Below are positions 1 to 64,000 of a stretch of 64,000 nt of DNA, one piece after another. Position numbers and translations under genes: made by a program. This DNA comes from an uncultured Pelagibacteraceae bacterium (GTDB lineage Bacteria > Pseudomonadota > Alphaproteobacteria > Pelagibacterales > Pelagibacteraceae), in contig CACKUI010000002.1 of NCBI GenBank assembly GCA_902603305.1, positions 17,543 to 81,542 of the forward strand, given 5' to 3'. The notes beneath the pieces are model-generated. The model saw only the letters and a program-made list of their open reading frames with translations. It did not search any database and was not told the DNA's origin. The first letter of the stretch is position 1. Each line of letters opens with the position of its first letter.

Positions 1-1328
1 ATTTTTTTATCTAGTAGTCCAAATAATGTGTTTTGATTACTATTTTGAACTTTTACTCTTACAACTTTACCAATAAGATTTTCATTTCCATCAAAAATTA
101 CAGGAGAAATATATTTATTTCTTCCAAATAATTTATTTTGTTTTTCCATTTTATTTTCTACTAGCACATCAACTATACTATTTTCTAATGATTTATTTTT
201 TTCTTTTTGATTATTAAATAATTTTTCCTGAATGATGGTAAGTCTTTCTTTAGCTAAATTTTTATCGATCATCTTTTGTGTAGATGCTTTTGTCCCTGGT
301 CTCGGACTAAAGATAAAGGAAAAAGAATTAATAAATTTTATTCTTTTAATTAGGTCTAATGTGTCCTCAAAATCCTTTTGGGTTTCTCCAGGATAACCAA
401 TGATAAAATCACTAGAAAATTCTATATCTTTATTAATTTTTTTCAGTCTTTCATAAATTTTTAAATAATCATCTACAGTGTGTTTTCTATTCATTAACTC
501 TAGCATCTTATTAGAGCCGCTTTGAATGGGTAAATGAACAAAAGGCATTAATTTATGACTTGAGGAATAACATTCAATTAGATCATCAGTCATATCCCTA
601 GGGTGTGAGGTAGTATATCTTATTCTGTCCAACTCTGAAAAATGCTCTAAATGATTTATTATATTAGAGATTCTATATTCTTTAGAATTTTCTGTATATG
701 AATAAGCATTAACATTTTGACCAAGCAATGTTATTTCTTTTGCTCCATTTTTTATTAATTGTTCTGCTTCTGACATAATTTTATTAAATGGTCTTGAATA
801 CTCAGGTCCTCTTGTGTAGGGCACCACACAAAAATGACAAAATTTATCACATCCTTCTTGAATGGTTAAAAAGGCAGATATTTTATCATTATTATTTTTA
901 ATTTTATCAAAATATCCAAACTTACTGATAGTATCAAATTCAGTTTCTTCTTGTTTTAAATTTGCAATATGATTTTTTAACAAATCATTTACTTTATGAT
1001 AAGATTGAGGTCCTAATACAATATCGATATATGGTTCTCTCTTTACCATTTCTTCATTTTCAGCCTGTGCAACACAGCCTGCAATAATCATTATTGGTTT
1101 TTTTTTATCTCTATATAATTTTTTAACTCTACCAATTTCATGATAAACTTTTTCTTTAGCTTTATCGCGTATATGACAAGTATTTAGGATATAACATTCT
1201 GCATCAGATTGATTTTCTGTTTTATAAAAACCTATTTTATTTATAGAGTCATACATCCTATTTGAATCATATTCATTCATTTGGCAACCAAAGGTCTTGA
1301 TATAAACTTTTCTCATATTTTTAGTCAT
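1..1328 (-). CDS. miaB: tRNA-2-methylthio-N6-dimethylallyladenosine synthase MiaB, 3' end cut by window edge
   Basis: Own reverse translation from ATG at 1328: MTKNMRKVYIKTFGCQMNEYDSNRM..., radical-SAM motif CDKFCHFCVVPYTRG. Not in the ORF track because it runs off the edge. Confidence 0.95.
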   Translation of the reverse strand, partial: MTKNMRKVYIKTFGCQMNEYDSNRMYDSINKIGFYKTENQSDAECYILNTCHIRDKAKEKVYHEIGRVKKLYRDKKKPIMIIAGCVAQAENEEMVKREPYIDIVLGPQSYHKVNDLLKNHIANLKQEETEFDTISKFGYFDKIKNNNDKISAFLTIQEGCDKFCHFCVVPYTRGPEYSRPFNKIMSEAEQLIKNGAKEITLLGQNVNAYSYTENSKEYRISNIINHLEHFSELDRIRYTTSHPRDMTDDLIECYSSSHKLMPFVHLPIQSGSNKMLELMNRKHTVDDYLKIYERLKKINKDIEFSSDFIIGYPGETQKDFEDTLDLIKRIKFINSFSFIFSPRPGTKASTQKMIDKNLAKERLTIIQEKLFNNQKEKNKSLENSIVDVLVENKMEKQNKLFGRNKYISPVIFDGNENLIGKVVRVKVQNSNQNTLFGLLDKK

Positions 1329-1330
1329 TT

Positions 1331-1957
1331 TTAATTGGAATAGCTTGCTGAGTCTCTATCTAAGTTTGCATTGAACGAAATCGATCTTCGCTCCTCATTT
1401 GTGTCCGTAAATGGATAAACTGTATGGAGTAAATAGTTTGGAAATAAGTAAAAATCTCCTACCACAGGCTTAATAACATAAGTTGCTTTCGAAAAAAGGT
1501 TTACAGATCCATGAATTAAAGTTAATCGACCTTTATCATTATTTTTTTTTTTTTCTGAAATATTACCTAATTTCTCAGGTACTTTTAAATACCCTACACC
1601 CGAGACATGTCCAGAATGATGATGTATCGGATTATATTCGTTTTGAAATTGTCTTACTATCCAGCATTTAATTATTTCAAAAGATTTTAATTCTTTTTTT
1701 GAGTCATGCTCTAACCAGGTTTTAACTGCCCTACCCAAAAATTGCCCCCATTTTATTTCTTCCATAAATTTATTTTCTAAAAGAAATTCTTGTTTGACTT
1801 TTCCAGCTAATTGATTTGAATGATCTAATTCAGAAACTTTTTTTTCATCGAGAATAGTTTTGTCAACGTAATTATTTAAACTTTTTATTAATTCATCTGG
1901 CATTGTAATTTTTGCAATTGATGGACCAAATGGTCTAAGTATTTGTAAATCACTCAT
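1331..1957 (-). CDS. 2OG-Fe(II) oxygenase family protein
   Basis: Motifs HHHSGHVSGVGYLKVP, GDFYLFPNYLLHTVYPF and ERRSISFNAN resemble the TIGR02466-type putative 2OG-Fe(II) oxygenases. Confidence 0.75.
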   Translation of the reverse strand: MSDLQILRPFGPSIAKITMPDELIKSLNNYVDKTILDEKKVSELDHSNQLAGKVKQEFLLENKFMEEIKWGQFLGRAVKTWLEHDSKKELKSFEIIKCWIVRQFQNEYNPIHHHSGHVSGVGYLKVPEKLGNISEKKKNNDKGRLTLIHGSVNLFSKATYVIKPVVGDFYLFPNYLLHTVYPFTDTNEERRSISFNANLDRDSASYSN

Positions 1958-2382
1958 TTATTTTTTTTTATTCCATAAAGCTCTAATTTATGATCTACTA
2001 AATTATATCCATATTTTTCAGCAACTTTTTTTTGTAGTTTTTCTATATCTTCGTCAACAAACTCAATAATTTCTCCTGATTTTATATCGATGAGATGGTC
2101 GTGATGACTCTCAACTAATGTTTCATATCTTGCTTTTCCACCTTTAAAATCATGTTTAGTAAGTATTCCTGATTCTTCAAAAAGCTTGACAGTTCTATAA
2201 ACTGTAGCAATACTAATTTTAGAATCTAGCTTGGAAACTCTTTGATATAATTCATCAACATCTGGATGATCAGACTCTCCGTAAACTTCTTTTGACTCTG
2301 ACAAAACTTTAGCAATTATTTTTCTCTGATCAGTAAGTTTAACACCTTTTTTTAAGCAAATTTGTTCAATTGTTTCTGACAT
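1954..2382 (-). CDS. Fur/Irr-family metal-responsive transcriptional regulator
   Basis: LTDQRKIIAKVL, ISIATVYRTVKLFEESGIL and ESHHDHLIDIKSGEIIEF are Fur-family hallmarks. Confidence 0.92.
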   Translation of the reverse strand: MSETIEQICLKKGVKLTDQRKIIAKVLSESKEVYGESDHPDVDELYQRVSKLDSKISIATVYRTVKLFEESGILTKHDFKGGKARYETLVESHHDHLIDIKSGEIIEFVDEDIEKLQKKVAEKYGYNLVDHKLELYGIKKNK

Positions 2383-2391
2383 AATATTACT

Positions 2392-2769
2392 TTAACTCGA
2401 ATAAATAGCTTTTACCAAACTTTTATTTAATAGTTTTTTTTTATTGAATTTTATTAATCTACTATAATTTTTGTTTATTAAATCCTCTGATCTAAAACCA
2501 ATTAAAATCCCTTTATTAGCAAGAGATATTGCTTTTGCTATTGATAAGGAAATTCTTAAGCTCGTAAATTTTCCAGGTCCCAAATTGACATAAATTCTAT
2601 CAATATTACTTATTTCAATTTTTTTTTTATTTAAAAAATTTAAGATTAATTCCATAAATTTGTCAAAATTTTTTCTACTGTTTATATGACTCGTAGTATA
2701 TGATTGTCTATCAGCAATGATAACAAAAACAATTTTTTCATTAGCCGCATCTATTATTAAATTATTCAT
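2392..2769 (-). CDS. tsaB: Short TsaB-like protein (tRNA t6A biosynthesis), N-terminal ASKHA half only
   Basis: MNNLIIDAANEKIVF... and LGPGKFTSLRISLSIAKAISLANK match the TsaB N-terminal domain. Start refined from 2814 to ATG at 2769. Confidence 0.75.
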   Translation of the reverse strand: MNNLIIDAANEKIVFVIIADRQSYTTSHINSRKNFDKFMELILNFLNKKKIEISNIDRIYVNLGPGKFTSLRISLSIAKAISLANKGILIGFRSEDLINKNYSRLIKFNKKKLLNKSLVKAIYSS

Positions 2770-3769
2770 TTTTAATTTATTTTTTTTAAATGCTAATGCA
2801 GATACTGTAAACAATAAATATGAGCCTAATGATAAGGGAATATTAGCCTTGATGTATCATAGATTTGAGGAAAATAAGTATCCTTCAACGAATATAAAAA
2901 TTGAAGTATTTAAAAAACATATAGAAATTATCAAGGAAAATAATTTAGTTGTTTTAAATCCAAAGAACTTTGATGAAGAATTTAATCAAGTAAGTAAAGA
3001 AAAAAAAATTTTATTTACAATTGATGATGCCTTTTCTTCTTTTTATCTAAAAGCATGGCCAATTCTAAGAGAAAATAAAATTCCTTTTATTTTATTCGTT
3101 TCTACTGAGGCTGTTGGAAAAAAAGGTTATATGAGCTGGAATGAAATAATTGAAATATCGAAAGAAGATTTTGTTTTTATTGGAAATCACTCACATTCAC
3201 ACGATTATTTAGTGAAATTTAAGTTTGAAGAATTTAAAAAAGATATAATTAAATCAATAAAAAAATTTGAGGAAAATCTGGGATATAATTCAAAATTTTT
3301 TTCATATCCATTTGGTGAGTATAGTTTAGAACAAAAAAAATATATTACAAAAAATTTTGATTATGCTTTTGGACAGCATTCGGGAGTTATTGATTTAAAT
3401 AAAGATAAATTTGAATTACCTAGATTTCCAATAAATGAGAAATATGGAGACTTAGAGAGATTTAAATTTTTGATCAATCTTTTGCCAATTCAGTATAAAA
3501 ATATCATTCCAGAGGAAAAGTTTATACTGGACAGTAACAATCCTCCAGCACTCATAATAGAATTTTTTAATGGTCAGCCAAATATTGATAAAATAAATTG
3601 CTTTTCAAATGAAGGAGGTGAGTGGAAAAATTCTAAATTAAACTATAAAAAAGACAAAATTGAAGTAATTTTTACAGAGAAGTTTTTACCAAGAAGAGGT
3701 AGGATTAATTGTTCAATGCAAGATGAAGATGGATGGAGATGGCTTGGAACTCAGTTTACACTAAATTAG
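2717..3769 (+). CDS. Polysaccharide deacetylase family protein, predicted secreted
   Basis: N-terminal hydrophobic signal peptide; LALMYHRF, FTIDDAFSSF, IGNHSHSHDYL and FSYPFGEYS match the NodB homology domain. Confidence 0.85.
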   Translation: MITKTIFSLAASIIKLFIFNLFFLNANADTVNNKYEPNDKGILALMYHRFEENKYPSTNIKIEVFKKHIEIIKENNLVVLNPKNFDEEFNQVSKEKKILFTIDDAFSSFYLKAWPILRENKIPFILFVSTEAVGKKGYMSWNEIIEISKEDFVFIGNHSHSHDYLVKFKFEEFKKDIIKSIKKFEENLGYNSKFFSYPFGEYSLEQKKYITKNFDYAFGQHSGVIDLNKDKFELPRFPINEKYGDLERFKFLINLLPIQYKNIIPEEKFILDSNNPPALIIEFFNGQPNIDKINCFSNEGGEWKNSKLNYKKDKIEVIFTEKFLPRRGRINCSMQDEDGWRWLGTQFTLN

Positions 3770-4840
3770 ATTTTTCATTTTTAGACTTGTAGGTAAAATA
3801 TCTACATCATCAAAATCAGTTAAGGAATTCTGATTAATTATTTTTTTGAGAACTTCGGTATATTCTTTTCCTGTTTCTGCATATTTATCCAGAAAATTAA
3901 CAAGTTTTAAACTATCTAATTTTTGATCATTATCTCTTTGGATTGCACGTTCAATTCTAAATTTTTTATAACTAGAATGAGTATTTAAATTTCTTTGGTA
4001 AGCTCTTACCGAAGCTTTCAAAATTTTAAACTTTGCGACTTTATGTTTTTTATCTTTTTCGACTTCTAGAGGTTTAATGCCATCACCAGACCATGTCCAT
4101 TGTCCAAATAATGCATTACCTTCTTGTGCAAACCTCGAACTTCCCCAGCCAGTTTCTTTAGCTGCTTGAGCTATTGCTAGTGAAACTGGAATTTCATCCA
4201 TTCTTATTTTAAGTTTTGATAAATCATTATTTTTTACACCATACTGTTTAAATTTAACTTCAAGCCATGCTTTATCAATTGTTGAAGTATTATTTTTATT
4301 TAAAATCTCAAAAAGTTTTTTTCGATCAAATCTAATTTTAAGATTTTCCTCAATAATTAATGGTAATACAATTTTAATAAATAATTTTTTTTTTTTTTGA
4401 GGACTTTCTATATTTTTAAGTTCTTTAGGTAATTTTGTTAACTGATTGCCCACATTAACTAATTTAGTTTTTTTTACAGTATCTAAATCATATCCATTTT
4501 CTCTGAAAAGTTCCTCAATCGTTGAAGCACTTAATCTTTGAGGATCTTGATCTTCTTCATCCTTTCCAAACACATCAATATCGTCAAAAATATTCCATGA
4601 AAATCTATTATTTATGTTGTCTTTAACGATTTTATTTTTTTTATTCTGTTTTTCTAATATTTCATCAAAACTCTGTTTTGAGGAATTAAGAATAACTTGA
4701 TTTGATTTTAAATTATTTTTTATAAAACTAACAGAGCTTGGTAAAATTGAGAAAACTAAGATTATAAATAGACTTGCAAATAAAGTTTTAAAAAAATTAA
4801 GATTACTATTGACTTGTTTTTTTTTTAAAAATTTTTTCAT
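3761..4840 (-). CDS. Bax-like N-acetylglucosaminidase domain protein
   Basis: IPVSLAIAQAAKETGWGSSRFAQEGNALFGQWTW is typical of the glucosaminidase domain; N-terminal TM segment. Confidence 0.88.
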   Translation of the reverse strand: MKKFLKKKQVNSNLNFFKTLFASLFIILVFSILPSSVSFIKNNLKSNQVILNSSKQSFDEILEKQNKKNKIVKDNINNRFSWNIFDDIDVFGKDEEDQDPQRLSASTIEELFRENGYDLDTVKKTKLVNVGNQLTKLPKELKNIESPQKKKKLFIKIVLPLIIEENLKIRFDRKKLFEILNKNNTSTIDKAWLEVKFKQYGVKNNDLSKLKIRMDEIPVSLAIAQAAKETGWGSSRFAQEGNALFGQWTWSGDGIKPLEVEKDKKHKVAKFKILKASVRAYQRNLNTHSSYKKFRIERAIQRDNDQKLDSLKLVNFLDKYAETGKEYTEVLKKIINQNSLTDFDDVDILPTSLKMKNLI

Positions 4841-4876
4841 ATCTCTCTTGATTTCTTATAATTGATAGTAAAGATA

Positions 4877-5419
4877 TTATACAGCTAAAACTTCTTTAAC
4901 TTCTGGAATATAATGACAAAGAAGATTTTGGACACCTTGTTTTAAAGTCAAAGTTGAAGATGGACACCCTGAGCAGCTACCTTTTAGTATAACTGTAACT
5001 TTTCCATCCTTGAATTCCTTGAATGTTATGTCCCCTCCATCTTTTGCAACAGCAGGCCTAATTTTAGTTTCTAATATTTTTATAATTTTATTTTCAATTT
5101 GACCGTATTTTTGATTATTATCTAAATTTGTTTTTTTATTTATAATAAATTCGTTGCCTTCATCATAGAATTCATTCAAATATGAAATTATTAGATGCTT
5201 TATATTTTCCCATTTTTCATCTTGAGTTTTATTAATTGATAAAAAATTCTCACTCAAAAATATTCCAGTGACACCATTTATTGATAGAATGTTTTTTAAA
5301 AGAGGAATATTTGTTTGGTTCTCATTTAAAAATTCGTATGGTCCATCATTGGATACACTTTTACCCGGGAGAAATTTTAGAGAATTTGGGTTTGGTGTTT
5401 CTTGTGTTTGAATAAACAT
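4877..5419 (-). CDS. NifU-family Fe-S scaffold protein (Nfu)
   Basis: MFIQTQETPNPNSLKFLPG N-terminus and GSCSGCPSSTLTLKQGV CxxC motif. Confidence 0.93.
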   Translation of the reverse strand: MFIQTQETPNPNSLKFLPGKSVSNDGPYEFLNENQTNIPLLKNILSINGVTGIFLSENFLSINKTQDEKWENIKHLIISYLNEFYDEGNEFIINKKTNLDNNQKYGQIENKIIKILETKIRPAVAKDGGDITFKEFKDGKVTVILKGSCSGCPSSTLTLKQGVQNLLCHYIPEVKEVLAV

Positions 5420-5458
5420 AATATTTATATAACAATAAATTTTAAAATTTAAAGAATT

Positions 5459-6460
5459 TTAAAAACCTATTATTCTCTTCATTTCTATTATCTTTTTTTC
5501 TGCAATTTCGTCCGCTTTATTGGCACCATGTGTAAGAACTTTATTTAAATATTCTTTATCATTTAGCAATTTTTTTATCTCATCGGAGATTGGGGAAATC
5601 TTATTTGATAAAATTTCAGCTAATTGACTTTTTAGATTTGAAAAATTTTTGCCACCAAATTCATCTAGAGTTTTATCTAAAGTTTGATTTGAGATACTAG
5701 AATAGATTCCAAGAAGATTTTCCGCTTCAGGTCTACTTTTTAATTTTTCATTTTCGCTAGGTATTGGAAGAGAGTCTGTTTTGGCTTTTTTAATTTTATT
5801 TATAATTTCATCTTTGGTATCAGTTAAATTTATTCTACTCAAATCTGATGGATCTGATTTGCTCATTTTTTTTAAACCATCTTTTAAACTCATTATTCTT
5901 GAAAAATTTTTTTTTATTAAGGGCTCTGGAGCTTTAAGAAAATTATGACAATCAAAATCTTTATTAAATTTATTAGCAATATCTCTTGTTAACTCTAAAT
6001 GTTGTTTCTGATCTTCTCCAACAGGGACATGAGTAGCATCATAAAGCAATATATCACTAGCCATAAGTACAGGATAAATATAAAGACCAACAGAAGCTTT
6101 TTCTTTGTCTTTACCTGCTTTATCTTTAAATTGTGTCATTCTATTCAACCAGCCCATGGGTGATATACAGCTTAAAATCCAGGATCCCTCTGCATGTGCG
6201 TGAACTTTTGACTGATTAAAAATGATACTTTTAGTTGGATTAATACCACTAGCTATAAATGTTGCTGTAGTTTCAAGAATATTTTTCTTTAATTGATCTT
6301 TATCTTGCTTAACAGTAATTGCATGTAAATCTACAACACAAAAAATACATTCATTTTGATTATCATTATTTAATTCAACAAAATTTTTGATAGCACCAAG
6401 GTAATTACCTAAGTGAAGATTACCTGTAGGTTGAACACCAGAAAATATTTTTTTGGACAT
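5459..6460 (-). CDS. trpS: Tryptophanyl-tRNA synthetase
   Basis: FSGVQPTGNLHLGNYLGA (HIGH-type) and KKMSKSDPSD (KMSKS). Confidence 0.97.
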   Translation of the reverse strand: MSKKIFSGVQPTGNLHLGNYLGAIKNFVELNNDNQNECIFCVVDLHAITVKQDKDQLKKNILETTATFIASGINPTKSIIFNQSKVHAHAEGSWILSCISPMGWLNRMTQFKDKAGKDKEKASVGLYIYPVLMASDILLYDATHVPVGEDQKQHLELTRDIANKFNKDFDCHNFLKAPEPLIKKNFSRIMSLKDGLKKMSKSDPSDLSRINLTDTKDEIINKIKKAKTDSLPIPSENEKLKSRPEAENLLGIYSSISNQTLDKTLDEFGGKNFSNLKSQLAEILSNKISPISDEIKKLLNDKEYLNKVLTHGANKADEIAEKKIIEMKRIIGF

Positions 6461-6463
6461 CGA

Positions 6464-7993
6464 TCAATACTTTAAATTAATATCTGAAATTTTAAAGGCT
6501 TTTATAATAATAGAAAATCCGATGTATGAAACGAAAGTTAATAAAACAATCAAAACAATAAAAATAAATTTATAATTATTTACGTAGACTAATGAGCTTT
6601 CTAAAAGATTTATCAAAAAATAAAATATAAAAATTGCAATTATATTTGAGAAAATAATCTTTAATATTTGAATAATAAAATTTGAACTAAATTTAAAGTA
6701 ATTTTTATTAATTACGAAAACTAATAAAATAATTCCATTAAACCATGAGGAGATTGTAGTTGCGATTGGTATTATAATAAAACCAACCTTTGAAAAAAAC
6801 ATCAAACTAATTGTGATATTTAAAATTACAGAAATTAAAGAATACTTAAATGGTGTTTTAGTATCATTTCTTGCAAACAAAAAAGTTGAAAATATTTTGA
6901 TCAAAGAAAATGCTGGAAGCCCAAAAGAAAAATAGAATAAAGCTTTTGCAGAATTACTAACACTTACCTTATCGAAAGACCCATATCCAAATAGGGCAGA
7001 TGTTATTTGTTCTGAGCCAACTATAAGAGCAAGTGATGCTGGTAAACTTAAAAATAAACTCAATTCTAAAGCTTTATTCTGTAATTCTCTAGTTTTTAAA
7101 GAGTTATTACTTCTAATATGTCGACTAAGGTTTGGAAGGATTACAGTGCCTATAGCAATACCAGCTATTGCTAAATTTATCTGATAAATTCTATCTGCAT
7201 AATATAAATAGGAAACAGCACTTGCTTGAAATGATGCAATAATTGTTCCAACTAAGATATTTATCTGGGTTACACCTGAAGAAAATATGCTCGGTAAAAG
7301 TTTACTAAAAAAGTTTTTAATTTTATCGTTTATTTTAAAATGAAGATTTATATTTAATACAAAATATTTTTTTACAAATATTAATAAAAAAATAAATTGT
7401 AGGAGCCCAGCAAGAGTAACAGCATAAGATAAGTAATAAACCAAATAATCATTCAAATTTTCGGCATATAGCAAACAAATTATTAATAATATATTTAGAA
7501 TCATTGGTGCTGCAGCTGCAGCTGCAAATTTATTGTGTGAGTTTAAAATTGCTGAAAAAAAAGATGCAAGACTAATAAAAAATAAAAAAGGAAATGTAAT
7601 TCTAGTTAGGTCAATTGCAATATTTAATTTTTCTGTATCATTTGAAAATCCTGGTGCAATTATTTTAATAAATGCTGGCATGAATATTTCAATTATTAAT
7701 ATCGTGAAAAATAATCCTAACAATAATAAATTAAAAATTGAATTTGCAAAAGTATTTGCGTTTTTTTTTCCTCTAATGAGTTCAGAGGAATAAGAGGGAA
7801 CAAAAGCTGCGTTAAAAGTTCCCTCTGAAAATAATCTTCTAAAAGTATTTGGAATTCTAAAGGCTACAAAAAAAGCATCCGCTAAAGGTCCCGCACCAAG
7901 GTATATTGCTATGAAAAAATCTCTTATGTAACCAAGAACACGACTTAGCAAAACAAATATACTAAATGTGCTTGTTGACTTAATGAGATTCAT
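6464..7993 (-). CDS. murJ: Lipid II flippase MurJ
   Basis: LSRVLGYIRDFFIAIYLGAGPLADAFFVAFRIPNTFRRLFSEGTFNAAFVP, multi-TM. Confidence 0.97.
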   Translation of the reverse strand: MNLIKSTSTFSIFVLLSRVLGYIRDFFIAIYLGAGPLADAFFVAFRIPNTFRRLFSEGTFNAAFVPSYSSELIRGKKNANTFANSIFNLLLLGLFFTILIIEIFMPAFIKIIAPGFSNDTEKLNIAIDLTRITFPFLFFISLASFFSAILNSHNKFAAAAAAPMILNILLIICLLYAENLNDYLVYYLSYAVTLAGLLQFIFLLIFVKKYFVLNINLHFKINDKIKNFFSKLLPSIFSSGVTQINILVGTIIASFQASAVSYLYYADRIYQINLAIAGIAIGTVILPNLSRHIRSNNSLKTRELQNKALELSLFLSLPASLALIVGSEQITSALFGYGSFDKVSVSNSAKALFYFSFGLPAFSLIKIFSTFLFARNDTKTPFKYSLISVILNITISLMFFSKVGFIIIPIATTISSWFNGIILLVFVINKNYFKFSSNFIIQILKIIFSNIIAIFIFYFLINLLESSLVYVNNYKFIFIVLIVLLTFVSYIGFSIIIKAFKISDINLKY

Positions 7994-8042
7994 AAATCAT
8001 ATTAGTCTTAAATTTACCTTAATAGTATATTTAATTTGCCTA

Positions 8043-10331
8043 ATGAAAAAAAATAAAATTGAACATTATTCAGATAAAGAGGCTCTTGAATTTCATAATT
8101 CAAATAAATCTGGTAAGATTGAGATAATTTCCTCAAAACCGATGACATCAAAAAGAGACTTGGCTTTAGCTTACTCTCCAGGTGTGGCAGCTCCAGTTAA
8201 AGAAATTTTTAAAAATCCAGAGAGAGCGTATGATTATACTACCAAAGGAAATTTAGTTGCAGTGATAAGTAATGGATCTGCAATTTTAGGATTGGGTAAC
8301 TTAGGAGCAATTGCATCAAAACCTGTAATGGAAGGTAAAGCGGTATTATTTAAAAGATTTGCAGATATAGATGCTATTGATTTAGAAATTGATAGTAAAG
8401 TTCCTGAAGAAATAGTTAATAGTATAAAAAATTTTGCTGTAAGTTTTGGAGGTATTAATCTTGAGGATATTGCTGCCCCAGAGTGTTTTATAATTGAGGA
8501 AAATTTAAAAAAAATACTTGATATACCAATATTTCATGATGACCAACATGGAACAGCAATTATAACATCAGCAGCACTCATTAATTCAATACACATTACT
8601 AAAAAAATAATTTCTAAAATAAAAGTTGTTGTAAATGGTGCTGGAGCATCTGCTATGGCTTGCTCAGATCTTTTTATAAAATTAGGAGTAAAAAAACAAA
8701 ATTTAACAATGATTGATAGCAAAGGTGTAATTAGTTTAGACAGAAAAGGATTAAATAAGTGGAAATTAAAATATGCAAAAAAAACAAAAGATAGAACTCT
8801 AAGTGATGCATTAAAAAATGCAGATGTTTTTTTAGGGCTATCATCAGCAGGTATCCTAAAAAAAGAAATGATTAAAAAAATGTCAAAAAACCCAATAATA
8901 TTTGCATGCGCTAACCCAGATCCAGAAATTTTACCAGAGGAAGCTTATAAAATTAGAAAAGACGCAATTATAGCAACTGGTAGATCAGATTATGCAAACC
9001 AGGTAAATAACTTAATAGGTTTTCCTTATATATTCAGAGGAGCGCTTGATGTAAGAGCAAAAACAATAAATGAAGAAATGAAAATTTCTGCAGCTAATGC
9101 GATTGCTAAATTAGCCAGAGAAAGAGTTCCCGATGAAGTAGCTGCAGCAATGGGAGGGGATAGACCCAAATATGGTAAAGATTACATTATTCCATCTACC
9201 TTTGATCCAAGATTAATAAGTGTAATCCCAGTAGCGGTGGCAAAAGCTGCAATAAAAAGTGGAGTCGCTAGAAAAAAAATCGAAAATTTTAACTTATACT
9301 CTGATCAATTAAAACAAAGGTTAGACCCATCAGTAACTATTCTTCAAGGAATAAATTCTAAAGTTAAAAAAAATCAAAAAACTGTTGTATTTGCTGATGG
9401 TGAAGATGAAAATACACTTAAGGCTGCAATTGCATTTAAAAATAGTGGTCTAGGAACTCCAATAATTGTTGCAAAAGAGAATGTTGTTAAACAAAGGCTA
9501 AAAGAAATTGGTTATAGAGAAAACCTAGATATTAAAATCGTAAATTCTACTGATAAAAAATTGAGAGATAAATATGTAAAGTTTCTCTTTAAAAAAATGC
9601 ACAGAGATCAAGGTTTACTTGAGAGAGATTGTGACAGAATGATTAGAAATGACAGAGTTATTTGGGCATCTTGTATGGTCCAATGTGGAGATGCTGACGC
9701 AATGGTCACAGGTAACACTAGAAGATATTCCCAATCACTAGAAAAAATTAAAAAGGTTATACCCCCTAGGAAAGGAGAAATTATGTTTGGACTAAATATG
9801 GTTGTTAGTAAAGGTAAAACTGTATTTATTGGAGATACATCCGTTAACGAATACCCTTCTTCTAATGAATTAGCTGATATTGCAATTTCCTCGGCAAGAG
9901 TAGCTAGATTATTTGGATTCGATCCAAAAGTTGCATTTTTATCACATTCAACTTTTGGTCAACCTATAACCAGTAGAACAAAACATATTAGAGATGCTGT
10001 AGAGATACTGAAAAAGAGAAGAGTAGATTTTAAGTTTGATGGCGATATGCAGCCAGATGTTGCTCTTAATAATGAATACTCTGATTTATACCCGTTTTCA
10101 GAAATAGTAGGAAATGCAAACATTTTGATAATGCCTGGTCAACATAGTGCAGCAATTTCTAATAAAATTATGAAATCATTAGGAGGTGCTAAAGTTATTG
10201 GTCCATTATTAATAGGTCTTGCTCAACCTATAGAAATCGCTCCATTAAGATCTTCTACTTCCGAAATATTAGATTTAGCATCTGTTGCTGCTTATTCAGC
10301 TGGGGTAATTAAATATCAAAAAACAAAGTAA
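8043..10331 (+). CDS. maeB: NADP-dependent malic enzyme fused to phosphotransacetylase-like domain
   Basis: LALAYSPGVAAPVKEI, FHDDQHGTAI, VNGAGASAMA and C-terminal PTA-like domain. Start refined to ATG at 8043 (MKKNKIEHYSDKEALEFH). Confidence 0.96.
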   Translation: MKKNKIEHYSDKEALEFHNSNKSGKIEIISSKPMTSKRDLALAYSPGVAAPVKEIFKNPERAYDYTTKGNLVAVISNGSAILGLGNLGAIASKPVMEGKAVLFKRFADIDAIDLEIDSKVPEEIVNSIKNFAVSFGGINLEDIAAPECFIIEENLKKILDIPIFHDDQHGTAIITSAALINSIHITKKIISKIKVVVNGAGASAMACSDLFIKLGVKKQNLTMIDSKGVISLDRKGLNKWKLKYAKKTKDRTLSDALKNADVFLGLSSAGILKKEMIKKMSKNPIIFACANPDPEILPEEAYKIRKDAIIATGRSDYANQVNNLIGFPYIFRGALDVRAKTINEEMKISAANAIAKLARERVPDEVAAAMGGDRPKYGKDYIIPSTFDPRLISVIPVAVAKAAIKSGVARKKIENFNLYSDQLKQRLDPSVTILQGINSKVKKNQKTVVFADGEDENTLKAAIAFKNSGLGTPIIVAKENVVKQRLKEIGYRENLDIKIVNSTDKKLRDKYVKFLFKKMHRDQGLLERDCDRMIRNDRVIWASCMVQCGDADAMVTGNTRRYSQSLEKIKKVIPPRKGEIMFGLNMVVSKGKTVFIGDTSVNEYPSSNELADIAISSARVARLFGFDPKVAFLSHSTFGQPITSRTKHIRDAVEILKKRRVDFKFDGDMQPDVALNNEYSDLYPFSEIVGNANILIMPGQHSAAISNKIMKSLGGAKVIGPLLIGLAQPIEIAPLRSSTSEILDLASVAAYSAGVIKYQKTK

Positions 10332-10338
10332 TTTTTTA

Positions 10339-10932
10339 TTATTTTTTAACAACTCTCAAATCATCAACTAAAAAAATACTTGTAACTACATCTTCAACAT
10401 CTAAAATTTGTTCAGCTTCTTTAATAACTTCATCTCTTTCAGCTTTGTTTTGTGCTATACCATAAACATAAATTTTCTTTTTGTAAGTATCGATGTTATA
10501 ATTAACTGCTTTAATTTTTTTGCTACTTATCAAGGCTGCTCTTAATTGTGAAGTAATAAGTAAATCTTTTGCAGATCTTTTAAAATCAAAAGCCTCTTTA
10601 ATTTGTAAATCATTTTTAACTGACCTTGCACCCTTAATTTCCCACGCCAATTTAGTAATTTTAATTTTATCTTCAACTGAATTGACTTTTCCTGTAAGGA
10701 ATATTCTTCCATCAAGAATTTTTGTCTTTACTGAAATAATGTAACTTTTATCAGATGAAAGTAATTTTGCTCTCAGATTTTGTTGCATTATTGAGTCATC
10801 TATTTGGGTGCCTAAGCTTCTAGGATCTAAAGCTATTGAAACTCCTGTTCCTAAAACTCCAGTTGAGGAATAACCAACGCAGCTTGAAATAATAATAAAA
10901 CTTAAAATAATTATGATTTTTCTAATTTTCAT
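10339..10932 (-). CDS. BON-domain lipoprotein
   Basis: Start refined to 10932; lipobox IISSCVG followed by two BON repeats (LDGRIFLTGKV, YKKKIYVYGIAQN). Confidence 0.88.
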   Translation of the reverse strand: MKIRKIIIILSFIIISSCVGYSSTGVLGTGVSIALDPRSLGTQIDDSIMQQNLRAKLLSSDKSYIISVKTKILDGRIFLTGKVNSVEDKIKITKLAWEIKGARSVKNDLQIKEAFDFKRSAKDLLITSQLRAALISSKKIKAVNYNIDTYKKKIYVYGIAQNKAERDEVIKEAEQILDVEDVVTSIFLVDDLRVVKK

Positions 10933-11773
10933 TTTTAATTTCAAGACAGTAATTATAGACAAGCTTTTTAGAAATTTCTCTATCTTCTGAAACTTTTTGT
11001 ACAATATCTTTTATAGACATTTTTTGTATTAATTTGTTAATCTTTTTTTTATCTGATTCTTCAAGTTCTTTAAAACTTAATTTTTCTTTTTTAGGTTCAG
11101 AAATAACTACTGTTATTTCCCCTTTTCTAGAAAAATTCACATTTGATAAGTCTTTTACTGAGGTCCTAATATATTCTTCGTGATATTTTGTGATTTCTCT
11201 ACAAATAACAATATCCCTGTTCGAGAAAAATTCTTTTATATAATTAATTCTTTTGTCAAGTTTATTTGGTGATATGAAAAATATAATTGAACTCTCAAGT
11301 AATGATAAATTTTTAAATAATTTTTTAATTTGATTTTGTTTTTCTGGAAGGAATCCACAAAAATAAAAATTATCAGAGAAACCACTTATCGATATTGCAG
11401 CACTTACTGCAGATGCACCAGGAATTGGAAAGATTTCTATTTCATTTTTCCTACACTCTTGTATCAATATTCTTCCAGGATCAGAAACAGTAGGTGTTCC
11501 TGCGTCTGAAACTAATGATACTATTTTATTATTTTTCAAAATCTCCATAACTTTTTCCAGATTTTTATTTTCATTAAATTTGTGATTTGAAATTAGTTTT
11601 TTATTTATTTCAAATTTCTGAAGTATTTTTTTTGTAACTCTTGTATCTTCACATAGAATTAAATCAGATTCTTGTAGAATTTTGACAGCTCGAAATGAAA
11701 TATCTCCCATATTTCCAATAGGTGTAGAAACACAATATAGCCCAGGTTTAAATTTATCATTGTTCAAATTCAT
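10922..11773 (-). CDS. rsmI: 16S rRNA (cytidine1402-2'-O)-methyltransferase
   Basis: GLYCVSTPIGNMGDISFRAVKILQESDLILCEDTR, SDAGTPTVSDPG. Confidence 0.97.
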   Translation of the reverse strand: MNLNNDKFKPGLYCVSTPIGNMGDISFRAVKILQESDLILCEDTRVTKKILQKFEINKKLISNHKFNENKNLEKVMEILKNNKIVSLVSDAGTPTVSDPGRILIQECRKNEIEIFPIPGASAVSAAISISGFSDNFYFCGFLPEKQNQIKKLFKNLSLLESSIIFFISPNKLDKRINYIKEFFSNRDIVICREITKYHEEYIRTSVKDLSNVNFSRKGEITVVISEPKKEKLSFKELEESDKKKINKLIQKMSIKDIVQKVSEDREISKKLVYNYCLEIKNEN

Positions 11774-11809
11774 AAGAATTGTTTAATTAATTATATTATT
11801 AAAACTTAA

Positions 11810-12961
11810 ATGAAAACTTTAATCAAATTGTTAATATTTTTTGTATTAAGTAACTGCCTTTTTCATCAAAATATATTTGCATCCGAAAAAATTAAGATTG
11901 GATTAATTGTTCCATTAAGTGGTGAAAATTCTTTAATCGGTAAAAAAATTATAAAATCTATAAGATTAGCAATTAATAAAATAAATGATGAGAGAATAGT
12001 TATAATTCCAAAGGATACAAAATCAAACCCTATTGATGCTTTGAAGGTATCTAAAGAATTGTATAAAGAAAATGTTAGGATAATCATTGGTCCAGTCTTT
12101 AATGAGAGCATAAAATATCTTGATGATCTTCAAGAAATAACATTCATATCTTTTACAAATAAGTTAATCGACAATCCAAAAAATGTAATAAGTGCAGGAG
12201 TAAACGCTGTATCACAATTACAAACAATTAAAAAATTTAATGAAAAAAATAATCTCTCAAAAAGTATTTTTTTAATTCCAAGATCACAGTTTAAGAATGA
12301 AATAGAAAAAGCGATAAAAAAAACAAAGATTAAGCATAAAGAAGTTTTTTATTATGACAGAGAACCAACCAAACTCACTAGACAAATTGAAGATTTAACT
12401 CAATATCAAATAAGAAAAGATAATCTTAAACACGAGATAAAAAGACTAGAAAGTTTATCATTTAAAGACAAAGAAAAAAAAATACAAAATTTAAAAAAAA
12501 AAGATACACTTGGTAATATTAATTTTGACTCAGTTATTATAGCTGATTTTGATGAAAATTTGAAAAGCGTAGCCACATCACTTCTCTATACAGATGTATC
12601 ATCAAAAAGAATTTCTTACATAACCTTAAATCAGTGGTTTGATGAAAGTCTTTTAAAAGAAAATTCTCTTCATCCGATGTATTTTCCATCGATAAATAAA
12701 AGGAATTACGAATTATTTATGAATGATTTCAAAAATACTTACAATTTAGACGGAGACCAACTTTCATTTTTAAGTTATGATTTAGTAGGATTGGTTTATT
12801 TTTTAATTTATGAAAATAATTTTAAAATTTCAAAAAAGATATTTTATAAAAAAAACAGATTTAAGGGTAAAATAGGAATTTTTGAAATAAGTAAAAATAC
12901 TATTACTCATCAACTAAATTTCTACAGCATTGAAAATAATAAATTTAAAAAAATTTTTTAA
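11810..12961 (+). CDS. Penicillin-binding-protein activator (LpoA-like) / type 1 periplasmic binding fold protein
   Basis: Signal peptide, KIGLIVPLSGENSLIGKKI; divergent neighbour of rsmI, as lpoA is in other proteobacteria. Confidence 0.75.
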   Translation: MKTLIKLLIFFVLSNCLFHQNIFASEKIKIGLIVPLSGENSLIGKKIIKSIRLAINKINDERIVIIPKDTKSNPIDALKVSKELYKENVRIIIGPVFNESIKYLDDLQEITFISFTNKLIDNPKNVISAGVNAVSQLQTIKKFNEKNNLSKSIFLIPRSQFKNEIEKAIKKTKIKHKEVFYYDREPTKLTRQIEDLTQYQIRKDNLKHEIKRLESLSFKDKEKKIQNLKKKDTLGNINFDSVIIADFDENLKSVATSLLYTDVSSKRISYITLNQWFDESLLKENSLHPMYFPSINKRNYELFMNDFKNTYNLDGDQLSFLSYDLVGLVYFLIYENNFKISKKIFYKKNRFKGKIGIFEISKNTITHQLNFYSIENNKFKKIF

Positions 12962-13547
12962 TTTTTTTAAATGCATTTGATCGATGGTCTATTCTGTATT
13001 TTTTTTTGCTATCCATCTCACCAAAGGTTAATCTTTTTCCCCTAGGAATAAAGATTGGATCGTATCCGAAACCATTTTTTCCTTTCTTCAAATTAGATAT
13101 TCGACCTTCAATTTTACCAATTTTACTTACAAACTGACCATTTGGCCAAAAAATAGTCAGTACACAAATAAATCTTGCACTCAATTTTTTTTTTTTCCAA
13201 TTTTTATCTTTTTTAGAAATTTCTTTGTAAACTTTTTTAATAGCCAAATTAAAATTTCTTTTTCTTCCTGACCAATCTGCTGAATATACCCCAGGCGCTT
13301 TATTTAAGATATCAATCTCAATTCCTGAGTCATCTGACATACAAATTTTGTTAGTTTTTTTTGAAAAATATTTTGCTTTTAAAAGAGAGTTTTGTTCAAA
13401 TGAGGTACCCGTCTCTCTTGGGCTTGGTATTTTAAAGTCCAAATTTGAATAAATTTTTAAACTTTTGGGTAATAGATCTGCTATTTCCTTCAGTTTTCCT
13501 TTATTATTTGAGCCAATGAATATCTCTTTAATTTTTTTTTTAGGCAC
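12945..13547 (-). CDS. rdgB: RdgB/HAM1 non-canonical purine NTP pyrophosphatase (GTG start)
   Basis: IFIGSNNKGKLKEIADLL, CMSDDSGIEIDILNKAPGVYSADWSG. Confidence 0.95.
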   Translation of the reverse strand: MPKKKIKEIFIGSNNKGKLKEIADLLPKSLKIYSNLDFKIPSPRETGTSFEQNSLLKAKYFSKKTNKICMSDDSGIEIDILNKAPGVYSADWSGRKRNFNLAIKKVYKEISKKDKNWKKKKLSARFICVLTIFWPNGQFVSKIGKIEGRISNLKKGKNGFGYDPIFIPRGKRLTFGEMDSKKKYRIDHRSNAFKKIKKFF

Positions 13548-13582
13548 CTAGAAATTATACTTTTTCTTACCATATAAACAAT

Positions 13583-14227
13583 ATGGATAAAGAAGAATTA
13601 AAAGAAAACGTGGAGAAAAATATTACTGACGAGGAGTTAAATACCCAATCCAAAGTAAGCGATAATGCAGATCAAGCAAATGAGGAAAAAAATTTAGAGT
13701 CTGAAATAAAAGAAGTTGAAAAACTGACACCCGAAGAAGAGTTAGAAACACTCAAAGATAAATTAGCAAGAACATTTGCAGAGATGGAAAATCAAAGACG
13801 TAGGTTTGAAAAAGAAAGAGATGACGCATACGAATATGGTGGATATTCTTTTGCTAAAGAGGCATTAAACTTATTAGATAATCTTGAGAGATCGAAAGTA
13901 GCATTGGAGAATGATGAAAAATTAAAGGATACAGATGCACTTAAAAAAATCGTAGATCATTTGGACATTATAAACGACGATATGCTTTCAATATTTAAAA
14001 AAAATAATATTGAGCCTATAAAGTCAATTAATGAAAAACTTGACCCAAATCTTCACCAAGCAATGATGGAAGTTGAGGATGATACAAAAGATCCAGGGAC
14101 CATCGTACAAGAAATTCAAAAAGGCTTTATGATGAAAGACAGATTATTGAGACCTTCTTTAGTAGGTGTTTCAAAGAAAAAAGCTAAAGAGGTAGAAAAT
14201 GAAGAGCAAAAAGATGAAAAAAACTAA
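13583..14227 (+). CDS. grpE: Nucleotide exchange factor GrpE
   Basis: LARTFAEMENQRRRFEKERDDAYEYG; LDPNLHQAMMEVEDD; upstream of dnaK. Confidence 0.96.
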   Translation: MDKEELKENVEKNITDEELNTQSKVSDNADQANEEKNLESEIKEVEKLTPEEELETLKDKLARTFAEMENQRRRFEKERDDAYEYGGYSFAKEALNLLDNLERSKVALENDEKLKDTDALKKIVDHLDIINDDMLSIFKKNNIEPIKSINEKLDPNLHQAMMEVEDDTKDPGTIVQEIQKGFMMKDRLLRPSLVGVSKKKAKEVENEEQKDEKN

Positions 14228-14306
14228 TAAAAACAACAAAAATTTAAATTTTATAGACGGTTGTAGTCTTATAATTAGCACTTATATGACGAAGAGGTAT
14301 TAAATA

Positions 14307-16226
14307 ATGAGCAAAGTAATAGGAATAGATTTAGGAACAACAAACTCATGTGTAGCTGTAATGGAGGGTACACAAGCTAAAGTTTTAGAAAATGCTGAAG
14401 GAGCAAGAACAACTCCTTCTGTAGTTGCGTTTTCAGATAATGATGAAAAATTAATTGGACAGCCTGCAAAAAGACAGGCGGTAACCAATCCAGAAAATAC
14501 AATATTTGCTGTTAAAAGATTGATTGGAAGAAATTTTGATGATCCTTCTGTAAAAAAAGATGTTGAGACAGCACCTTTTAAGATCGTTAACTCTGATAAA
14601 GGAGATGCATGGATAGAAGCTAAAGGTAACAAATACTCGCCATCTCAAATTTCTGCTTTTACACTTCAGAAAATGAAAGAAACTGCTGAAAAATATTTAG
14701 GCCAAGAAGTTTCTCAAGCTGTAATAACTGTTCCAGCATATTTTAATGATGCACAAAGACAGGCAACTAAAGATGCTGGTAAAATAGCAGGTTTAGAAGT
14801 TTTAAGAATTATTAACGAACCAACAGCAGCTTCACTTGCATATGGATTAGATAAAAAGACAAACAATAAAATTGCAGTTTATGATTTAGGTGGAGGTACT
14901 TTTGATGTATCAATTCTTGAGTTAGGAGATGGAGTATTTGAGGTTAAATCAACGAATGGTGATACTTTCCTAGGTGGTGAAGATTTTGATAATACAATTG
15001 TCGAATACCTATTAACTGAATTCAAAAAAGAAAATGGTATTGATTTAAAATCAGACAAATTAGCATTACAAAGACTTAAGGAAGCTGCAGAAAAAGCAAA
15101 AATTGAATTATCATCTGCTGCTCAAACTGAGATAAATTTACCTTTTATTACAGCAGATAAAACTGGCCCTAAACACATTAATATGAAAATGACTAGAGCC
15201 AAGTTAGAGGCTCTCGTTGAGGATCTTATTTCTAGAACTATTCCGCCATGTGAAACAGCCCTTAAAGATGCTGGTTTAAGTGCGAGCGAAATTGATGAAA
15301 TAATACTTGTTGGTGGAATGACTAGAATGCCAAAAGTAATAGAGGAAGTTAAAAATTTCTTTGGAAAAGAACCGAACAAATCTGTGAATCCTGATGAAGT
15401 TGTTGCAATGGGTGCTGCTATTCAGGCGGGAGTATTGCAAGGAGACGTTAAAGACGTACTATTGTTAGATGTTACACCACTATCTCTAGGAATAGAAACT
15501 TTAGGTGGAGTTTCAACTAAATTGATAGAGAAAAATACAACAATACCAACTAAGAAAAGTCAGGTTTTCTCAACAGCAGAAGACAACCAACCTGCAGTTT
15601 CAATTAGAGTTTTACAAGGTGAAAGAGATATGGCCTCTGACAACAAGGTGTTAGGTAATTTTGAACTAGTGGGTATAGCTCCAGCTCCTAGAGGGGTTCC
15701 TCAAATTGAAGTTACGTTTGATATCGATGCAAATGGAATTGTAAATGTTTCTGCAAAAGATAAGGGGACTGGTAAAGAGCAAAAAATTCAAATTCAAGCG
15801 TCAGGTGGTTTAAGTGATGAAGAAATAAACCAAATGGTTAAGGATGCTGAGACAAATAAAGAAGCTGACAAAAAGAAAAGAGAAGCTGTAGATGCAAGAA
15901 ACCAAGCTGACACTCTACTTCATTCTACTGAAAAGAATTTAAAAGAGCATGGCAGTAAAGTTTCTGATGCGGACAAGAAAGCTATTGAAGATGCATCAGC
16001 GAATTTAAGAAACGCATTAAAAGGAACTGATGTAGAGGAAATTAAAAAGCAAACTCAAGATTTGGTTCAAGCTTCAATGAAATTAGGAGAAGCTATTTAC
16101 AAATCACAACAAAGTACAAAACCTGGTGATGCACCTAAAGATGCAAAAGATGAAGGGAAAAAAGACGATAATGTTGTTGATGCAGACTTTGAAGAAGTAA
16201 AAGACGATAAAGAAAAAAGCGCCTAA
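14307..16226 (+). CDS. dnaK: Molecular chaperone DnaK
   Basis: [46 protein letters not shown]. Confidence 0.99.
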
Positions 16227-16254
16227 ACTATCAACCATTTGTCTATAACTAGTT

Positions 16255-17385
16255 ATGGCAAAAAGAGATTACTACGATGTATTGGGTGTTGAAAAAAGTG
16301 CAGGTCCAGACCAAATAAAAGCAGCTTATAGAAAACAAGCTGTAAAATATCATCCCGATAAAAATAAAGGAGATAAAGCAGCAGAGGAAAAATTCAAAGA
16401 AGCTTCAGAGGCTTACCACGTTCTATCAAATTCAGAGAGAAAACAAAATTATGATAATTTTGGTCACGCTGCATTTGAAAATGGTGGAGGAGGTGGAAGA
16501 AGTGGTTTTGGAAATTTTGACTTTTCTGGCTCTTTTTCAGATATCTTTGAAGACTTTTTTGGCGAAGGTTTTGGTGGTGGTGGAAGAAGATCAAGAAGAT
16601 CTAATAACCGTGGATCTGATTTAAGATATGATCTATCTATAAGCCTAGAAGAAGCTTATGCTGGAAAGAAACAAGATATTAAATTCTCAACATCTGATAG
16701 ATGCGCTACTTGTAATGGTTCAGGATCTAAACCAGGTCAAAGTGCAAGCACATGCTCTATGTGTGGAGGCCATGGACAAGTTCGTTCTAGCCAAGGTTTT
16801 TTCACTGTTCAACAAACATGCCCTCAATGTGCTGGTTCAGGCGAACAAATAACCAATCCTTGCACAAGTTGTGGTGGTCAAGGTAAAAAGCAAGCAACTA
16901 AGCGCCTTTCTGTAACTATTCCTAAAGGAGTAGACGATGGAACTAGGATCAGATTATCTGGTAAAGGGGAAGCAGGTTCTAGGGGAGCTAGTAATGGTGA
17001 TCTATATTTATTTATTAATGTTAATACTCACGAACTTTTCAAAAGATCTGAAGAAAATTTATTTTTTGAATGCCCAATATCTATTGCAGATGCAGCACTT
17101 GGAACTGAATTAAAAATACCTACTATCGATGGTGGAAAAGCAAAAATAAAAATTCCAGCTGGAACACAAAGTGGAAAACAGTTTAGATTGAGAGAAAAAG
17201 GAATGCCATTAATGAGAGGAAATGATTATGGAGACCTTTATGTACAAGTGAACACTGAAGTGCCAGTATCTTTAAATAAAGAACAAAAAGATTTACTTGA
17301 AAAATTTAGAGAAATTGAAAATGAAAAATCAAATCCAAGTATTAAAAAATTCTTTAAAAAAGCAAAAAGTTTTTGGAAAAATTAG
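16255..17385 (+). CDS. dnaJ: Chaperone DnaJ
   Basis: J-domain with HPD, G/F region, four CxxCxGxG-type zinc motifs. Confidence 0.99.
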   Translation: MAKRDYYDVLGVEKSAGPDQIKAAYRKQAVKYHPDKNKGDKAAEEKFKEASEAYHVLSNSERKQNYDNFGHAAFENGGGGGRSGFGNFDFSGSFSDIFEDFFGEGFGGGGRRSRRSNNRGSDLRYDLSISLEEAYAGKKQDIKFSTSDRCATCNGSGSKPGQSASTCSMCGGHGQVRSSQGFFTVQQTCPQCAGSGEQITNPCTSCGGQGKKQATKRLSVTIPKGVDDGTRIRLSGKGEAGSRGASNGDLYLFINVNTHELFKRSEENLFFECPISIADAALGTELKIPTIDGGKAKIKIPAGTQSGKQFRLREKGMPLMRGNDYGDLYVQVNTEVPVSLNKEQKDLLEKFREIENEKSNPSIKKFFKKAKSFWKN

Positions 17386-17487
17386 ATGAAAAAAAAAATT
17401 AAATATACAATTTTTGGAATTATTTATGTTTTAGCAATTCTAATTCTGGGCGCGTATTTTTATAAAGAAGGAATTGGAATAATTTAA
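17386..17487 (+). CDS. 33-aa small single-TM protein directly after dnaJ
   Basis: ATG immediately follows the dnaJ stop: MKKKIKYTIFGIIYVLAILILGAYFYKEGIGII*; basic N-terminus then hydrophobic helix. Below the length cutoff of the supplied track. Confidence 0.5.
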   Translation: MKKKIKYTIFGIIYVLAILILGAYFYKEGIGII

Positions 17488-18185
17488 TTATCTTTTGCTA
17501 ATCTTATAAATATATCTCCCATACCACCTTGTACTTCCTCAAGAGGAGCATTATTTCTTAGTTCACAATATTGTCCCGTAACTTCATGACTATCAATAGC
17601 AGCAATACTTTGAGAATTACATTTTGTGGCATTATGAAATAAACCAATTACTAGTCTCTCATCTAATACAAATACTTGATTATTATCAAGTTTATTTCCA
17701 TCACAAAAATAATCCTTATTTACTTCTCTAGGAAAATCTTTTTTACCGCAGGGATTTTTTATTGTCAGAACAAAAAATTCTTTTTCACCATCTGTAAAAG
17801 TATATTTCATTTTTATTACTTTAGAGTATTTCATCAAATCACACGAGCATGGATAACAACACTTATGATAAAATCCACATATTTTCTCTTCATTTTCAGC
17901 ATTTTTAAGATAAACAAATTCTGGTTTGCTATTTGGATCAATCAATGATCCAGAAACAGCACAATATAACTTGTTGTATTCTACAAAATCTTGGTATTTG
18001 ATCTCTTTAGTTAAAATATGTTTAAAAAATTTTGGACCTGCAGCATTTCTATTTTGATCGGGGAAAATTTTTGGCCAATCTTTTACTAAATCAGCATAAT
18101 AATTAAATTGATTTGAATATGTTGGTTTTATTGAACTAAAAGTTACTAGTAGAAAAAAAATTGTAAAATATTTTAATTTTTGCAT
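17484..18185 (-). CDS. Predicted secreted cysteine-rich protein of unknown function
   Basis: Signal peptide; 12 or so cysteines including CGFYHKCCYPCSCDLMKY. Confidence 0.75.
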   Translation of the reverse strand: MQKLKYFTIFFLLVTFSSIKPTYSNQFNYYADLVKDWPKIFPDQNRNAAGPKFFKHILTKEIKYQDFVEYNKLYCAVSGSLIDPNSKPEFVYLKNAENEEKICGFYHKCCYPCSCDLMKYSKVIKMKYTFTDGEKEFFVLTIKNPCGKKDFPREVNKDYFCDGNKLDNNQVFVLDERLVIGLFHNATKCNSQSIAAIDSHEVTGQYCELRNNAPLEEVQGGMGDIFIRLAKDN

Positions 18186-18241
18186 GATCTAGTATTTAGA
18201 ATACTTTAATTAATTTACTTATTGAATTGAGTGTTATTGTC

Positions 18242-19681
18242 CTATTTTTTCTGATTTACTTCTATTGTTTTATTAAATTCATTTATTTTAAGTAACTGAG
18301 AGGAACCATCAGTCCAAACTATTTTTACTGAAATATTTTTTTCACTCTCTCTAATACCATAATGAGCCACGGGTTCCATCTGGCATAGATATCCAGAGCC
18401 AGCATCTATGGTTTTAGCATGATTTCTGAAGTTTGAATTAAGTATAACTGTTGCTCCTCTTGCAGGTGCACCATACTTATTTAAAGGTTTAATTCTTATA
18501 TAATTGAAGTCTTTTTTAATGTCTGCTTTATACATTGTGAGTGGTTGCATGCCAGATTCTCCATGAGAAACTAATAATTCTAAAATTCCATCTTTATCTA
18601 TATCCGCCACTGCAGCACCTGTTCCTAAACCATTAGATTCGTATGCATTTTGAATTTTTATCTCTTCAAAAAATCCATTGTCTTTTATTTTGAATAATTT
18701 ATTTGGTTCCCCAATATTATTCATGAATATTTCATCATAGCCGTCATTATCAAAGTCTGCTGATATCACCGTTCTAATTCTAGTAGGAATATTGTAGGTT
18801 GGAGTAGCGATATCTTTAAATTTGTTATTTTCTAATACAAAAGCCCTATGATAACCGTTCCAATTGGATGTGATTATATCTAATCTCCCTCTATAAAGTA
18901 TGTCTGATAAAGTTGTACCTCTTCCATTTTCATATTGATCATCAATTTTATAATCCTCAGCTATATCCTGAAAGAAACCATCAGAATTATAATATAAAAA
19001 ATTTTTTCCTCTTTCATTTGCAGCAAATATGTCAGTTTTTCCTGATAAAATATTTCCTGCAACTACAGCTCTTCCACCAGTTATTTTATCAATTTTAAGC
19101 TGCTCTGCTAAATCTAGTATTTGTCCAGAACTTTGTTCATAAAACCTAGTTGGGCCCCCGTAATTGGCAACATATATGCCATATTTTCCATCACCATTTC
19201 TATCCACACAAACAACAGACCTACCAGCAGTTAAGTTTAAATTTTTTTTGTTAATTCCTTTTTCAAATAAATCAATAAAACTATCACTAGTGATGTCAAT
19301 CAATCTATCTGAATATTTTTTTTCACCACTATAGGTATCGGTATTTAAAAAATAAATTTCTTCAAATCCATCTTTATCAATATCACAAGCAGCAACTCCA
19401 ATTGTTTTTCTTTTAGCATCATCAAAGATTTCATTTTTATTTATATTTATAAGTTTCCCATTTTGGTAGGACAAAGCTAAGTTTGAAAAACCAAACCCAG
19501 TAACGACAAATTCATATTTATCATCTTGGTTTACATCTGTAACGGACACACCATAACTCAGTCTAAAATCATTATTTTCAATTAAAGATGTAATGTCTTT
19601 AAAAAAGTCAGCTTTAGATTGATTGATAGACACGAAAAAAACCAAAACCAAAAATAATTTTAAAAGGTATTTAATAACCAT
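18242..19681 (-). CDS. Secreted FG-GAP/VCBS repeat protein with ASPIC/UnbV-like C-terminus (CRTAC1-like)
   Basis: Signal peptide; repeated D-x-N/D-x-D-G motifs (DVNQDDKYE, DIDKDGFEE, DRNGDGKYG, DFDNDGYDE, DIDKDGILE); C-terminal GSGYLCQMEPVAHYGI. Confidence 0.88.
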   Translation of the reverse strand: MVIKYLLKLFLVLVFFVSINQSKADFFKDITSLIENNDFRLSYGVSVTDVNQDDKYEFVVTGFGFSNLALSYQNGKLININKNEIFDDAKRKTIGVAACDIDKDGFEEIYFLNTDTYSGEKKYSDRLIDITSDSFIDLFEKGINKKNLNLTAGRSVVCVDRNGDGKYGIYVANYGGPTRFYEQSSGQILDLAEQLKIDKITGGRAVVAGNILSGKTDIFAANERGKNFLYYNSDGFFQDIAEDYKIDDQYENGRGTTLSDILYRGRLDIITSNWNGYHRAFVLENNKFKDIATPTYNIPTRIRTVISADFDNDGYDEIFMNNIGEPNKLFKIKDNGFFEEIKIQNAYESNGLGTGAAVADIDKDGILELLVSHGESGMQPLTMYKADIKKDFNYIRIKPLNKYGAPARGATVILNSNFRNHAKTIDAGSGYLCQMEPVAHYGIRESEKNISVKIVWTDGSSQLLKINEFNKTIEVNQKK

Positions 19682-19722
19682 AATTATTGTATATTGTTAA
19701 AAAAATATATTAAAAAAATTTA

Positions 19723-20499
19723 ATGAGCAAAGTAAATTTAGCGATATCTGGTTGCATGGGACGAATGGGCCAACAACTGGTAAAATCTTCAAGAGTTGAT
19801 AAAAATTTTAAACTAACAACACTTACAGAAAGTAGATTAATAAAAAAAAAAATTTCTGGAATTAAACCTAGTTTTAATAATGAAAATTCCTTCAAAAATG
19901 TTGATTTAATTATCGATTTTACAGTCCCTAATTGTACTTTTGAAATTCTTAAAATTGCATCAAAGCTTAAAAAAAGAGTTGTTATTGGTACAACTGGATT
20001 TACCAAAAAAGAAGAGAGTCTTATTAAAAAATTTTCAAATAAAATTCCAATACTGAAAGCTGGAAACATGAGCTTAGGCATAAATTTGTTAATGTATTTA
20101 ACTGAAATAGCATCTAAATCATTAGGAAATAATTTTTTAAGTAAAGTATATGAGGTTCACCATAAATATAAGATAGACTATCCATCTGGAACAGCATTAA
20201 TGTTGGGTAAAGGAATTGCTGTTGGCAAAAATAAAGATTTTTATAATTTATTTGGAAAAAAATATCTTAATAAAAAAAATTTTCCTTATGGGAAAAAAAT
20301 AAATTTTAACTCAATACGAAAAGGTAAAACAGTTGGTGAACACGAAGTTAAATTTTCGAGTGGAAAAGAAATTATTACATTAAATCACGAAGCATTTGAT
20401 AGAGCTTTATACAGTGAAGGAGCTTTGACAGCTGGAAAATGGTTAATGAAAAAAAAACCGGGTTTATATTCGATGCGTGATGTTTTAAATTTTAAATGA
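19723..20499 (+). CDS. dapB: 4-hydroxy-tetrahydrodipicolinate reductase
   Basis: LAISGCMGRMGQQLV; VIGTTGFTKKE; EVHHKYKIDYPSGTAL. Confidence 0.97.
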   Translation: MSKVNLAISGCMGRMGQQLVKSSRVDKNFKLTTLTESRLIKKKISGIKPSFNNENSFKNVDLIIDFTVPNCTFEILKIASKLKKRVVIGTTGFTKKEESLIKKFSNKIPILKAGNMSLGINLLMYLTEIASKSLGNNFLSKVYEVHHKYKIDYPSGTALMLGKGIAVGKNKDFYNLFGKKYLNKKNFPYGKKINFNSIRKGKTVGEHEVKFSSGKEIITLNHEAFDRALYSEGALTAGKWLMKKKPGLYSMRDVLNFK

Positions 20500-21149
20500 G
20501 TGAGGAGCAAAGGGCAAAAATTGTTCTTCGAACTTTAAATAAAATATATCCAAAGACGCCAATTCCTCTTAAACACAGAAATATTTTTACTTTACTAGTT
20601 TCTGTTCTTTTATCTGCACAGTGTACAGACGTAAATGTTAATAATGTTACTAAAAATATATATCCAAAATATAACAAGCCTGAACACTTTGTTAAATTGG
20701 GAAGAAAAAAAATTGAAAAACTAATACGAAGTATTGGTATTTTCAGAGTTAAAGCCAAAAGTGTATATAATTTATCAAAAACTTTAGTTGAAAAATACAA
20801 CGGAAAAGTTCCAAAAACCTTCGAACAACTTGAAGAATTACCGGGTGTTGGGCACAAAACAGCAAGTGTGGTCATGTCTCAAGGATTTGGATATGCTGCT
20901 TTTCCAGTGGACACTCATATACATAGGCTTGCACAAAGATGGGGTTTGACTAATGGAAAGAATGTCGTTCAAACAGAAGAAGATCTTAAAAGACTTTTCC
21001 CTAAAAAATATTGGAATAAGTTACATCTTCAAATAATTTATTATGGGAGAGAATATTGCAAAGCAAGAGAGTGCTATGGTTTATCTTGTAAAATCTGTAC
21101 TACTTGTTATCCTAAGAGAAAAAAACCACTTATAACCAAGAAAGCATAA
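20496..21149 (+). CDS. nth: Endonuclease III
   Basis: LLSAQCTDVNVN; LPGVGHKTASVV; C-terminal C-x6-C-x2-C-x5-C [4Fe-4S] motif. Confidence 0.97.
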   Translation: MSEEQRAKIVLRTLNKIYPKTPIPLKHRNIFTLLVSVLLSAQCTDVNVNNVTKNIYPKYNKPEHFVKLGRKKIEKLIRSIGIFRVKAKSVYNLSKTLVEKYNGKVPKTFEQLEELPGVGHKTASVVMSQGFGYAAFPVDTHIHRLAQRWGLTNGKNVVQTEEDLKRLFPKKYWNKLHLQIIYYGREYCKARECYGLSCKICTTCYPKRKKPLITKKA

Positions 21150-21152
21150 ATA

Positions 21153-22082
21153 ATGAAAATATTAGGAATTGGAAACGCAATAGTAGATGTGATTTGCAAA
21201 GTTGAAGATGAATTTATCACTAAAAATAATTTAACAAAAAGTACTATGAAATTAATTTTTGACGATAAAGAATTTAAAGATTTATTATCTAGTCTCAAAA
21301 TAGAAAAAACTGTTTCAGGGGGGTCTGTTGCTAATTCAATAGTTGGTTTATCTCAACTTGGAAATAAAGTAGGTTTTATAGGTAAAGTTAATGACGATGA
21401 TCTTGGTGAAAAATATGAAGATGGTCTAAAGCAGGAGAATGTTAAATATTTTTATTCAAAGAAAAAAGAAGAACTGCCTACCGGAACATGTTTGATTTTA
21501 GTTACACCAGACTCTGAAAGAACAATGTGTACCTTCTTAGGAACTGCAGGTAAAATAAATGAAAACGACGTTAGCTCAGATGCAATTAAACAAAGTGAAA
21601 CAATACTCTTAGAAGGTTACCTTTGGGATGAAGGTGAGCCTAAGAAAGCTTTTGAAAAAGCAATTCAAAGTGCTAACAAAGTTGCAATGTCTTTATCTGA
21701 TCAGTTTTGCGTTGACAGACACAAACCTCATTTTTTAGAACTGGTTAAAAACAAATTAGATATAACTTTTGCGAATGAACAAGAAATAATGTCATTAATA
21801 GATGCAAAGTCTTTTGATGAAGTAATAAGTTTTTCGAAATCTCTTGGCAAAATAATTGTTTTAACAAGGGGTGAAAAAGGAGCTGTTGCTATTAATGGAG
21901 ATGATGTTGCTGAATGTGGAATTAAAGAAGGTCTCAAAATAATTGACTTAACTGGAGCTGGAGACCTTTTCGCAGCAGGTTTTTTGCATGGACATGTAAA
22001 TAATATGACACTTAAAGAGAGTTTGGACAAAGGAACTGAGATGTCTTCTAAAGTAATTCAACAAATTGGGGCTAGACTTTAA
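21153..22082 (+). CDS. PfkB-family sugar/adenosine kinase
   Basis: VSGGSVANSIVGLSQLG; LTGAGDLFAAGFLHG. Confidence 0.93.
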   Translation: MKILGIGNAIVDVICKVEDEFITKNNLTKSTMKLIFDDKEFKDLLSSLKIEKTVSGGSVANSIVGLSQLGNKVGFIGKVNDDDLGEKYEDGLKQENVKYFYSKKKEELPTGTCLILVTPDSERTMCTFLGTAGKINENDVSSDAIKQSETILLEGYLWDEGEPKKAFEKAIQSANKVAMSLSDQFCVDRHKPHFLELVKNKLDITFANEQEIMSLIDAKSFDEVISFSKSLGKIIVLTRGEKGAVAINGDDVAECGIKEGLKIIDLTGAGDLFAAGFLHGHVNNMTLKESLDKGTEMSSKVIQQIGARL

Positions 22083-22086
22083 ATAA

Positions 22087-22197
22087 TTATTTTTTCTTTC
22101 TTTTAAAACTACCCTTGCCCTTTTTTGGCTTTATTACTCGAGTTTTATATTTTGGTGTTAATAAATCTTTAGCAATAAAATTTTTTTTTGGTTTCAT
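22087..22197 (-). CDS. arfA: 36-aa ArfA-like alternative ribosome-rescue factor
   Basis: Own reverse translation: MKPKKNFIAKDLLTPKYKTRVIKPKKGKGSFKRKKK*. Pattern N-x-x-A-x-x-L-x-x-P-x-[FY]-x-x-R-V-x-x-x-KKGKGS[YF]-x-RK resembles recalled ArfA ([33 protein letters not shown]). Confidence 0.72.
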   Translation of the reverse strand: MKPKKNFIAKDLLTPKYKTRVIKPKKGKGSFKRKKK

Positions 22198-22199
22198 GA

Positions 22200-24287
22200 T
22201 TATTTTTTTCTTAGCCAGAATTGGTACATTCCTTTAAATATATCTGGATGTTTAATCTCAAATTCATTCCAATTCATCAAAGATGTAAAATTTTTATCAT
22301 CTTTATAATAATTTGAGTAATCTTTTTTTAAAGAAGAATTTGCAAAACCTAAAAATTCTAAATTATATTTTTGGATTAATTTTGAAATTTTTGGCAAAGT
22401 AAAGCGATGCTCTTGAACATGAAAAACTAGATCTCTCAGACTTGATGTTGTATGAAAATCATAATTGAAATTAAGTTTTTGTAATGGAATATTTTTTTTG
22501 TCATTTTTTATAATTTCTCTAAAATTTCTAATATCTTTTAAGTTATTTTTAAATTTTCTCTCTTTTAATAATTCCCTTGTTTCAACTATATGTTTCCTAG
22601 CATATTCACTGTACAAGCCTAGTTTAATAAAACCACCAGGTTCTAAAATATCTAGTAGTATATTTAATCCTTTTTCAGGGTTCTCTAGGTGATGCAGTAC
22701 TCCCATACATTCAATAACATTAAACTTTCTTTTTAAACTTAATAATTTCAATAAATCAGTATGTAAAAATTCAATATTATTAATATTTAATTCCTGCATT
22801 CTTCTCTTAGCAAATGCTAGGCTTGATAAACTTAGGTCAATAGCAAGAATATTTGAATTTTCGTAATCAATTCTTCTTGCCAGTTGATGCCCTGTTCCAC
22901 ATCCAGCTATTAGTATGTTCCACTTTATTTTTTCATTTTCTGGATTAATTTTATTTGGCTGTATATCATGATTTAATTCTTCAAAAAAATTTACTTTAGG
23001 GAGATAATTTGCATATCTCCAGCGTGGATATGGATTTTCCTCGTATTGATCTCTTACCTTATTTGATATGCTATCGGATATTTCTGTTGATTTTATGTGT
23101 TTTTTAAGATCTTTTTCTTTTAAAAAATCATGAATCTGGATTTTTATAAGGTCATTAAATAATTGATTTTTTGAAAGGTGATTTTTAAACTTATTTATTA
23201 GTATTTCTGAATTGCTAAGTGGAATATAGCATGCAAGAATTGCAACATCTTGCTCGTTTATTGTATCAGATTTTTCAATTTTTAATTTCAAGTCTTCGAC
23301 TAAATTTATTTCATCATCAGATTGGAAAAAAATATACTCATTAAGAAATGACTGTTCGGCAAATGATAAAATAAAATCAGAATAGTTTTCTGATAAATTT
23401 TGTTTATTATTTTTAATTGTAAATAATATTTCTTTTCTAATTGTGTATAAAAACTTTTCTAAAAACTGATCCCTGATTAGAGATTTTTGTAATATTAAAT
23501 GAAAAAGTTTTTTTTTTAATACTAACTGAACTAACTGATTGCTTATCATATTGGCACTAGTTTCAATTAGTTTTTCGAATTTCTTTTTATCTTCATCAAA
23601 AATAATTAATTGTTTTGCGTTATTGAATAAATAATTATGATTTATTGAGTTTTTTTCGTATAGAAATTCAAAAATTTTTACTAAGTCTTTACTGTTATTT
23701 TCTGTAATATTATTAAGTCGTAACGTATTGAATAAGTCTACAGCACCTGAAATACCCATATAATTTTCTGAATCTAACTCAAATATTTTTTTATAGCAGT
23801 TTAAAGCCTCTTTAAAATTTCTCATTTCTTTAAATATCTGTGCTTGAAGTCCATAACAATTAAGATTAGACGGCTGAATTTGTGTTACCTTTTTTAAATA
23901 ATTCAACGCTTGTTGAAATTTGCCTTGGTTTTTATAGAGAATACCTAGATTATAATTAGGATCTGCAAAATCACTTTTTAAAGATATGGCCTTATTGTAG
24001 TGTAAAATTGCTTGATTGAATTCTCCATTTTTAAAAAAAATATTTGCTAAGTTATTATTAACGAATGGATTGTTTGGCTCTAAATTTACGACTTTTAAAA
24101 AATATTCTTTTGCTTTATTTTCTCTGCCAGTTTCTGCAAATAAGGTGCCTAAATAATTTATACAATTTATGTTTTTAGAATCTTTTTTCAATATTTCTTC
24201 ATATAATTTCTCTGCTGCATAAAAATTTTTATTTTGATGATTTTTAATTGCTTTAGATAACAAATTTTTAATTGCTGATTGACTCAT
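22200..24287 (-). CDS. TPR-repeat protein with C-terminal SAM-dependent methyltransferase
   Basis: Multiple TPRs (YAAEKLYEEILKKDSKNINCINYLGTLF...) then LIAGCGTGHQLARRI and NVIECMGVLHHLENPEKGL. Confidence 0.88.
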   Translation of the reverse strand: MSQSAIKNLLSKAIKNHQNKNFYAAEKLYEEILKKDSKNINCINYLGTLFAETGRENKAKEYFLKVVNLEPNNPFVNNNLANIFFKNGEFNQAILHYNKAISLKSDFADPNYNLGILYKNQGKFQQALNYLKKVTQIQPSNLNCYGLQAQIFKEMRNFKEALNCYKKIFELDSENYMGISGAVDLFNTLRLNNITENNSKDLVKIFEFLYEKNSINHNYLFNNAKQLIIFDEDKKKFEKLIETSANMISNQLVQLVLKKKLFHLILQKSLIRDQFLEKFLYTIRKEILFTIKNNKQNLSENYSDFILSFAEQSFLNEYIFFQSDDEINLVEDLKLKIEKSDTINEQDVAILACYIPLSNSEILINKFKNHLSKNQLFNDLIKIQIHDFLKEKDLKKHIKSTEISDSISNKVRDQYEENPYPRWRYANYLPKVNFFEELNHDIQPNKINPENEKIKWNILIAGCGTGHQLARRIDYENSNILAIDLSLSSLAFAKRRMQELNINNIEFLHTDLLKLLSLKRKFNVIECMGVLHHLENPEKGLNILLDILEPGGFIKLGLYSEYARKHIVETRELLKERKFKNNLKDIRNFREIIKNDKKNIPLQKLNFNYDFHTTSSLRDLVFHVQEHRFTLPKISKLIQKYNLEFLGFANSSLKKDYSNYYKDDKNFTSLMNWNEFEIKHPDIFKGMYQFWLRKK

Positions 24288-24847
24288 TTTTTTGAGATCA
24301 TATATCCATTTTTTGTACTCTTAATAAAATTGTTATCGTTGAAATATTTACTAATTTTTTTTCTCAATCTATAGATATGTGTTTCAACAGTATGAGTTTC
24401 GAGTTTTGAATTGTGACCCCATACTTCAATTTGTAACTGTGTTACGTTAACTGGTTTTTCAACATTGGAGATAAACATAATAATATTTGCCTCTCTCTCA
24501 GTTAAATCAAGGCTTTTTTCACTATTAAAAATTTTTCTTGAGTTTAAATTTAATTTATAAACTCCCAAATCTATCTCCGATTGCTGGCTATACTTTTCTT
24601 TTAAAAATTTAATATTAATATTTTCAATTAATTTTACTATATCGATTGGAAAATTACTTATTACAATTTGATTTTCAAATTTTTTTATTTTTTTATTTGA
24701 TATTACCAAATAATTATCCTTTGTTTTTAAATTAAGGTCAGTAATTTTATTTATATAAGTCAATTTAAAGTTTATATGATCGCTTATTTCACTTAGTATT
24801 TCATATAAAATTTTAAAATCATAAATTACTAAATTATCATTATTCAT
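24284..24847 (-). CDS. OmpR-type winged-helix DNA-binding protein with divergent or absent receiver domain
   Basis: SLDLTEREANIIMFISN...VEVWGHNSKLETHTVETHIYRLRKKI matches Trans_reg_C; N-terminal half lacks recognisable DD...D...K receiver residues. Confidence 0.8.
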   Translation of the reverse strand: MNNDNLVIYDFKILYEILSEISDHINFKLTYINKITDLNLKTKDNYLVISNKKIKKFENQIVISNFPIDIVKLIENINIKFLKEKYSQQSEIDLGVYKLNLNSRKIFNSEKSLDLTEREANIIMFISNVEKPVNVTQLQIEVWGHNSKLETHTVETHIYRLRKKISKYFNDNNFIKSTKNGYMISKK

Positions 24848-24862
24848 ATATAACTTAAGAAT

Positions 24863-25357
24863 ATGACAATTGTTCTAAAAAATAAAGCATCACTTCTGTT
24901 TGATGATTTTATCTTTCAGTGTTCTATTGGAAAGAAAGGACTAGTTAAAAATAAGATCGAGGGTGATAAAAAAACTCCTATTGGAACATATTCATTAGGT
25001 AATTTATATTACAGAAAAGATAGGAACCCAAAACCATTAACGAGATTAAAATGTATTCCAATAAAAAAAAATATGGGATGGTGTGATGATATAAAAAGTA
25101 AAAAAAATTATAACAAATTAATTAAAGTTGATAATAAAATAAAGCATGAAAAATTATTTAGAAAAGATTACAAATATGATTTTATGATCCCTATTAATTA
25201 CAATACAAAAAAAACTAAGTTAGGTAGAGGTAGTGCTATCTTTTTACATTTAACAAAAAATTATAGCTCAACATTAGGGTGTATTACAATTAAAAAGAAA
25301 GATTTTTTGATACTTTTAAAATTAATAAATAAAAATACCAAAATAAGATTAACTTAA
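24863..25357 (+). CDS. L,D-transpeptidase (YkuD) family protein
   Basis: KTPIGTYSLG; GSAIFLHLTKNYSSTLGCITIKK catalytic H...SxGC motif. Confidence 0.85.
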   Translation: MTIVLKNKASLLFDDFIFQCSIGKKGLVKNKIEGDKKTPIGTYSLGNLYYRKDRNPKPLTRLKCIPIKKNMGWCDDIKSKKNYNKLIKVDNKIKHEKLFRKDYKYDFMIPINYNTKKTKLGRGSAIFLHLTKNYSSTLGCITIKKKDFLILLKLINKNTKIRLT

Positions 25358-26016
25358 CCTCTTTGACCAAAAATATTAGATCCAATTCTTAAATAAGTGG
25401 AGTTATACTCCAAGGCACTTAAATAGTCTGAGGACATTCCCATACTTAATTCATTAAGATTTATAATCTCATTTAACTCACTCATTTGTGAGAAGAATTG
25501 CGAAGAGTCTTCTCCAAAAGGAGGAATGCACATCAAACCTATAACATTTAAATTAAGATCTTTAGTATATTTATAAAAATCTAAAAGATTTTCTTTCACT
25601 ATTCCTGATTTTTGAACTTCCTCGCCAAGATTTATTTGTATAAAAATTTTAGGTTTAGTATTCTGTTTTTCTTGCTCTTCTGAGATTTTTTTAGCTAACT
25701 TTTCATTATCTAAGGAGTGAATATAATCAAATATTTTTACTGCAAATTTTACTTTATTAGTCTGAAGTTTGCCAATTAGATGTAAATTTATCTTATTATT
25801 TTTAATTTTGACATCAGTCCATTTTTCAATTGCCTCTTGAACTTTATTTTCTCCATAATCTAAATGGCCGTATTCAACTAATGGTAAGATATGATCCAAC
25901 TTAAATGTTTTTGAAACTGCAATTATTTTAGGTATTCTCTTTTTATTTTTCAAATTCAATAACTTTGAATTGATTGAACTTTGAATTGATATTAGGTTTT
26001 GAACTGTTGAATGCAT
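25354..26016 (-). CDS. YggS/PROSC-family pyridoxal phosphate homeostasis protein
   Basis: IIAVSKTFKLDHI; YGENKVQEAIEKW; LHLIGKLQTNKVK; SMGMSSDYLSAL. Confidence 0.95.
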   Translation of the reverse strand: MHSTVQNLISIQSSINSKLLNLKNKKRIPKIIAVSKTFKLDHILPLVEYGHLDYGENKVQEAIEKWTDVKIKNNKINLHLIGKLQTNKVKFAVKIFDYIHSLDNEKLAKKISEEQEKQNTKPKIFIQINLGEEVQKSGIVKENLLDFYKYTKDLNLNVIGLMCIPPFGEDSSQFFSQMSELNEIINLNELSMGMSSDYLSALEYNSTYLRIGSNIFGQRG

Positions 26017-26574
26017 AAAAATTTATTAAAAAAATATTACTTTATAGAAAAATTTGAGAAAAGTAATATTGATATCCAAACAGAAAATACAACAATTATA
26101 TATAGAAATTATAAAAAAAAATATAATATTAAAGAGCTGACTGATTTAAAGAATTACTGTAGGAGAAAGAGTTTAAAATTTTTACTATCTAATAACATAA
26201 AATTATCTATCAAATTAGGTTTAGATGGAGCTTATATACCCTCTTTCAATAAGGATTATATTCATCTTAGTTATTTCTTTAAAAAAAATTTTATTTTAAT
26301 AGGTTCTGCACATAATTTGAAAGAATTTAGAATTAAGGAAAGACAAAATGTAGATAAAATTGTTCTCTCCTCATTATTTAAAAAAAACAATAATTACCTA
26401 GGAATAAACAAATTTAAACTATTATCCAATTATACAGAAAAAAAAATAATAGCTTTAGGTGGTATTTCAAAAGAAAATTTGAAATTAATTAAATTAACTA
26501 AATCAAGTGGATTTGCAGGAATTTCTATTTTCAATAAAAAAAAGGCCCCTAAAAAGGGGCCCTTTTTTAAGTAA
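26011..26574 (+). CDS. Divergent thiamine-phosphate-synthase-like (ThiE/TenI fold) protein
   Basis: KLGLDGAYIPS, IGSAHNLKEF and IIALGGISKENLKLIKLTKSSGFAGISIF retain TIM-barrel ThiE/TenI landmarks; active-site region is divergent. Confidence 0.7.
   Translation: MHKNLLKKYYFIEKFEKSNIDIQTENTTIIYRNYKKKYNIKELTDLKNYCRRKSLKFLLSNNIKLSIKLGLDGAYIPSFNKDYIHLSYFFKKNFILIGSAHNLKEFRIKERQNVDKIVLSSLFKKNNNYLGINKFKLLSNYTEKKIIALGGISKENLKLIKLTKSSGFAGISIFNKKKAPKKGPFFK
26544..26567. terminator. Bidirectional Rho-independent terminator overlapping the thiE-like 3' coding end
   Basis: caataaaaaaaa-GGCCCCT-aaaa-AGGGGCC-ctttttt: 7-bp GC-rich stem, tetraloop, A8 on the left and T6 on the right, so U-tracts on both transcripts. 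Confidence 0.85.
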
Positions 26575-26587
26575 TTTGCTTCTTCAA

Positions 26588-27523
26588 TTAGAATGCAAAT
26601 GAGAAGTTAATCTCGTAACCTTTGTTGTCTGCAGTCGATGTTCCAGCTACGTTATCAGTTGTCTGATGTGAAGCAGAAATCGCTACACCACCTGCTGTAA
26701 ACGAAACACTTACCGCGTTCGAATCTTGATCACTTTTAGTAGAATCTTCATAATCTAGTGAAGAAGTACCATAAGATACAGATATGTCATCACTTACTGC
26801 GTAAGATATACCTATTGCAGTGAAGTCTTCGTCAGCATCTGCAGTACCCGAATCAGATTCATTCGATTGGTATCCAACTGTTATTGGTCCCATAGCATAG
26901 TTAATGTTAAATACATTATTATCTACACCTGCAGCTGTATTATTGTTTTCACCCATTGCAGCACTTACAGACAAACCTTCAATACCTGTAAATTGAACAC
27001 CAATTTCTGTTGAGCTTTCAACTTGTGTTGTTCCTCTTGATGGCTCATATGCTGCTTTGATAGCTATACCATCTGATACTGTGTAGTCATAAATGAAACC
27101 ATTTGTTCCTACTGCAGCATTAGTTGGGCCGTCAGCTGTTCCTGAAATCGCTGTACTCCAAGACTCTTCGTTAGCAGTTGGAGTTAAGTCGTCCCAAGCG
27201 CCAACTGGTCCAGATGTACCTGATCCAGAGAAAGTTAGTTTACCCATATCTCCTGTGTCGATTGAAATGCTTCTGTCATCGTAAACACCAGCATTATCTA
27301 TTTCAAGAGATGTTGAAATTGTGAAACCATTATCCATTTCACCACTACCTGTGAAAGTTAGTGAGTCAGTCATTGACCAACCATTAGGAGCGTTACTGTT
27401 ATCTTCACCACCAAAAAATAGTGAAGTAGCAGCTGAAACAGATACAGATGCAGCTTGTGCTGAACCCGCTGTTACTAATGCAGTACCTAATGCTGTCAAT
27501 CCTAGTTTTTTTAGATTGTTCAT
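26588..27523 (-). CDS. Gram-negative porin, probable major outer membrane protein
   Basis: Signal peptide MNNLKKLGLTALGTALVTAGSAQA; acidic alternating beta-strand pattern; terminal aromatic INFSFAF. Confidence 0.85.
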   Translation of the reverse strand: MNNLKKLGLTALGTALVTAGSAQAASVSVSAATSLFFGGEDNSNAPNGWSMTDSLTFTGSGEMDNGFTISTSLEIDNAGVYDDRSISIDTGDMGKLTFSGSGTSGPVGAWDDLTPTANEESWSTAISGTADGPTNAAVGTNGFIYDYTVSDGIAIKAAYEPSRGTTQVESSTEIGVQFTGIEGLSVSAAMGENNNTAAGVDNNVFNINYAMGPITVGYQSNESDSGTADADEDFTAIGISYAVSDDISVSYGTSSLDYEDSTKSDQDSNAVSVSFTAGGVAISASHQTTDNVAGTSTADNKGYEINFSFAF

Positions 27524-27542
27524 ATTATTACCTTTCGTTAAT

Positions 27543-27558
27543 TGTTTAATATTAAACA
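27543..27558. promoter_or_regulatory. 16-bp perfect palindrome upstream of the porin start
   Basis: TGTTTAATATTAAACA, 20 bp upstream of the porin ATG. Confidence 0.4.
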
Positions 27559-27742
27559 GAACACAAATACCAATTTTGCTGGCTTTTTGTGCTATATTAT
27601 CGAGCTTTCATGTTTTTTTTGTAATTGTGTTGTATTTTTACATCACTAAAAATGTTGAATTATTTAACATTTTAACCATTTCTAAAAAAATTCTTTTAAT
27701 TATTATGTTTTATCATCTATTACTAAGTTTTTAGGAACATTT

Positions 27743-28321
27743 ATGTCAAATTTTTTAAGTTTTCGAATCACTGCTTTCTTGGCAATAGTTTTGCTCACTC
27801 TTAGTTCGTGTAAATCTATTGAGGATTTACCTGGAGGAGATGCTAGAAAAAATCCTCCTGATCCAAAAAAAAGAGTTAAAAAGAATTTAGAGGAAGGCAG
27901 AGGCTTTAGGCTGGATAATGCCCTTAAAGGTGGCTCTGGTAAAGGTGGAGATTTTATGTTTGCTAGTGCTAATGAACTTTGGAGAGCTTCACTTGATACT
28001 CTTGATTTTATGCCTCTATCATCAGTTAATTACAGCGGGGGAATTATAATAACTGACTGGTACTCAGATAATGATAGTTTAAATGAATCAGTAAAAATAT
28101 CAATTCGTTTTTTAACAAACGAAGTTAGAGCTGATGCATTAGACATAAAAATTTTTTATAAAAAGTGTAATCAAGTTGCTAGCTGTAAAATATCGCAAAA
28201 AACTGGATCACTTTTAACAGAACTTAAAAAAGAAATTTTAAGTAAAGCTGCAATTTACAAAAAACAAAACAAAGATAAAAACTTCAAACCTTATAAAGGT
28301 AGTGCGGTTAAACAAGATTAG
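27743..28321 (+). CDS. DUF3576-like lipoprotein
   Basis: Lipobox LSSCKSI; LWRASLDTLDFMPLSSVNYSGGIIITDWYS; located upstream of leuS. Confidence 0.85.
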   Translation: MSNFLSFRITAFLAIVLLTLSSCKSIEDLPGGDARKNPPDPKKRVKKNLEEGRGFRLDNALKGGSGKGGDFMFASANELWRASLDTLDFMPLSSVNYSGGIIITDWYSDNDSLNESVKISIRFLTNEVRADALDIKIFYKKCNQVASCKISQKTGSLLTELKKEILSKAAIYKKQNKDKNFKPYKGSAVKQD

Positions 28322-28332
28322 CTTAATTTTTT

Positions 28333-30888
28333 GTGACTTCATTGGAAAGATATAATTTCAAAACTGTTGAGAAAAAATGGCAAGATGTCTGGCAGGATAA
28401 CGCTGTTTTTAAATCTAAATTGGATCATTCTAAAGAAAAATTTTACTGTTTAGAAATGTTTCCATATCCATCGGGTAAAATACACATGGGTCACGTTAGA
28501 AACTATACAATTGGGGATGTTTTATCACGTTATAAAACATTAAAAGGTTTTAATGTAATGCATCCAATGGGTTGGGATGCATTTGGTATGCCAGCAGAAA
28601 ATGCTGCAAGAGAAAATAACTTAGATCCAAAAGATTGGACAAACAAAAATATATCAACAATGAAAGAACAGTTAAAGCGTCTTGGTCTTTCTATTGATTG
28701 GGATAGAGAAATTTCTACTTGTTCAGAGGAATATTATAAACATCAACAATTATTTTTTTTAGAACTTTATGAAAAAGGGTTAGTTTATAGAAAAGAAAAC
28801 TATGTAAATTGGGATCCAATCGATGAGACAGTTCTAGCAAATGAGCAAGTAATTGATGGCAAGGGATGGCGTTCAGGAGCTATCGTTGAACGTAAAAAAT
28901 TAAATCAATGGTTTTTTAATATTTCAAAATTTTCACAAGAGTTACTTGATGGTTTAGAAAGTTTAGAGAAATGGCCAAACAAAGTGAAAGTTATGCAAAA
29001 AAATTGGATAGGTAAATCATTTGGTTGCGAAATTTCATTTAAAACTGAGGGAGATATACCTATAAATGAAATAAAATGTTTTACTACTAGACCTGATACC
29101 TTATTCGGATTTTCATTTTTAGCTCTATCAGTAGACCATGAAATTTCTAAATTTTTTGCAGATAACAAAGAATTTGAGGAGTTTAAAAATGAATGTTCAA
29201 AAACTGGAACCACAGAGGAGGCGATTGCTATTGGGGAGAAAGTTGGCTTCAAAACTAATTTAATGGCAATAAATCCTTTAAATCCAAAACAAAAAGTGCC
29301 AGTTTTCTTTGCAAATTTTGTTCTGATGGATTATGGATTTGGTGCAGTTTTTGGGTGCCCTGCACATGACCAAAGAGACTTTGATTTTGCAAGAAAATAC
29401 GGTCTTGATATAAAAACTGTTGTAAAGCCAGATAATGAAAAAGACGATTTTGAGGTAAAAGATGAGGCATATTCTGGAGCTGGGTCTTTAATAAATTCAG
29501 AATTTCTTAATGGTCTCAAAGTTCCTGAGGAGTCAATTCTCAAAACAATTGATATATTAGAAGAAAAAAAAATAGGAAAAAAAAAAATTAATTTTAGGTT
29601 AAAAGATTGGGGTGTTTCAAGACAGAGATATTGGGGTTGCCCTATACCAATTGCATACGACGAAAATGGAAATGTTACAACAATTCCCAAAAAAGACTTA
29701 CCAGTAAAACTTCCAGAGAATGTAGATTTAAATGCAAAAGGTAACCCTTTAGACTTAGAAAATAAATGGAAAAGTGTCATAATTAGTGGAAAAAAATATA
29801 CCAGAGAAACCGACACGCTCGATACTTTTGTTTGTTCATCTTGGTATTATCTTAGATTTTGCTCACCAGATAATTTAGAATATGGTTTTAATCAAGAGGA
29901 AATAGATTATTGGATGCCTGTTGACCAATATATAGGTGGGGTAGAGCACGCTATTCTTCACTTGTTGTATTCAAGATTTTTTATGAAAGCAATAGGATAC
30001 AAAAATGAAAATTTCAAATTTAAGGAACCCTTTGAAGGTTTGTTTACCCAGGGTATGGTATGCCACGAAACTTATAAAGATAAAAATAATAATTGGTTGA
30101 GCCCAGATGAGATAGAATTGATTGATGGTCAGTTCTATAAAAAAGAAGATTCCAATCATAAGGTTCAAGTTGGGTCTTCAGAATCAATGTCAAAATCAAA
30201 AAAAAATGTTATTGATCCTGAAAATATAATTAATAATTATGGTGCTGATGCAGTAAGACTATTTATACTATCAGATAGTCCACCTGAAAAGGATGTACAA
30301 TGGTCAGAGCAAGGAATGGTTGCTTCATATAAATTTTTACAAAAACTTTGGGCCTTACACAATAAAATTAAGAAAAAAATTCAAAGTGATAATATGGAGA
30401 GTGATCAAAATAATAATTTAGAAAAATTTACTAATCAAATGATAAATAAGATTACGAATAACCTTGAGGATTTTAATTACAATGTTGTCATAGCTAATAT
30501 TTATGAGACGTATAATTTTTTTAATAAAGAAATCGATAAAAATATCGATAGTAAAATTCTTAAAGAAAATTATATTAAATTACTTATATTGTTCACACCT
30601 GCAATTCCACATTTCACATCAGAGTGTTTAGAGGAATTGAAACTTTTGAGTGATATAAAATGGCCTTCTGTAGAAAGAAATCTCCTAGAAGAGGATAAAA
30701 TAGATTATGTAATACAGATTAATGGAAAAAAAAGGGCTATTTTAAATGAAAATAGAGATATTGATCAAGAAAGTCTTCTGAGTAAATTAAAAGCTAATAA
30801 ATTATCAGAAAAATATTTAAAAGATAAATCTATAAATAAAATTGTATTTGTGAAAAACAGGTTAATAAATATTTTAACAAATGAATAA
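28333..30888 (+). CDS. leuS: Leucyl-tRNA synthetase
   Basis: [31 protein letters not shown]; full editing domain. Confidence 0.98.
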
Positions 30889-31356
30889 AATCGTACCAAA
30901 ATTAACAATATTTTTTTTATTGATTGGATTAACTTCGTGTTCGTACAGCCCAATTTTTTCAGCAAAAAATTATAATTTTGAAATTGATAATATTATTTTA
31001 ATTGGAGAGAAAGAAATAAATAATGTAATTGAAAATAAACTTAAATTAATTCGAAACGATGGGAGTACAAACAAAAAAAATATAATATTGAAATAATATC
31101 AAAAAAAAACATAAATACTATCTCTAAAGATTCAAAAGGAGATCCATTAAAATTTGAAATGATTGCTTACGTCGAATACAAATTGACACATAACGAAATT
31201 TCTCTATTAAAGAAAAAAGTCAAAAAAAATAGTATATACAATAATGACTCTGATAAATTTGAACTTGAACAGAGCGAAAAGATAATCTTAAAAAACCTTT
31301 CAGAAAGTATAAGTGATACAATTATTTCATCAATCATAAACTTAGATGATAATTAA
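30881..31356 (+). CDS. lptE: LPS-assembly lipoprotein LptE-like, split by a frameshift at an A8 tract (31073..31080)
   Basis: ORF 30881..31096 (lipobox LTSCSYSP) and ORF 31159..31356. The second frame is open through the overlap ([35 protein letters not shown]). Located between leuS and holA. Confidence 0.75.
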
Positions 31357-32323
31357 AAGCTTTGAATTAGATAAACTACGATCTTCCAGCTCAAATGTTC
31401 ACCTTATTCATGGAAATAATGAAGGTGTAAAAGAAGATATAATAAATAATATTTATTTAAAGGAATTTAATGGTGAATTATTAAAATATGATGAGTATGA
31501 AGTTTTAAATAATGGTGATGAATTTATATCTAGCCTATTAACTGACTCACTTTTTAGTACAAATAAAATTATCATAATTTCAAGAGCTACTGATAAAATT
31601 GTTGATGTAATAAATGATATTTTAGAAAGAGGAAAATCTGAAACAAAAATTATAATTAAATGCCATAGCTTAGAGAAAAAATCTAAACTTAGAAAACTTT
31701 TTGAAAAAGAGGGTAATATTATCTGTACTCCTGTTTATGAGGATGACAATAGATCATTAAACTCGATTATACAGATTTTTTTAAAAGAGAACAAATTTAA
31801 CTTATCCCAAGAAATTAAAAATATTCTCATCGAAAGATCAAAGGGCGATAGAATAAATTTAAGAAATGAATTGATAAAATTAAAAAATTTATCACTAAGT
31901 AAAAAAATATTAAGTATTGATGATGTAGATAAACTTTCAAATCTTGCAGAAAATTATAGTGTTTTCGAATTATCAGATAACTATTTGGCTAAAAACTCGA
32001 AGAAAGTTTCTAATATTCTTAATGAAAATAATTATTCATCAGAAGATTGTATATTAATAATAAGAACAATATTGAGTAAATCCAAAAGACTTTTAAAAAT
32101 AAGAAATGAAATTGATAATAATTCAGATATTGATCAGGCTATATCCAGTATAAAACCCCCTATATTTTGGAAAGAAAAAGACATAGTTAAAAAACAGGCA
32201 CAATCTTGGACAACTAATGAGGTAAAAGAAATTATATTTAAAATCAGTGATTTAGAGGCTCTAGTTAAGAAAAATACAGCAAATTCAATACTTTTTGTCT
32301 CTAATTTTGTAAGTAATTACTAA
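31346..32323 (+). CDS. holA: DNA polymerase III delta subunit
   Basis: HLIHGNNEGVKEDIINNIY; syntenic with leuS-lptE. Confidence 0.9.
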   Translation: MIIKSFELDKLRSSSSNVHLIHGNNEGVKEDIINNIYLKEFNGELLKYDEYEVLNNGDEFISSLLTDSLFSTNKIIIISRATDKIVDVINDILERGKSETKIIIKCHSLEKKSKLRKLFEKEGNIICTPVYEDDNRSLNSIIQIFLKENKFNLSQEIKNILIERSKGDRINLRNELIKLKNLSLSKKILSIDDVDKLSNLAENYSVFELSDNYLAKNSKKVSNILNENNYSSEDCILIIRTILSKSKRLLKIRNEIDNNSDIDQAISSIKPPIFWKEKDIVKKQAQSWTTNEVKEIIFKISDLEALVKKNTANSILFVSNFVSNY

Positions 32324-33129
32324 TAATTTTTCTTAATAATCTCTACCAATCTATCAAGCTGATCAGCTGCTTTATATTCTAAACTGATAGTTCCAGAGTT
32401 ATTTTTTTTATTTTTAACAAAAACTCTCATCCCAATTTTATCGGTTAGCTCCTCCTCAAGACTTATAATATTTGGATCTTTTTGATTAGTAAAGCTATTA
32501 GAACTAGATTTTAACATTCTTACTAAAGTTTCGGCTTGCCTAACTGATAATTTTTTTGAAATAATTTTCTTTGCTAAAAGAATAGCATTATCTAAGCCCA
32601 CTAAAATTTTTGCATGACCTTGTGATAATTTTTCTTCAATAATTAATTCAATTATTTCTTGTGGGAGTGAAAGGAGTCGTAAACAATTTGATATATGCGC
32701 TCTACTTTTGCCTATAAATTTTGATACTTTATCTTGATCATAACTAAATTCGTCAATTAACCTTTTATAACCTTCTGCTTCTTCAATAGGGTTTAAATCT
32801 TTTCTTTGCACGTTTTCTACAATAGCAAATTCCAAAGATTTAAGGTTATCAACATTAATTATCACCACTGGAACTTCATGAAGTCCTGCATATTGCGCAG
32901 CTTGCCATCTTCTTTCTCCTGCTATTATTTCAAATTTATCCTCTTCATCAGCAGATGGTCTAACAATTATAGGTTGGATTATTCCAAGCTCTCTTATTGA
33001 GTTAGTTAGTTCCTCTAAACTTGTTTCATCAAATTTTTTTCTAGGCTGATACTTATTTCTGACTAATGAACTTATTGAGACATTCTTTTTATCATCAATT
33101 TTTTCACTATCACCTATCAGGGAAGACAA
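32320..33129 (-). CDS. parB: Chromosome-partitioning protein ParB; N-terminus probably extends to ATG 33172/33169 in another frame
   Basis: RNKYQPRKKFDETSLEELTNSIRELGIIQPIIVRP, GERRWQAAQYAGL, HTH. TTG start at 33129 leaves conserved KKGLGRGL upstream. Confidence 0.95.
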   Translation of the reverse strand: MSSLIGDSEKIDDKKNVSISSLVRNKYQPRKKFDETSLEELTNSIRELGIIQPIIVRPSADEEDKFEIIAGERRWQAAQYAGLHEVPVVIINVDNLKSLEFAIVENVQRKDLNPIEEAEGYKRLIDEFSYDQDKVSKFIGKSRAHISNCLRLLSLPQEIIELIIEEKLSQGHAKILVGLDNAILLAKKIISKKLSVRQAETLVRMLKSSSNSFTNQKDPNIISLEEELTDKIGMRVFVKNKKNNSGTISLEYKAADQLDRLVEIIKKNY

Positions 33130-33168
33130 TCCTCTTCCAAGTCCTTTTTTTTGATTTAAACGGATTCA

Positions 33169-33969
33169 TCATGCTGCGCTCTCCACTGGTTTGTCTTGAT
33201 TTAAAAATTCCTCTGTAAAATTAAAATATGCTTTGCTACCTGGGCAAGTCTTGTCATAAATAAGTACCGGCACACCATGAGAGGGTGCTTCTGACAATCT
33301 GACATTTCTCGGTACAGCTGTGTTGTAAACTTTATTCTTAAAGTAGTTTCTTGCCTCAGCCTCTACCTCACCAGATAATTTATTTCTTTTATCATACATG
33401 GTTAGCAGTATACCTCTAATGTCTAGAGAAGGGTTTAGGTTTGATTTTATCCTCTCGATTGTTTTAATGAGCTGCGTTAAACCCTCTAAAGCAAAGAATT
33501 CTGTCTGAAGTGGTACTACAAGAGCATCTGATGCTACCAAAGCCATAACTGTGAGAAGGCTTAAGGATGGAGGGCAGTCAATTATAATATAATCATAGGA
33601 TTGCCCAGAATTGTTTAAAATTAGGGTTAATTCATCTTTCAATTTAAAGGCTCTCCTACTATCACCTGCTGTTTCAACCTCTAGTCCAGACAAATCAACA
33701 TTTGATGATATCAAATCCAAATTTTTAAAGCTTGTAGGTAAGACTACCTCTGAAATTTTTTTATTTCCATTCAATACATTATAAATATTTTGATCAGATC
33801 TTGTTGTGTTAGATAATCCAAGTCCTGTTGTAGCATTACCTTGAGGATCAAGATCGATAACAAGAATTTTTTTTCCTTTCATCGTTAAACCAGCAGCAAG
33901 ATTGATGACAGTAGTAGTCTTACCTACACCACCTTTCTGGTTTATAACTGAAATAATTTTTCTACTCAT
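33169..33969 (-). CDS. parA: Chromosome-partitioning ATPase ParA
   Basis: INQKGGVGKTTTVINLAAGL deviant Walker A; DLDPQGNATTGLG. Confidence 0.98.
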   Translation of the reverse strand: MSRKIISVINQKGGVGKTTTVINLAAGLTMKGKKILVIDLDPQGNATTGLGLSNTTRSDQNIYNVLNGNKKISEVVLPTSFKNLDLISSNVDLSGLEVETAGDSRRAFKLKDELTLILNNSGQSYDYIIIDCPPSLSLLTVMALVASDALVVPLQTEFFALEGLTQLIKTIERIKSNLNPSLDIRGILLTMYDKRNKLSGEVEAEARNYFKNKVYNTAVPRNVRLSEAPSHGVPVLIYDKTCPGSKAYFNFTEEFLNQDKPVESAA

Positions 33970-34606
33970 ATTTTTTTTTCAAATTTGAAATTTTTACTAC
34001 TGATGACTCATCACTTGTTAGACTCTTCATGACCTCTAAGTCGAATTTCCATTTTATTGAAACATCTTTCAAAATTTTTTTTCCACTCTTGCCTAGATAC
34101 ATGACTATGTATTTAAAATTTTTAAAATTCTTCGTTGCAATATCAAAAATCACTGGCAAAGGTTTAAATGCTCGACAAATTATTACATCCGTAACTAAGT
34201 TTTTCTCCTCAAAAATATTTTTTTGATAAATTTTAGCTTCTAATTTGAATTTTTTTGCCATCTCTTTAAGGAAATTGCTTTTATGATAACTCTTTTCATA
34301 AAAAATTAGCTTAAAACCTTGCTTTTTAGGTTTCATCAAAATACCCAAAACTATACTAGGAAGCCCTGCCCCCGATCCAAGATCAGTGCAAACCTTAATG
34401 TCATTTTTATCAATAAAATCAACGGTTTGTGCACTATCGTAAATATGCCTTGATTTTATTGATTTTTCTGTACTCGAACTAATCAAATTAATTTTCCTGT
34501 TTGTGTTTAAAATTGACTGCGAATATTCCTCAAGCTCCATTAATGTTTCACGTGAAACATTTGGGAGATAAATTTTATCTTTTTTTATAATTTTCGAATC
34601 AATCAA
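33962..34606 (-). CDS. rsmG: 16S rRNA (guanine527-N7)-methyltransferase
   Basis: [18 protein letters not shown]; between parA and mnmG. Confidence 0.95.
34544..34559. promoter_or_regulatory. parS centromere site, perfect 16-bp palindrome
   Basis: TGTTTCACGTGAAACA, identical to the bacterial parS consensus, inside the 5' part of rsmG. Confidence 0.95.
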
Positions 34607-36474
34607 GCTATATGCTTAATAGACTTTCTTTTGACATGAGACAACAAAATATACACTGCAGCTGGAGTAATTCCATCTATTCTAAGTGCTTGACCTAGTG
34701 TTTTTGGCTTTATCTTCTTAAATTTTGTCTTTACTTCATTTGATAATCCAGAAAATTGATCATAATCTAAATTTTCTGGTATTTTAAGATTTTCGTCCCT
34801 TTTAAATGCTAAAATATCTGCATCTTGCTTCTTCAAATATCCTTTATAATGAGCTTTAATCTCAATTTGCTCATCGATTTCACGTGAAACATATTTAATT
34901 TCTGGCCAAATTTCCCTAATTTTAGCCATATTTATTAACTTATGGCTCAGTATTTCTAATGCATTTCTTTTAACCCCGTCTTTAGCGATATTAATTCCAA
35001 ATTTAGAGGCTTTTGATGGGGAAATTAAAGAATTTTCCATTATTTCAAGACTTTTTTCTAGTTTAGACGCTTTCTCTTTAAATATCATTTTCCTTTCCTC
35101 TAATATTAAACCGATATCAATTCCTTTTTGGGTAAGTCTTATATCTGCATTATCAGATCTCAAAGATAGCCTGTATTCTGCCCTTGAGGTGAACATTCTA
35201 TAGGGCTCTGCGACTCCTTTTGTAACTAAATCATCTATCATTACTCCAATATAGGCTTCAGATCTATCAAGTATAAATGGCTCCATACCCTTTATAGAGA
35301 GAGCTGCATTAATTCCAGCTATCAATCCTTGTGCTGCAGCTTCTTCATAGCCTGTTGTTCCATTTATTTGTCCTGCAAGGTAAAGATTTTTTATTTTTTT
35401 GGTCTCTAAGGTTAAGAAAAGCTCTCTTGGGTCAACAAAATCATATTCTATAGCGTATCCAGGCCTTAAAATTTTAACATTCTCTAAACCATTGATATTG
35501 TTACATATTTCTTGCTGTATTTCAGCAGGAAGAGAAGTTGAAATCCCATTAGGGTAGATTGTTTTATCATTTAGACCTTCTGGCTCTAAAAATATTTGAT
35601 GCTTTTGCTTATCTGCAAACTTTACAATTTTATCTTCTATTGATGGACAGTATCTAGGACCAACTCCTTGGATACTTCCTGAGTACATAGCACTACTTTT
35701 TATATTTTTAGAAATGATCTTATGCACTGCTTGATTGGTGTAAGTCATCCTGCATGAAATTTGTCTGTTGATATTTTTTTTTGTTAGGAAAGAAAAAAAA
35801 TATGGATCTTCATCTGCGTGCTGCTCTTCAAGTTTTTCGAAATTAATTGTCGTTGCATCCAATCTTGGTGGTGTTCCTGTTTTTAATCTTCCAATTTTAA
35901 AATCATATTTTTCTAATTGTTCACTTAAACCTGTTGAAGGTTTTTCATTAAATCTGCCTGCAGGCGTTTTTTCATCACCAATGTGAATTAAACCATTTAA
36001 AAAAGTTCCAGTTGTAAGGATTACTTTAGATGATAGTACTTTTTTACCTTCTTGTGTGATAAAACCAATTATATTGTTTTTTTCAAAAATAAACTCTATT
36101 ACAGGATCACAAAAAATGCTTAAATTACAGTAATTTACAAGTTTTTCTTGCATATATTTCTTATATAATGATCTATCACTTTGAGTTCTTGGCCCACGCA
36201 CAGCTGGGCCTCTACTTCTATTCAATAAACGAAATTGTATTCCTGATTTGTCTGCAACTTCACCCATTACACCATCTAATGCATCTATCTCTCTAACAAG
36301 ATGACCTTTACCTAATCCCCCTATTGCTGGATTGCATGACATCTCACCAATAGTATCAAATTTATGTGTAAATAAGGCTGTATTTACTCCTAATCTAGCA
36401 GATGCTGCTGCTGCTTCACAGCCAGCATGACCACCACCAATTACAACCACATCAAACGATAACTCATTTTTCAT
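34603..36474 (-). CDS. mnmG: tRNA uridine-5-carboxymethylaminomethyl modification protein MnmG
   Basis: [43 protein letters not shown]. Confidence 0.99.
34876..34891. promoter_or_regulatory. Second parS-like site (14/16)
   Basis: GATTTCACGTGAAACA, mismatching parS only at the first two bases, inside mnmG. Confidence 0.8.
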
Positions 36475-36550
36475 AGCTATAATTTATTATTGATCTTAAA
36501 ATTTACAAGAAAACACTTAATAATGTCTAAAAACCAAGTAAATTCATTAC

Positions 36551-37882
36551 TTATTTGCCTATACAAAAATCATTAAAAATAGACCCTAATATTTCTTCAA
36601 CATCTACTTTACCAACAATCATTCCTAAATGTCTGGTTGCTAATCTTAAATCTTCTGCAGCTTTATCAAAATCTTCTTGAGAGTTTTTTTTCTCAAAGTT
36701 GACTAAATTTTGAACACAAGCTTCTAAACTTTGTCTATGTCTTTCTCTCGTAATTAAAGTTTCGTTTGAACTAACAAATTTATTTTTTAGTTTATCTTTA
36801 ATTCTATTTATTAACTCATCTAAGTTTGTTTCATTCTTAATTGATAAAAAAATTGGATTAAACTTTTCAATTTGTTGATTAACATCTTTATAACCAAGAT
36901 CTATTTTATTGATTACAATTATTGATTTTTCACTAACCAAATCGTTCAAAAAACCAGTAAAATTAACACTTTTTGGCTCAATTACTATTATGTTAAGATC
37001 TGCATCTTCAGCGCGTTTAAGTGCTAATTTAATTCCTTTTTTTTCAATCTCATCTTGAGACTCTCTAATCCCAGCAGTATCAGAAATCACAACTGGGTAA
37101 CCATCCAAATTTAAATGAGCTTCAATAACGTCTCTTGTTGTTCCTGCAATTTCTGAAACAATAGCTACATCTCGATTGGAAAGATAATTAAGCAAAGATG
37201 ATTTTCCTGCATTAGCTGGTCCAATAATTGCAATCTTAAAACCCTCTCTAATTCTTTCTCCAACTTTTTGATCATCCAAAATTTTTTCTATTTCTTTTCT
37301 AATTTTTTCTGACTTAATTTTGATATTTTTAATTACATCAGCTGGAAGATCCTCTTCGGGAAAATCAATTTTAGCCTCCACATTTGATAATATTTTTAAA
37401 AGACTTTCTCGAAGTGAGTTAAACTTTTCTGAACTTCTTCCACTCATAATTTGAATTGCTTGCTGTCTTTGGATTTCTGTTTCAGCAGAGATTAAGTCTG
37501 AAATACTTTCAGCTTTTAAAAGATTTATTTTTTCATTTTGAAAAGCAATTTTTGTGAACTCTCCTGGCTCTGCTAATCGACAATTTTCAATTTTTGACAG
37601 TTGATCCAAGATTGTTCTTACAACAGCTATGCTGCCATGAAGATGGATTTCGGCCATGTCCTCGCCTGTGTAGCTCTCAGGGCTTGGAAACCATATTAAT
37701 ATACCCTCATCTATAAGCTCAGAATTATCGATTTTATTGAATTTTTTTACAGTTGCCTGCCTTGGTTTTGGAAGTCGACCATTTGTTAATAATTTAACGA
37801 TCTTTTCCACTTTAGAGCCAGATAATCTAATAACTGCAATTCCTGATACACCAGGACCTGAAGAGAGAGCGTAGATTGTCAT
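36551..37882 (-). CDS. mnmE: tRNA modification GTPase MnmE
   Basis: IYALSSGPGVSGIAVIRLSG; GPANAGKSSLLNYL; C-terminal FNDFCIGK. Confidence 0.98.
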   Translation of the reverse strand: MTIYALSSGPGVSGIAVIRLSGSKVEKIVKLLTNGRLPKPRQATVKKFNKIDNSELIDEGILIWFPSPESYTGEDMAEIHLHGSIAVVRTILDQLSKIENCRLAEPGEFTKIAFQNEKINLLKAESISDLISAETEIQRQQAIQIMSGRSSEKFNSLRESLLKILSNVEAKIDFPEEDLPADVIKNIKIKSEKIRKEIEKILDDQKVGERIREGFKIAIIGPANAGKSSLLNYLSNRDVAIVSEIAGTTRDVIEAHLNLDGYPVVISDTAGIRESQDEIEKKGIKLALKRAEDADLNIIVIEPKSVNFTGFLNDLVSEKSIIVINKIDLGYKDVNQQIEKFNPIFLSIKNETNLDELINRIKDKLKNKFVSSNETLITRERHRQSLEACVQNLVNFEKKNSQEDFDKAAEDLRLATRHLGMIVGKVDVEEILGSIFNDFCIGK

Positions 37883-37930
37883 AATTAATTATTATAGTTT
37901 TATATTTGCCTAAATTATATATTTATCTTT

Positions 37931-38794
37931 ATGATTATTTGGTTAGCTTCATATCCTAAAAGTGGAAATACTTGGCTGAGATTTTTCATTATTTCATTGC
38001 TAATGGGAACAAAGACAAAACTAAATTTAAATCATTTAAGAGCAATATTAACATTTCCGAATAACTCTCAATTTGAAGGTTTAATATCTAACGATTTAGA
38101 TTTAGAGGAAGTAGCTAAAAATTGGATCAGATCTCAAGAAAAAATAAATTCGAATAGAAATTTAAAATTTTTTAAAACTCATAATGCGCTTGGTAAATAT
38201 AAAGGGTATCCATTTACAAATTCAGAAAATACCCTTGGAACGATTCATGTTGTTAGAGATCCAAGAAATATAATTACTTCACTAAAAAATCATTACTCCT
38301 TTGCTGAATATGAAGAGGCTAAAAATTTTTTATTTAATGATAATCAAGCGATTACTTATTCAAAAAAACAAATAAATAAATACAAAAAAGAAAACATTAA
38401 ATATTCGTTACCACAATTTTTGGGATCATGGAAAACTCACTACTTATCTTGGAAAAACATGAAAAAAAATTATATTTTGGTTAAATACGAAGATCTAAAG
38501 GATAATCCCTTAGTCGAGTTTAACAAGATTGCTAATTTTATCAGTAATTTAACAGGTATAAAATTTACTGATGAACAAATTAAATTAGCAATAAATTTGA
38601 GTTCATTTGAAAAATTAAAAGAATTAGAAAAAAAATATGGCTTTGTAGAAAGTACCACTAATAAACAAGGTAAAAAAAATAAATTTTTTTTTCTCGGTCC
38701 AAGAAATGATTGGAAAAAAATTTTGGATAATCAAACTTCAAATGATATTGAAAGAAAATTTGAAAATGAAATGAAAGAACTAAAATACCTTTAA
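37931..38794 (+). CDS. Sulfotransferase domain protein
   Basis: IIWLASYPKSGNTWLRFFI (5'-PSB loop); HVVRDPRNIITSLKNHY (3'-PB motif). Confidence 0.9.
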   Translation: MIIWLASYPKSGNTWLRFFIISLLMGTKTKLNLNHLRAILTFPNNSQFEGLISNDLDLEEVAKNWIRSQEKINSNRNLKFFKTHNALGKYKGYPFTNSENTLGTIHVVRDPRNIITSLKNHYSFAEYEEAKNFLFNDNQAITYSKKQINKYKKENIKYSLPQFLGSWKTHYLSWKNMKKNYILVKYEDLKDNPLVEFNKIANFISNLTGIKFTDEQIKLAINLSSFEKLKELEKKYGFVESTTNKQGKKNKFFFLGPRNDWKKILDNQTSNDIERKFENEMKELKYL

Positions 38795-38795
38795 A

Positions 38796-39923
38796 CTATA
38801 ACTCAGCTGAATAATCTTTATTTTTTTTTGCAAATTTCAACCAATTTTTTATAACTAAGATATCATTTAACTTTGAACCACTTAAAAACTTATTAATATA
38901 TGATTCTTCGGATGTTTCATTGTAGATTTTACCATCAATAATTTTTTCTTTTTCTTTCCAATCGTTATTAAAAAGCATCATTTTATTTTTATCTCTTTTA
39001 ATTTCTTTATAGTCAGGAAATTTTTGACTAAATTCTGTACAGCCCCTTTTTGTTGAAATTGAAAAATTATCTCCGATATTATTTTTGACAATCTTTTGAA
39101 GATTTTTTTCAATCTCATTTAATTCTTTCAAATTTTTTGTATAGATTAAGCCCTTATACTTACCAGATACACCCGGTCTTTGTTCAACCATGACTTTTCT
39201 GTTATTTTTTAGTCCGACATAAAAATTATCAAATATAAAATATAACTTAACTAAATCTAACATTTTCTCCACCTCGACAACTATTTTAAAGCAATCAAAG
39301 CAAAATTCTGGAATAATGGAGTAAGTATTAAAAATTTTAAAATGTCTATCGCAATTTAAATTTAATGAATTATGTCGGTATATTTGCATGTAAGGATAAT
39401 CAATTTTATTTAAATTTTTATCAACTATATCAATAGTTTTTTTTAAAAAATTTTTTACTTCTGATATTTCAATAAATTTGTTTTCATTATATTTAAATTT
39501 TATTTTTTCTATATTTAAGTTTGTATAAACATAAGGATGTTTCAAGTTTCTTTTTGGATCAAAAGAAGATAAAATTTGTATAATATTGTAATGTGCATCT
39601 TTTAAATTTGGATTTATTGAGATAGCTTTAATAAAATTTTCAAGAGCATCTTCCATTTCGTTATGTTGTCTATTAACTAGACCTAATAAATAATATGAGG
39701 TTGCAAAATTTTTGTTCAATTTAATTGAATTAATTAAATATTTTTTACTTAATTTGAAATTGTTTAATTTATATAAAATATAACCATTCAAATTTTGTAG
39801 AAAAAAATTGTTTTTATTTTTTTCTGCAATTTCTTGGCTTATTTCAAGAGCTTTTCTATAATCACCACGTAATTCTAACGATCTAATTTTTTCGATATTT
39901 ACAATGCTTTCTTGACTAACCAT
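38796..39923 (-). CDS. TPR protein with unrecognised Cys-containing C-terminal domain
   Basis: N-terminal TPRs (SYYLLGLVNRQHNEMEDALENFIKAISINPNLKDAHYN), then ~220 aa including NLNCDRHFKIFNTYSIIPEFCFDCFKIVVEVEKML. Confidence 0.8.
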   Translation of the reverse strand: MVSQESIVNIEKIRSLELRGDYRKALEISQEIAEKNKNNFFLQNLNGYILYKLNNFKLSKKYLINSIKLNKNFATSYYLLGLVNRQHNEMEDALENFIKAISINPNLKDAHYNIIQILSSFDPKRNLKHPYVYTNLNIEKIKFKYNENKFIEISEVKNFLKKTIDIVDKNLNKIDYPYMQIYRHNSLNLNCDRHFKIFNTYSIIPEFCFDCFKIVVEVEKMLDLVKLYFIFDNFYVGLKNNRKVMVEQRPGVSGKYKGLIYTKNLKELNEIEKNLQKIVKNNIGDNFSISTKRGCTEFSQKFPDYKEIKRDKNKMMLFNNDWKEKEKIIDGKIYNETSEESYINKFLSGSKLNDILVIKNWLKFAKKNKDYSAEL

Positions 39924-39968
39924 GATTTGTTAATCTACTAAAAAAAAGAAATATATTCTATTAACGTT

Positions 39969-41240
39969 TTATGCTGGTTTATTCATAGAATTAAAGAACT
40001 CAGCATTATTTTTTGTTGTCTTTAATTTTGAATTTATAAAATCTATGGCATCCATAGATCCCATCGGAGCAATTATTCTTCTTAGAACATTCATTTTTTG
40101 AAGATCATTTTTATCAAAAATCAACTCCTCTCTTCTTGTGCCTGACTTAGTAATATCAATTGCTGGATAAATTCTCTTCTCAGATATTTTTCTATCTAAA
40201 ATAGTCTCGCTATTTCCAGTTCCTTTAAATTCTTCAAAGATTACTTCATCCATTCTACTTCCTGTATCAATAAGAGCAGTTGCTATGATTGTTAATGATC
40301 CACCTTCTTCTATATTTCTAGCTGCTCCAAAAAACCTCTTTGGCCTTTGAAGGGCATTAGCATCCACACCACCTGTTAAAACTTTTCCTGAGCTTGGTAC
40401 TACAGCATTATAAGCTCTTCCTAATCTTGTTATAGAATCTAAAAGTATCACAACATCTTTTTTATGCTCCGTCAGTCTTTTAGCTTTTTCTATAACCATT
40501 TCAGCAACAGCTACATGACGTTGGGCTGGTTCATCAAAAGTTGAACTTATAACTTCACCTTTAACAGTCCTCTGCATATCTGTTACTTCTTCTGGTCTTT
40601 CGTCTATTAATAAAACCATAAGATAACATTCAGGATGATTGGCGGTAATCGAATTAGCTATACTTTGTAAAATCATTGTTTTTCCTGCTTTTGGAGGTGA
40701 TATAATCAATGATCTTTGTCCCTTTCCAATTGGACTAACTAGATCAATTAGCCTTGGAGTTAGGTCAGGTTTTTTTTCAACTTTATTAGTTTCAACCTCC
40801 ATTCCTAATTGTTTGTTAGGATAAAGTGGTGTTAAGTTATCAAATGCAATTTTGTGTTTAAATTTATCTGGCTCTTCAAAATTTATTTTACTCACTTGAA
40901 GAAGTGCAAAATATCTCTCACCATCTTTTGGTGATCTAATAGGTCCTTCAATTGTATCTCCTGTTCTTAAACCAAATCTTCTTATTTGGCTTGGACTTAC
41001 ATATATATCATCGGCTCCAGGTAAATAATTTGATTCCATTGCTCGGAGAAAACCAAAACCATCTTGAAGCAGTTGCAAAACTCCTCCACCTGTAATCTCT
41101 TCACCTTTTTCTGCAAGTTTTTTTAAAATTGCAAAGTAGATTTCTTGTCTACGGAGTGTACTTGCGTTTTCAATTCCAAGCTTTTCAGCTTCAGTGATTA
41201 ACTTTTCTGAGCTTTTTTCTTTTAATTCTTGAATATTCAT
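39969..41240 (-). CDS. rho: Transcription termination factor Rho
   Basis: [52 protein letters not shown]. Confidence 0.99.
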
Positions 41241-41299
41241 GAGTGGAAGTTTTTGTTAAAGATATTTTAAATATATATACTGATGTAAAAATTTCAACC

Positions 41300-41734
41300 C
41301 TAGATAGGCTTAAAAACCACAATAAAAACAATGAAAATAAGCAATACTGTTGGTATTTCGTTTATTATTCTAAAAAATCTGGATGATTTTGAGTTTTCTT
41401 TAGATTTTAACGAGCGCATACATTTGCCCAGATACTCATGGTAAATTGTTAAAATCACTACTGACAGAATTTTAAGCTGTAGCCATAAATAGGCGAAACT
41501 TTCAATTCCATTTATCCAAATTAATATAATTCCAAAAAGCCAAGACAAAATCATGGCTGGTCGCATTATATAATTATAAAGCTTTCTTTCCATCGTTTCA
41601 AAAATTTCAGTAGCTTGATCCTTTTCAAAATTTTCGACGTGATAAACAAATATTCTTGGTAAATATAATAACCCTGCCATCCAAGAAATTACTGCTATTA
41701 GATGAAGTGATTTAAATAAAAGATACCCACTCAT
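41300..41734 (-). CDS. hemJ: HemJ-type protoporphyrinogen oxidase (UPF0093)
   Basis: LFKSLHLIAVISWMAGLLYLPRIFVYH; adjacent to hemH and hemE. Confidence 0.93.
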   Translation of the reverse strand: MSGYLLFKSLHLIAVISWMAGLLYLPRIFVYHVENFEKDQATEIFETMERKLYNYIMRPAMILSWLFGIILIWINGIESFAYLWLQLKILSVVILTIYHEYLGKCMRSLKSKENSKSSRFFRIINEIPTVLLIFIVFIVVFKPI

Positions 41735-41737
41735 TGA

Positions 41738-42730
41738 TTATAAATTCTTTGAAATAAGATGTTTGAATAAAGAAATATGATCTTCATTATCATTTAAGCA
41801 AGGTATCATTTCAAAGTTTTCACCGCCTGATTTGATAAAACTTTCTTTCCCTTGGATGGATATTTCTTCTAAAGTCTCTACACAATCAGATGAAAAACCA
41901 GGACATATAACTAAAATATTTTTTTTTCCCTCTTTTGGCAAGGCTTCAAAAGTTTTATCTGTATAAGGTTGTAGCCATTCTTGAGGGCCAAATCTTGATT
42001 GAAATGTTGTCAAAATTTTAATATCTGAATATTTTTCAGAAATAAGTCTTGTGGTTTTATGACAATAGCAATGATAAGGATCGCCCTTGTCAAAATATTT
42101 TTTTGGTATTCCATGATACGAAGCTACTATTAAGTCTGGTTTCCAATTAATTTCGTTAATTTTTTTTACAATACTATTTTTAATAGCATCTATATAAAGA
42201 GGTTCAGACTCATAATGAGGAATTATTTTTAAATTTGGTTGCCACCTCATTTTCATCAGGGTTCTATAAACCTCATCACATACAGTTGCAGTCGTTGCTG
42301 CAGCATATTGAGGATAAAGAGGTAGCACAATTAAATTTTCACAACCCTTTTCATGAAGATCATTTATTTTGTTTTTAATACTTGGATTGCCATATCTCAT
42401 AGCAAAATCAACAATCAAGTTTTCATTGCCAATTTTCTCAGATAATTTATGGGCTTGGCTTTCTGTAAAAAACCTAAGTGGTGACATGTTCTTGTCTTTC
42501 ATCCATATTTCTTTGTAGGCTTTAGCTGTTTTTGATGGTCTGAAAGTAAGTATAAATAAGTTAAGAATTACTTGCCAAATAAAAGGATTTACTTCGATAA
42601 CTCTTCTATCTGATAAAAATTCCTTTAAATATTTCCTTATATCCAGCCAACTAGTGGAATCGGGTGTGCCAAGATTTACAATTAAAACCCCTGTTTTTCC
42701 ATAGTTAACTTTTGGGTGGTCTATTGTCAT
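41738..42730 (-). CDS. hemH: Ferrochelatase
   Basis: GVLIVNLGTPDS; VASYHGIPKKYFDKGDPYHCYC. Confidence 0.98.
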   Translation of the reverse strand: MTIDHPKVNYGKTGVLIVNLGTPDSTSWLDIRKYLKEFLSDRRVIEVNPFIWQVILNLFILTFRPSKTAKAYKEIWMKDKNMSPLRFFTESQAHKLSEKIGNENLIVDFAMRYGNPSIKNKINDLHEKGCENLIVLPLYPQYAAATTATVCDEVYRTLMKMRWQPNLKIIPHYESEPLYIDAIKNSIVKKINEINWKPDLIVASYHGIPKKYFDKGDPYHCYCHKTTRLISEKYSDIKILTTFQSRFGPQEWLQPYTDKTFEALPKEGKKNILVICPGFSSDCVETLEEISIQGKESFIKSGGENFEMIPCLNDNEDHISLFKHLISKNL

Positions 42731-43728
42731 TTAAAGTCTCTTACAATTTTAATCAAGTCTTCAACCATTTCAATTTTAGTTTCTGGTAGAATTCCATGTC
42801 CTAAATTAAATATGTATGGATGATCCTTAAAAATATGAAGATATTTTTCCACTTCTTTTTTAAGAATTTCTTTATCAGTTAATAATATTTTAGGGTCGAG
42901 TCCCCCCTGAATGGGAATTTTTATTTCTTTTACTATTTTTTCTGGATCAACATCATAGTCTATATTTACTGCATCTGGTTTAACTATTTCACAGAAATTT
43001 TTGTAATTTTTAATACCTCTTGGAAAACAAATTACAGGTATGCCTAATTGTTTAACATATTCTACAATATTTAATGTGGGTATATAAATATATTCAGGAA
43101 TTTTATCATCTAATAATCCTGCCCAACTGTCAAAAATTTGAATTACTTTAGCCCCAGCCTCAACTTGATTTTTTATATGAACTTTTAGGAATTTTTCAAT
43201 GATTTGTAATAGTCTATTTATTAAAAAATCATCTTTAAAGAATTCACTTGTAAGACCTTTTTTTGGTGATGATCTATTAATCATATATACAAGAATAGTC
43301 CATGGAGCTCCAACAAAACCTATCATGTCTTTATTACCCATTAAAGGGTCCTGGGAAGTTTTGGAAATTGCTTTGTAAACTTTATAAACTTTTTCTGTAA
43401 AGTTAATTTCGTCAACATTTTTAATATTATCTAATTCTATTTCTCCAAGTTTTGGTCCAAAATTTTTTTCGAATTCTACCTTTTGACCAAGACCATATGG
43501 TAACATCAAAATGTCAGAAAATATTACTGCACCATCAAACCCAAATCTCTTTATAGGTTGAAGAGTTATTTCAGATGCTAAATCGCTATTTAAACAAAGT
43601 TTTATAAAATCTGTATTTTTTCTTCTTATCTCTCGAAATTCGGGTAAATACCTTCCTGCTTGTCTCATTAACCATATAGGATTAGTTTTAGTATCTTTAT
43701 TTTTTATACAGTTAGTTAAGGGACTCAT
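42727..43728 (-). CDS. hemE: Uroporphyrinogen decarboxylase
   Basis: PIWLMRQAGRYLPEFREIR; GFVGAPWTILVYM; FNLGHGILPET. Confidence 0.98.
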   Translation of the reverse strand: MSPLTNCIKNKDTKTNPIWLMRQAGRYLPEFREIRRKNTDFIKLCLNSDLASEITLQPIKRFGFDGAVIFSDILMLPYGLGQKVEFEKNFGPKLGEIELDNIKNVDEINFTEKVYKVYKAISKTSQDPLMGNKDMIGFVGAPWTILVYMINRSSPKKGLTSEFFKDDFLINRLLQIIEKFLKVHIKNQVEAGAKVIQIFDSWAGLLDDKIPEYIYIPTLNIVEYVKQLGIPVICFPRGIKNYKNFCEIVKPDAVNIDYDVDPEKIVKEIKIPIQGGLDPKILLTDKEILKKEVEKYLHIFKDHPYIFNLGHGILPETKIEMVEDLIKIVRDFK

Positions 43729-44012
43729 ATAAATAGATATATATTATTTACTTTATTAGTATTATGTATTGTGAATAACGTAAATTAGTCAATTATCACA
43801 GTTTGTTAACTCTTTATTAATAATTAAGATCTTAAATTAGCTCTATTTTATAAGGATTAATCAAGATTTCTCATATTTTATGTATATTATGTATAACTTT
43901 GTTAACATTTTATAATTTAGTTAATTTGATGGAAAAAAAACTAACTATTATTATTCAAAGGAGTAAATCTGAATTTTTCTTATTTTACTTATAGACTATA
44001 AACGCTTTATAC
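43729..44012. other. Candidate replication origin oriC (hemE-ppsR intergenic)
   Basis: 284-bp AT-rich gap at divergent orientation switch; DnaA box TTATTCACA (minus, 43770..43778), tandem TTATGTATA x2 (43878..43895), two TTTGTTAAC repeats, 12-bp palindrome TTAAGATCTTAA. Confidence 0.72.
43878..43895 (+). repeat. Tandem direct 9-mer repeat TTATGTATA x2 in candidate oriC
   Basis: ttatgtata|ttatgtata; third near copy TTATGTATT at 43762..43770. Confidence 0.85.
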
Positions 44013-44840
44013 ATGAGAAATTTATATCAAATATACTTAATATCAGACTCTACAGGCGAAACACTTGATAGAATTTTTTTAGCTTTGAAAGCACAATTTC
44101 CTAATTTCGAATACGAGACAAATCATTTTTCCTTTACTCGTACTGAAAGTCAAACTCTTAGTATACTAAAACAGGCAAAAGAAGATAAAAACTCAATTAT
44201 TTTATATACTATTGTTAATAGTAAATTAGCAAAATATCTTACAGAAAAAGCCTACGAAAGAAAAATACCTTGTTTTGGAGTTCTTGGGGATTTAATTTTA
44301 AATTTTTCAAAAGTCTTAAATCAAAAGGCTTCTCACCAACCAAGTGGGCAACATATTCTAAATGAAGAGTACTATGACAGAATTGAAGCTATTCAATTCA
44401 CCATGAACCATGATGATGGTAATCAAACTGATGATATAGAGAAATCAGATATTATTTTATTAGGTGTAAGTAGAACAAGCAAAACACCAACTTCCATCTA
44501 TCTAGCTAATAGAGGGTACAAAACTTCAAATATTCCGTTAGTAAATAAAAATTCTATACCATACAAAGTTACAGAAAAAAATTTCAGACCATGCGTTGTT
44601 GGTTTAATTACAGAAGCAGAAAGATTATATGATTTAAGAAAAAATAGATTGAATTCATTGAAAGAAGATCAAAATAGTGAATATGTTAATATTGATAAGA
44701 TTAAAGATGAACTTGATAATGCTAGAAAATTATTCAAAGAGAACAATTGGCCAACTATAGATGTAACAAGAAAATCAGTTGAGGAAACAGCAGCGTCAGT
44801 AATAAAAATTTTTGAGATAAAGAACAAAAAAAATGCCTAA
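44013..44840 (+). CDS. ppsR: Pyruvate, phosphate dikinase regulatory protein
   Basis: IYLISDSTGETLDRI; LLGVSRTSKTPTSIYLANRGYKTSNIPLV. Confidence 0.95.
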   Translation: MRNLYQIYLISDSTGETLDRIFLALKAQFPNFEYETNHFSFTRTESQTLSILKQAKEDKNSIILYTIVNSKLAKYLTEKAYERKIPCFGVLGDLILNFSKVLNQKASHQPSGQHILNEEYYDRIEAIQFTMNHDDGNQTDDIEKSDIILLGVSRTSKTPTSIYLANRGYKTSNIPLVNKNSIPYKVTEKNFRPCVVGLITEAERLYDLRKNRLNSLKEDQNSEYVNIDKIKDELDNARKLFKENNWPTIDVTRKSVEETAASVIKIFEIKNKKNA

Positions 44841-45417
44841 TATAATTTTAGCTTCAAAAAGTAAAGTTAGAAAAGAAATACTAGATAATCATAAAATTAA
44901 TAGTAAAGTTGAAGCTTCAAGTGTTGATGAGGGCCCTATAAAAGAGAGTTTATTAAAAGAGGGGGCTTCACCAGAAATTATTTCTAAGAATCTAGCAGAA
45001 TTAAAAGCAAACAAGGTAAGTCAAAAAATTAATAATGCTCTAGTATTAGGAGCAGATAGTGTCATCGATTTAGCTGGAGAATTAATTTCAAAACCAGAAA
45101 GTAGAGAAGAGGCTTTGAATATTTTAAAAAAACTCAATGGAAAAAAACATTCTTTGATCAGTTCAGTTTGTATATCTAAAAATGGATCTATGGTTTGGAA
45201 CTATACCGACAAAGCTTACCTGACCATGAAGAATTTTTCTGAAAATGAATTAATTACTTATCTAAATAAATTAAGTGATGAAGCTTTATATGCTTATAAT
45301 GTTTATCAAATTGAAGGAGAAGGGAGAGCCTTATTCTCAAATATTGATGGAAATGAAGATACGATAATGGGCTTACCTATCAAAAAAATTAAGGAATATT
45401 TGGAACTTCAAAAATGA
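44833..45417 (+). CDS. maf: Maf-family nucleotide pyrophosphatase
   Basis: NIILASKSKVRKEIL; VLGADSVIDL. Confidence 0.93.
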   Translation: MPNIILASKSKVRKEILDNHKINSKVEASSVDEGPIKESLLKEGASPEIISKNLAELKANKVSQKINNALVLGADSVIDLAGELISKPESREEALNILKKLNGKKHSLISSVCISKNGSMVWNYTDKAYLTMKNFSENELITYLNKLSDEALYAYNVYQIEGEGRALFSNIDGNEDTIMGLPIKKIKEYLELQK

Positions 45418-46208
45418 AAAAATTTTTAGTAATAGGGAATCCAATTGAACATTCTTTGTCGCCAAAGTTACATAATTATTGGATAAAGAAAAATAATTTA
45501 GATGCAATTTATGGAAAATTGCAAACTTATGACAATGATTTATCTGAATTATGTAAATCTATCAAAAATGGAGATTTGGATGGTTTAAATGTTACTGTCC
45601 CTTTTAAAAAATCAATAATACCTTACCTAGATATTTTAAGTAGTAATGCATTAAAGACACAATCTGTAAATACTATCTCGTTGAATAAAGGTCATTTAAT
45701 TGGAGATAACACTGATATTAATGGGTTTGAATTAAGTATTAGAAAATTGAATTATGATGTTAGTGACAAGACAGTTCTGATATTAGGTGCTGGTGGTGTT
45801 GTTCCATCAATAATTTTTTCTTTGTTAAGAATGAAGGTATCAAAAATATTTCTGAGCAACAGAACTAAAAAAAAAGCTGAAAATTTAAAAGAATTATTTA
45901 AAGAGATTAATATTATAGACTGGGGTGAATTACCTGTGTTTGATATGATTATTAATGCCACTACTTTAGGTTTAAACAAAAAAGATAAGTTCGGTATAGA
46001 CTTTTCCAAGGTTGGTCAAAATAAACTTTTTTATGATGTTATATACGCCCCATTTCAAACAGAATTCTCAGAGGCAGGAAATGCACAAGGTAACTCTATT
46101 GAAAATGGTTTAAGCATGTTTTTACTTCAGGGACAAGAAGCTTTTAATATTTGGCACAATGTTAAACCAAAAATTAATCAAGAATTGATTGAATTTTTAA
46201 AATATTAA
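45414..46208 (+). CDS. aroE: Shikimate dehydrogenase
   Basis: VIGNPIEHSLSPKLHNYW; LNVTVPFKKSI; ILGAGGVVPSI. Confidence 0.97.
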   Translation: MKKFLVIGNPIEHSLSPKLHNYWIKKNNLDAIYGKLQTYDNDLSELCKSIKNGDLDGLNVTVPFKKSIIPYLDILSSNALKTQSVNTISLNKGHLIGDNTDINGFELSIRKLNYDVSDKTVLILGAGGVVPSIIFSLLRMKVSKIFLSNRTKKKAENLKELFKEINIIDWGELPVFDMIINATTLGLNKKDKFGIDFSKVGQNKLFYDVIYAPFQTEFSEAGNAQGNSIENGLSMFLLQGQEAFNIWHNVKPKINQELIEFLKY

Positions 46209-46231
46209 AATTATGAGATTTAAAAGTAAAT

Positions 46232-46819
46232 ATGATTAGAGTTGGAATTATAGGAGGTATTGGTGCAGGTAAAACTTTTATTTCAAAACTTTTTGGATAT
46301 CCAGTATTTAATGCAGATAATACAGTAAAATCAATTTATAAAAAAAATAAAGAATGTTTTAAAATACTTAAAAAAAAATTACCAAAATTTATTAAAACTT
46401 TTCCTATAAGAAAAAAAGAGCTTATATCGGCTATAGGCTCAAATAAAAAAAATATTAAAACAATATCCTCAGTTGTTCACCCATTGGTAAGAAAAGAAAT
46501 GAAAAAATTTATAATGAAAAATAAAAAGAGCAAAATGGTTATTCTCGATATCCCTTTGCTAATTGAAAATAAACTAAACAAAAAAAGAGATATAATAATT
46601 TTTATCAGCTCAAAAAAGTATAAAGTCTTAAATAGGTTAAAAAAAAGAGCCAATTTCAACAAAAAATTGATCAGGAGTCTTAAAGAAAATCAGGTTATCT
46701 TATCTAAAAAAAGAATACTGGCTGATTATGTTATTAACAATAATTTTCCAGCACATGTGATGAAAAAAAAAGTAAAATTACTTAAGGAAGAAATTTTAAA
46801 TGAAAGAAATAGTTCTTGA
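46232..46819 (+). CDS. coaE: Dephospho-CoA kinase
   Basis: IRVGIIGGIGAGKTFISKLFG; VILDIPLLIEN. Confidence 0.95.
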   Translation: MIRVGIIGGIGAGKTFISKLFGYPVFNADNTVKSIYKKNKECFKILKKKLPKFIKTFPIRKKELISAIGSNKKNIKTISSVVHPLVRKEMKKFIMKNKKSKMVILDIPLLIENKLNKKRDIIIFISSKKYKVLNRLKKRANFNKKLIRSLKENQVILSKKRILADYVINNNFPAHVMKKKVKLLKEEILNERNSS

Positions 46820-47465
46820 TACTGAAACAACTGGATTATCCGTTAAGGATGGACATCGGATTGTTGAAATTGGATGTATAGAACTCGATAATTTAGTGCC
46901 TACAAAAAATGTATTTCATTTTTATTTAAACCCTCAAAGAAAAGTTTCGGAAAAGGCATTTGAAGTTCATGGATATTCCGACGAGTTTTTATCAGACAAG
47001 CAAAAATTTTCAGAAATAGCTGATGATTTCTTAGATTTTATTAGAGATAAGAAAATTATAATTCATAATGCTGAATTTGATATTGGTCATTTGAATAATG
47101 AATTATCACTGATTGGAAAGCCAAAAATAAATAATTTAAATGTAGTAGATACATTAGAATTAGCCAGAAATAAATTTCCAGGATCAGGTATCAGTCTAGA
47201 TGCACTATGTAGAAGGTTTAGAATTGATAATTCAAAGAGAGAAAAACATACAGCTCTAATCGATTGTGATCTGCTTGCAAAAGTTTACATAAACTTGATT
47301 GATCAAAAAGAACCAACATTAAATTTGGTAGAAGATAATGAAACCAAGAGTTCTTTTTATAAAGGTGGGTTAGAATATTACAAAAAAATAATTAGTCCAA
47401 GTAAAGATGAATTAACAAACCATAATGAATTTCTTAAAAAATACTTAAAAAAAAATTATTTTTGA
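46800..47465 (+). CDS. dnaQ: DNA polymerase III epsilon subunit
   Basis: KEIVLDTETTGLSVKDGHRIVEIGCIEL; IIHNAEFDIGHLNNEL. Confidence 0.97.
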   Translation: MKEIVLDTETTGLSVKDGHRIVEIGCIELDNLVPTKNVFHFYLNPQRKVSEKAFEVHGYSDEFLSDKQKFSEIADDFLDFIRDKKIIIHNAEFDIGHLNNELSLIGKPKINNLNVVDTLELARNKFPGSGISLDALCRRFRIDNSKREKHTALIDCDLLAKVYINLIDQKEPTLNLVEDNETKSSFYKGGLEYYKKIISPSKDELTNHNEFLKKYLKKNYF

Positions 47466-47884
47466 TTTTGTCTTGCATTATACAATTCAAGAAAATCAAT
47501 TTTTTTACCAAATTTTAAGTCAGGGAGTCCTGAATTTTTCAGAATTGTTAAAAATTTTTCCTCCAGCTCTGGATAAATTTCTGTTTGTAGATCACATAAG
47601 ATTATTTTTTCTAGTTCATCTTTATTTATTTTTATGTCTAATATATCGATCACTGTTGCATACTTAATTTCAAAAATACCTTTATCTTTTTTTTTATTTG
47701 GATTTGAATAGGTTAATTTAGTTAGAACCTCTATCATCTTTCTCTTGGAAGGCTTTGTGCTGATATCAACTGCCATACGATATTCAGCTGTTGTGTTTCG
47801 AATCGTTATAAGGCTTTCAGGACTAGGTATTTCAACTGACAGATCTTGAATATAACTTATTATTATTTTGTATTTATTTTCCAT
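47456..47884 (-). CDS. secB: Protein-export chaperone SecB
   Basis: KIIISYIQDLSVEIPSP start; SecB-family length and fold pattern; alphaproteobacterial context near dnaQ/fxsA. Confidence 0.9.
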   Translation of the reverse strand: MENKYKIIISYIQDLSVEIPSPESLITIRNTTAEYRMAVDISTKPSKRKMIEVLTKLTYSNPNKKKDKGIFEIKYATVIDILDIKINKDELEKIILCDLQTEIYPELEEKFLTILKNSGLPDLKFGKKIDFLELYNARQNQK

Positions 47885-48302
47885 CTCTATCCTCTATATC
47901 TTCATACTCACCTTCAATATAATTTTTTTTATTACCATTATTTTTATTTTTTGGTGAATATTTTTTAGAATACTTACTTAAAATTATTTTTCGTGTAATT
48001 GGAAATACCAACAGAATTCCAACTATGTCTGTAGCAAATCCCGGCAGTATTAATAGAATAGCTGCAAATGCAATCGCTGCTCCAGAAATTATTTCATACA
48101 GTGGTAGTTCATTTTTGACTAGTTGCGACATACCTGAGCGCAATGTGTTGAATCCTTCGTATCTCGCGTACCAAATACCCACAACCGCGGTTGTTAGAAT
48201 TAATAAAATGGTATTTAATGCCCCTATTTTTGATCCAACCTTTATAAATAGGTAGATTTCAATAAGAGGTATTCCTAAGATAAGAATTATTACTGTGTTC
48301 AT
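47874..48302 (-). CDS. fxsA: FxsA-family membrane protein
   Basis: GIPLIEIYLFIKVGSKIGALNTILLILTTAVVG. Confidence 0.92.
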   Translation of the reverse strand: MNTVIILILGIPLIEIYLFIKVGSKIGALNTILLILTTAVVGIWYARYEGFNTLRSGMSQLVKNELPLYEIISGAAIAFAAILLILPGFATDIVGILLVFPITRKIILSKYSKKYSPKNKNNGNKKNYIEGEYEDIEDRDGK

Positions 48303-48360
48303 TTGTCTATAATGTAAATTGCAGGTTGAAATTAATCAACATTGTAAATATTATTACTAT

Positions 48361-48951
48361 ATGAGTTACAGCTTTGAGTACATCGATATAATACTATTAG
48401 CAATGATCGCGGGTTTTATTTTCCTTAGATTAAGAGGAATTTTGGGTAAAAAAACGGGTTTCGAGGAAAATATTAATTCAAGTTTTCCGCACGAAGAGGT
48501 TCCAGAAACAAAAAGTTCCCCAATTTTAAATGCAGATACGTTTGATGATGCAGCAAAGAAAGATTTTTTAAATGGTGCGAAAATTGCATACGAGAGCATT
48601 ATAACTAGTTTCTCTAAAGGAGATCTGAAATCAATAAAAAATATTTTAGCAAAAAATGTTTATGATCAATTTGATGAGGCAATAAAAGACAAAAAATCAA
48701 GAAATGTTACATCTGAAACAACTTTTATTGGTATTAATTCTGCAGAAATAAAAGAGCATAATCAAAATAAAAATATGCTTGAAGTAACTGTTGAATTTGT
48801 AAGTGAAATAATATCTTGCATCAAAGATAAAGATAATAAGGTTATATCAGGCGATGCTCAAAAAGTTAAGAAAGTGCTTGATACTTGGAAATTTACAAAA
48901 GACGGTACTTCAAAAAATCCTAACTGGTTAATAGTAGACACCCAGGCTTAG
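48361..48951 (+). CDS. Tim44/TimA-like domain protein
   Basis: Start refined to 48361 (MSYSFEYIDIILLAMIAGFIFLRLRGILGKKTG); Tim44-like C-terminal domain. Confidence 0.92.
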   Translation: MSYSFEYIDIILLAMIAGFIFLRLRGILGKKTGFEENINSSFPHEEVPETKSSPILNADTFDDAAKKDFLNGAKIAYESIITSFSKGDLKSIKNILAKNVYDQFDEAIKDKKSRNVTSETTFIGINSAEIKEHNQNKNMLEVTVEFVSEIISCIKDKDNKVISGDAQKVKKVLDTWKFTKDGTSKNPNWLIVDTQA

Positions 48952-49368
48952 TTGAATAAAAAAATATCAGATAAAGATAAACAAGACTGGCAAGAGTTTT
49001 TAAATAGTACTGACAAATTAGAAAATAAAGATCAAAAGATTTCTTCAACACCTAAAAGATATATTGAAAGATCTATTGATTTACATGGTTATACCTTAGA
49101 GGAAGCAAATCAAAAAATGATTTCCTATATTGAAGAATGTTTCATTAATGGAGTTAACAAAATTAACGTCATTACAGGAAAGGGCCTAAGATCAAAAAAT
49201 TTAAATGACCCATATCAATCTAGAAATTTAAGTATATTAAAATATTCAGTACCTAATTTTATTAAAGGTAGTGATCATTTAATGAACAAAATTATAAGTA
49301 TTGATTTTGAAGCTGTTGAAAATCCGTCCGTTGGAAATTTTGATATTTTTTTAAGAAAAAAAAAATAA
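48952..49368 (+). CDS. Smr-domain protein
   Basis: SIDLHGYTLEEANQKMISYIEECFINGVNKINVITGKGL; TTG start. Confidence 0.93.
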   Translation: MNKKISDKDKQDWQEFLNSTDKLENKDQKISSTPKRYIERSIDLHGYTLEEANQKMISYIEECFINGVNKINVITGKGLRSKNLNDPYQSRNLSILKYSVPNFIKGSDHLMNKIISIDFEAVENPSVGNFDIFLRKKK

Positions 49369-49371
49369 GAA

Positions 49372-50742
49372 TTATAAAATAAATTTTGAAAGATCAGCGT
49401 CTTTTACAAGTTCACCAATATTTTTCTTAATATAATCTGAGTCTATACTGATTTTTTCTCCAGCTCGGTCTGTTGCAGTAAAACTAATTTCATCTAAAAC
49501 TCTTTCGATTATAGTATGCAGTCTTCTTGCGCCAATATTTTCAACTGTTGTATTTACTTCGCTTGCAATTGTTGCGATGGTATCAATTCCATCTTCAGTA
49601 AATTCTAAATCAACATTTTCTGTTTTAAGTAAAGCTTTGTATTGTTTAATCAAACTATTGTCTGGCTCTTTTAAGATTCGCTTAAAATCCTCACTATTCA
49701 ATGCATCTAGCTCAACTCTGATTGGAAGTCTTCCTTGAAGCTCAGGTAAAAGATCTGATGGCTTTGCTAGTTGGAAGGCTCCTGATGCTATAAATAATAT
49801 GTGATCTGTTTTAATTGGACCATATTTAGTGCTCACAGTTGTCCCCTCAATTAAAGGAAGTAAATCTCTTTGAACACCTTCTCTGGAAACATCTCCTCCA
49901 ACTCTATCAGTTCTTGCTGAGATTTTATCTATTTCGTCTAAAAATACGATTCCGTTGTTCTCAGTCGTATTTTTTGCTGATTTAATAATTTTATCTTGTT
50001 CTATTAATTTATCAGCTTCTTCGTTTAGTAATATTTCATGAGACTCTTTTACTGACATTTTTTTCTTCTTAGCTTTTTGGCCCATAGATTTTCCTAACAT
50101 GTCTGAAATATTAATCATTCCAACATTTGCACCAGGCATACCAGGAATTTCAAATGATGGCATTCCACCGCCACTTTCAGTAACAGCTATTTCAATTTCA
50201 TTATCATCTAAATCACCGTCTCTTAATCTTTTTCTAAAACTTTCTCGTGTTGCAACACTTGCTTTATTCCCAACTATTGCATCAAGAACTCTATCCTCTG
50301 CTAATTTTTGTGCTTTAGCGTGAACTTCTTTTCTTTTTTTAACTTTTTCCATTGCAATAGCAATTTCTAAAAGATCTCTAATTATTTGTTCAACATCTCT
50401 TCCAACATAACCAACTTCGGTAAATCTTGTTGCTTCAACTTTTACAAATGGCGCTTCAGCTAATTTTGATAATCTTCTAGATATTTCTGTTTTACCAACA
50501 CCCGTTGGTCCCATCATTAAAATATTTTTTGGAAGAACTTCATCCTTCATATCACCTTCTAAAGCTTGTCTTCTCCATCTATTTCTTAAGGCTATTGCAA
50601 CAGCTCTTTTGGCATTATTTTGTCCAACAACAAATCTATCTAACTCAGAAACTATTTCTCTTGGAGATAATGAGTTTTGAATATTATTCTTCTCTTTTTT
50701 TACTTTTGCGTTTGGGAGAGTTGTGACGTTTGATTTTTCCAT
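49372..50742 (-). CDS. hslU: ATP-dependent protease ATPase subunit HslU
   Basis: [50 protein letters not shown]. Confidence 0.99.
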
Positions 50743-50743
50743 A

Positions 50744-51259
50744 TTAAATTTTTTCTATATTGCAATTATCATTTGTGAAAACGCATATTTCAGATGCAAC
50801 TTTAATCGCTTTTTTTGCAACTTCCTCTGCTGATAAATCTGTATCCATTAAAACTTTTGCAGATGCTAATGCATAATTTCCACCTGATCCTATTCCAATA
50901 ACATCTCCTTCCGGCTCTAAAACATCACCAGTTCCTGAAATAATGAAACTATTTTCTTTATCACCAACAGCCATCAAGGCTTCTAATCTTCTTAAATACT
51001 TATCTGTGCGCCAATCTTTAGCTAATTCAACAGCTGCTCTTGCTAGATTTCCAGCATGTTTTTCTAGTTTAGACTCTAATCTTTCAAATAATGTTAATGC
51101 ATCTGCAGTGGATCCAGCAAATCCTGCGATCACATTTCTTTTCTCAATCTTACGAACTTTATTTGCAGTTTTCTTAATTACTGTATTTCCCATACTAACT
51201 TGGCCATCACCAGCAACTACTACCTCATTGTTTTTTCTTACTAATACTATTGTTGTCAT
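50744..51259 (-). CDS. hslV: ATP-dependent protease peptidase subunit HslV
   Basis: [29 protein letters not shown]. Confidence 0.99.
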
Positions 51260-51350
51260 GGGATATAAATGGATACTAAATACAATAGTTCAAGACCAAG
51301 CCTAGAATTATTGCCATAATTGAATAATAGATATATACCTTTTTCAAACT

Positions 51351-51941
51351 ATGAAACGTAAAGCCAAAATAAGCAGAAAAACAAAAGAGACTAACATCAG
51401 TGTTGATTTAAACATTGATGGTAAGGGTAAGTACAAAGTTGACACAGGCATAGGATTTTTAAATCACATGCTTGAGCAATTATCGAAACACTCTTCGATG
51501 GATATGAATATTAAAGCTAAAGGCGACACGCATATAGATCTTCATCACACAACTGAAGATACTGGAATTGCAATTGGTGAATGTTTGAAAAAAGCATCAA
51601 AAAAGTTTGTTGGTATAAAAAGATATGCACATGCGATGATACCGATGGATGAAACGTTAACTAGAGTTGCAATTGATGTTTCAAACCGACCTTATTTAAT
51701 TTGGAAAGTAAAATTGAAAGTAGAAAAATTAGGTGAGATGGATACAGAATTATTTAAAGAATGGTTCCAAGCATTTTCACAAGCTGCAGGAATTACTTTG
51801 CACGTTGAAAATATTTATGGCGATAACAGTCACCACATAATCGAGTCTTGCTTTAAAGGATTAGCACGATCATTAAGAGCTGCTTTAGAAATGGATCCAA
51901 GAAATAAAACTACAATACCTTCTACAAAAGGTTCTTTATAA
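51351..51941 (+). CDS. hisB: Imidazoleglycerol-phosphate dehydratase
   Basis: [36 protein letters not shown]. Confidence 0.98.
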
Positions 51942-51946
51942 ATTTA

Positions 51947-52573
51947 ATGAATGTCACAATTGTTGACTACAATTCGGGCAATATAAGTTCTGTAATCAAT
52001 TCTTTTAAAGAAGTTGCAAAAGATAAAGTAAACATTGAAGTAACAGCAGATCTTGCAACAATAAAAACTAGCGATAAAGTTGTATTACCTGGGCAAGGAT
52101 CTTTTAAAAGCTGTATTGATGGTCTTAATAGTATTAATGGCTTAATTGATACATTAAATGAATTTGCAATTCATAATAAAAAACCACTTCTTGGAATTTG
52201 TGTTGGCCTTCAAATGTTTGCAGATATTGGATATGAAGAAGTTGAGACTAAAGGATTAGGTTGGATTTCAGGTAAAGTTTCTAAAATTAATAATCAAGGC
52301 GGTAAATTTAAGCTTCCACACATTGGTTGGAATGAAATTAATATAATGAAAGACAGTAAGATTTTTAAAGGTATAGAAAATAACTCTCATATGTACTTTG
52401 TTCATAGTTATGAGTTTGTGCCTAAAGATAAATCTGTAATTTCAGCAACGACTGACTACTCATCTAAAATTGTTTGTGCTGCAGAAAAAGAAAACATATT
52501 TGGAACTCAATTTCACCCTGAAAAGAGTGATAAAATAGGTCTTAAAATAATTAATAACTTCATAAGTTTATGA
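51947..52573 (+). CDS. hisH: Imidazole glycerol phosphate synthase, HisH
   Basis: VTIVDYNSGNISSV; LLGICVGLQMFAD; GTQFHPEKS. Confidence 0.98.
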   Translation: MNVTIVDYNSGNISSVINSFKEVAKDKVNIEVTADLATIKTSDKVVLPGQGSFKSCIDGLNSINGLIDTLNEFAIHNKKPLLGICVGLQMFADIGYEEVETKGLGWISGKVSKINNQGGKFKLPHIGWNEINIMKDSKIFKGIENNSHMYFVHSYEFVPKDKSVISATTDYSSKIVCAAEKENIFGTQFHPEKSDKIGLKIINNFISL

Positions 52574-53295
52574 AAATTTTTCCTGCAATAGATATTAAAG
52601 ATAAAAAGTGCGTGAGGTTAGTCAAAGGAGACTTTGATAATAAAACTGAATATGAAATGTCTCCAGTGGAACAAGCTGGAAAGTATAAAGAGCACGGATT
52701 CAAAAACTTACACGTAGTTGATTTGGATGGAGCTTTAACAGGAGAGACTGTTAATATTGATATTATTGAGGAAATTGTAAGTAAATTTGATCTTAAAATT
52801 GAGGTAGGTGGAGGTGTTAGAAACTTTAAAAGCATTCAAAAATATACAGACGCGGGAGTAGAAAAAGTAATCCTAGGAAGTGCTGCAATTAAAGATAAAA
52901 ACTTTTTAAAAGAAGCATGTGAAAAATTTCCAGGTAAAATTGCTTTAGGTCTAGATGCTAAAGATGGATATTTGTCTGTTTCTGGATGGAAGGAAAATTC
53001 TAATTTAAAAACCTTAGAATTTTTAAAAGACGTAAATGAGTATGGTGCTAGCAGATTAATTTATACAGATATAAATAGAGATGGAATGAAGTTAAGTCCA
53101 AATTTTGATGAAACAGAAAATATAGCTAATAATTCAAATTGTCCAGTAATTATATCTGGAGGTGTTTCATCAATAGATGATATTAAAAAAGCTAAAGAAT
53201 TAGGAAATAAAAATATTGAAGGAATTATAGTTGGTAAAGCTATATATGATGGTGATATTAAATTAGTTGAACTTGCAAAAGAGATAGATGCTTAA
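52570..53295 (+). CDS. hisA: HisA isomerase
   Basis: [29 protein letters not shown]. Confidence 0.98.
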
Positions 53296-54043
53296 GAATA
53301 GAATTATACCCTGCTTAGATGTAAAAAATGGAAGAGTTGTTAAAGGTATAAACTTTGTTGATTTACAAGATGCAGGAGACCCAGTGGAGCAAGCAAAGAT
53401 ATATAGTGATGGTGGAGCAGATGAAATTTGTTTTTTAGATATAACTGCTTCAAATGAAAATAGAGACACAATTTATGAAGTTGTAAAAGATACCTCAAAA
53501 AAATGTTTTGTACCTTTAACAGTTGGTGGTGGAGTTAGAAGTGTGGATGATATCAGTAAATTATTAAACTGCGGAGCAGATAAAGTTTCAATTAATACGG
53601 CTGCAGTTCAAAATGCTGATGTTGTCATTCAAAGTTCAAAAAAATTTGGTTCTCAATGTATTGTCGTTGCAATCGATGCTAAGAAAAATGGAGATAAGTG
53701 GGAAGTTTTTACCCATGGGGGTCGAAATAATACTGGAATTGATGCCTTAGAGTTTGCAAAAAAAATGGAAGAGAGCGGAGCAGGTGAGTTGTTGGTAACT
53801 TCAATGGATAGAGACGGTACTCAGGTAGGCTATGATATTGATCTAATGTCTAAAATTTCTTCAATGGTAAACATACCCACAATAGCGTCAGGAGGGGTTG
53901 GAGATCTCGATCACTTAGTCGATGGCATCAAATTAGGCTATGCAAGCGCGGTTTTAGCAGCTTCTATATTTCACTACGGTAAATATTCTGTCAAAGAAGC
54001 TAAAGAATATTTGGACTCAAAAGGAATACCTGTTAGGATTTGA
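53288..54043 (+). CDS. hisF: Imidazole glycerol phosphate synthase, HisF
   Basis: [30 protein letters not shown]. Confidence 0.99.
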
Positions 54044-54044
54044 G

Positions 54045-54317
54045 ATGCTAAATACCCTCGAGAGCCTATTTAAACTTGCAAGAGAAAGAAAATCTTCACC
54101 AGTTGATGGTTCCTATACTAATAAACTTTTGAGTGATAAAACTTTGAGTAAAGCAAAAGTTTTAGAAGAAATAAATGAATTGATAGAGGCAGTAGAAGAG
54201 GATACAAATAAAATTCATGAAGCTGCAGATGTGTTTTATCATCTAGCCATGTACCTTGAAGCAAACAATATTAAAATTGAAGATGTAATGAGCGAATTAG
54301 ATAAAAGAAAAAAATGA
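54045..54317 (+). CDS. hisE: Phosphoribosyl-ATP diphosphatase
   Basis: KVLEEINELIEAVEEDTNKIHEAADVFYHLAMYLE. Confidence 0.95.
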   Translation: MLNTLESLFKLARERKSSPVDGSYTNKLLSDKTLSKAKVLEEINELIEAVEEDTNKIHEAADVFYHLAMYLEANNIKIEDVMSELDKRKK

Positions 54318-55252
54318 GCCATAAATTTTATAAACCTGCAAGATCAAGATTACAAAGAAGTGAATTAGCAGTACCAGGATCATCTCCTAAAATGTTTGAG
54401 AAAGCTCTTAGTTCAGCAGCAGATTATGTTTTTTTAGATCTTGAGGATGCAGTTTCTCCAAATGATAAAATTACTGCTAGAGCAAATGTTATTAAATCTT
54501 TAAACGAAATGGATTGGAGAGGAAGGGGTAAAACTATTTCTGTAAGAATAAATAGTCTAGATACTCATTATATGTATTCAGATTTAATTGAGATTGTTGA
54601 ACAAGCTGGAGAAAATGTAGATACAATTTTAGTTCCAAAAGCAGGAATTGCAAGTGACGTTTACATGGTTGATTGTTTGCTAACTCAAATCGAAACAAAT
54701 AAAAAATTAAAAAATAAAATTGGAATTGAGTGTTTAATTGAAACTGCATTAGGTATGTCGAATATCAAAGAAATTGCAACTTCAAGTGAAAGATTAGAGG
54801 CATTGCATTTTGGTGTAGCAGATTATGCTGCAAGCTTAAGAGCACGAACTACAGTTATAGGTGGGCTTAATGAAAATTATCCAGGAGACCAGTGGCATCA
54901 TGGTTTATCAGAATTAGTAATGACTTGTAGAGCATATGGTATAAGAGCAATTGATGGACCTTTTGGAGATTTCAATGATCCAGATGCTTATACAGCAGCC
55001 GCTAAAAGAGGTGCTGCAATTGGTATTGAGGGTAAATGGGCAATACATCCTTCACAAATTGAATTAGCAAACAATGTATTCTCTCCACCAGAAGCAGAAG
55101 TTACCAAAGCTAAAAGGATCTTAGAAGAGCTTGAAAAGGCGGCCAAAGAGGGTAAAGGAGCCGCTCAGCTTGATGGCAGGATGATAGATGCTGCATCAGC
55201 TAGAATGGCCGAAAACATTGTAAATATCGATAAGTTAATCCATAATAAATAA
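54314..55252 (+). CDS. mcl: Malyl-CoA lyase-like / HpcH-HpaI CoA ester lyase
   Basis: RSELAVPGSSPKMFEKALSSAADYVFLDLEDAVSP; followed by mtkA- and mtkB-like genes. Confidence 0.9.
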   Translation: MSHKFYKPARSRLQRSELAVPGSSPKMFEKALSSAADYVFLDLEDAVSPNDKITARANVIKSLNEMDWRGRGKTISVRINSLDTHYMYSDLIEIVEQAGENVDTILVPKAGIASDVYMVDCLLTQIETNKKLKNKIGIECLIETALGMSNIKEIATSSERLEALHFGVADYAASLRARTTVIGGLNENYPGDQWHHGLSELVMTCRAYGIRAIDGPFGDFNDPDAYTAAAKRGAAIGIEGKWAIHPSQIELANNVFSPPEAEVTKAKRILEELEKAAKEGKGAAQLDGRMIDAASARMAENIVNIDKLIHNK

Positions 55253-55260
55253 ATAAAACT

Positions 55261-56424
55261 ATGGACATTCACGAATATCAGGCAAAAAAAATACTTTCAA
55301 ACTTTGGAGTAACAATTCCTAGAGGTGGAATTGTTTACAGTCCAGAAAATGCTGAGAATAAAGCTAGAGAAATTGGTGGATCAAGATGGGTAGTAAAAGC
55401 ACAAATCCATTCTGGCGCTAGAGGAAAAGCTGGAGGGATAATTGTTTGCAATACACCATTGGAAGTTGCTCAAGCAACAGATAAATTATTAGGAAAAAAA
55501 TTAGTAACAAACCAAACAGGACCTGAAGGTAAGATTGTAAATAGAATTTATATTGAAGAAGCTACAGATATTGAAAAGGAATTATATTTAGGATTGGTTT
55601 TTGATAGAAGCTCAGAAAGTATTATGGTTGTTGCATCGACCGAAGGAGGAATGAGTGTTGAAGAAATTTCAAAGGAAAAACCAGAAACAATTATTAGATC
55701 TAAAATTGAAGTTGCAGTTGGTATGCAAAATTTTCAAGCTAGAGAATTAGCATTTGGTCTTGGTATAGAGCCAGATTTAATTAGAAGAGCTTCTGATACT
55801 ATTATTGGATGTTATAAAGCTTTCAGTGAATTAGATGCAACGATGGTAGAAGTTAATCCATTGGTTATTTCAAAACAAAAACAAATTTTAGCATTAGATT
55901 GTAAAATGAGTTTTGATAACAACGCAATGTTTAGAAGAAGTCAAGTTTCTGAGCTAAGAGATAAAACACAAGAAGATTCAAAAGAAATTTTTGCATCGGA
56001 CAGAGGTTTAAACTATGTCAGTTTAGATGGAAATATAGGTAACATTATCAACGGTGCTGGTCTTGCGATGGCATCTATGGATATGATTAAATTAGCTGGA
56101 GGAGCTCCTGCAAATTTTTTAGATGTAGGGGGTGGAGCAACACCCGAAAAAATCGTTAAAGCTTTTAAATTAGTTACAATGGATGAAAAAGTTAAAGTGA
56201 TTCTCGTAAATATCTTTGCTGGTATTAATAGATGTGATTGGGTTGCTGAGGGAATTGTAGATGCTCTAAAAAAAATTGAGATTAAAGTTCCATTAGTAAT
56301 ACGTTTAGCAGGTACTAATGTCGAAAAAGGAAATAAAATTTTAAAAGAGAGTAAAATAAATTATATAGAGGCAAATACTTTAGAGGATGCAGCTAATAAA
56401 GCAGTTGCAGCACTAAATAAATAA
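55261..56424 (+). CDS. mtkA: Malate-CoA ligase beta subunit-like (MtkA/SucC family)
   Basis: MDIHEYQAKKILSNFGVTIPRGG; AQIHSGARGKAGGI; VNIFAGINRCDWVAEGIV. Confidence 0.85.
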   Translation: MDIHEYQAKKILSNFGVTIPRGGIVYSPENAENKAREIGGSRWVVKAQIHSGARGKAGGIIVCNTPLEVAQATDKLLGKKLVTNQTGPEGKIVNRIYIEEATDIEKELYLGLVFDRSSESIMVVASTEGGMSVEEISKEKPETIIRSKIEVAVGMQNFQARELAFGLGIEPDLIRRASDTIIGCYKAFSELDATMVEVNPLVISKQKQILALDCKMSFDNNAMFRRSQVSELRDKTQEDSKEIFASDRGLNYVSLDGNIGNIINGAGLAMASMDMIKLAGGAPANFLDVGGGATPEKIVKAFKLVTMDEKVKVILVNIFAGINRCDWVAEGIVDALKKIEIKVPLVIRLAGTNVEKGNKILKESKINYIEANTLEDAANKAVAALNK

Positions 56425-56427
56425 ATC

Positions 56428-57315
56428 ATGACTGTATTAGTTGATAAAAATAGTAAGATAATTATTCAAGGTTTTACAGGTAAAATGGGCTCTTTTCATG
56501 CAGATGAGATGATAAAATATGGCTCAAATGTAGTAGGTGGAGTAACTCCAGGGAAAGGAGGCTCCAAGCATTTAGATTTACCAGTATTTAATACTGTTAA
56601 AGATGCTGTGAATGAAACAGGTGCAGATGCATCAATTTTATTTGTACCGCCAGCTTTTGCAGCAGACTCTGCTATGGAAGCGGCAGACGCAGGAATAAAA
56701 ATATGTGTAGCAATTGTTGACGGAATTCCATCTCACGACATGATTAGAATAAAGAGGTATATGAGAAGATATACTAAAAGTTCAAAAATGACATTAGTTG
56801 GACCAAACTGTGCGGGAATTATTAGTCCTGGAAAATCAATGTTGGGAATAATGCCAGGACATATTTATAAAGAAGGAAGAGTTGGAATAATAAGTAGATC
56901 AGGAACATTAGGATATGAAGCTGCTCAACAACTTAAAAATTTAAATATAGGTGTCTCTACAAGTGTAGGTATTGGAGGTGACCCAATTAATGGAAGCTCA
57001 TTTAGAGATATAATAGAAAAGTTTGAAACAGACGATGAGACTGATGCAATATTGATGATTGGTGAAATTGGTGGTCCACAAGAAGTTGCAGCTGGAGAAT
57101 TTGCAAAAGAAAATATGAAGAAACCAGTTATTGCCTACATAGCTGGATTAACTGCACCAAAAGGAAGAGTGATGGGTCATGCAGGGGCAATAGTTTCAGC
57201 TTACGGGGAAAGTGCAATTGAAAAAGTTGAAATTTTAAAAGAGTGTGGAATAACAATTTCTAAAAATCCATCTGTTATGGGCGATACAGTAAAATCCGTT
57301 ATAGAAAAAATGTAA
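56428..57315 (+). CDS. mtkB: Malate-CoA ligase alpha subunit-like (MtkB/SucD family)
   Basis: IIIQGFTGKMGSFHADEMIKYGSNVVGGVTPGKGG; GPNCAGIISPGKSMLGIMPG. Confidence 0.85.
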   Translation: MTVLVDKNSKIIIQGFTGKMGSFHADEMIKYGSNVVGGVTPGKGGSKHLDLPVFNTVKDAVNETGADASILFVPPAFAADSAMEAADAGIKICVAIVDGIPSHDMIRIKRYMRRYTKSSKMTLVGPNCAGIISPGKSMLGIMPGHIYKEGRVGIISRSGTLGYEAAQQLKNLNIGVSTSVGIGGDPINGSSFRDIIEKFETDDETDAILMIGEIGGPQEVAAGEFAKENMKKPVIAYIAGLTAPKGRVMGHAGAIVSAYGESAIEKVEILKECGITISKNPSVMGDTVKSVIEKM

Positions 57316-57317
57316 CT

Positions 57318-57683
57318 ATGAGTTACGATGATAATAATATATTTGCAAAAATATTAAGAAATGAAATACCTTGTAATAAAATTTACGAGGATGAATTTGT
57401 TTTATCTTTTCATGATATAAATCCTCAAAAAAAAATTCATGCTTTAGTAATTCCAAAAGGAAAATATGTTGATTTAGATGATTTTAGTCAAAACGCATCA
57501 TCTGAAGAAATGGTTGGATTATTAAAAGGTATAAATACTGTAGCAAAGAAATTAAATATATCTGTTGATACTGGCAAAGGATATAGAGCGCTAGCAAATA
57601 TAAGCGAAGATGGAGGACAAGAAGTTCCACATTTGCATTTTCATTTGTTTGGTGGGGAGAAAATCGGTAAAATGGTCTCGTGA
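57318..57683 (+). CDS. HIT-family protein
   Basis: FAKILRNEIPCNKIYEDE; GGQEVPHLHFHLFGG (HxHxHxx). Confidence 0.96.
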   Translation: MSYDDNNIFAKILRNEIPCNKIYEDEFVLSFHDINPQKKIHALVIPKGKYVDLDDFSQNASSEEMVGLLKGINTVAKKLNISVDTGKGYRALANISEDGGQEVPHLHFHLFGGEKIGKMVS

Positions 57684-58192
57684 AAATTAATGTAGATAGA
57701 AGTTTTTTAGAGATAAATTCAATAAGTGATCTAAACCGTTCAAAAAGTCCAGGTTCAAATTTTAAAATTAGTAAAGTAGACCCACCAGATTTCCATCTAA
57801 ACAAATTTTTCTATAAGCAAATTGGAAGAAAGCATAGATGGATAGATAGATTAACCTGGGCAGACAAAAAATGGATTGAGTATGTTGAAAATCCTAGAAT
57901 AAAAACCTTTGTTTTAAAGGATAATAACAACCTAGCTGGATATTATGAAACTATTCGTGATTTCGACCATAATCATTCTGAAATCGCATATTTCGGTATT
58001 TTGGAGGAATATTTTGGTAAGAAATGTGGAGGCTATCTTCTTACTCAGGCTATTCATAAATTATTTGAAGAAGGTATGACAAGAGTTTGGTTACATACTT
58101 GCTCACTGGATCATGAAAATGCAATTAAAAATTATTTAGCCAGAGGAATGCAGGTATTTAAATCTGAAAAAATAAATGTTGAGGTTAATTAA
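57680..58192 (+). CDS. GNAT-family N-acetyltransferase
   Basis: EIAYFGILEEYFGKKCGGYLLTQAIHKLFEEGMTRVWLHTCSLDHENAIKNYLARGM. Confidence 0.9.
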   Translation: MKINVDRSFLEINSISDLNRSKSPGSNFKISKVDPPDFHLNKFFYKQIGRKHRWIDRLTWADKKWIEYVENPRIKTFVLKDNNNLAGYYETIRDFDHNHSEIAYFGILEEYFGKKCGGYLLTQAIHKLFEEGMTRVWLHTCSLDHENAIKNYLARGMQVFKSEKINVEVN

Positions 58193-58745
58193 TATATTTT
58201 TGCAAAGAAAATATTTTTTCTTCAACATTAACATTAATATTAATATCACTTAAAAAAGTCTGTATTTGATTTTGGTATATATCTTTTGTCTCCCAACCTA
58301 TTAAATCTAAACTTGCCTTATCAAAGAAAACTTTAATTAGATTATTTTCAAATTCAAAATTGAATACATAATAAAAAGGATAATTTTTGTCATTTTCTAC
58401 TTCTTTCATTTTTGAAATTAAAAATTTTTTGTCGAGAATGAAATTTAAAGGCGTTTTATTTAAAGGATATCTATAATAATTTTTTATTTTATCCGAATTG
58501 ATCACTAAAGATTTGCCGTTCGAAACTAAAACTTTATTATGAATATCATAATACTTACAAAGTATTCTTTTTGGATATAAAATAGTACATTCACCTTTCT
58601 CAATATTATTATTATCTATTTTTTGTATAAATTTAAATTCTAAAGAGTTTATTTTTTCTAAATGACTTATAATTTCTTGATTTGTAGAACTATGTGCATT
58701 TAAATTAATAAATAAAATAAAAAAAAAAATTAAATATTTTTTCAT
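58185..58745 (-). CDS. lolA: LolA-like outer-membrane lipoprotein carrier
   Basis: Signal peptide; LEKINSLEFKFIQKI and KNYYRYPLNKTPLNFIL; next to ftsK. Confidence 0.82.
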   Translation of the reverse strand: MKKYLIFFFILFINLNAHSSTNQEIISHLEKINSLEFKFIQKIDNNNIEKGECTILYPKRILCKYYDIHNKVLVSNGKSLVINSDKIKNYYRYPLNKTPLNFILDKKFLISKMKEVENDKNYPFYYVFNFEFENNLIKVFFDKASLDLIGWETKDIYQNQIQTFLSDININVNVEEKIFSLQKYIN

Positions 58746-60829
58746 TTTAGAACTTCCCTTTTACCAACATGATTTGCTTGACTTACTTCTCCGTTTGCTT
58801 CCATTTGATCAACTATTCTAGCTGCTCTATTATAACCAATTTGAAGTTTTCTTTGTAAAAAAGATGTTGATGCTTTTCTTTCAGATTTTACAATTTCAAG
58901 TGCAGTATTATATAGTTCATCTAGGTTTTCATTATCTTTTGAATCATTATTATTCTCTTTTTCATCTGCAAAATTAAGAATTTCATCTACATAATCAGGT
59001 TCAGCTTGATTTCTTAAAAAATTATTTATTTTTTCAATTTCACCTTCTGAAACAAATGGTGCATGAATTCTTGTCATTCTATTTGCAGAAGTCATGTAAA
59101 GCATATCTCCTTTTCCAAGAAGTTGTTCAGCTCCTTGTTCACCAAGAATTGTTCTACTATCTATTTTAGAAGTAACTTGAAATGATATTCTTGTTGGAAA
59201 ATTAGCTTTTATTGTTCCAGTAATAACGTCAACACTAGGCCTCTGTGTAGCCATTATGATATGTATGCCTGCTGCTCTTGCCATTTGAGATAGCTTTTGA
59301 ATATAATTTTCTATATCTTTACCAGCAACAAGCATTAAATCTGACATTTCATCAACAATAACAACTATATAAGGCATAGAAATCTTATGTTTTTCGTTAT
59401 ATCCATCAATATTCCTCACCCCAACTTTTGTCATTAGCTTGTAACGATTTTCCATCTCTTTAACTACCCAACCTAAAACAGATGCAGCTTTTTTAGCTTC
59501 AGTTATAACTGGGCACAATAAATGTGGAATTCCTTCATATGTAGATAACTCTAACATCTTTGGATCAATCAATATAAACTTACATTTCTCAGGGGAATGT
59601 TTGTACAAAAGTGACAAAATAATTGTATTTATACAAACTGATTTACCAGATCCAGTTGTCCCAGCTATGAGCAAATGAGGCATAGTGCTTAGATCTCCTG
59701 TTATTGGTAATCCAGAAATACTTTTACCAAGAGCAATCGGAAGTTTGGTATCCTTTTTTTTAAAACTACTATCAGAAATTACTTCACTCAAAAAAACGTT
59801 TTCTCTTTGTGGTTTAGGGAGTTCAATTCCAATGGTATTACTACCAGGTATAGTTGCAATTCTTGCAGACTCAGAACTAGTATTTCTTGCAATATCTTCT
59901 GAAAGGTTAATAATTTTTGATACTTTAACGCCAGGCGCAGGTTCAAATTCATATAAAGTAACAACAGGACCTTGACTTACTTTCTTAACCTCACCTTCAA
60001 CTCCAAAATCAAGTAAAATTTTTTCTAGAGTTTTTTCGTCAATTCTATTTTCAGACAATTTTTTATCATTTTTTGTAGGTAATTTTAAAAAGTCTAAGGA
60101 TGGTAGTTTATATTTTATGGTTTTTTTATCAGATGATATTACATTTTTATCAAATGAAAAATTTTCTTGAACTCTAGTTTCAACGTTTATGTAATCATTT
60201 TCATTTATTAAATTTTCATCAATATTTTCAACAACACTTTTATTTGTTACTTTTTTAGATTTTGAAAAAATTATAGTAATAGTTTTAAGATATTTAAGTT
60301 TAAAATTAATACTAAAAAGAAAAAATACGATAATTAAAAATATTAAAATTATATAACTTACTTGACTATTTAATTTTATTAAATTTATTAAAAAAGTTTC
60401 TTCAAATAAACTGCCTATAAACCCATTATTACCATTAATCGTAAGCCAGTATGTTTCAGTATGAAAAACTGTAAAGAATAAGGTCCCTAAAATTGAGTAT
60501 AAAATTACAAAAAATAAGCTTTCAATAATCTGTAATATTTTCTTATTAAATATTACAGATATTGATATGAGAATGAATGAAAATGGCACCAATAATGAAA
60601 TTAAACCAATGGATTGATATAAAATATCTGATGTATAACTACCTTTTGCACCCAACAAATTATTTATTTCAGCGTTTTCTGGAAAAATAAAATTTGGATC
60701 TTCTGGTGAGTAACTTATTAATGATATTAGCAACAATACAGATAGAACTAATAAGGCCAAACCTGCAGCTTCTGATAGTCTTTTAAAGAGAAAACTTGTT
60801 GTTTTACCGACTAAATTTTTAATTTTCAT
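58742..60829 (-). CDS. ftsK: DNA translocase FtsK
   Basis: N-terminal TM segments; HLLIAGTTGSGKSVCIN; C-terminal gamma winged helix STSFLQRKLQIGYNRAARIVDQME. Confidence 0.98.
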   Translation of the reverse strand: MKIKNLVGKTTSFLFKRLSEAAGLALLVLSVLLLISLISYSPEDPNFIFPENAEINNLLGAKGSYTSDILYQSIGLISLLVPFSFILISISVIFNKKILQIIESLFFVILYSILGTLFFTVFHTETYWLTINGNNGFIGSLFEETFLINLIKLNSQVSYIILIFLIIVFFLFSINFKLKYLKTITIIFSKSKKVTNKSVVENIDENLINENDYINVETRVQENFSFDKNVISSDKKTIKYKLPSLDFLKLPTKNDKKLSENRIDEKTLEKILLDFGVEGEVKKVSQGPVVTLYEFEPAPGVKVSKIINLSEDIARNTSSESARIATIPGSNTIGIELPKPQRENVFLSEVISDSSFKKKDTKLPIALGKSISGLPITGDLSTMPHLLIAGTTGSGKSVCINTIILSLLYKHSPEKCKFILIDPKMLELSTYEGIPHLLCPVITEAKKAASVLGWVVKEMENRYKLMTKVGVRNIDGYNEKHKISMPYIVVIVDEMSDLMLVAGKDIENYIQKLSQMARAAGIHIIMATQRPSVDVITGTIKANFPTRISFQVTSKIDSRTILGEQGAEQLLGKGDMLYMTSANRMTRIHAPFVSEGEIEKINNFLRNQAEPDYVDEILNFADEKENNNDSKDNENLDELYNTALEIVKSERKASTSFLQRKLQIGYNRAARIVDQMEANGEVSQANHVGKREVLK

Positions 60830-60892
60830 TTTGTTATTAATGATTTGTCACTTTGTATCATTTAATTTTTATTGATAAAATTAAATAATATT

Positions 60893-61954
60893 ATGAATAT
60901 TTGTCTATTAGGAAACAATTTAACAAACCTTGTTCTAGCAAACGTATTATTAAAAAAAAACATTAAAGTTGATATTATCTCCCAATCTAAACCAACTTTA
61001 TTAAAAAATACTCTTAGAACAATTGCAATTTCGAACGATAATTACAAATTTTTAGTTGAAAATATTAGAGGTATTAAAAATTTAGGATGGCCAACTACAA
61101 AAATAAAAATTTATTCAGAAAAAAATAAATCACGTGAGTTGTTTGAGTTCAAAAATAAAAATCAAAATAATTTTTATCTGTTAAAATATGTTGATCTTTT
61201 TAACTTAATAAAAAAAAATAAATTTTTAAAATTTATTACTCTTAAAAATTATGATTTAGAGATTTTGAAAAAAAAAAATTATGATTTAATAATTAATTCA
61301 CAGCAAAATAATTCAATAACAAAAAAATATTTTCAAAAAAAAATAGAAAAAAATTATAAATCTTTGGCTCATACTGCTATAATACATCATAAAAAAATTG
61401 AAAACAAAATTGCTAAACAAATTTTTACAAAAAATGGTCCGTTAGCATTTCTCCCCCTGTCTAATAATCAAACTTCAATTGTATTTTCAAATAATTCAAT
61501 AAAATTAATTGATAAGATAAACTTTTTAAAAATCATAAATAAATATAATTATAAATACAAGATAGATAAAATTAGCGAAGTTGAGTCTTTTAGTATTAAG
61601 TTCCATGCCCTACGAAATTATATTTTTAAAAATGTTTTATCTTTTGGAGATTTAATACATAAGGTTCATCCATTAGCAGGGCAAGGTTTTAATATGACTA
61701 TCAGAGATATTAAATCTTTATCTAGTATTTTAGATGAAGATATTAAATTAGGTATTGATGATGGTGAATTAATTGCTCAAAAATTTCAAGAAAAAAATAA
61801 ACATTTAAATTACATGTATGGATTAGGTATAGATGCTTTAAATTCTTTTTTTAAACTTGATAATAAGTTAGAAAATAATTTATCTGATCCAATATTTAAA
61901 ATTTTGAAAAATAATAAATTTTTAAATAAATATGCAACAATGTTATCCAATTAA
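60893..61954 (+). CDS. Divergent UbiH/UbiF/UbiL-family FAD-dependent hydroxylase
   Basis: Start refined to 60893; FGDLIHKVHPLAGQGFNMTIRDIKSL is the UbiH-family GD-HP-GQG-N motif. Confidence 0.82.
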   Translation: MNICLLGNNLTNLVLANVLLKKNIKVDIISQSKPTLLKNTLRTIAISNDNYKFLVENIRGIKNLGWPTTKIKIYSEKNKSRELFEFKNKNQNNFYLLKYVDLFNLIKKNKFLKFITLKNYDLEILKKKNYDLIINSQQNNSITKKYFQKKIEKNYKSLAHTAIIHHKKIENKIAKQIFTKNGPLAFLPLSNNQTSIVFSNNSIKLIDKINFLKIINKYNYKYKIDKISEVESFSIKFHALRNYIFKNVLSFGDLIHKVHPLAGQGFNMTIRDIKSLSSILDEDIKLGIDDGELIAQKFQEKNKHLNYMYGLGIDALNSFFKLDNKLENNLSDPIFKILKNNKFLNKYATMLSN

Positions 61955-61969
61955 TTTCTTTTAAATTAT

Positions 61970-62611
61970 TTATTGTAAGGTTTTATTATTAAAATTATCT
62001 AAAATATAAGTATTCAAAATTTCCTCTAATTTTTCTTTTCTTATATTTAAATCTTTACTTTCAAGTAAAACTTGTTTTTCCTCTAAAGAAAATGGTGATG
62101 CCATGGATAAAGTATTTATAGTTTGATCTAAACTTTGTTTTTCAATTTCTTTCCAGTTTATTTCATATCCTTGCTTTTTAAAAAGGCCTTTAAGATTTTG
62201 AAATATTAACCTTAAATCCGAAAATTTTATTTCATCTGATTTTTCCGTCAAATCACTTGAAAATTCTTCGTATTTTACTTCACATTCTCTATATAAGTTG
62301 TCATTGTTTACTTCATCAATAATTTTAAATCTGCAGACACCATTCAAAATAATTAAATATCTTCCGTCATCTGTTTCATTAAAACTTGTTATTTTTCCAA
62401 CACAGCCCACGTTATGTAAATCTGGTTTTTTTAATTCACCAGTTTTTTTTGGTTGAATCATGCCAATCATACGGTCACTTTTCATGCTTTTATCAATCAT
62501 TTGTATATATCTAGGCTCAAATATATTTAATGGGACTGTAGTACGTGGAAAAATAATAAAATTTGATAATGGAAAAACTGGTATAATTTTTGGAAGATCT
62601 TCTTTTTTCAT
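61970..62611 (-). CDS. LON N-terminal (substrate-binding) domain protein
   Basis: Start refined to 62611 (MKKEDLPKIIPVFPLSNFIIFPRTTVPLNIFEPRYIQMI). Confidence 0.92.
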   Translation of the reverse strand: MKKEDLPKIIPVFPLSNFIIFPRTTVPLNIFEPRYIQMIDKSMKSDRMIGMIQPKKTGELKKPDLHNVGCVGKITSFNETDDGRYLIILNGVCRFKIIDEVNNDNLYRECEVKYEEFSSDLTEKSDEIKFSDLRLIFQNLKGLFKKQGYEINWKEIEKQSLDQTINTLSMASPFSLEEKQVLLESKDLNIRKEKLEEILNTYILDNFNNKTLQ

Positions 62612-62626
62612 ATAATTTAAATTATA
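62611..62626. promoter_or_regulatory. 16-bp perfect AT palindrome between divergent starts
   Basis: TATAATTTAAATTATA, in the 26-bp gap between the LON-domain and TPR gene starts. Confidence 0.3.
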
Positions 62627-62637
62627 ACATCTAAGCA

Positions 62638-63376
62638 ATGAATTCAAATAATTTAGAAAAAAAAAAAATTTTAACTTTTTTTAAAGAAAATAAATTTGAA
62701 GATGTAATAGTTGAAGGTAAAAAATTATTCAAACAGAGACAAAATGATACACAATTAATATATTTATTAGGTTTGTCATCAATAAAACTTGAAAATTTTG
62801 ATGATGCAGAAAACTATTTTGATAAATTAATTTTACTTAATAAGAACCCAGAGAATTTTTATGTTTTGGGTAATATTCAAAAAAAGTTAAAAAAATTTGA
62901 TAATGCAATTATCTCATTTGAGGAAGCTATCAAATTAAACCCTAATTTTACTGAAGCATATAATAATTTAGGTAGCGCACAAAAATCTTTAAATAAATAT
63001 CAAGAAGCTATTATTAATTATAAAAAGGCTATTAGTTTGAAAAAAAATAATCTTGAAGCTCATTACAATCTTGCGAGCTTATATTTTCTATTAGAAAATT
63101 ATGTAGATGCTATAGATCACTATAATTAATTTAGAAGCAAGAAATGAAGAAATTTGTGAAAGATACACAATATGTTTGTTTAAAACAGGTAAGAAAAATG
63201 AAGTAAAAGATTTTGTTTTAAAAATTGTCTCAAAATATCCCAAAAATAGAACTTTAAATAATTTATTAGGACAATCATTGTTAGCTTTAAATTCCCACAA
63301 AGAAGGTTTATCTTACATAAAGAAGGGTGCAGGTTTTTTACAACTTGATGAAAATGGTGTTAATTTGTTAAAATGA
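62638..63376 (+). CDS. TPR protein, interrupted by a frameshift near 63121..63129
   Basis: ORF 62638..63129 (TPRs to NYVDAIDHYN*) and ORF 63176..63376. The second frame is open from 63122 (IINLEARNEEICERYTICLFKTGKKNEVKD). Confidence 0.65.
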
Positions 63377-63969
63377 AAAGAGTTGATATAAGCAGTGATA
63401 AATCACCAAATTTCATTGGATGTTGGTACCTTGATGATGAAAATATCAGCAAAGGTATAATTGAATTTTTTGAAAAAAACCAATCTCTTCAAAAAAAAGG
63501 GTCCACAGCAAAAGGAGTTGAGGAGAGTAGAAAAAAATCTACAGATATAACAATAAGTCCAAATAAATTATCTGATCCAAAGTATAAAGTCTTTCAAAAC
63601 TATTTTTCTGAACTTCAAAAATGTTTTTTGGATTATAGAGAACAATGGCCCTTTGTAAAAGAATTCTTAACAAAAGTGAACGTCGGTCCTTTTAATGTAC
63701 AAAAATATTTTCCAGGCGATCATTTTGCAGCCTTGCATTCAGAGAGAACAGGTCTATCAACATTACACAGAATTTTTGCTTTTATGACCTATTTAAACGA
63801 TGTGAATGATGGAGGCACAACCGATTTTGATCACTATGGATTAAAAATTAAGCCTGAAAATAATAAAACATTAATTTGGCCTGCCGAGTGGACACACGCA
63901 CATACTGGATCAGTATTAAAAAGTGGGACAAAGTATATAATTACAGGTTGGTTTGATTTTGCATCATAA
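63373..63969 (+). CDS. 2OG-Fe(II) oxygenase (prolyl 4-hydroxylase-like)
   Basis: FNVQKYFPGDHFAALHSERTG, YLNDVNDGGTTDFDHYGLKIKP, WPAEWTHAHTGSVLKSGTKYIITGWFDF. Confidence 0.88.
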   Translation: MKRVDISSDKSPNFIGCWYLDDENISKGIIEFFEKNQSLQKKGSTAKGVEESRKKSTDITISPNKLSDPKYKVFQNYFSELQKCFLDYREQWPFVKEFLTKVNVGPFNVQKYFPGDHFAALHSERTGLSTLHRIFAFMTYLNDVNDGGTTDFDHYGLKIKPENNKTLIWPAEWTHAHTGSVLKSGTKYIITGWFDFAS

Positions 63970-64000
63970 AGTATATATTCAATGTCTTAATTTCATTTAT

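Follow-up and report, generated by a model that had tools for sequence, protein, structure and literature searches.

Where does replication of the chromosome begin in SAR11, one of the ocean's most abundant groups of bacteria, and which sequences could open the duplex there? The question is raised by the gap between hemE and ppsR in a 64-kb stretch of an uncultured Pelagibacteraceae genome (the window), which a preliminary description had called a probable chromosome origin. The open literature searched yielded no published description of how a SAR11 origin is built. The oriC of HTCC1062 has been reported as ‘manually identified’ (PMC4033161), so the existence and rough position of the SAR11 origin are probably already known to specialists. 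With an origin resolved to the base, and an unwinding element and array of boxes proposed for it, the control of SAR11 replication could be tested in vitro using purified DnaA, and the origin position is an anchor for peak-to-trough growth-rate estimates in marine metagenomes. We consider the hemE–ppsR gap very probably the oriC of the SAR11 chromosome, probably opened by DnaA and a trio-type element as proposed below (probability about 0.93). At the level of sequence, its location, conservation, box array, skew and parS are established by comparison.

The surroundings of the gap largely agree with the preliminary description. Leftward lie hemH, hemJ and rho, rightward maf, aroE, coaE and dnaQ, with hemE on the minus and ppsR on the plus strand, and the strings quoted in that description were found where it placed them or 1–2 bases off. 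Its statement that the Caulobacter and Rickettsia origins lie beside hemE also accords with the literature, which places the origin at hemE–COG1806 in both, as known for Caulobacter and as predicted for Rickettsia (PMC1914354). The phrase ‘largest AT-rich gap’ survives in part: the gap has an AT content of 81.7% (71.4% for the whole window) and is the largest interior gap when ORFs of at least 60 aa are counted, but with a 100-aa cut-off it is exceeded by a 457-bp stretch (30889–31345), and it does not rank top for AT-richness among the stretches of the window. A search of the 64 kb for RNA elements and tRNAs found none. Gap size is near-constant (261–294 bp) across nearly all hemE-flanked Pelagibacteraceae gaps examined, 29 gaps of relatives measure 261–289 bp with an AT content of approximately 82–87%, and in most of the alphaproteobacterial loci examined from other families hemE is likewise divergent from ppsR and a few hundred bp away from it. 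In two genomes of one such family (G153 and G253; loci L204 and L205), the ppsR match was reported with one internal TAG stop. The coordinates of all features are collected in Table 1.

Table 1. Features of the predicted origin and its neighbourhood (window coordinates)
Feature	Position	Strand	Remarks
parA-like partition ATPase, origin-proximal neighbour	33169..33969	minus	ParA/MinD-type; best TIGR03453, 117 bits; all matches below cut-off
parS TGTTTCACGTGAAACA	34544..34559		Perfect match; 9.2 kb from gap
hemE, left flank	42727..43728	minus	TIGR01464, 318.8 bits
hemE–ppsR intergenic region, predicted oriC	43729..44012		284 bp; basis: length conservation, skew, parS, DnaA boxes
DnaA-trio-like run 5'-ATA ATA CTA ATA-3' (opposite strand 3'-TAT TAT GAT TAT-5')	43754..43765	minus	Polarity and spacing; near-invariant
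Spacer, 4 nt, DnaA box to trios	43766..43769	minus	4 in most gaps having a trio run
DnaA box TTATTCACA	43770..43778	minus	Exact TTATNCACA; near-invariant in 48 close relatives
Weak co-oriented box-like 9-mer TAATTTACG	43779..43787	minus	Position conserved, sequence semi-conserved
Phased array unit 1, ATTATCACA, degenerate	43792..43800	plus	+22 from reverse box; TTNTNNACA in 15/49 gaps
Phased array unit 2, TTGTTAACT, degenerate	43803..43811	plus	Offset +33; from alignment; first TTTGTTAAC of the preliminary description
Phased array unit 3, TTATTAATA, degenerate	43814..43822	plus	Offset +44, 12/49 gaps; PWM 7.9
Variable linker, including palindrome TTAAGATCTTAA of the preliminary description	43823..43875		Mean majority frequency 0.77 (43822–43875)
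DnaA-box variant TTGTTAACA	43899..43907	plus	PWM 8.6; semi-conserved stretch
Conserved ppsR-proximal block	43960..44012	plus	At least 95% conservation at 75% of positions
Box-like CTATAAACG in ppsR-proximal block	43996..44004	plus	TTATAAACA in most close relatives
ppsR (DUF299/COG1806, Kinase-PPPase), right flank	44013..44840	plus	PF03618, 296.9 bits; also NF003742

The host genome of the window is 51% complete and split over 33 contigs, and skew was therefore taken from relatives; among named genomes it stands nearest to single-cell genomes of uncultured Pelagibacteraceae, with 92–99% identity in ppsR, which places it in SAR11. GC skew had been named in the preliminary description as a check on an origin, and in complete relatives its minimum indeed falls near the gap and its maximum near the antipode. 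Over the whole chromosome of one complete relative (G003, 1.2 Mb), the cumulative GC skew, once detrended, forms a V with its minimum at 98 kb and its maximum at 674 kb, compared with 66.9 kb for the gap and 667 kb for the antipode; the raw minimum is 31 kb off the gap in a shallow, noisy valley. Third codon positions (GC3), after correction for gene orientation, place the best origin at 65 kb with a supported range of 55–110 kb, while their terminus estimate of 900 kb is displaced from the antipode and AT3 is only loosely informative. In G009, from another genus of the family, skew sampled at two-thirds coverage reaches its minimum at approximately 180 kb and its maximum at approximately 780 kb, with the gap at 141 kb and the antipode at 747 kb, and the coarse, more thinly sampled profile of G043 is compatible with the gap. 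The skew switches thus agree with the gap and its antipode within approximately 30–40 kb and are not base-precise.

Because the minimum is this broad, the true origin could in principle lie elsewhere in the same 50–100 kb, for example at dnaA, leaving the gap as a relic or a DnaA-titration site. Indeed, dnaA does not adjoin the gap, being approximately 64 kb off in the genus and at 130 kb in G003. However, the best GC3 origin in G003 nearly coincides with the gap, parS lies 8 kb from it there, the gap sequence is under strong constraint, and no other window of that genome equals its DnaA-box score. We regard an origin at another locus as extremely unlikely. A parS with 0–1 mismatch lies 7–19 kb from the gap in the genome of the window and in all 11 complete (single-contig) relatives searched. 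A second parS-like site, GATTTCACGTGAAACA, with two mismatches, is located at 34876–34891 within mnmG, approximately 330 bp from the perfect one, and G043 likewise has a parS-like pair, 332 bp apart.

DnaA-box content was evaluated with a position weight matrix (PWM) as well as by strict counts. When the matrix is trained without it, the G003 gap has the highest score among the 23,995 windows of that genome, and the strict box count also places it first. The window's own gap ranks approximately 11th with a matrix trained on relatives (10 of 1275 windows score higher) and holds just one strict TTATNNACA. Taken alone it is not outstanding, and the case for an origin therefore rests on the relatives. 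There, TTATNNACA is present in all 29 gaps, with 90 occurrences versus 9.7 (maximum 18) in dinucleotide shuffles that do not correct for shared ancestry, and forward sites stand 11 bp (28 versus 1.1) and 22 bp (19 versus 1.2) apart far more often than expected. The SAR11 DnaA retains RDHTT, the canonical box-reading helix by comparison with E. coli. IHF-type WATCAANNNNTTR sites number 4, versus 2.4 in shuffles.

Conservation was aligned across 48 close relatives, and boxes and trios were surveyed in 49 gaps family-wide. Positions 43729–43795 are almost invariant among the close relatives, and 43754–43787 have a mean majority frequency of 0.989, compared with 0.65 at fourfold-degenerate ppsR sites. 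On the minus strand this core reads TAATTTACG-TTATTCACA-ATAC-ATA-ATA-CTA-ATA. The DnaA box that the preliminary description had placed here matches TTATNCACA exactly, as just one other site in the 64 kb does, and a reverse box at this anchor recurs across the family. The weak 9-mer upstream of it reads TAATTACCA, TAATCACCA or TTAACCCCA in relatives. A perfect DnaA-trio reads 3'-GAT-5', which corresponds to 5'-CTA-3' on the strand carrying the box (PMC8287927, PMC8235120). Basal unwinding calls for a box, a spacer of at most 16 and at least three NAN trios, 3'-GAT-5' being preferred, and the window offers these with a spacer of 4, four trios and one GAT. Across the family, 48 of 49 gaps have a CTA no more than 20 nt from the box (16.4 expected), and just over half of the 49 carry three or more trios without interruption, nearly half lacking such a run under the strict search. 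From these patterns, we infer that the weak 9-mer may act as a box and 43754–43765 as a working trio run.

On the ppsR side of the core, forward boxes recur in the family at +22 and +44 of the reverse box, with a more degenerate unit at +33; the unit at +44 reads TTATTAACA in most close relatives. These relaxed TTATNNACA boxes and the trio-like run are what is conserved, and the proposal that the 9-mers listed in the preliminary description serve as initiator elements specific to the lineage is for the most part incorrect. The conservation in relatives on which that proposal depended is strong in the gap core and does not extend to the TTATGTATA repeats or the palindrome TTAAGATCTTAA, each found in 1 of 29 genus gaps, and both are rejected as initiator elements. 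The TTTGTTAAC repeats fare better: the second, with the following A, is the plus-strand DnaA-box variant at 43899–43907, and the first falls in the degenerate second unit of the array. Together with the skew of complete relatives, the strongly conserved core bears out the central claim of a chromosome origin.

Conservation of this kind might also come from promoters and leaders, making the gap a mere divergent hemE/ppsR promoter region. It does lie between divergent genes, the blocks adjoining both genes are conserved, and the one proximal to ppsR may well act as a promoter. The genus g9, however, speaks against this reading. Here the left neighbour is rho instead of hemE, approximately 100 bp farther away, and the box motif persists beside ppsR; hemE of the three g9 genomes G009, G022 and G031 occupies a distant locus, and the motif is missing upstream of it. 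Since the g9 gap retains the motif and the relocated hemE does not have it, the motif belongs to the gap and not to the hemE promoter. The top box score in the G003 genome and the concurring skew and parS likewise speak against promoters as the whole explanation, which we judge very unlikely; the ppsR-proximal block (43960–44012) may double as the ppsR promoter within an origin. The g9 hemE genes (L313, L314 and L315) score only approximately 184 bits against a TIGR01464 cut-off of 303, and the gene ahead of them has a hemB-like end. Both points suggest that a divergent uroporphyrinogen decarboxylase has taken the place of the original one.

CtrA is the textbook alphaproteobacterial cell-cycle switch and silences the equivalent Caulobacter origin. 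Silencing of the SAR11 origin by CtrA at TTAA-N7-TTAA sites, in the manner of Caulobacter, would fit the shared gene address, and the string occurs in 8 of 29 gaps, one copy starting near 43806 in the window. It is not enriched, however (18 versus 17.5 in shuffles of the 29 gaps), and arises automatically from TTATTAACA boxes in 11-bp phase. CtrA was sought in 15 near-complete SAR11 genomes and none was found: the best matches are at most 35% identical, and the top ones examined resemble mostly PhoB by eye. The same query, a possibly imperfect Caulobacter CtrA sequence, has 55–82% identical relatives in 11 of 14 other Alphaproteobacteria. An earlier survey also reported no ctrA in Pelagibacter (PMC2877005). 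Because neither CtrA nor an enrichment of its sites was found, the CtrA-site reading is rejected as extremely unlikely, and the gap appears as a CtrA-less form of the Caulobacter/Rickettsia-type origin. The CcrM site GANTC is rare in the relatives' gaps (two strand counts, in 1 of 29 gaps, versus 10.0 in shuffles, sd 4.3), and a CcrM homolog has been reported in SAR11 (PMC3973325).

With the gap as oriC, the conserved elements suggest an order of events. DnaA would load onto the reverse box pair (43770–43787) and then extend to the adjoining trio-like run, so that the duplex would open beside hemE. Farther on, the three forward boxes in helical phase (43792–43822) would gather more DnaA on a single helix face, and more distant boxes toward ppsR would likewise collect it. 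Forks would depart bidirectionally, and the nearby parS with ParAB would segregate the new origins. As CtrA is absent, initiation would have to be controlled by DnaA itself or by other factors. Tentatively, and at somewhat less than even odds, the ancestral address may have been kept after the loss of CtrA, with the 11-bp-phased relaxed boxes beside a trio-type element carrying control and filling the 11-bp register that CtrA half-sites occupy in Caulobacter.

Compared with known systems, the SAR11 gap is a member of the hemE–COG1806 origin type with the CtrA layer missing. It resembles the Caulobacter crescentus Cori and the Rickettsia oriC in the same flanks and orientation, an AT-rich gap some hundreds of bp long and several DnaA boxes (PMC1914354). 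Unlike these, it lacks CtrA and any enrichment of CtrA sites, is shorter (approximately 280 bp versus 383–404 bp), and carries boxes that are mostly TTATNAACA and not TTATNCACA, three of them in 11-bp phase. With the basal unwinding system of Bacillus subtilis and many other bacteria it shares a co-oriented box pair, a short spacer and CTA/ATA repeats in the right polarity (PMC8287927, PMC8235120), but most of its trios read ATA, CTA occurring just once or twice, and the run is interrupted in many gaps, its spacer is not GC-rich in the genome of the window, and its upstream box is weak. The g9 arrangement recalls the origins of Wolbachia, Ehrlichia and Anaplasma, where one ancestral neighbour is kept and the other replaced (PMC1914354): in those genera hemE is kept and COG1253 replaces COG1806, and in g9 it is ppsR that stays and hemE that gives way to rho.
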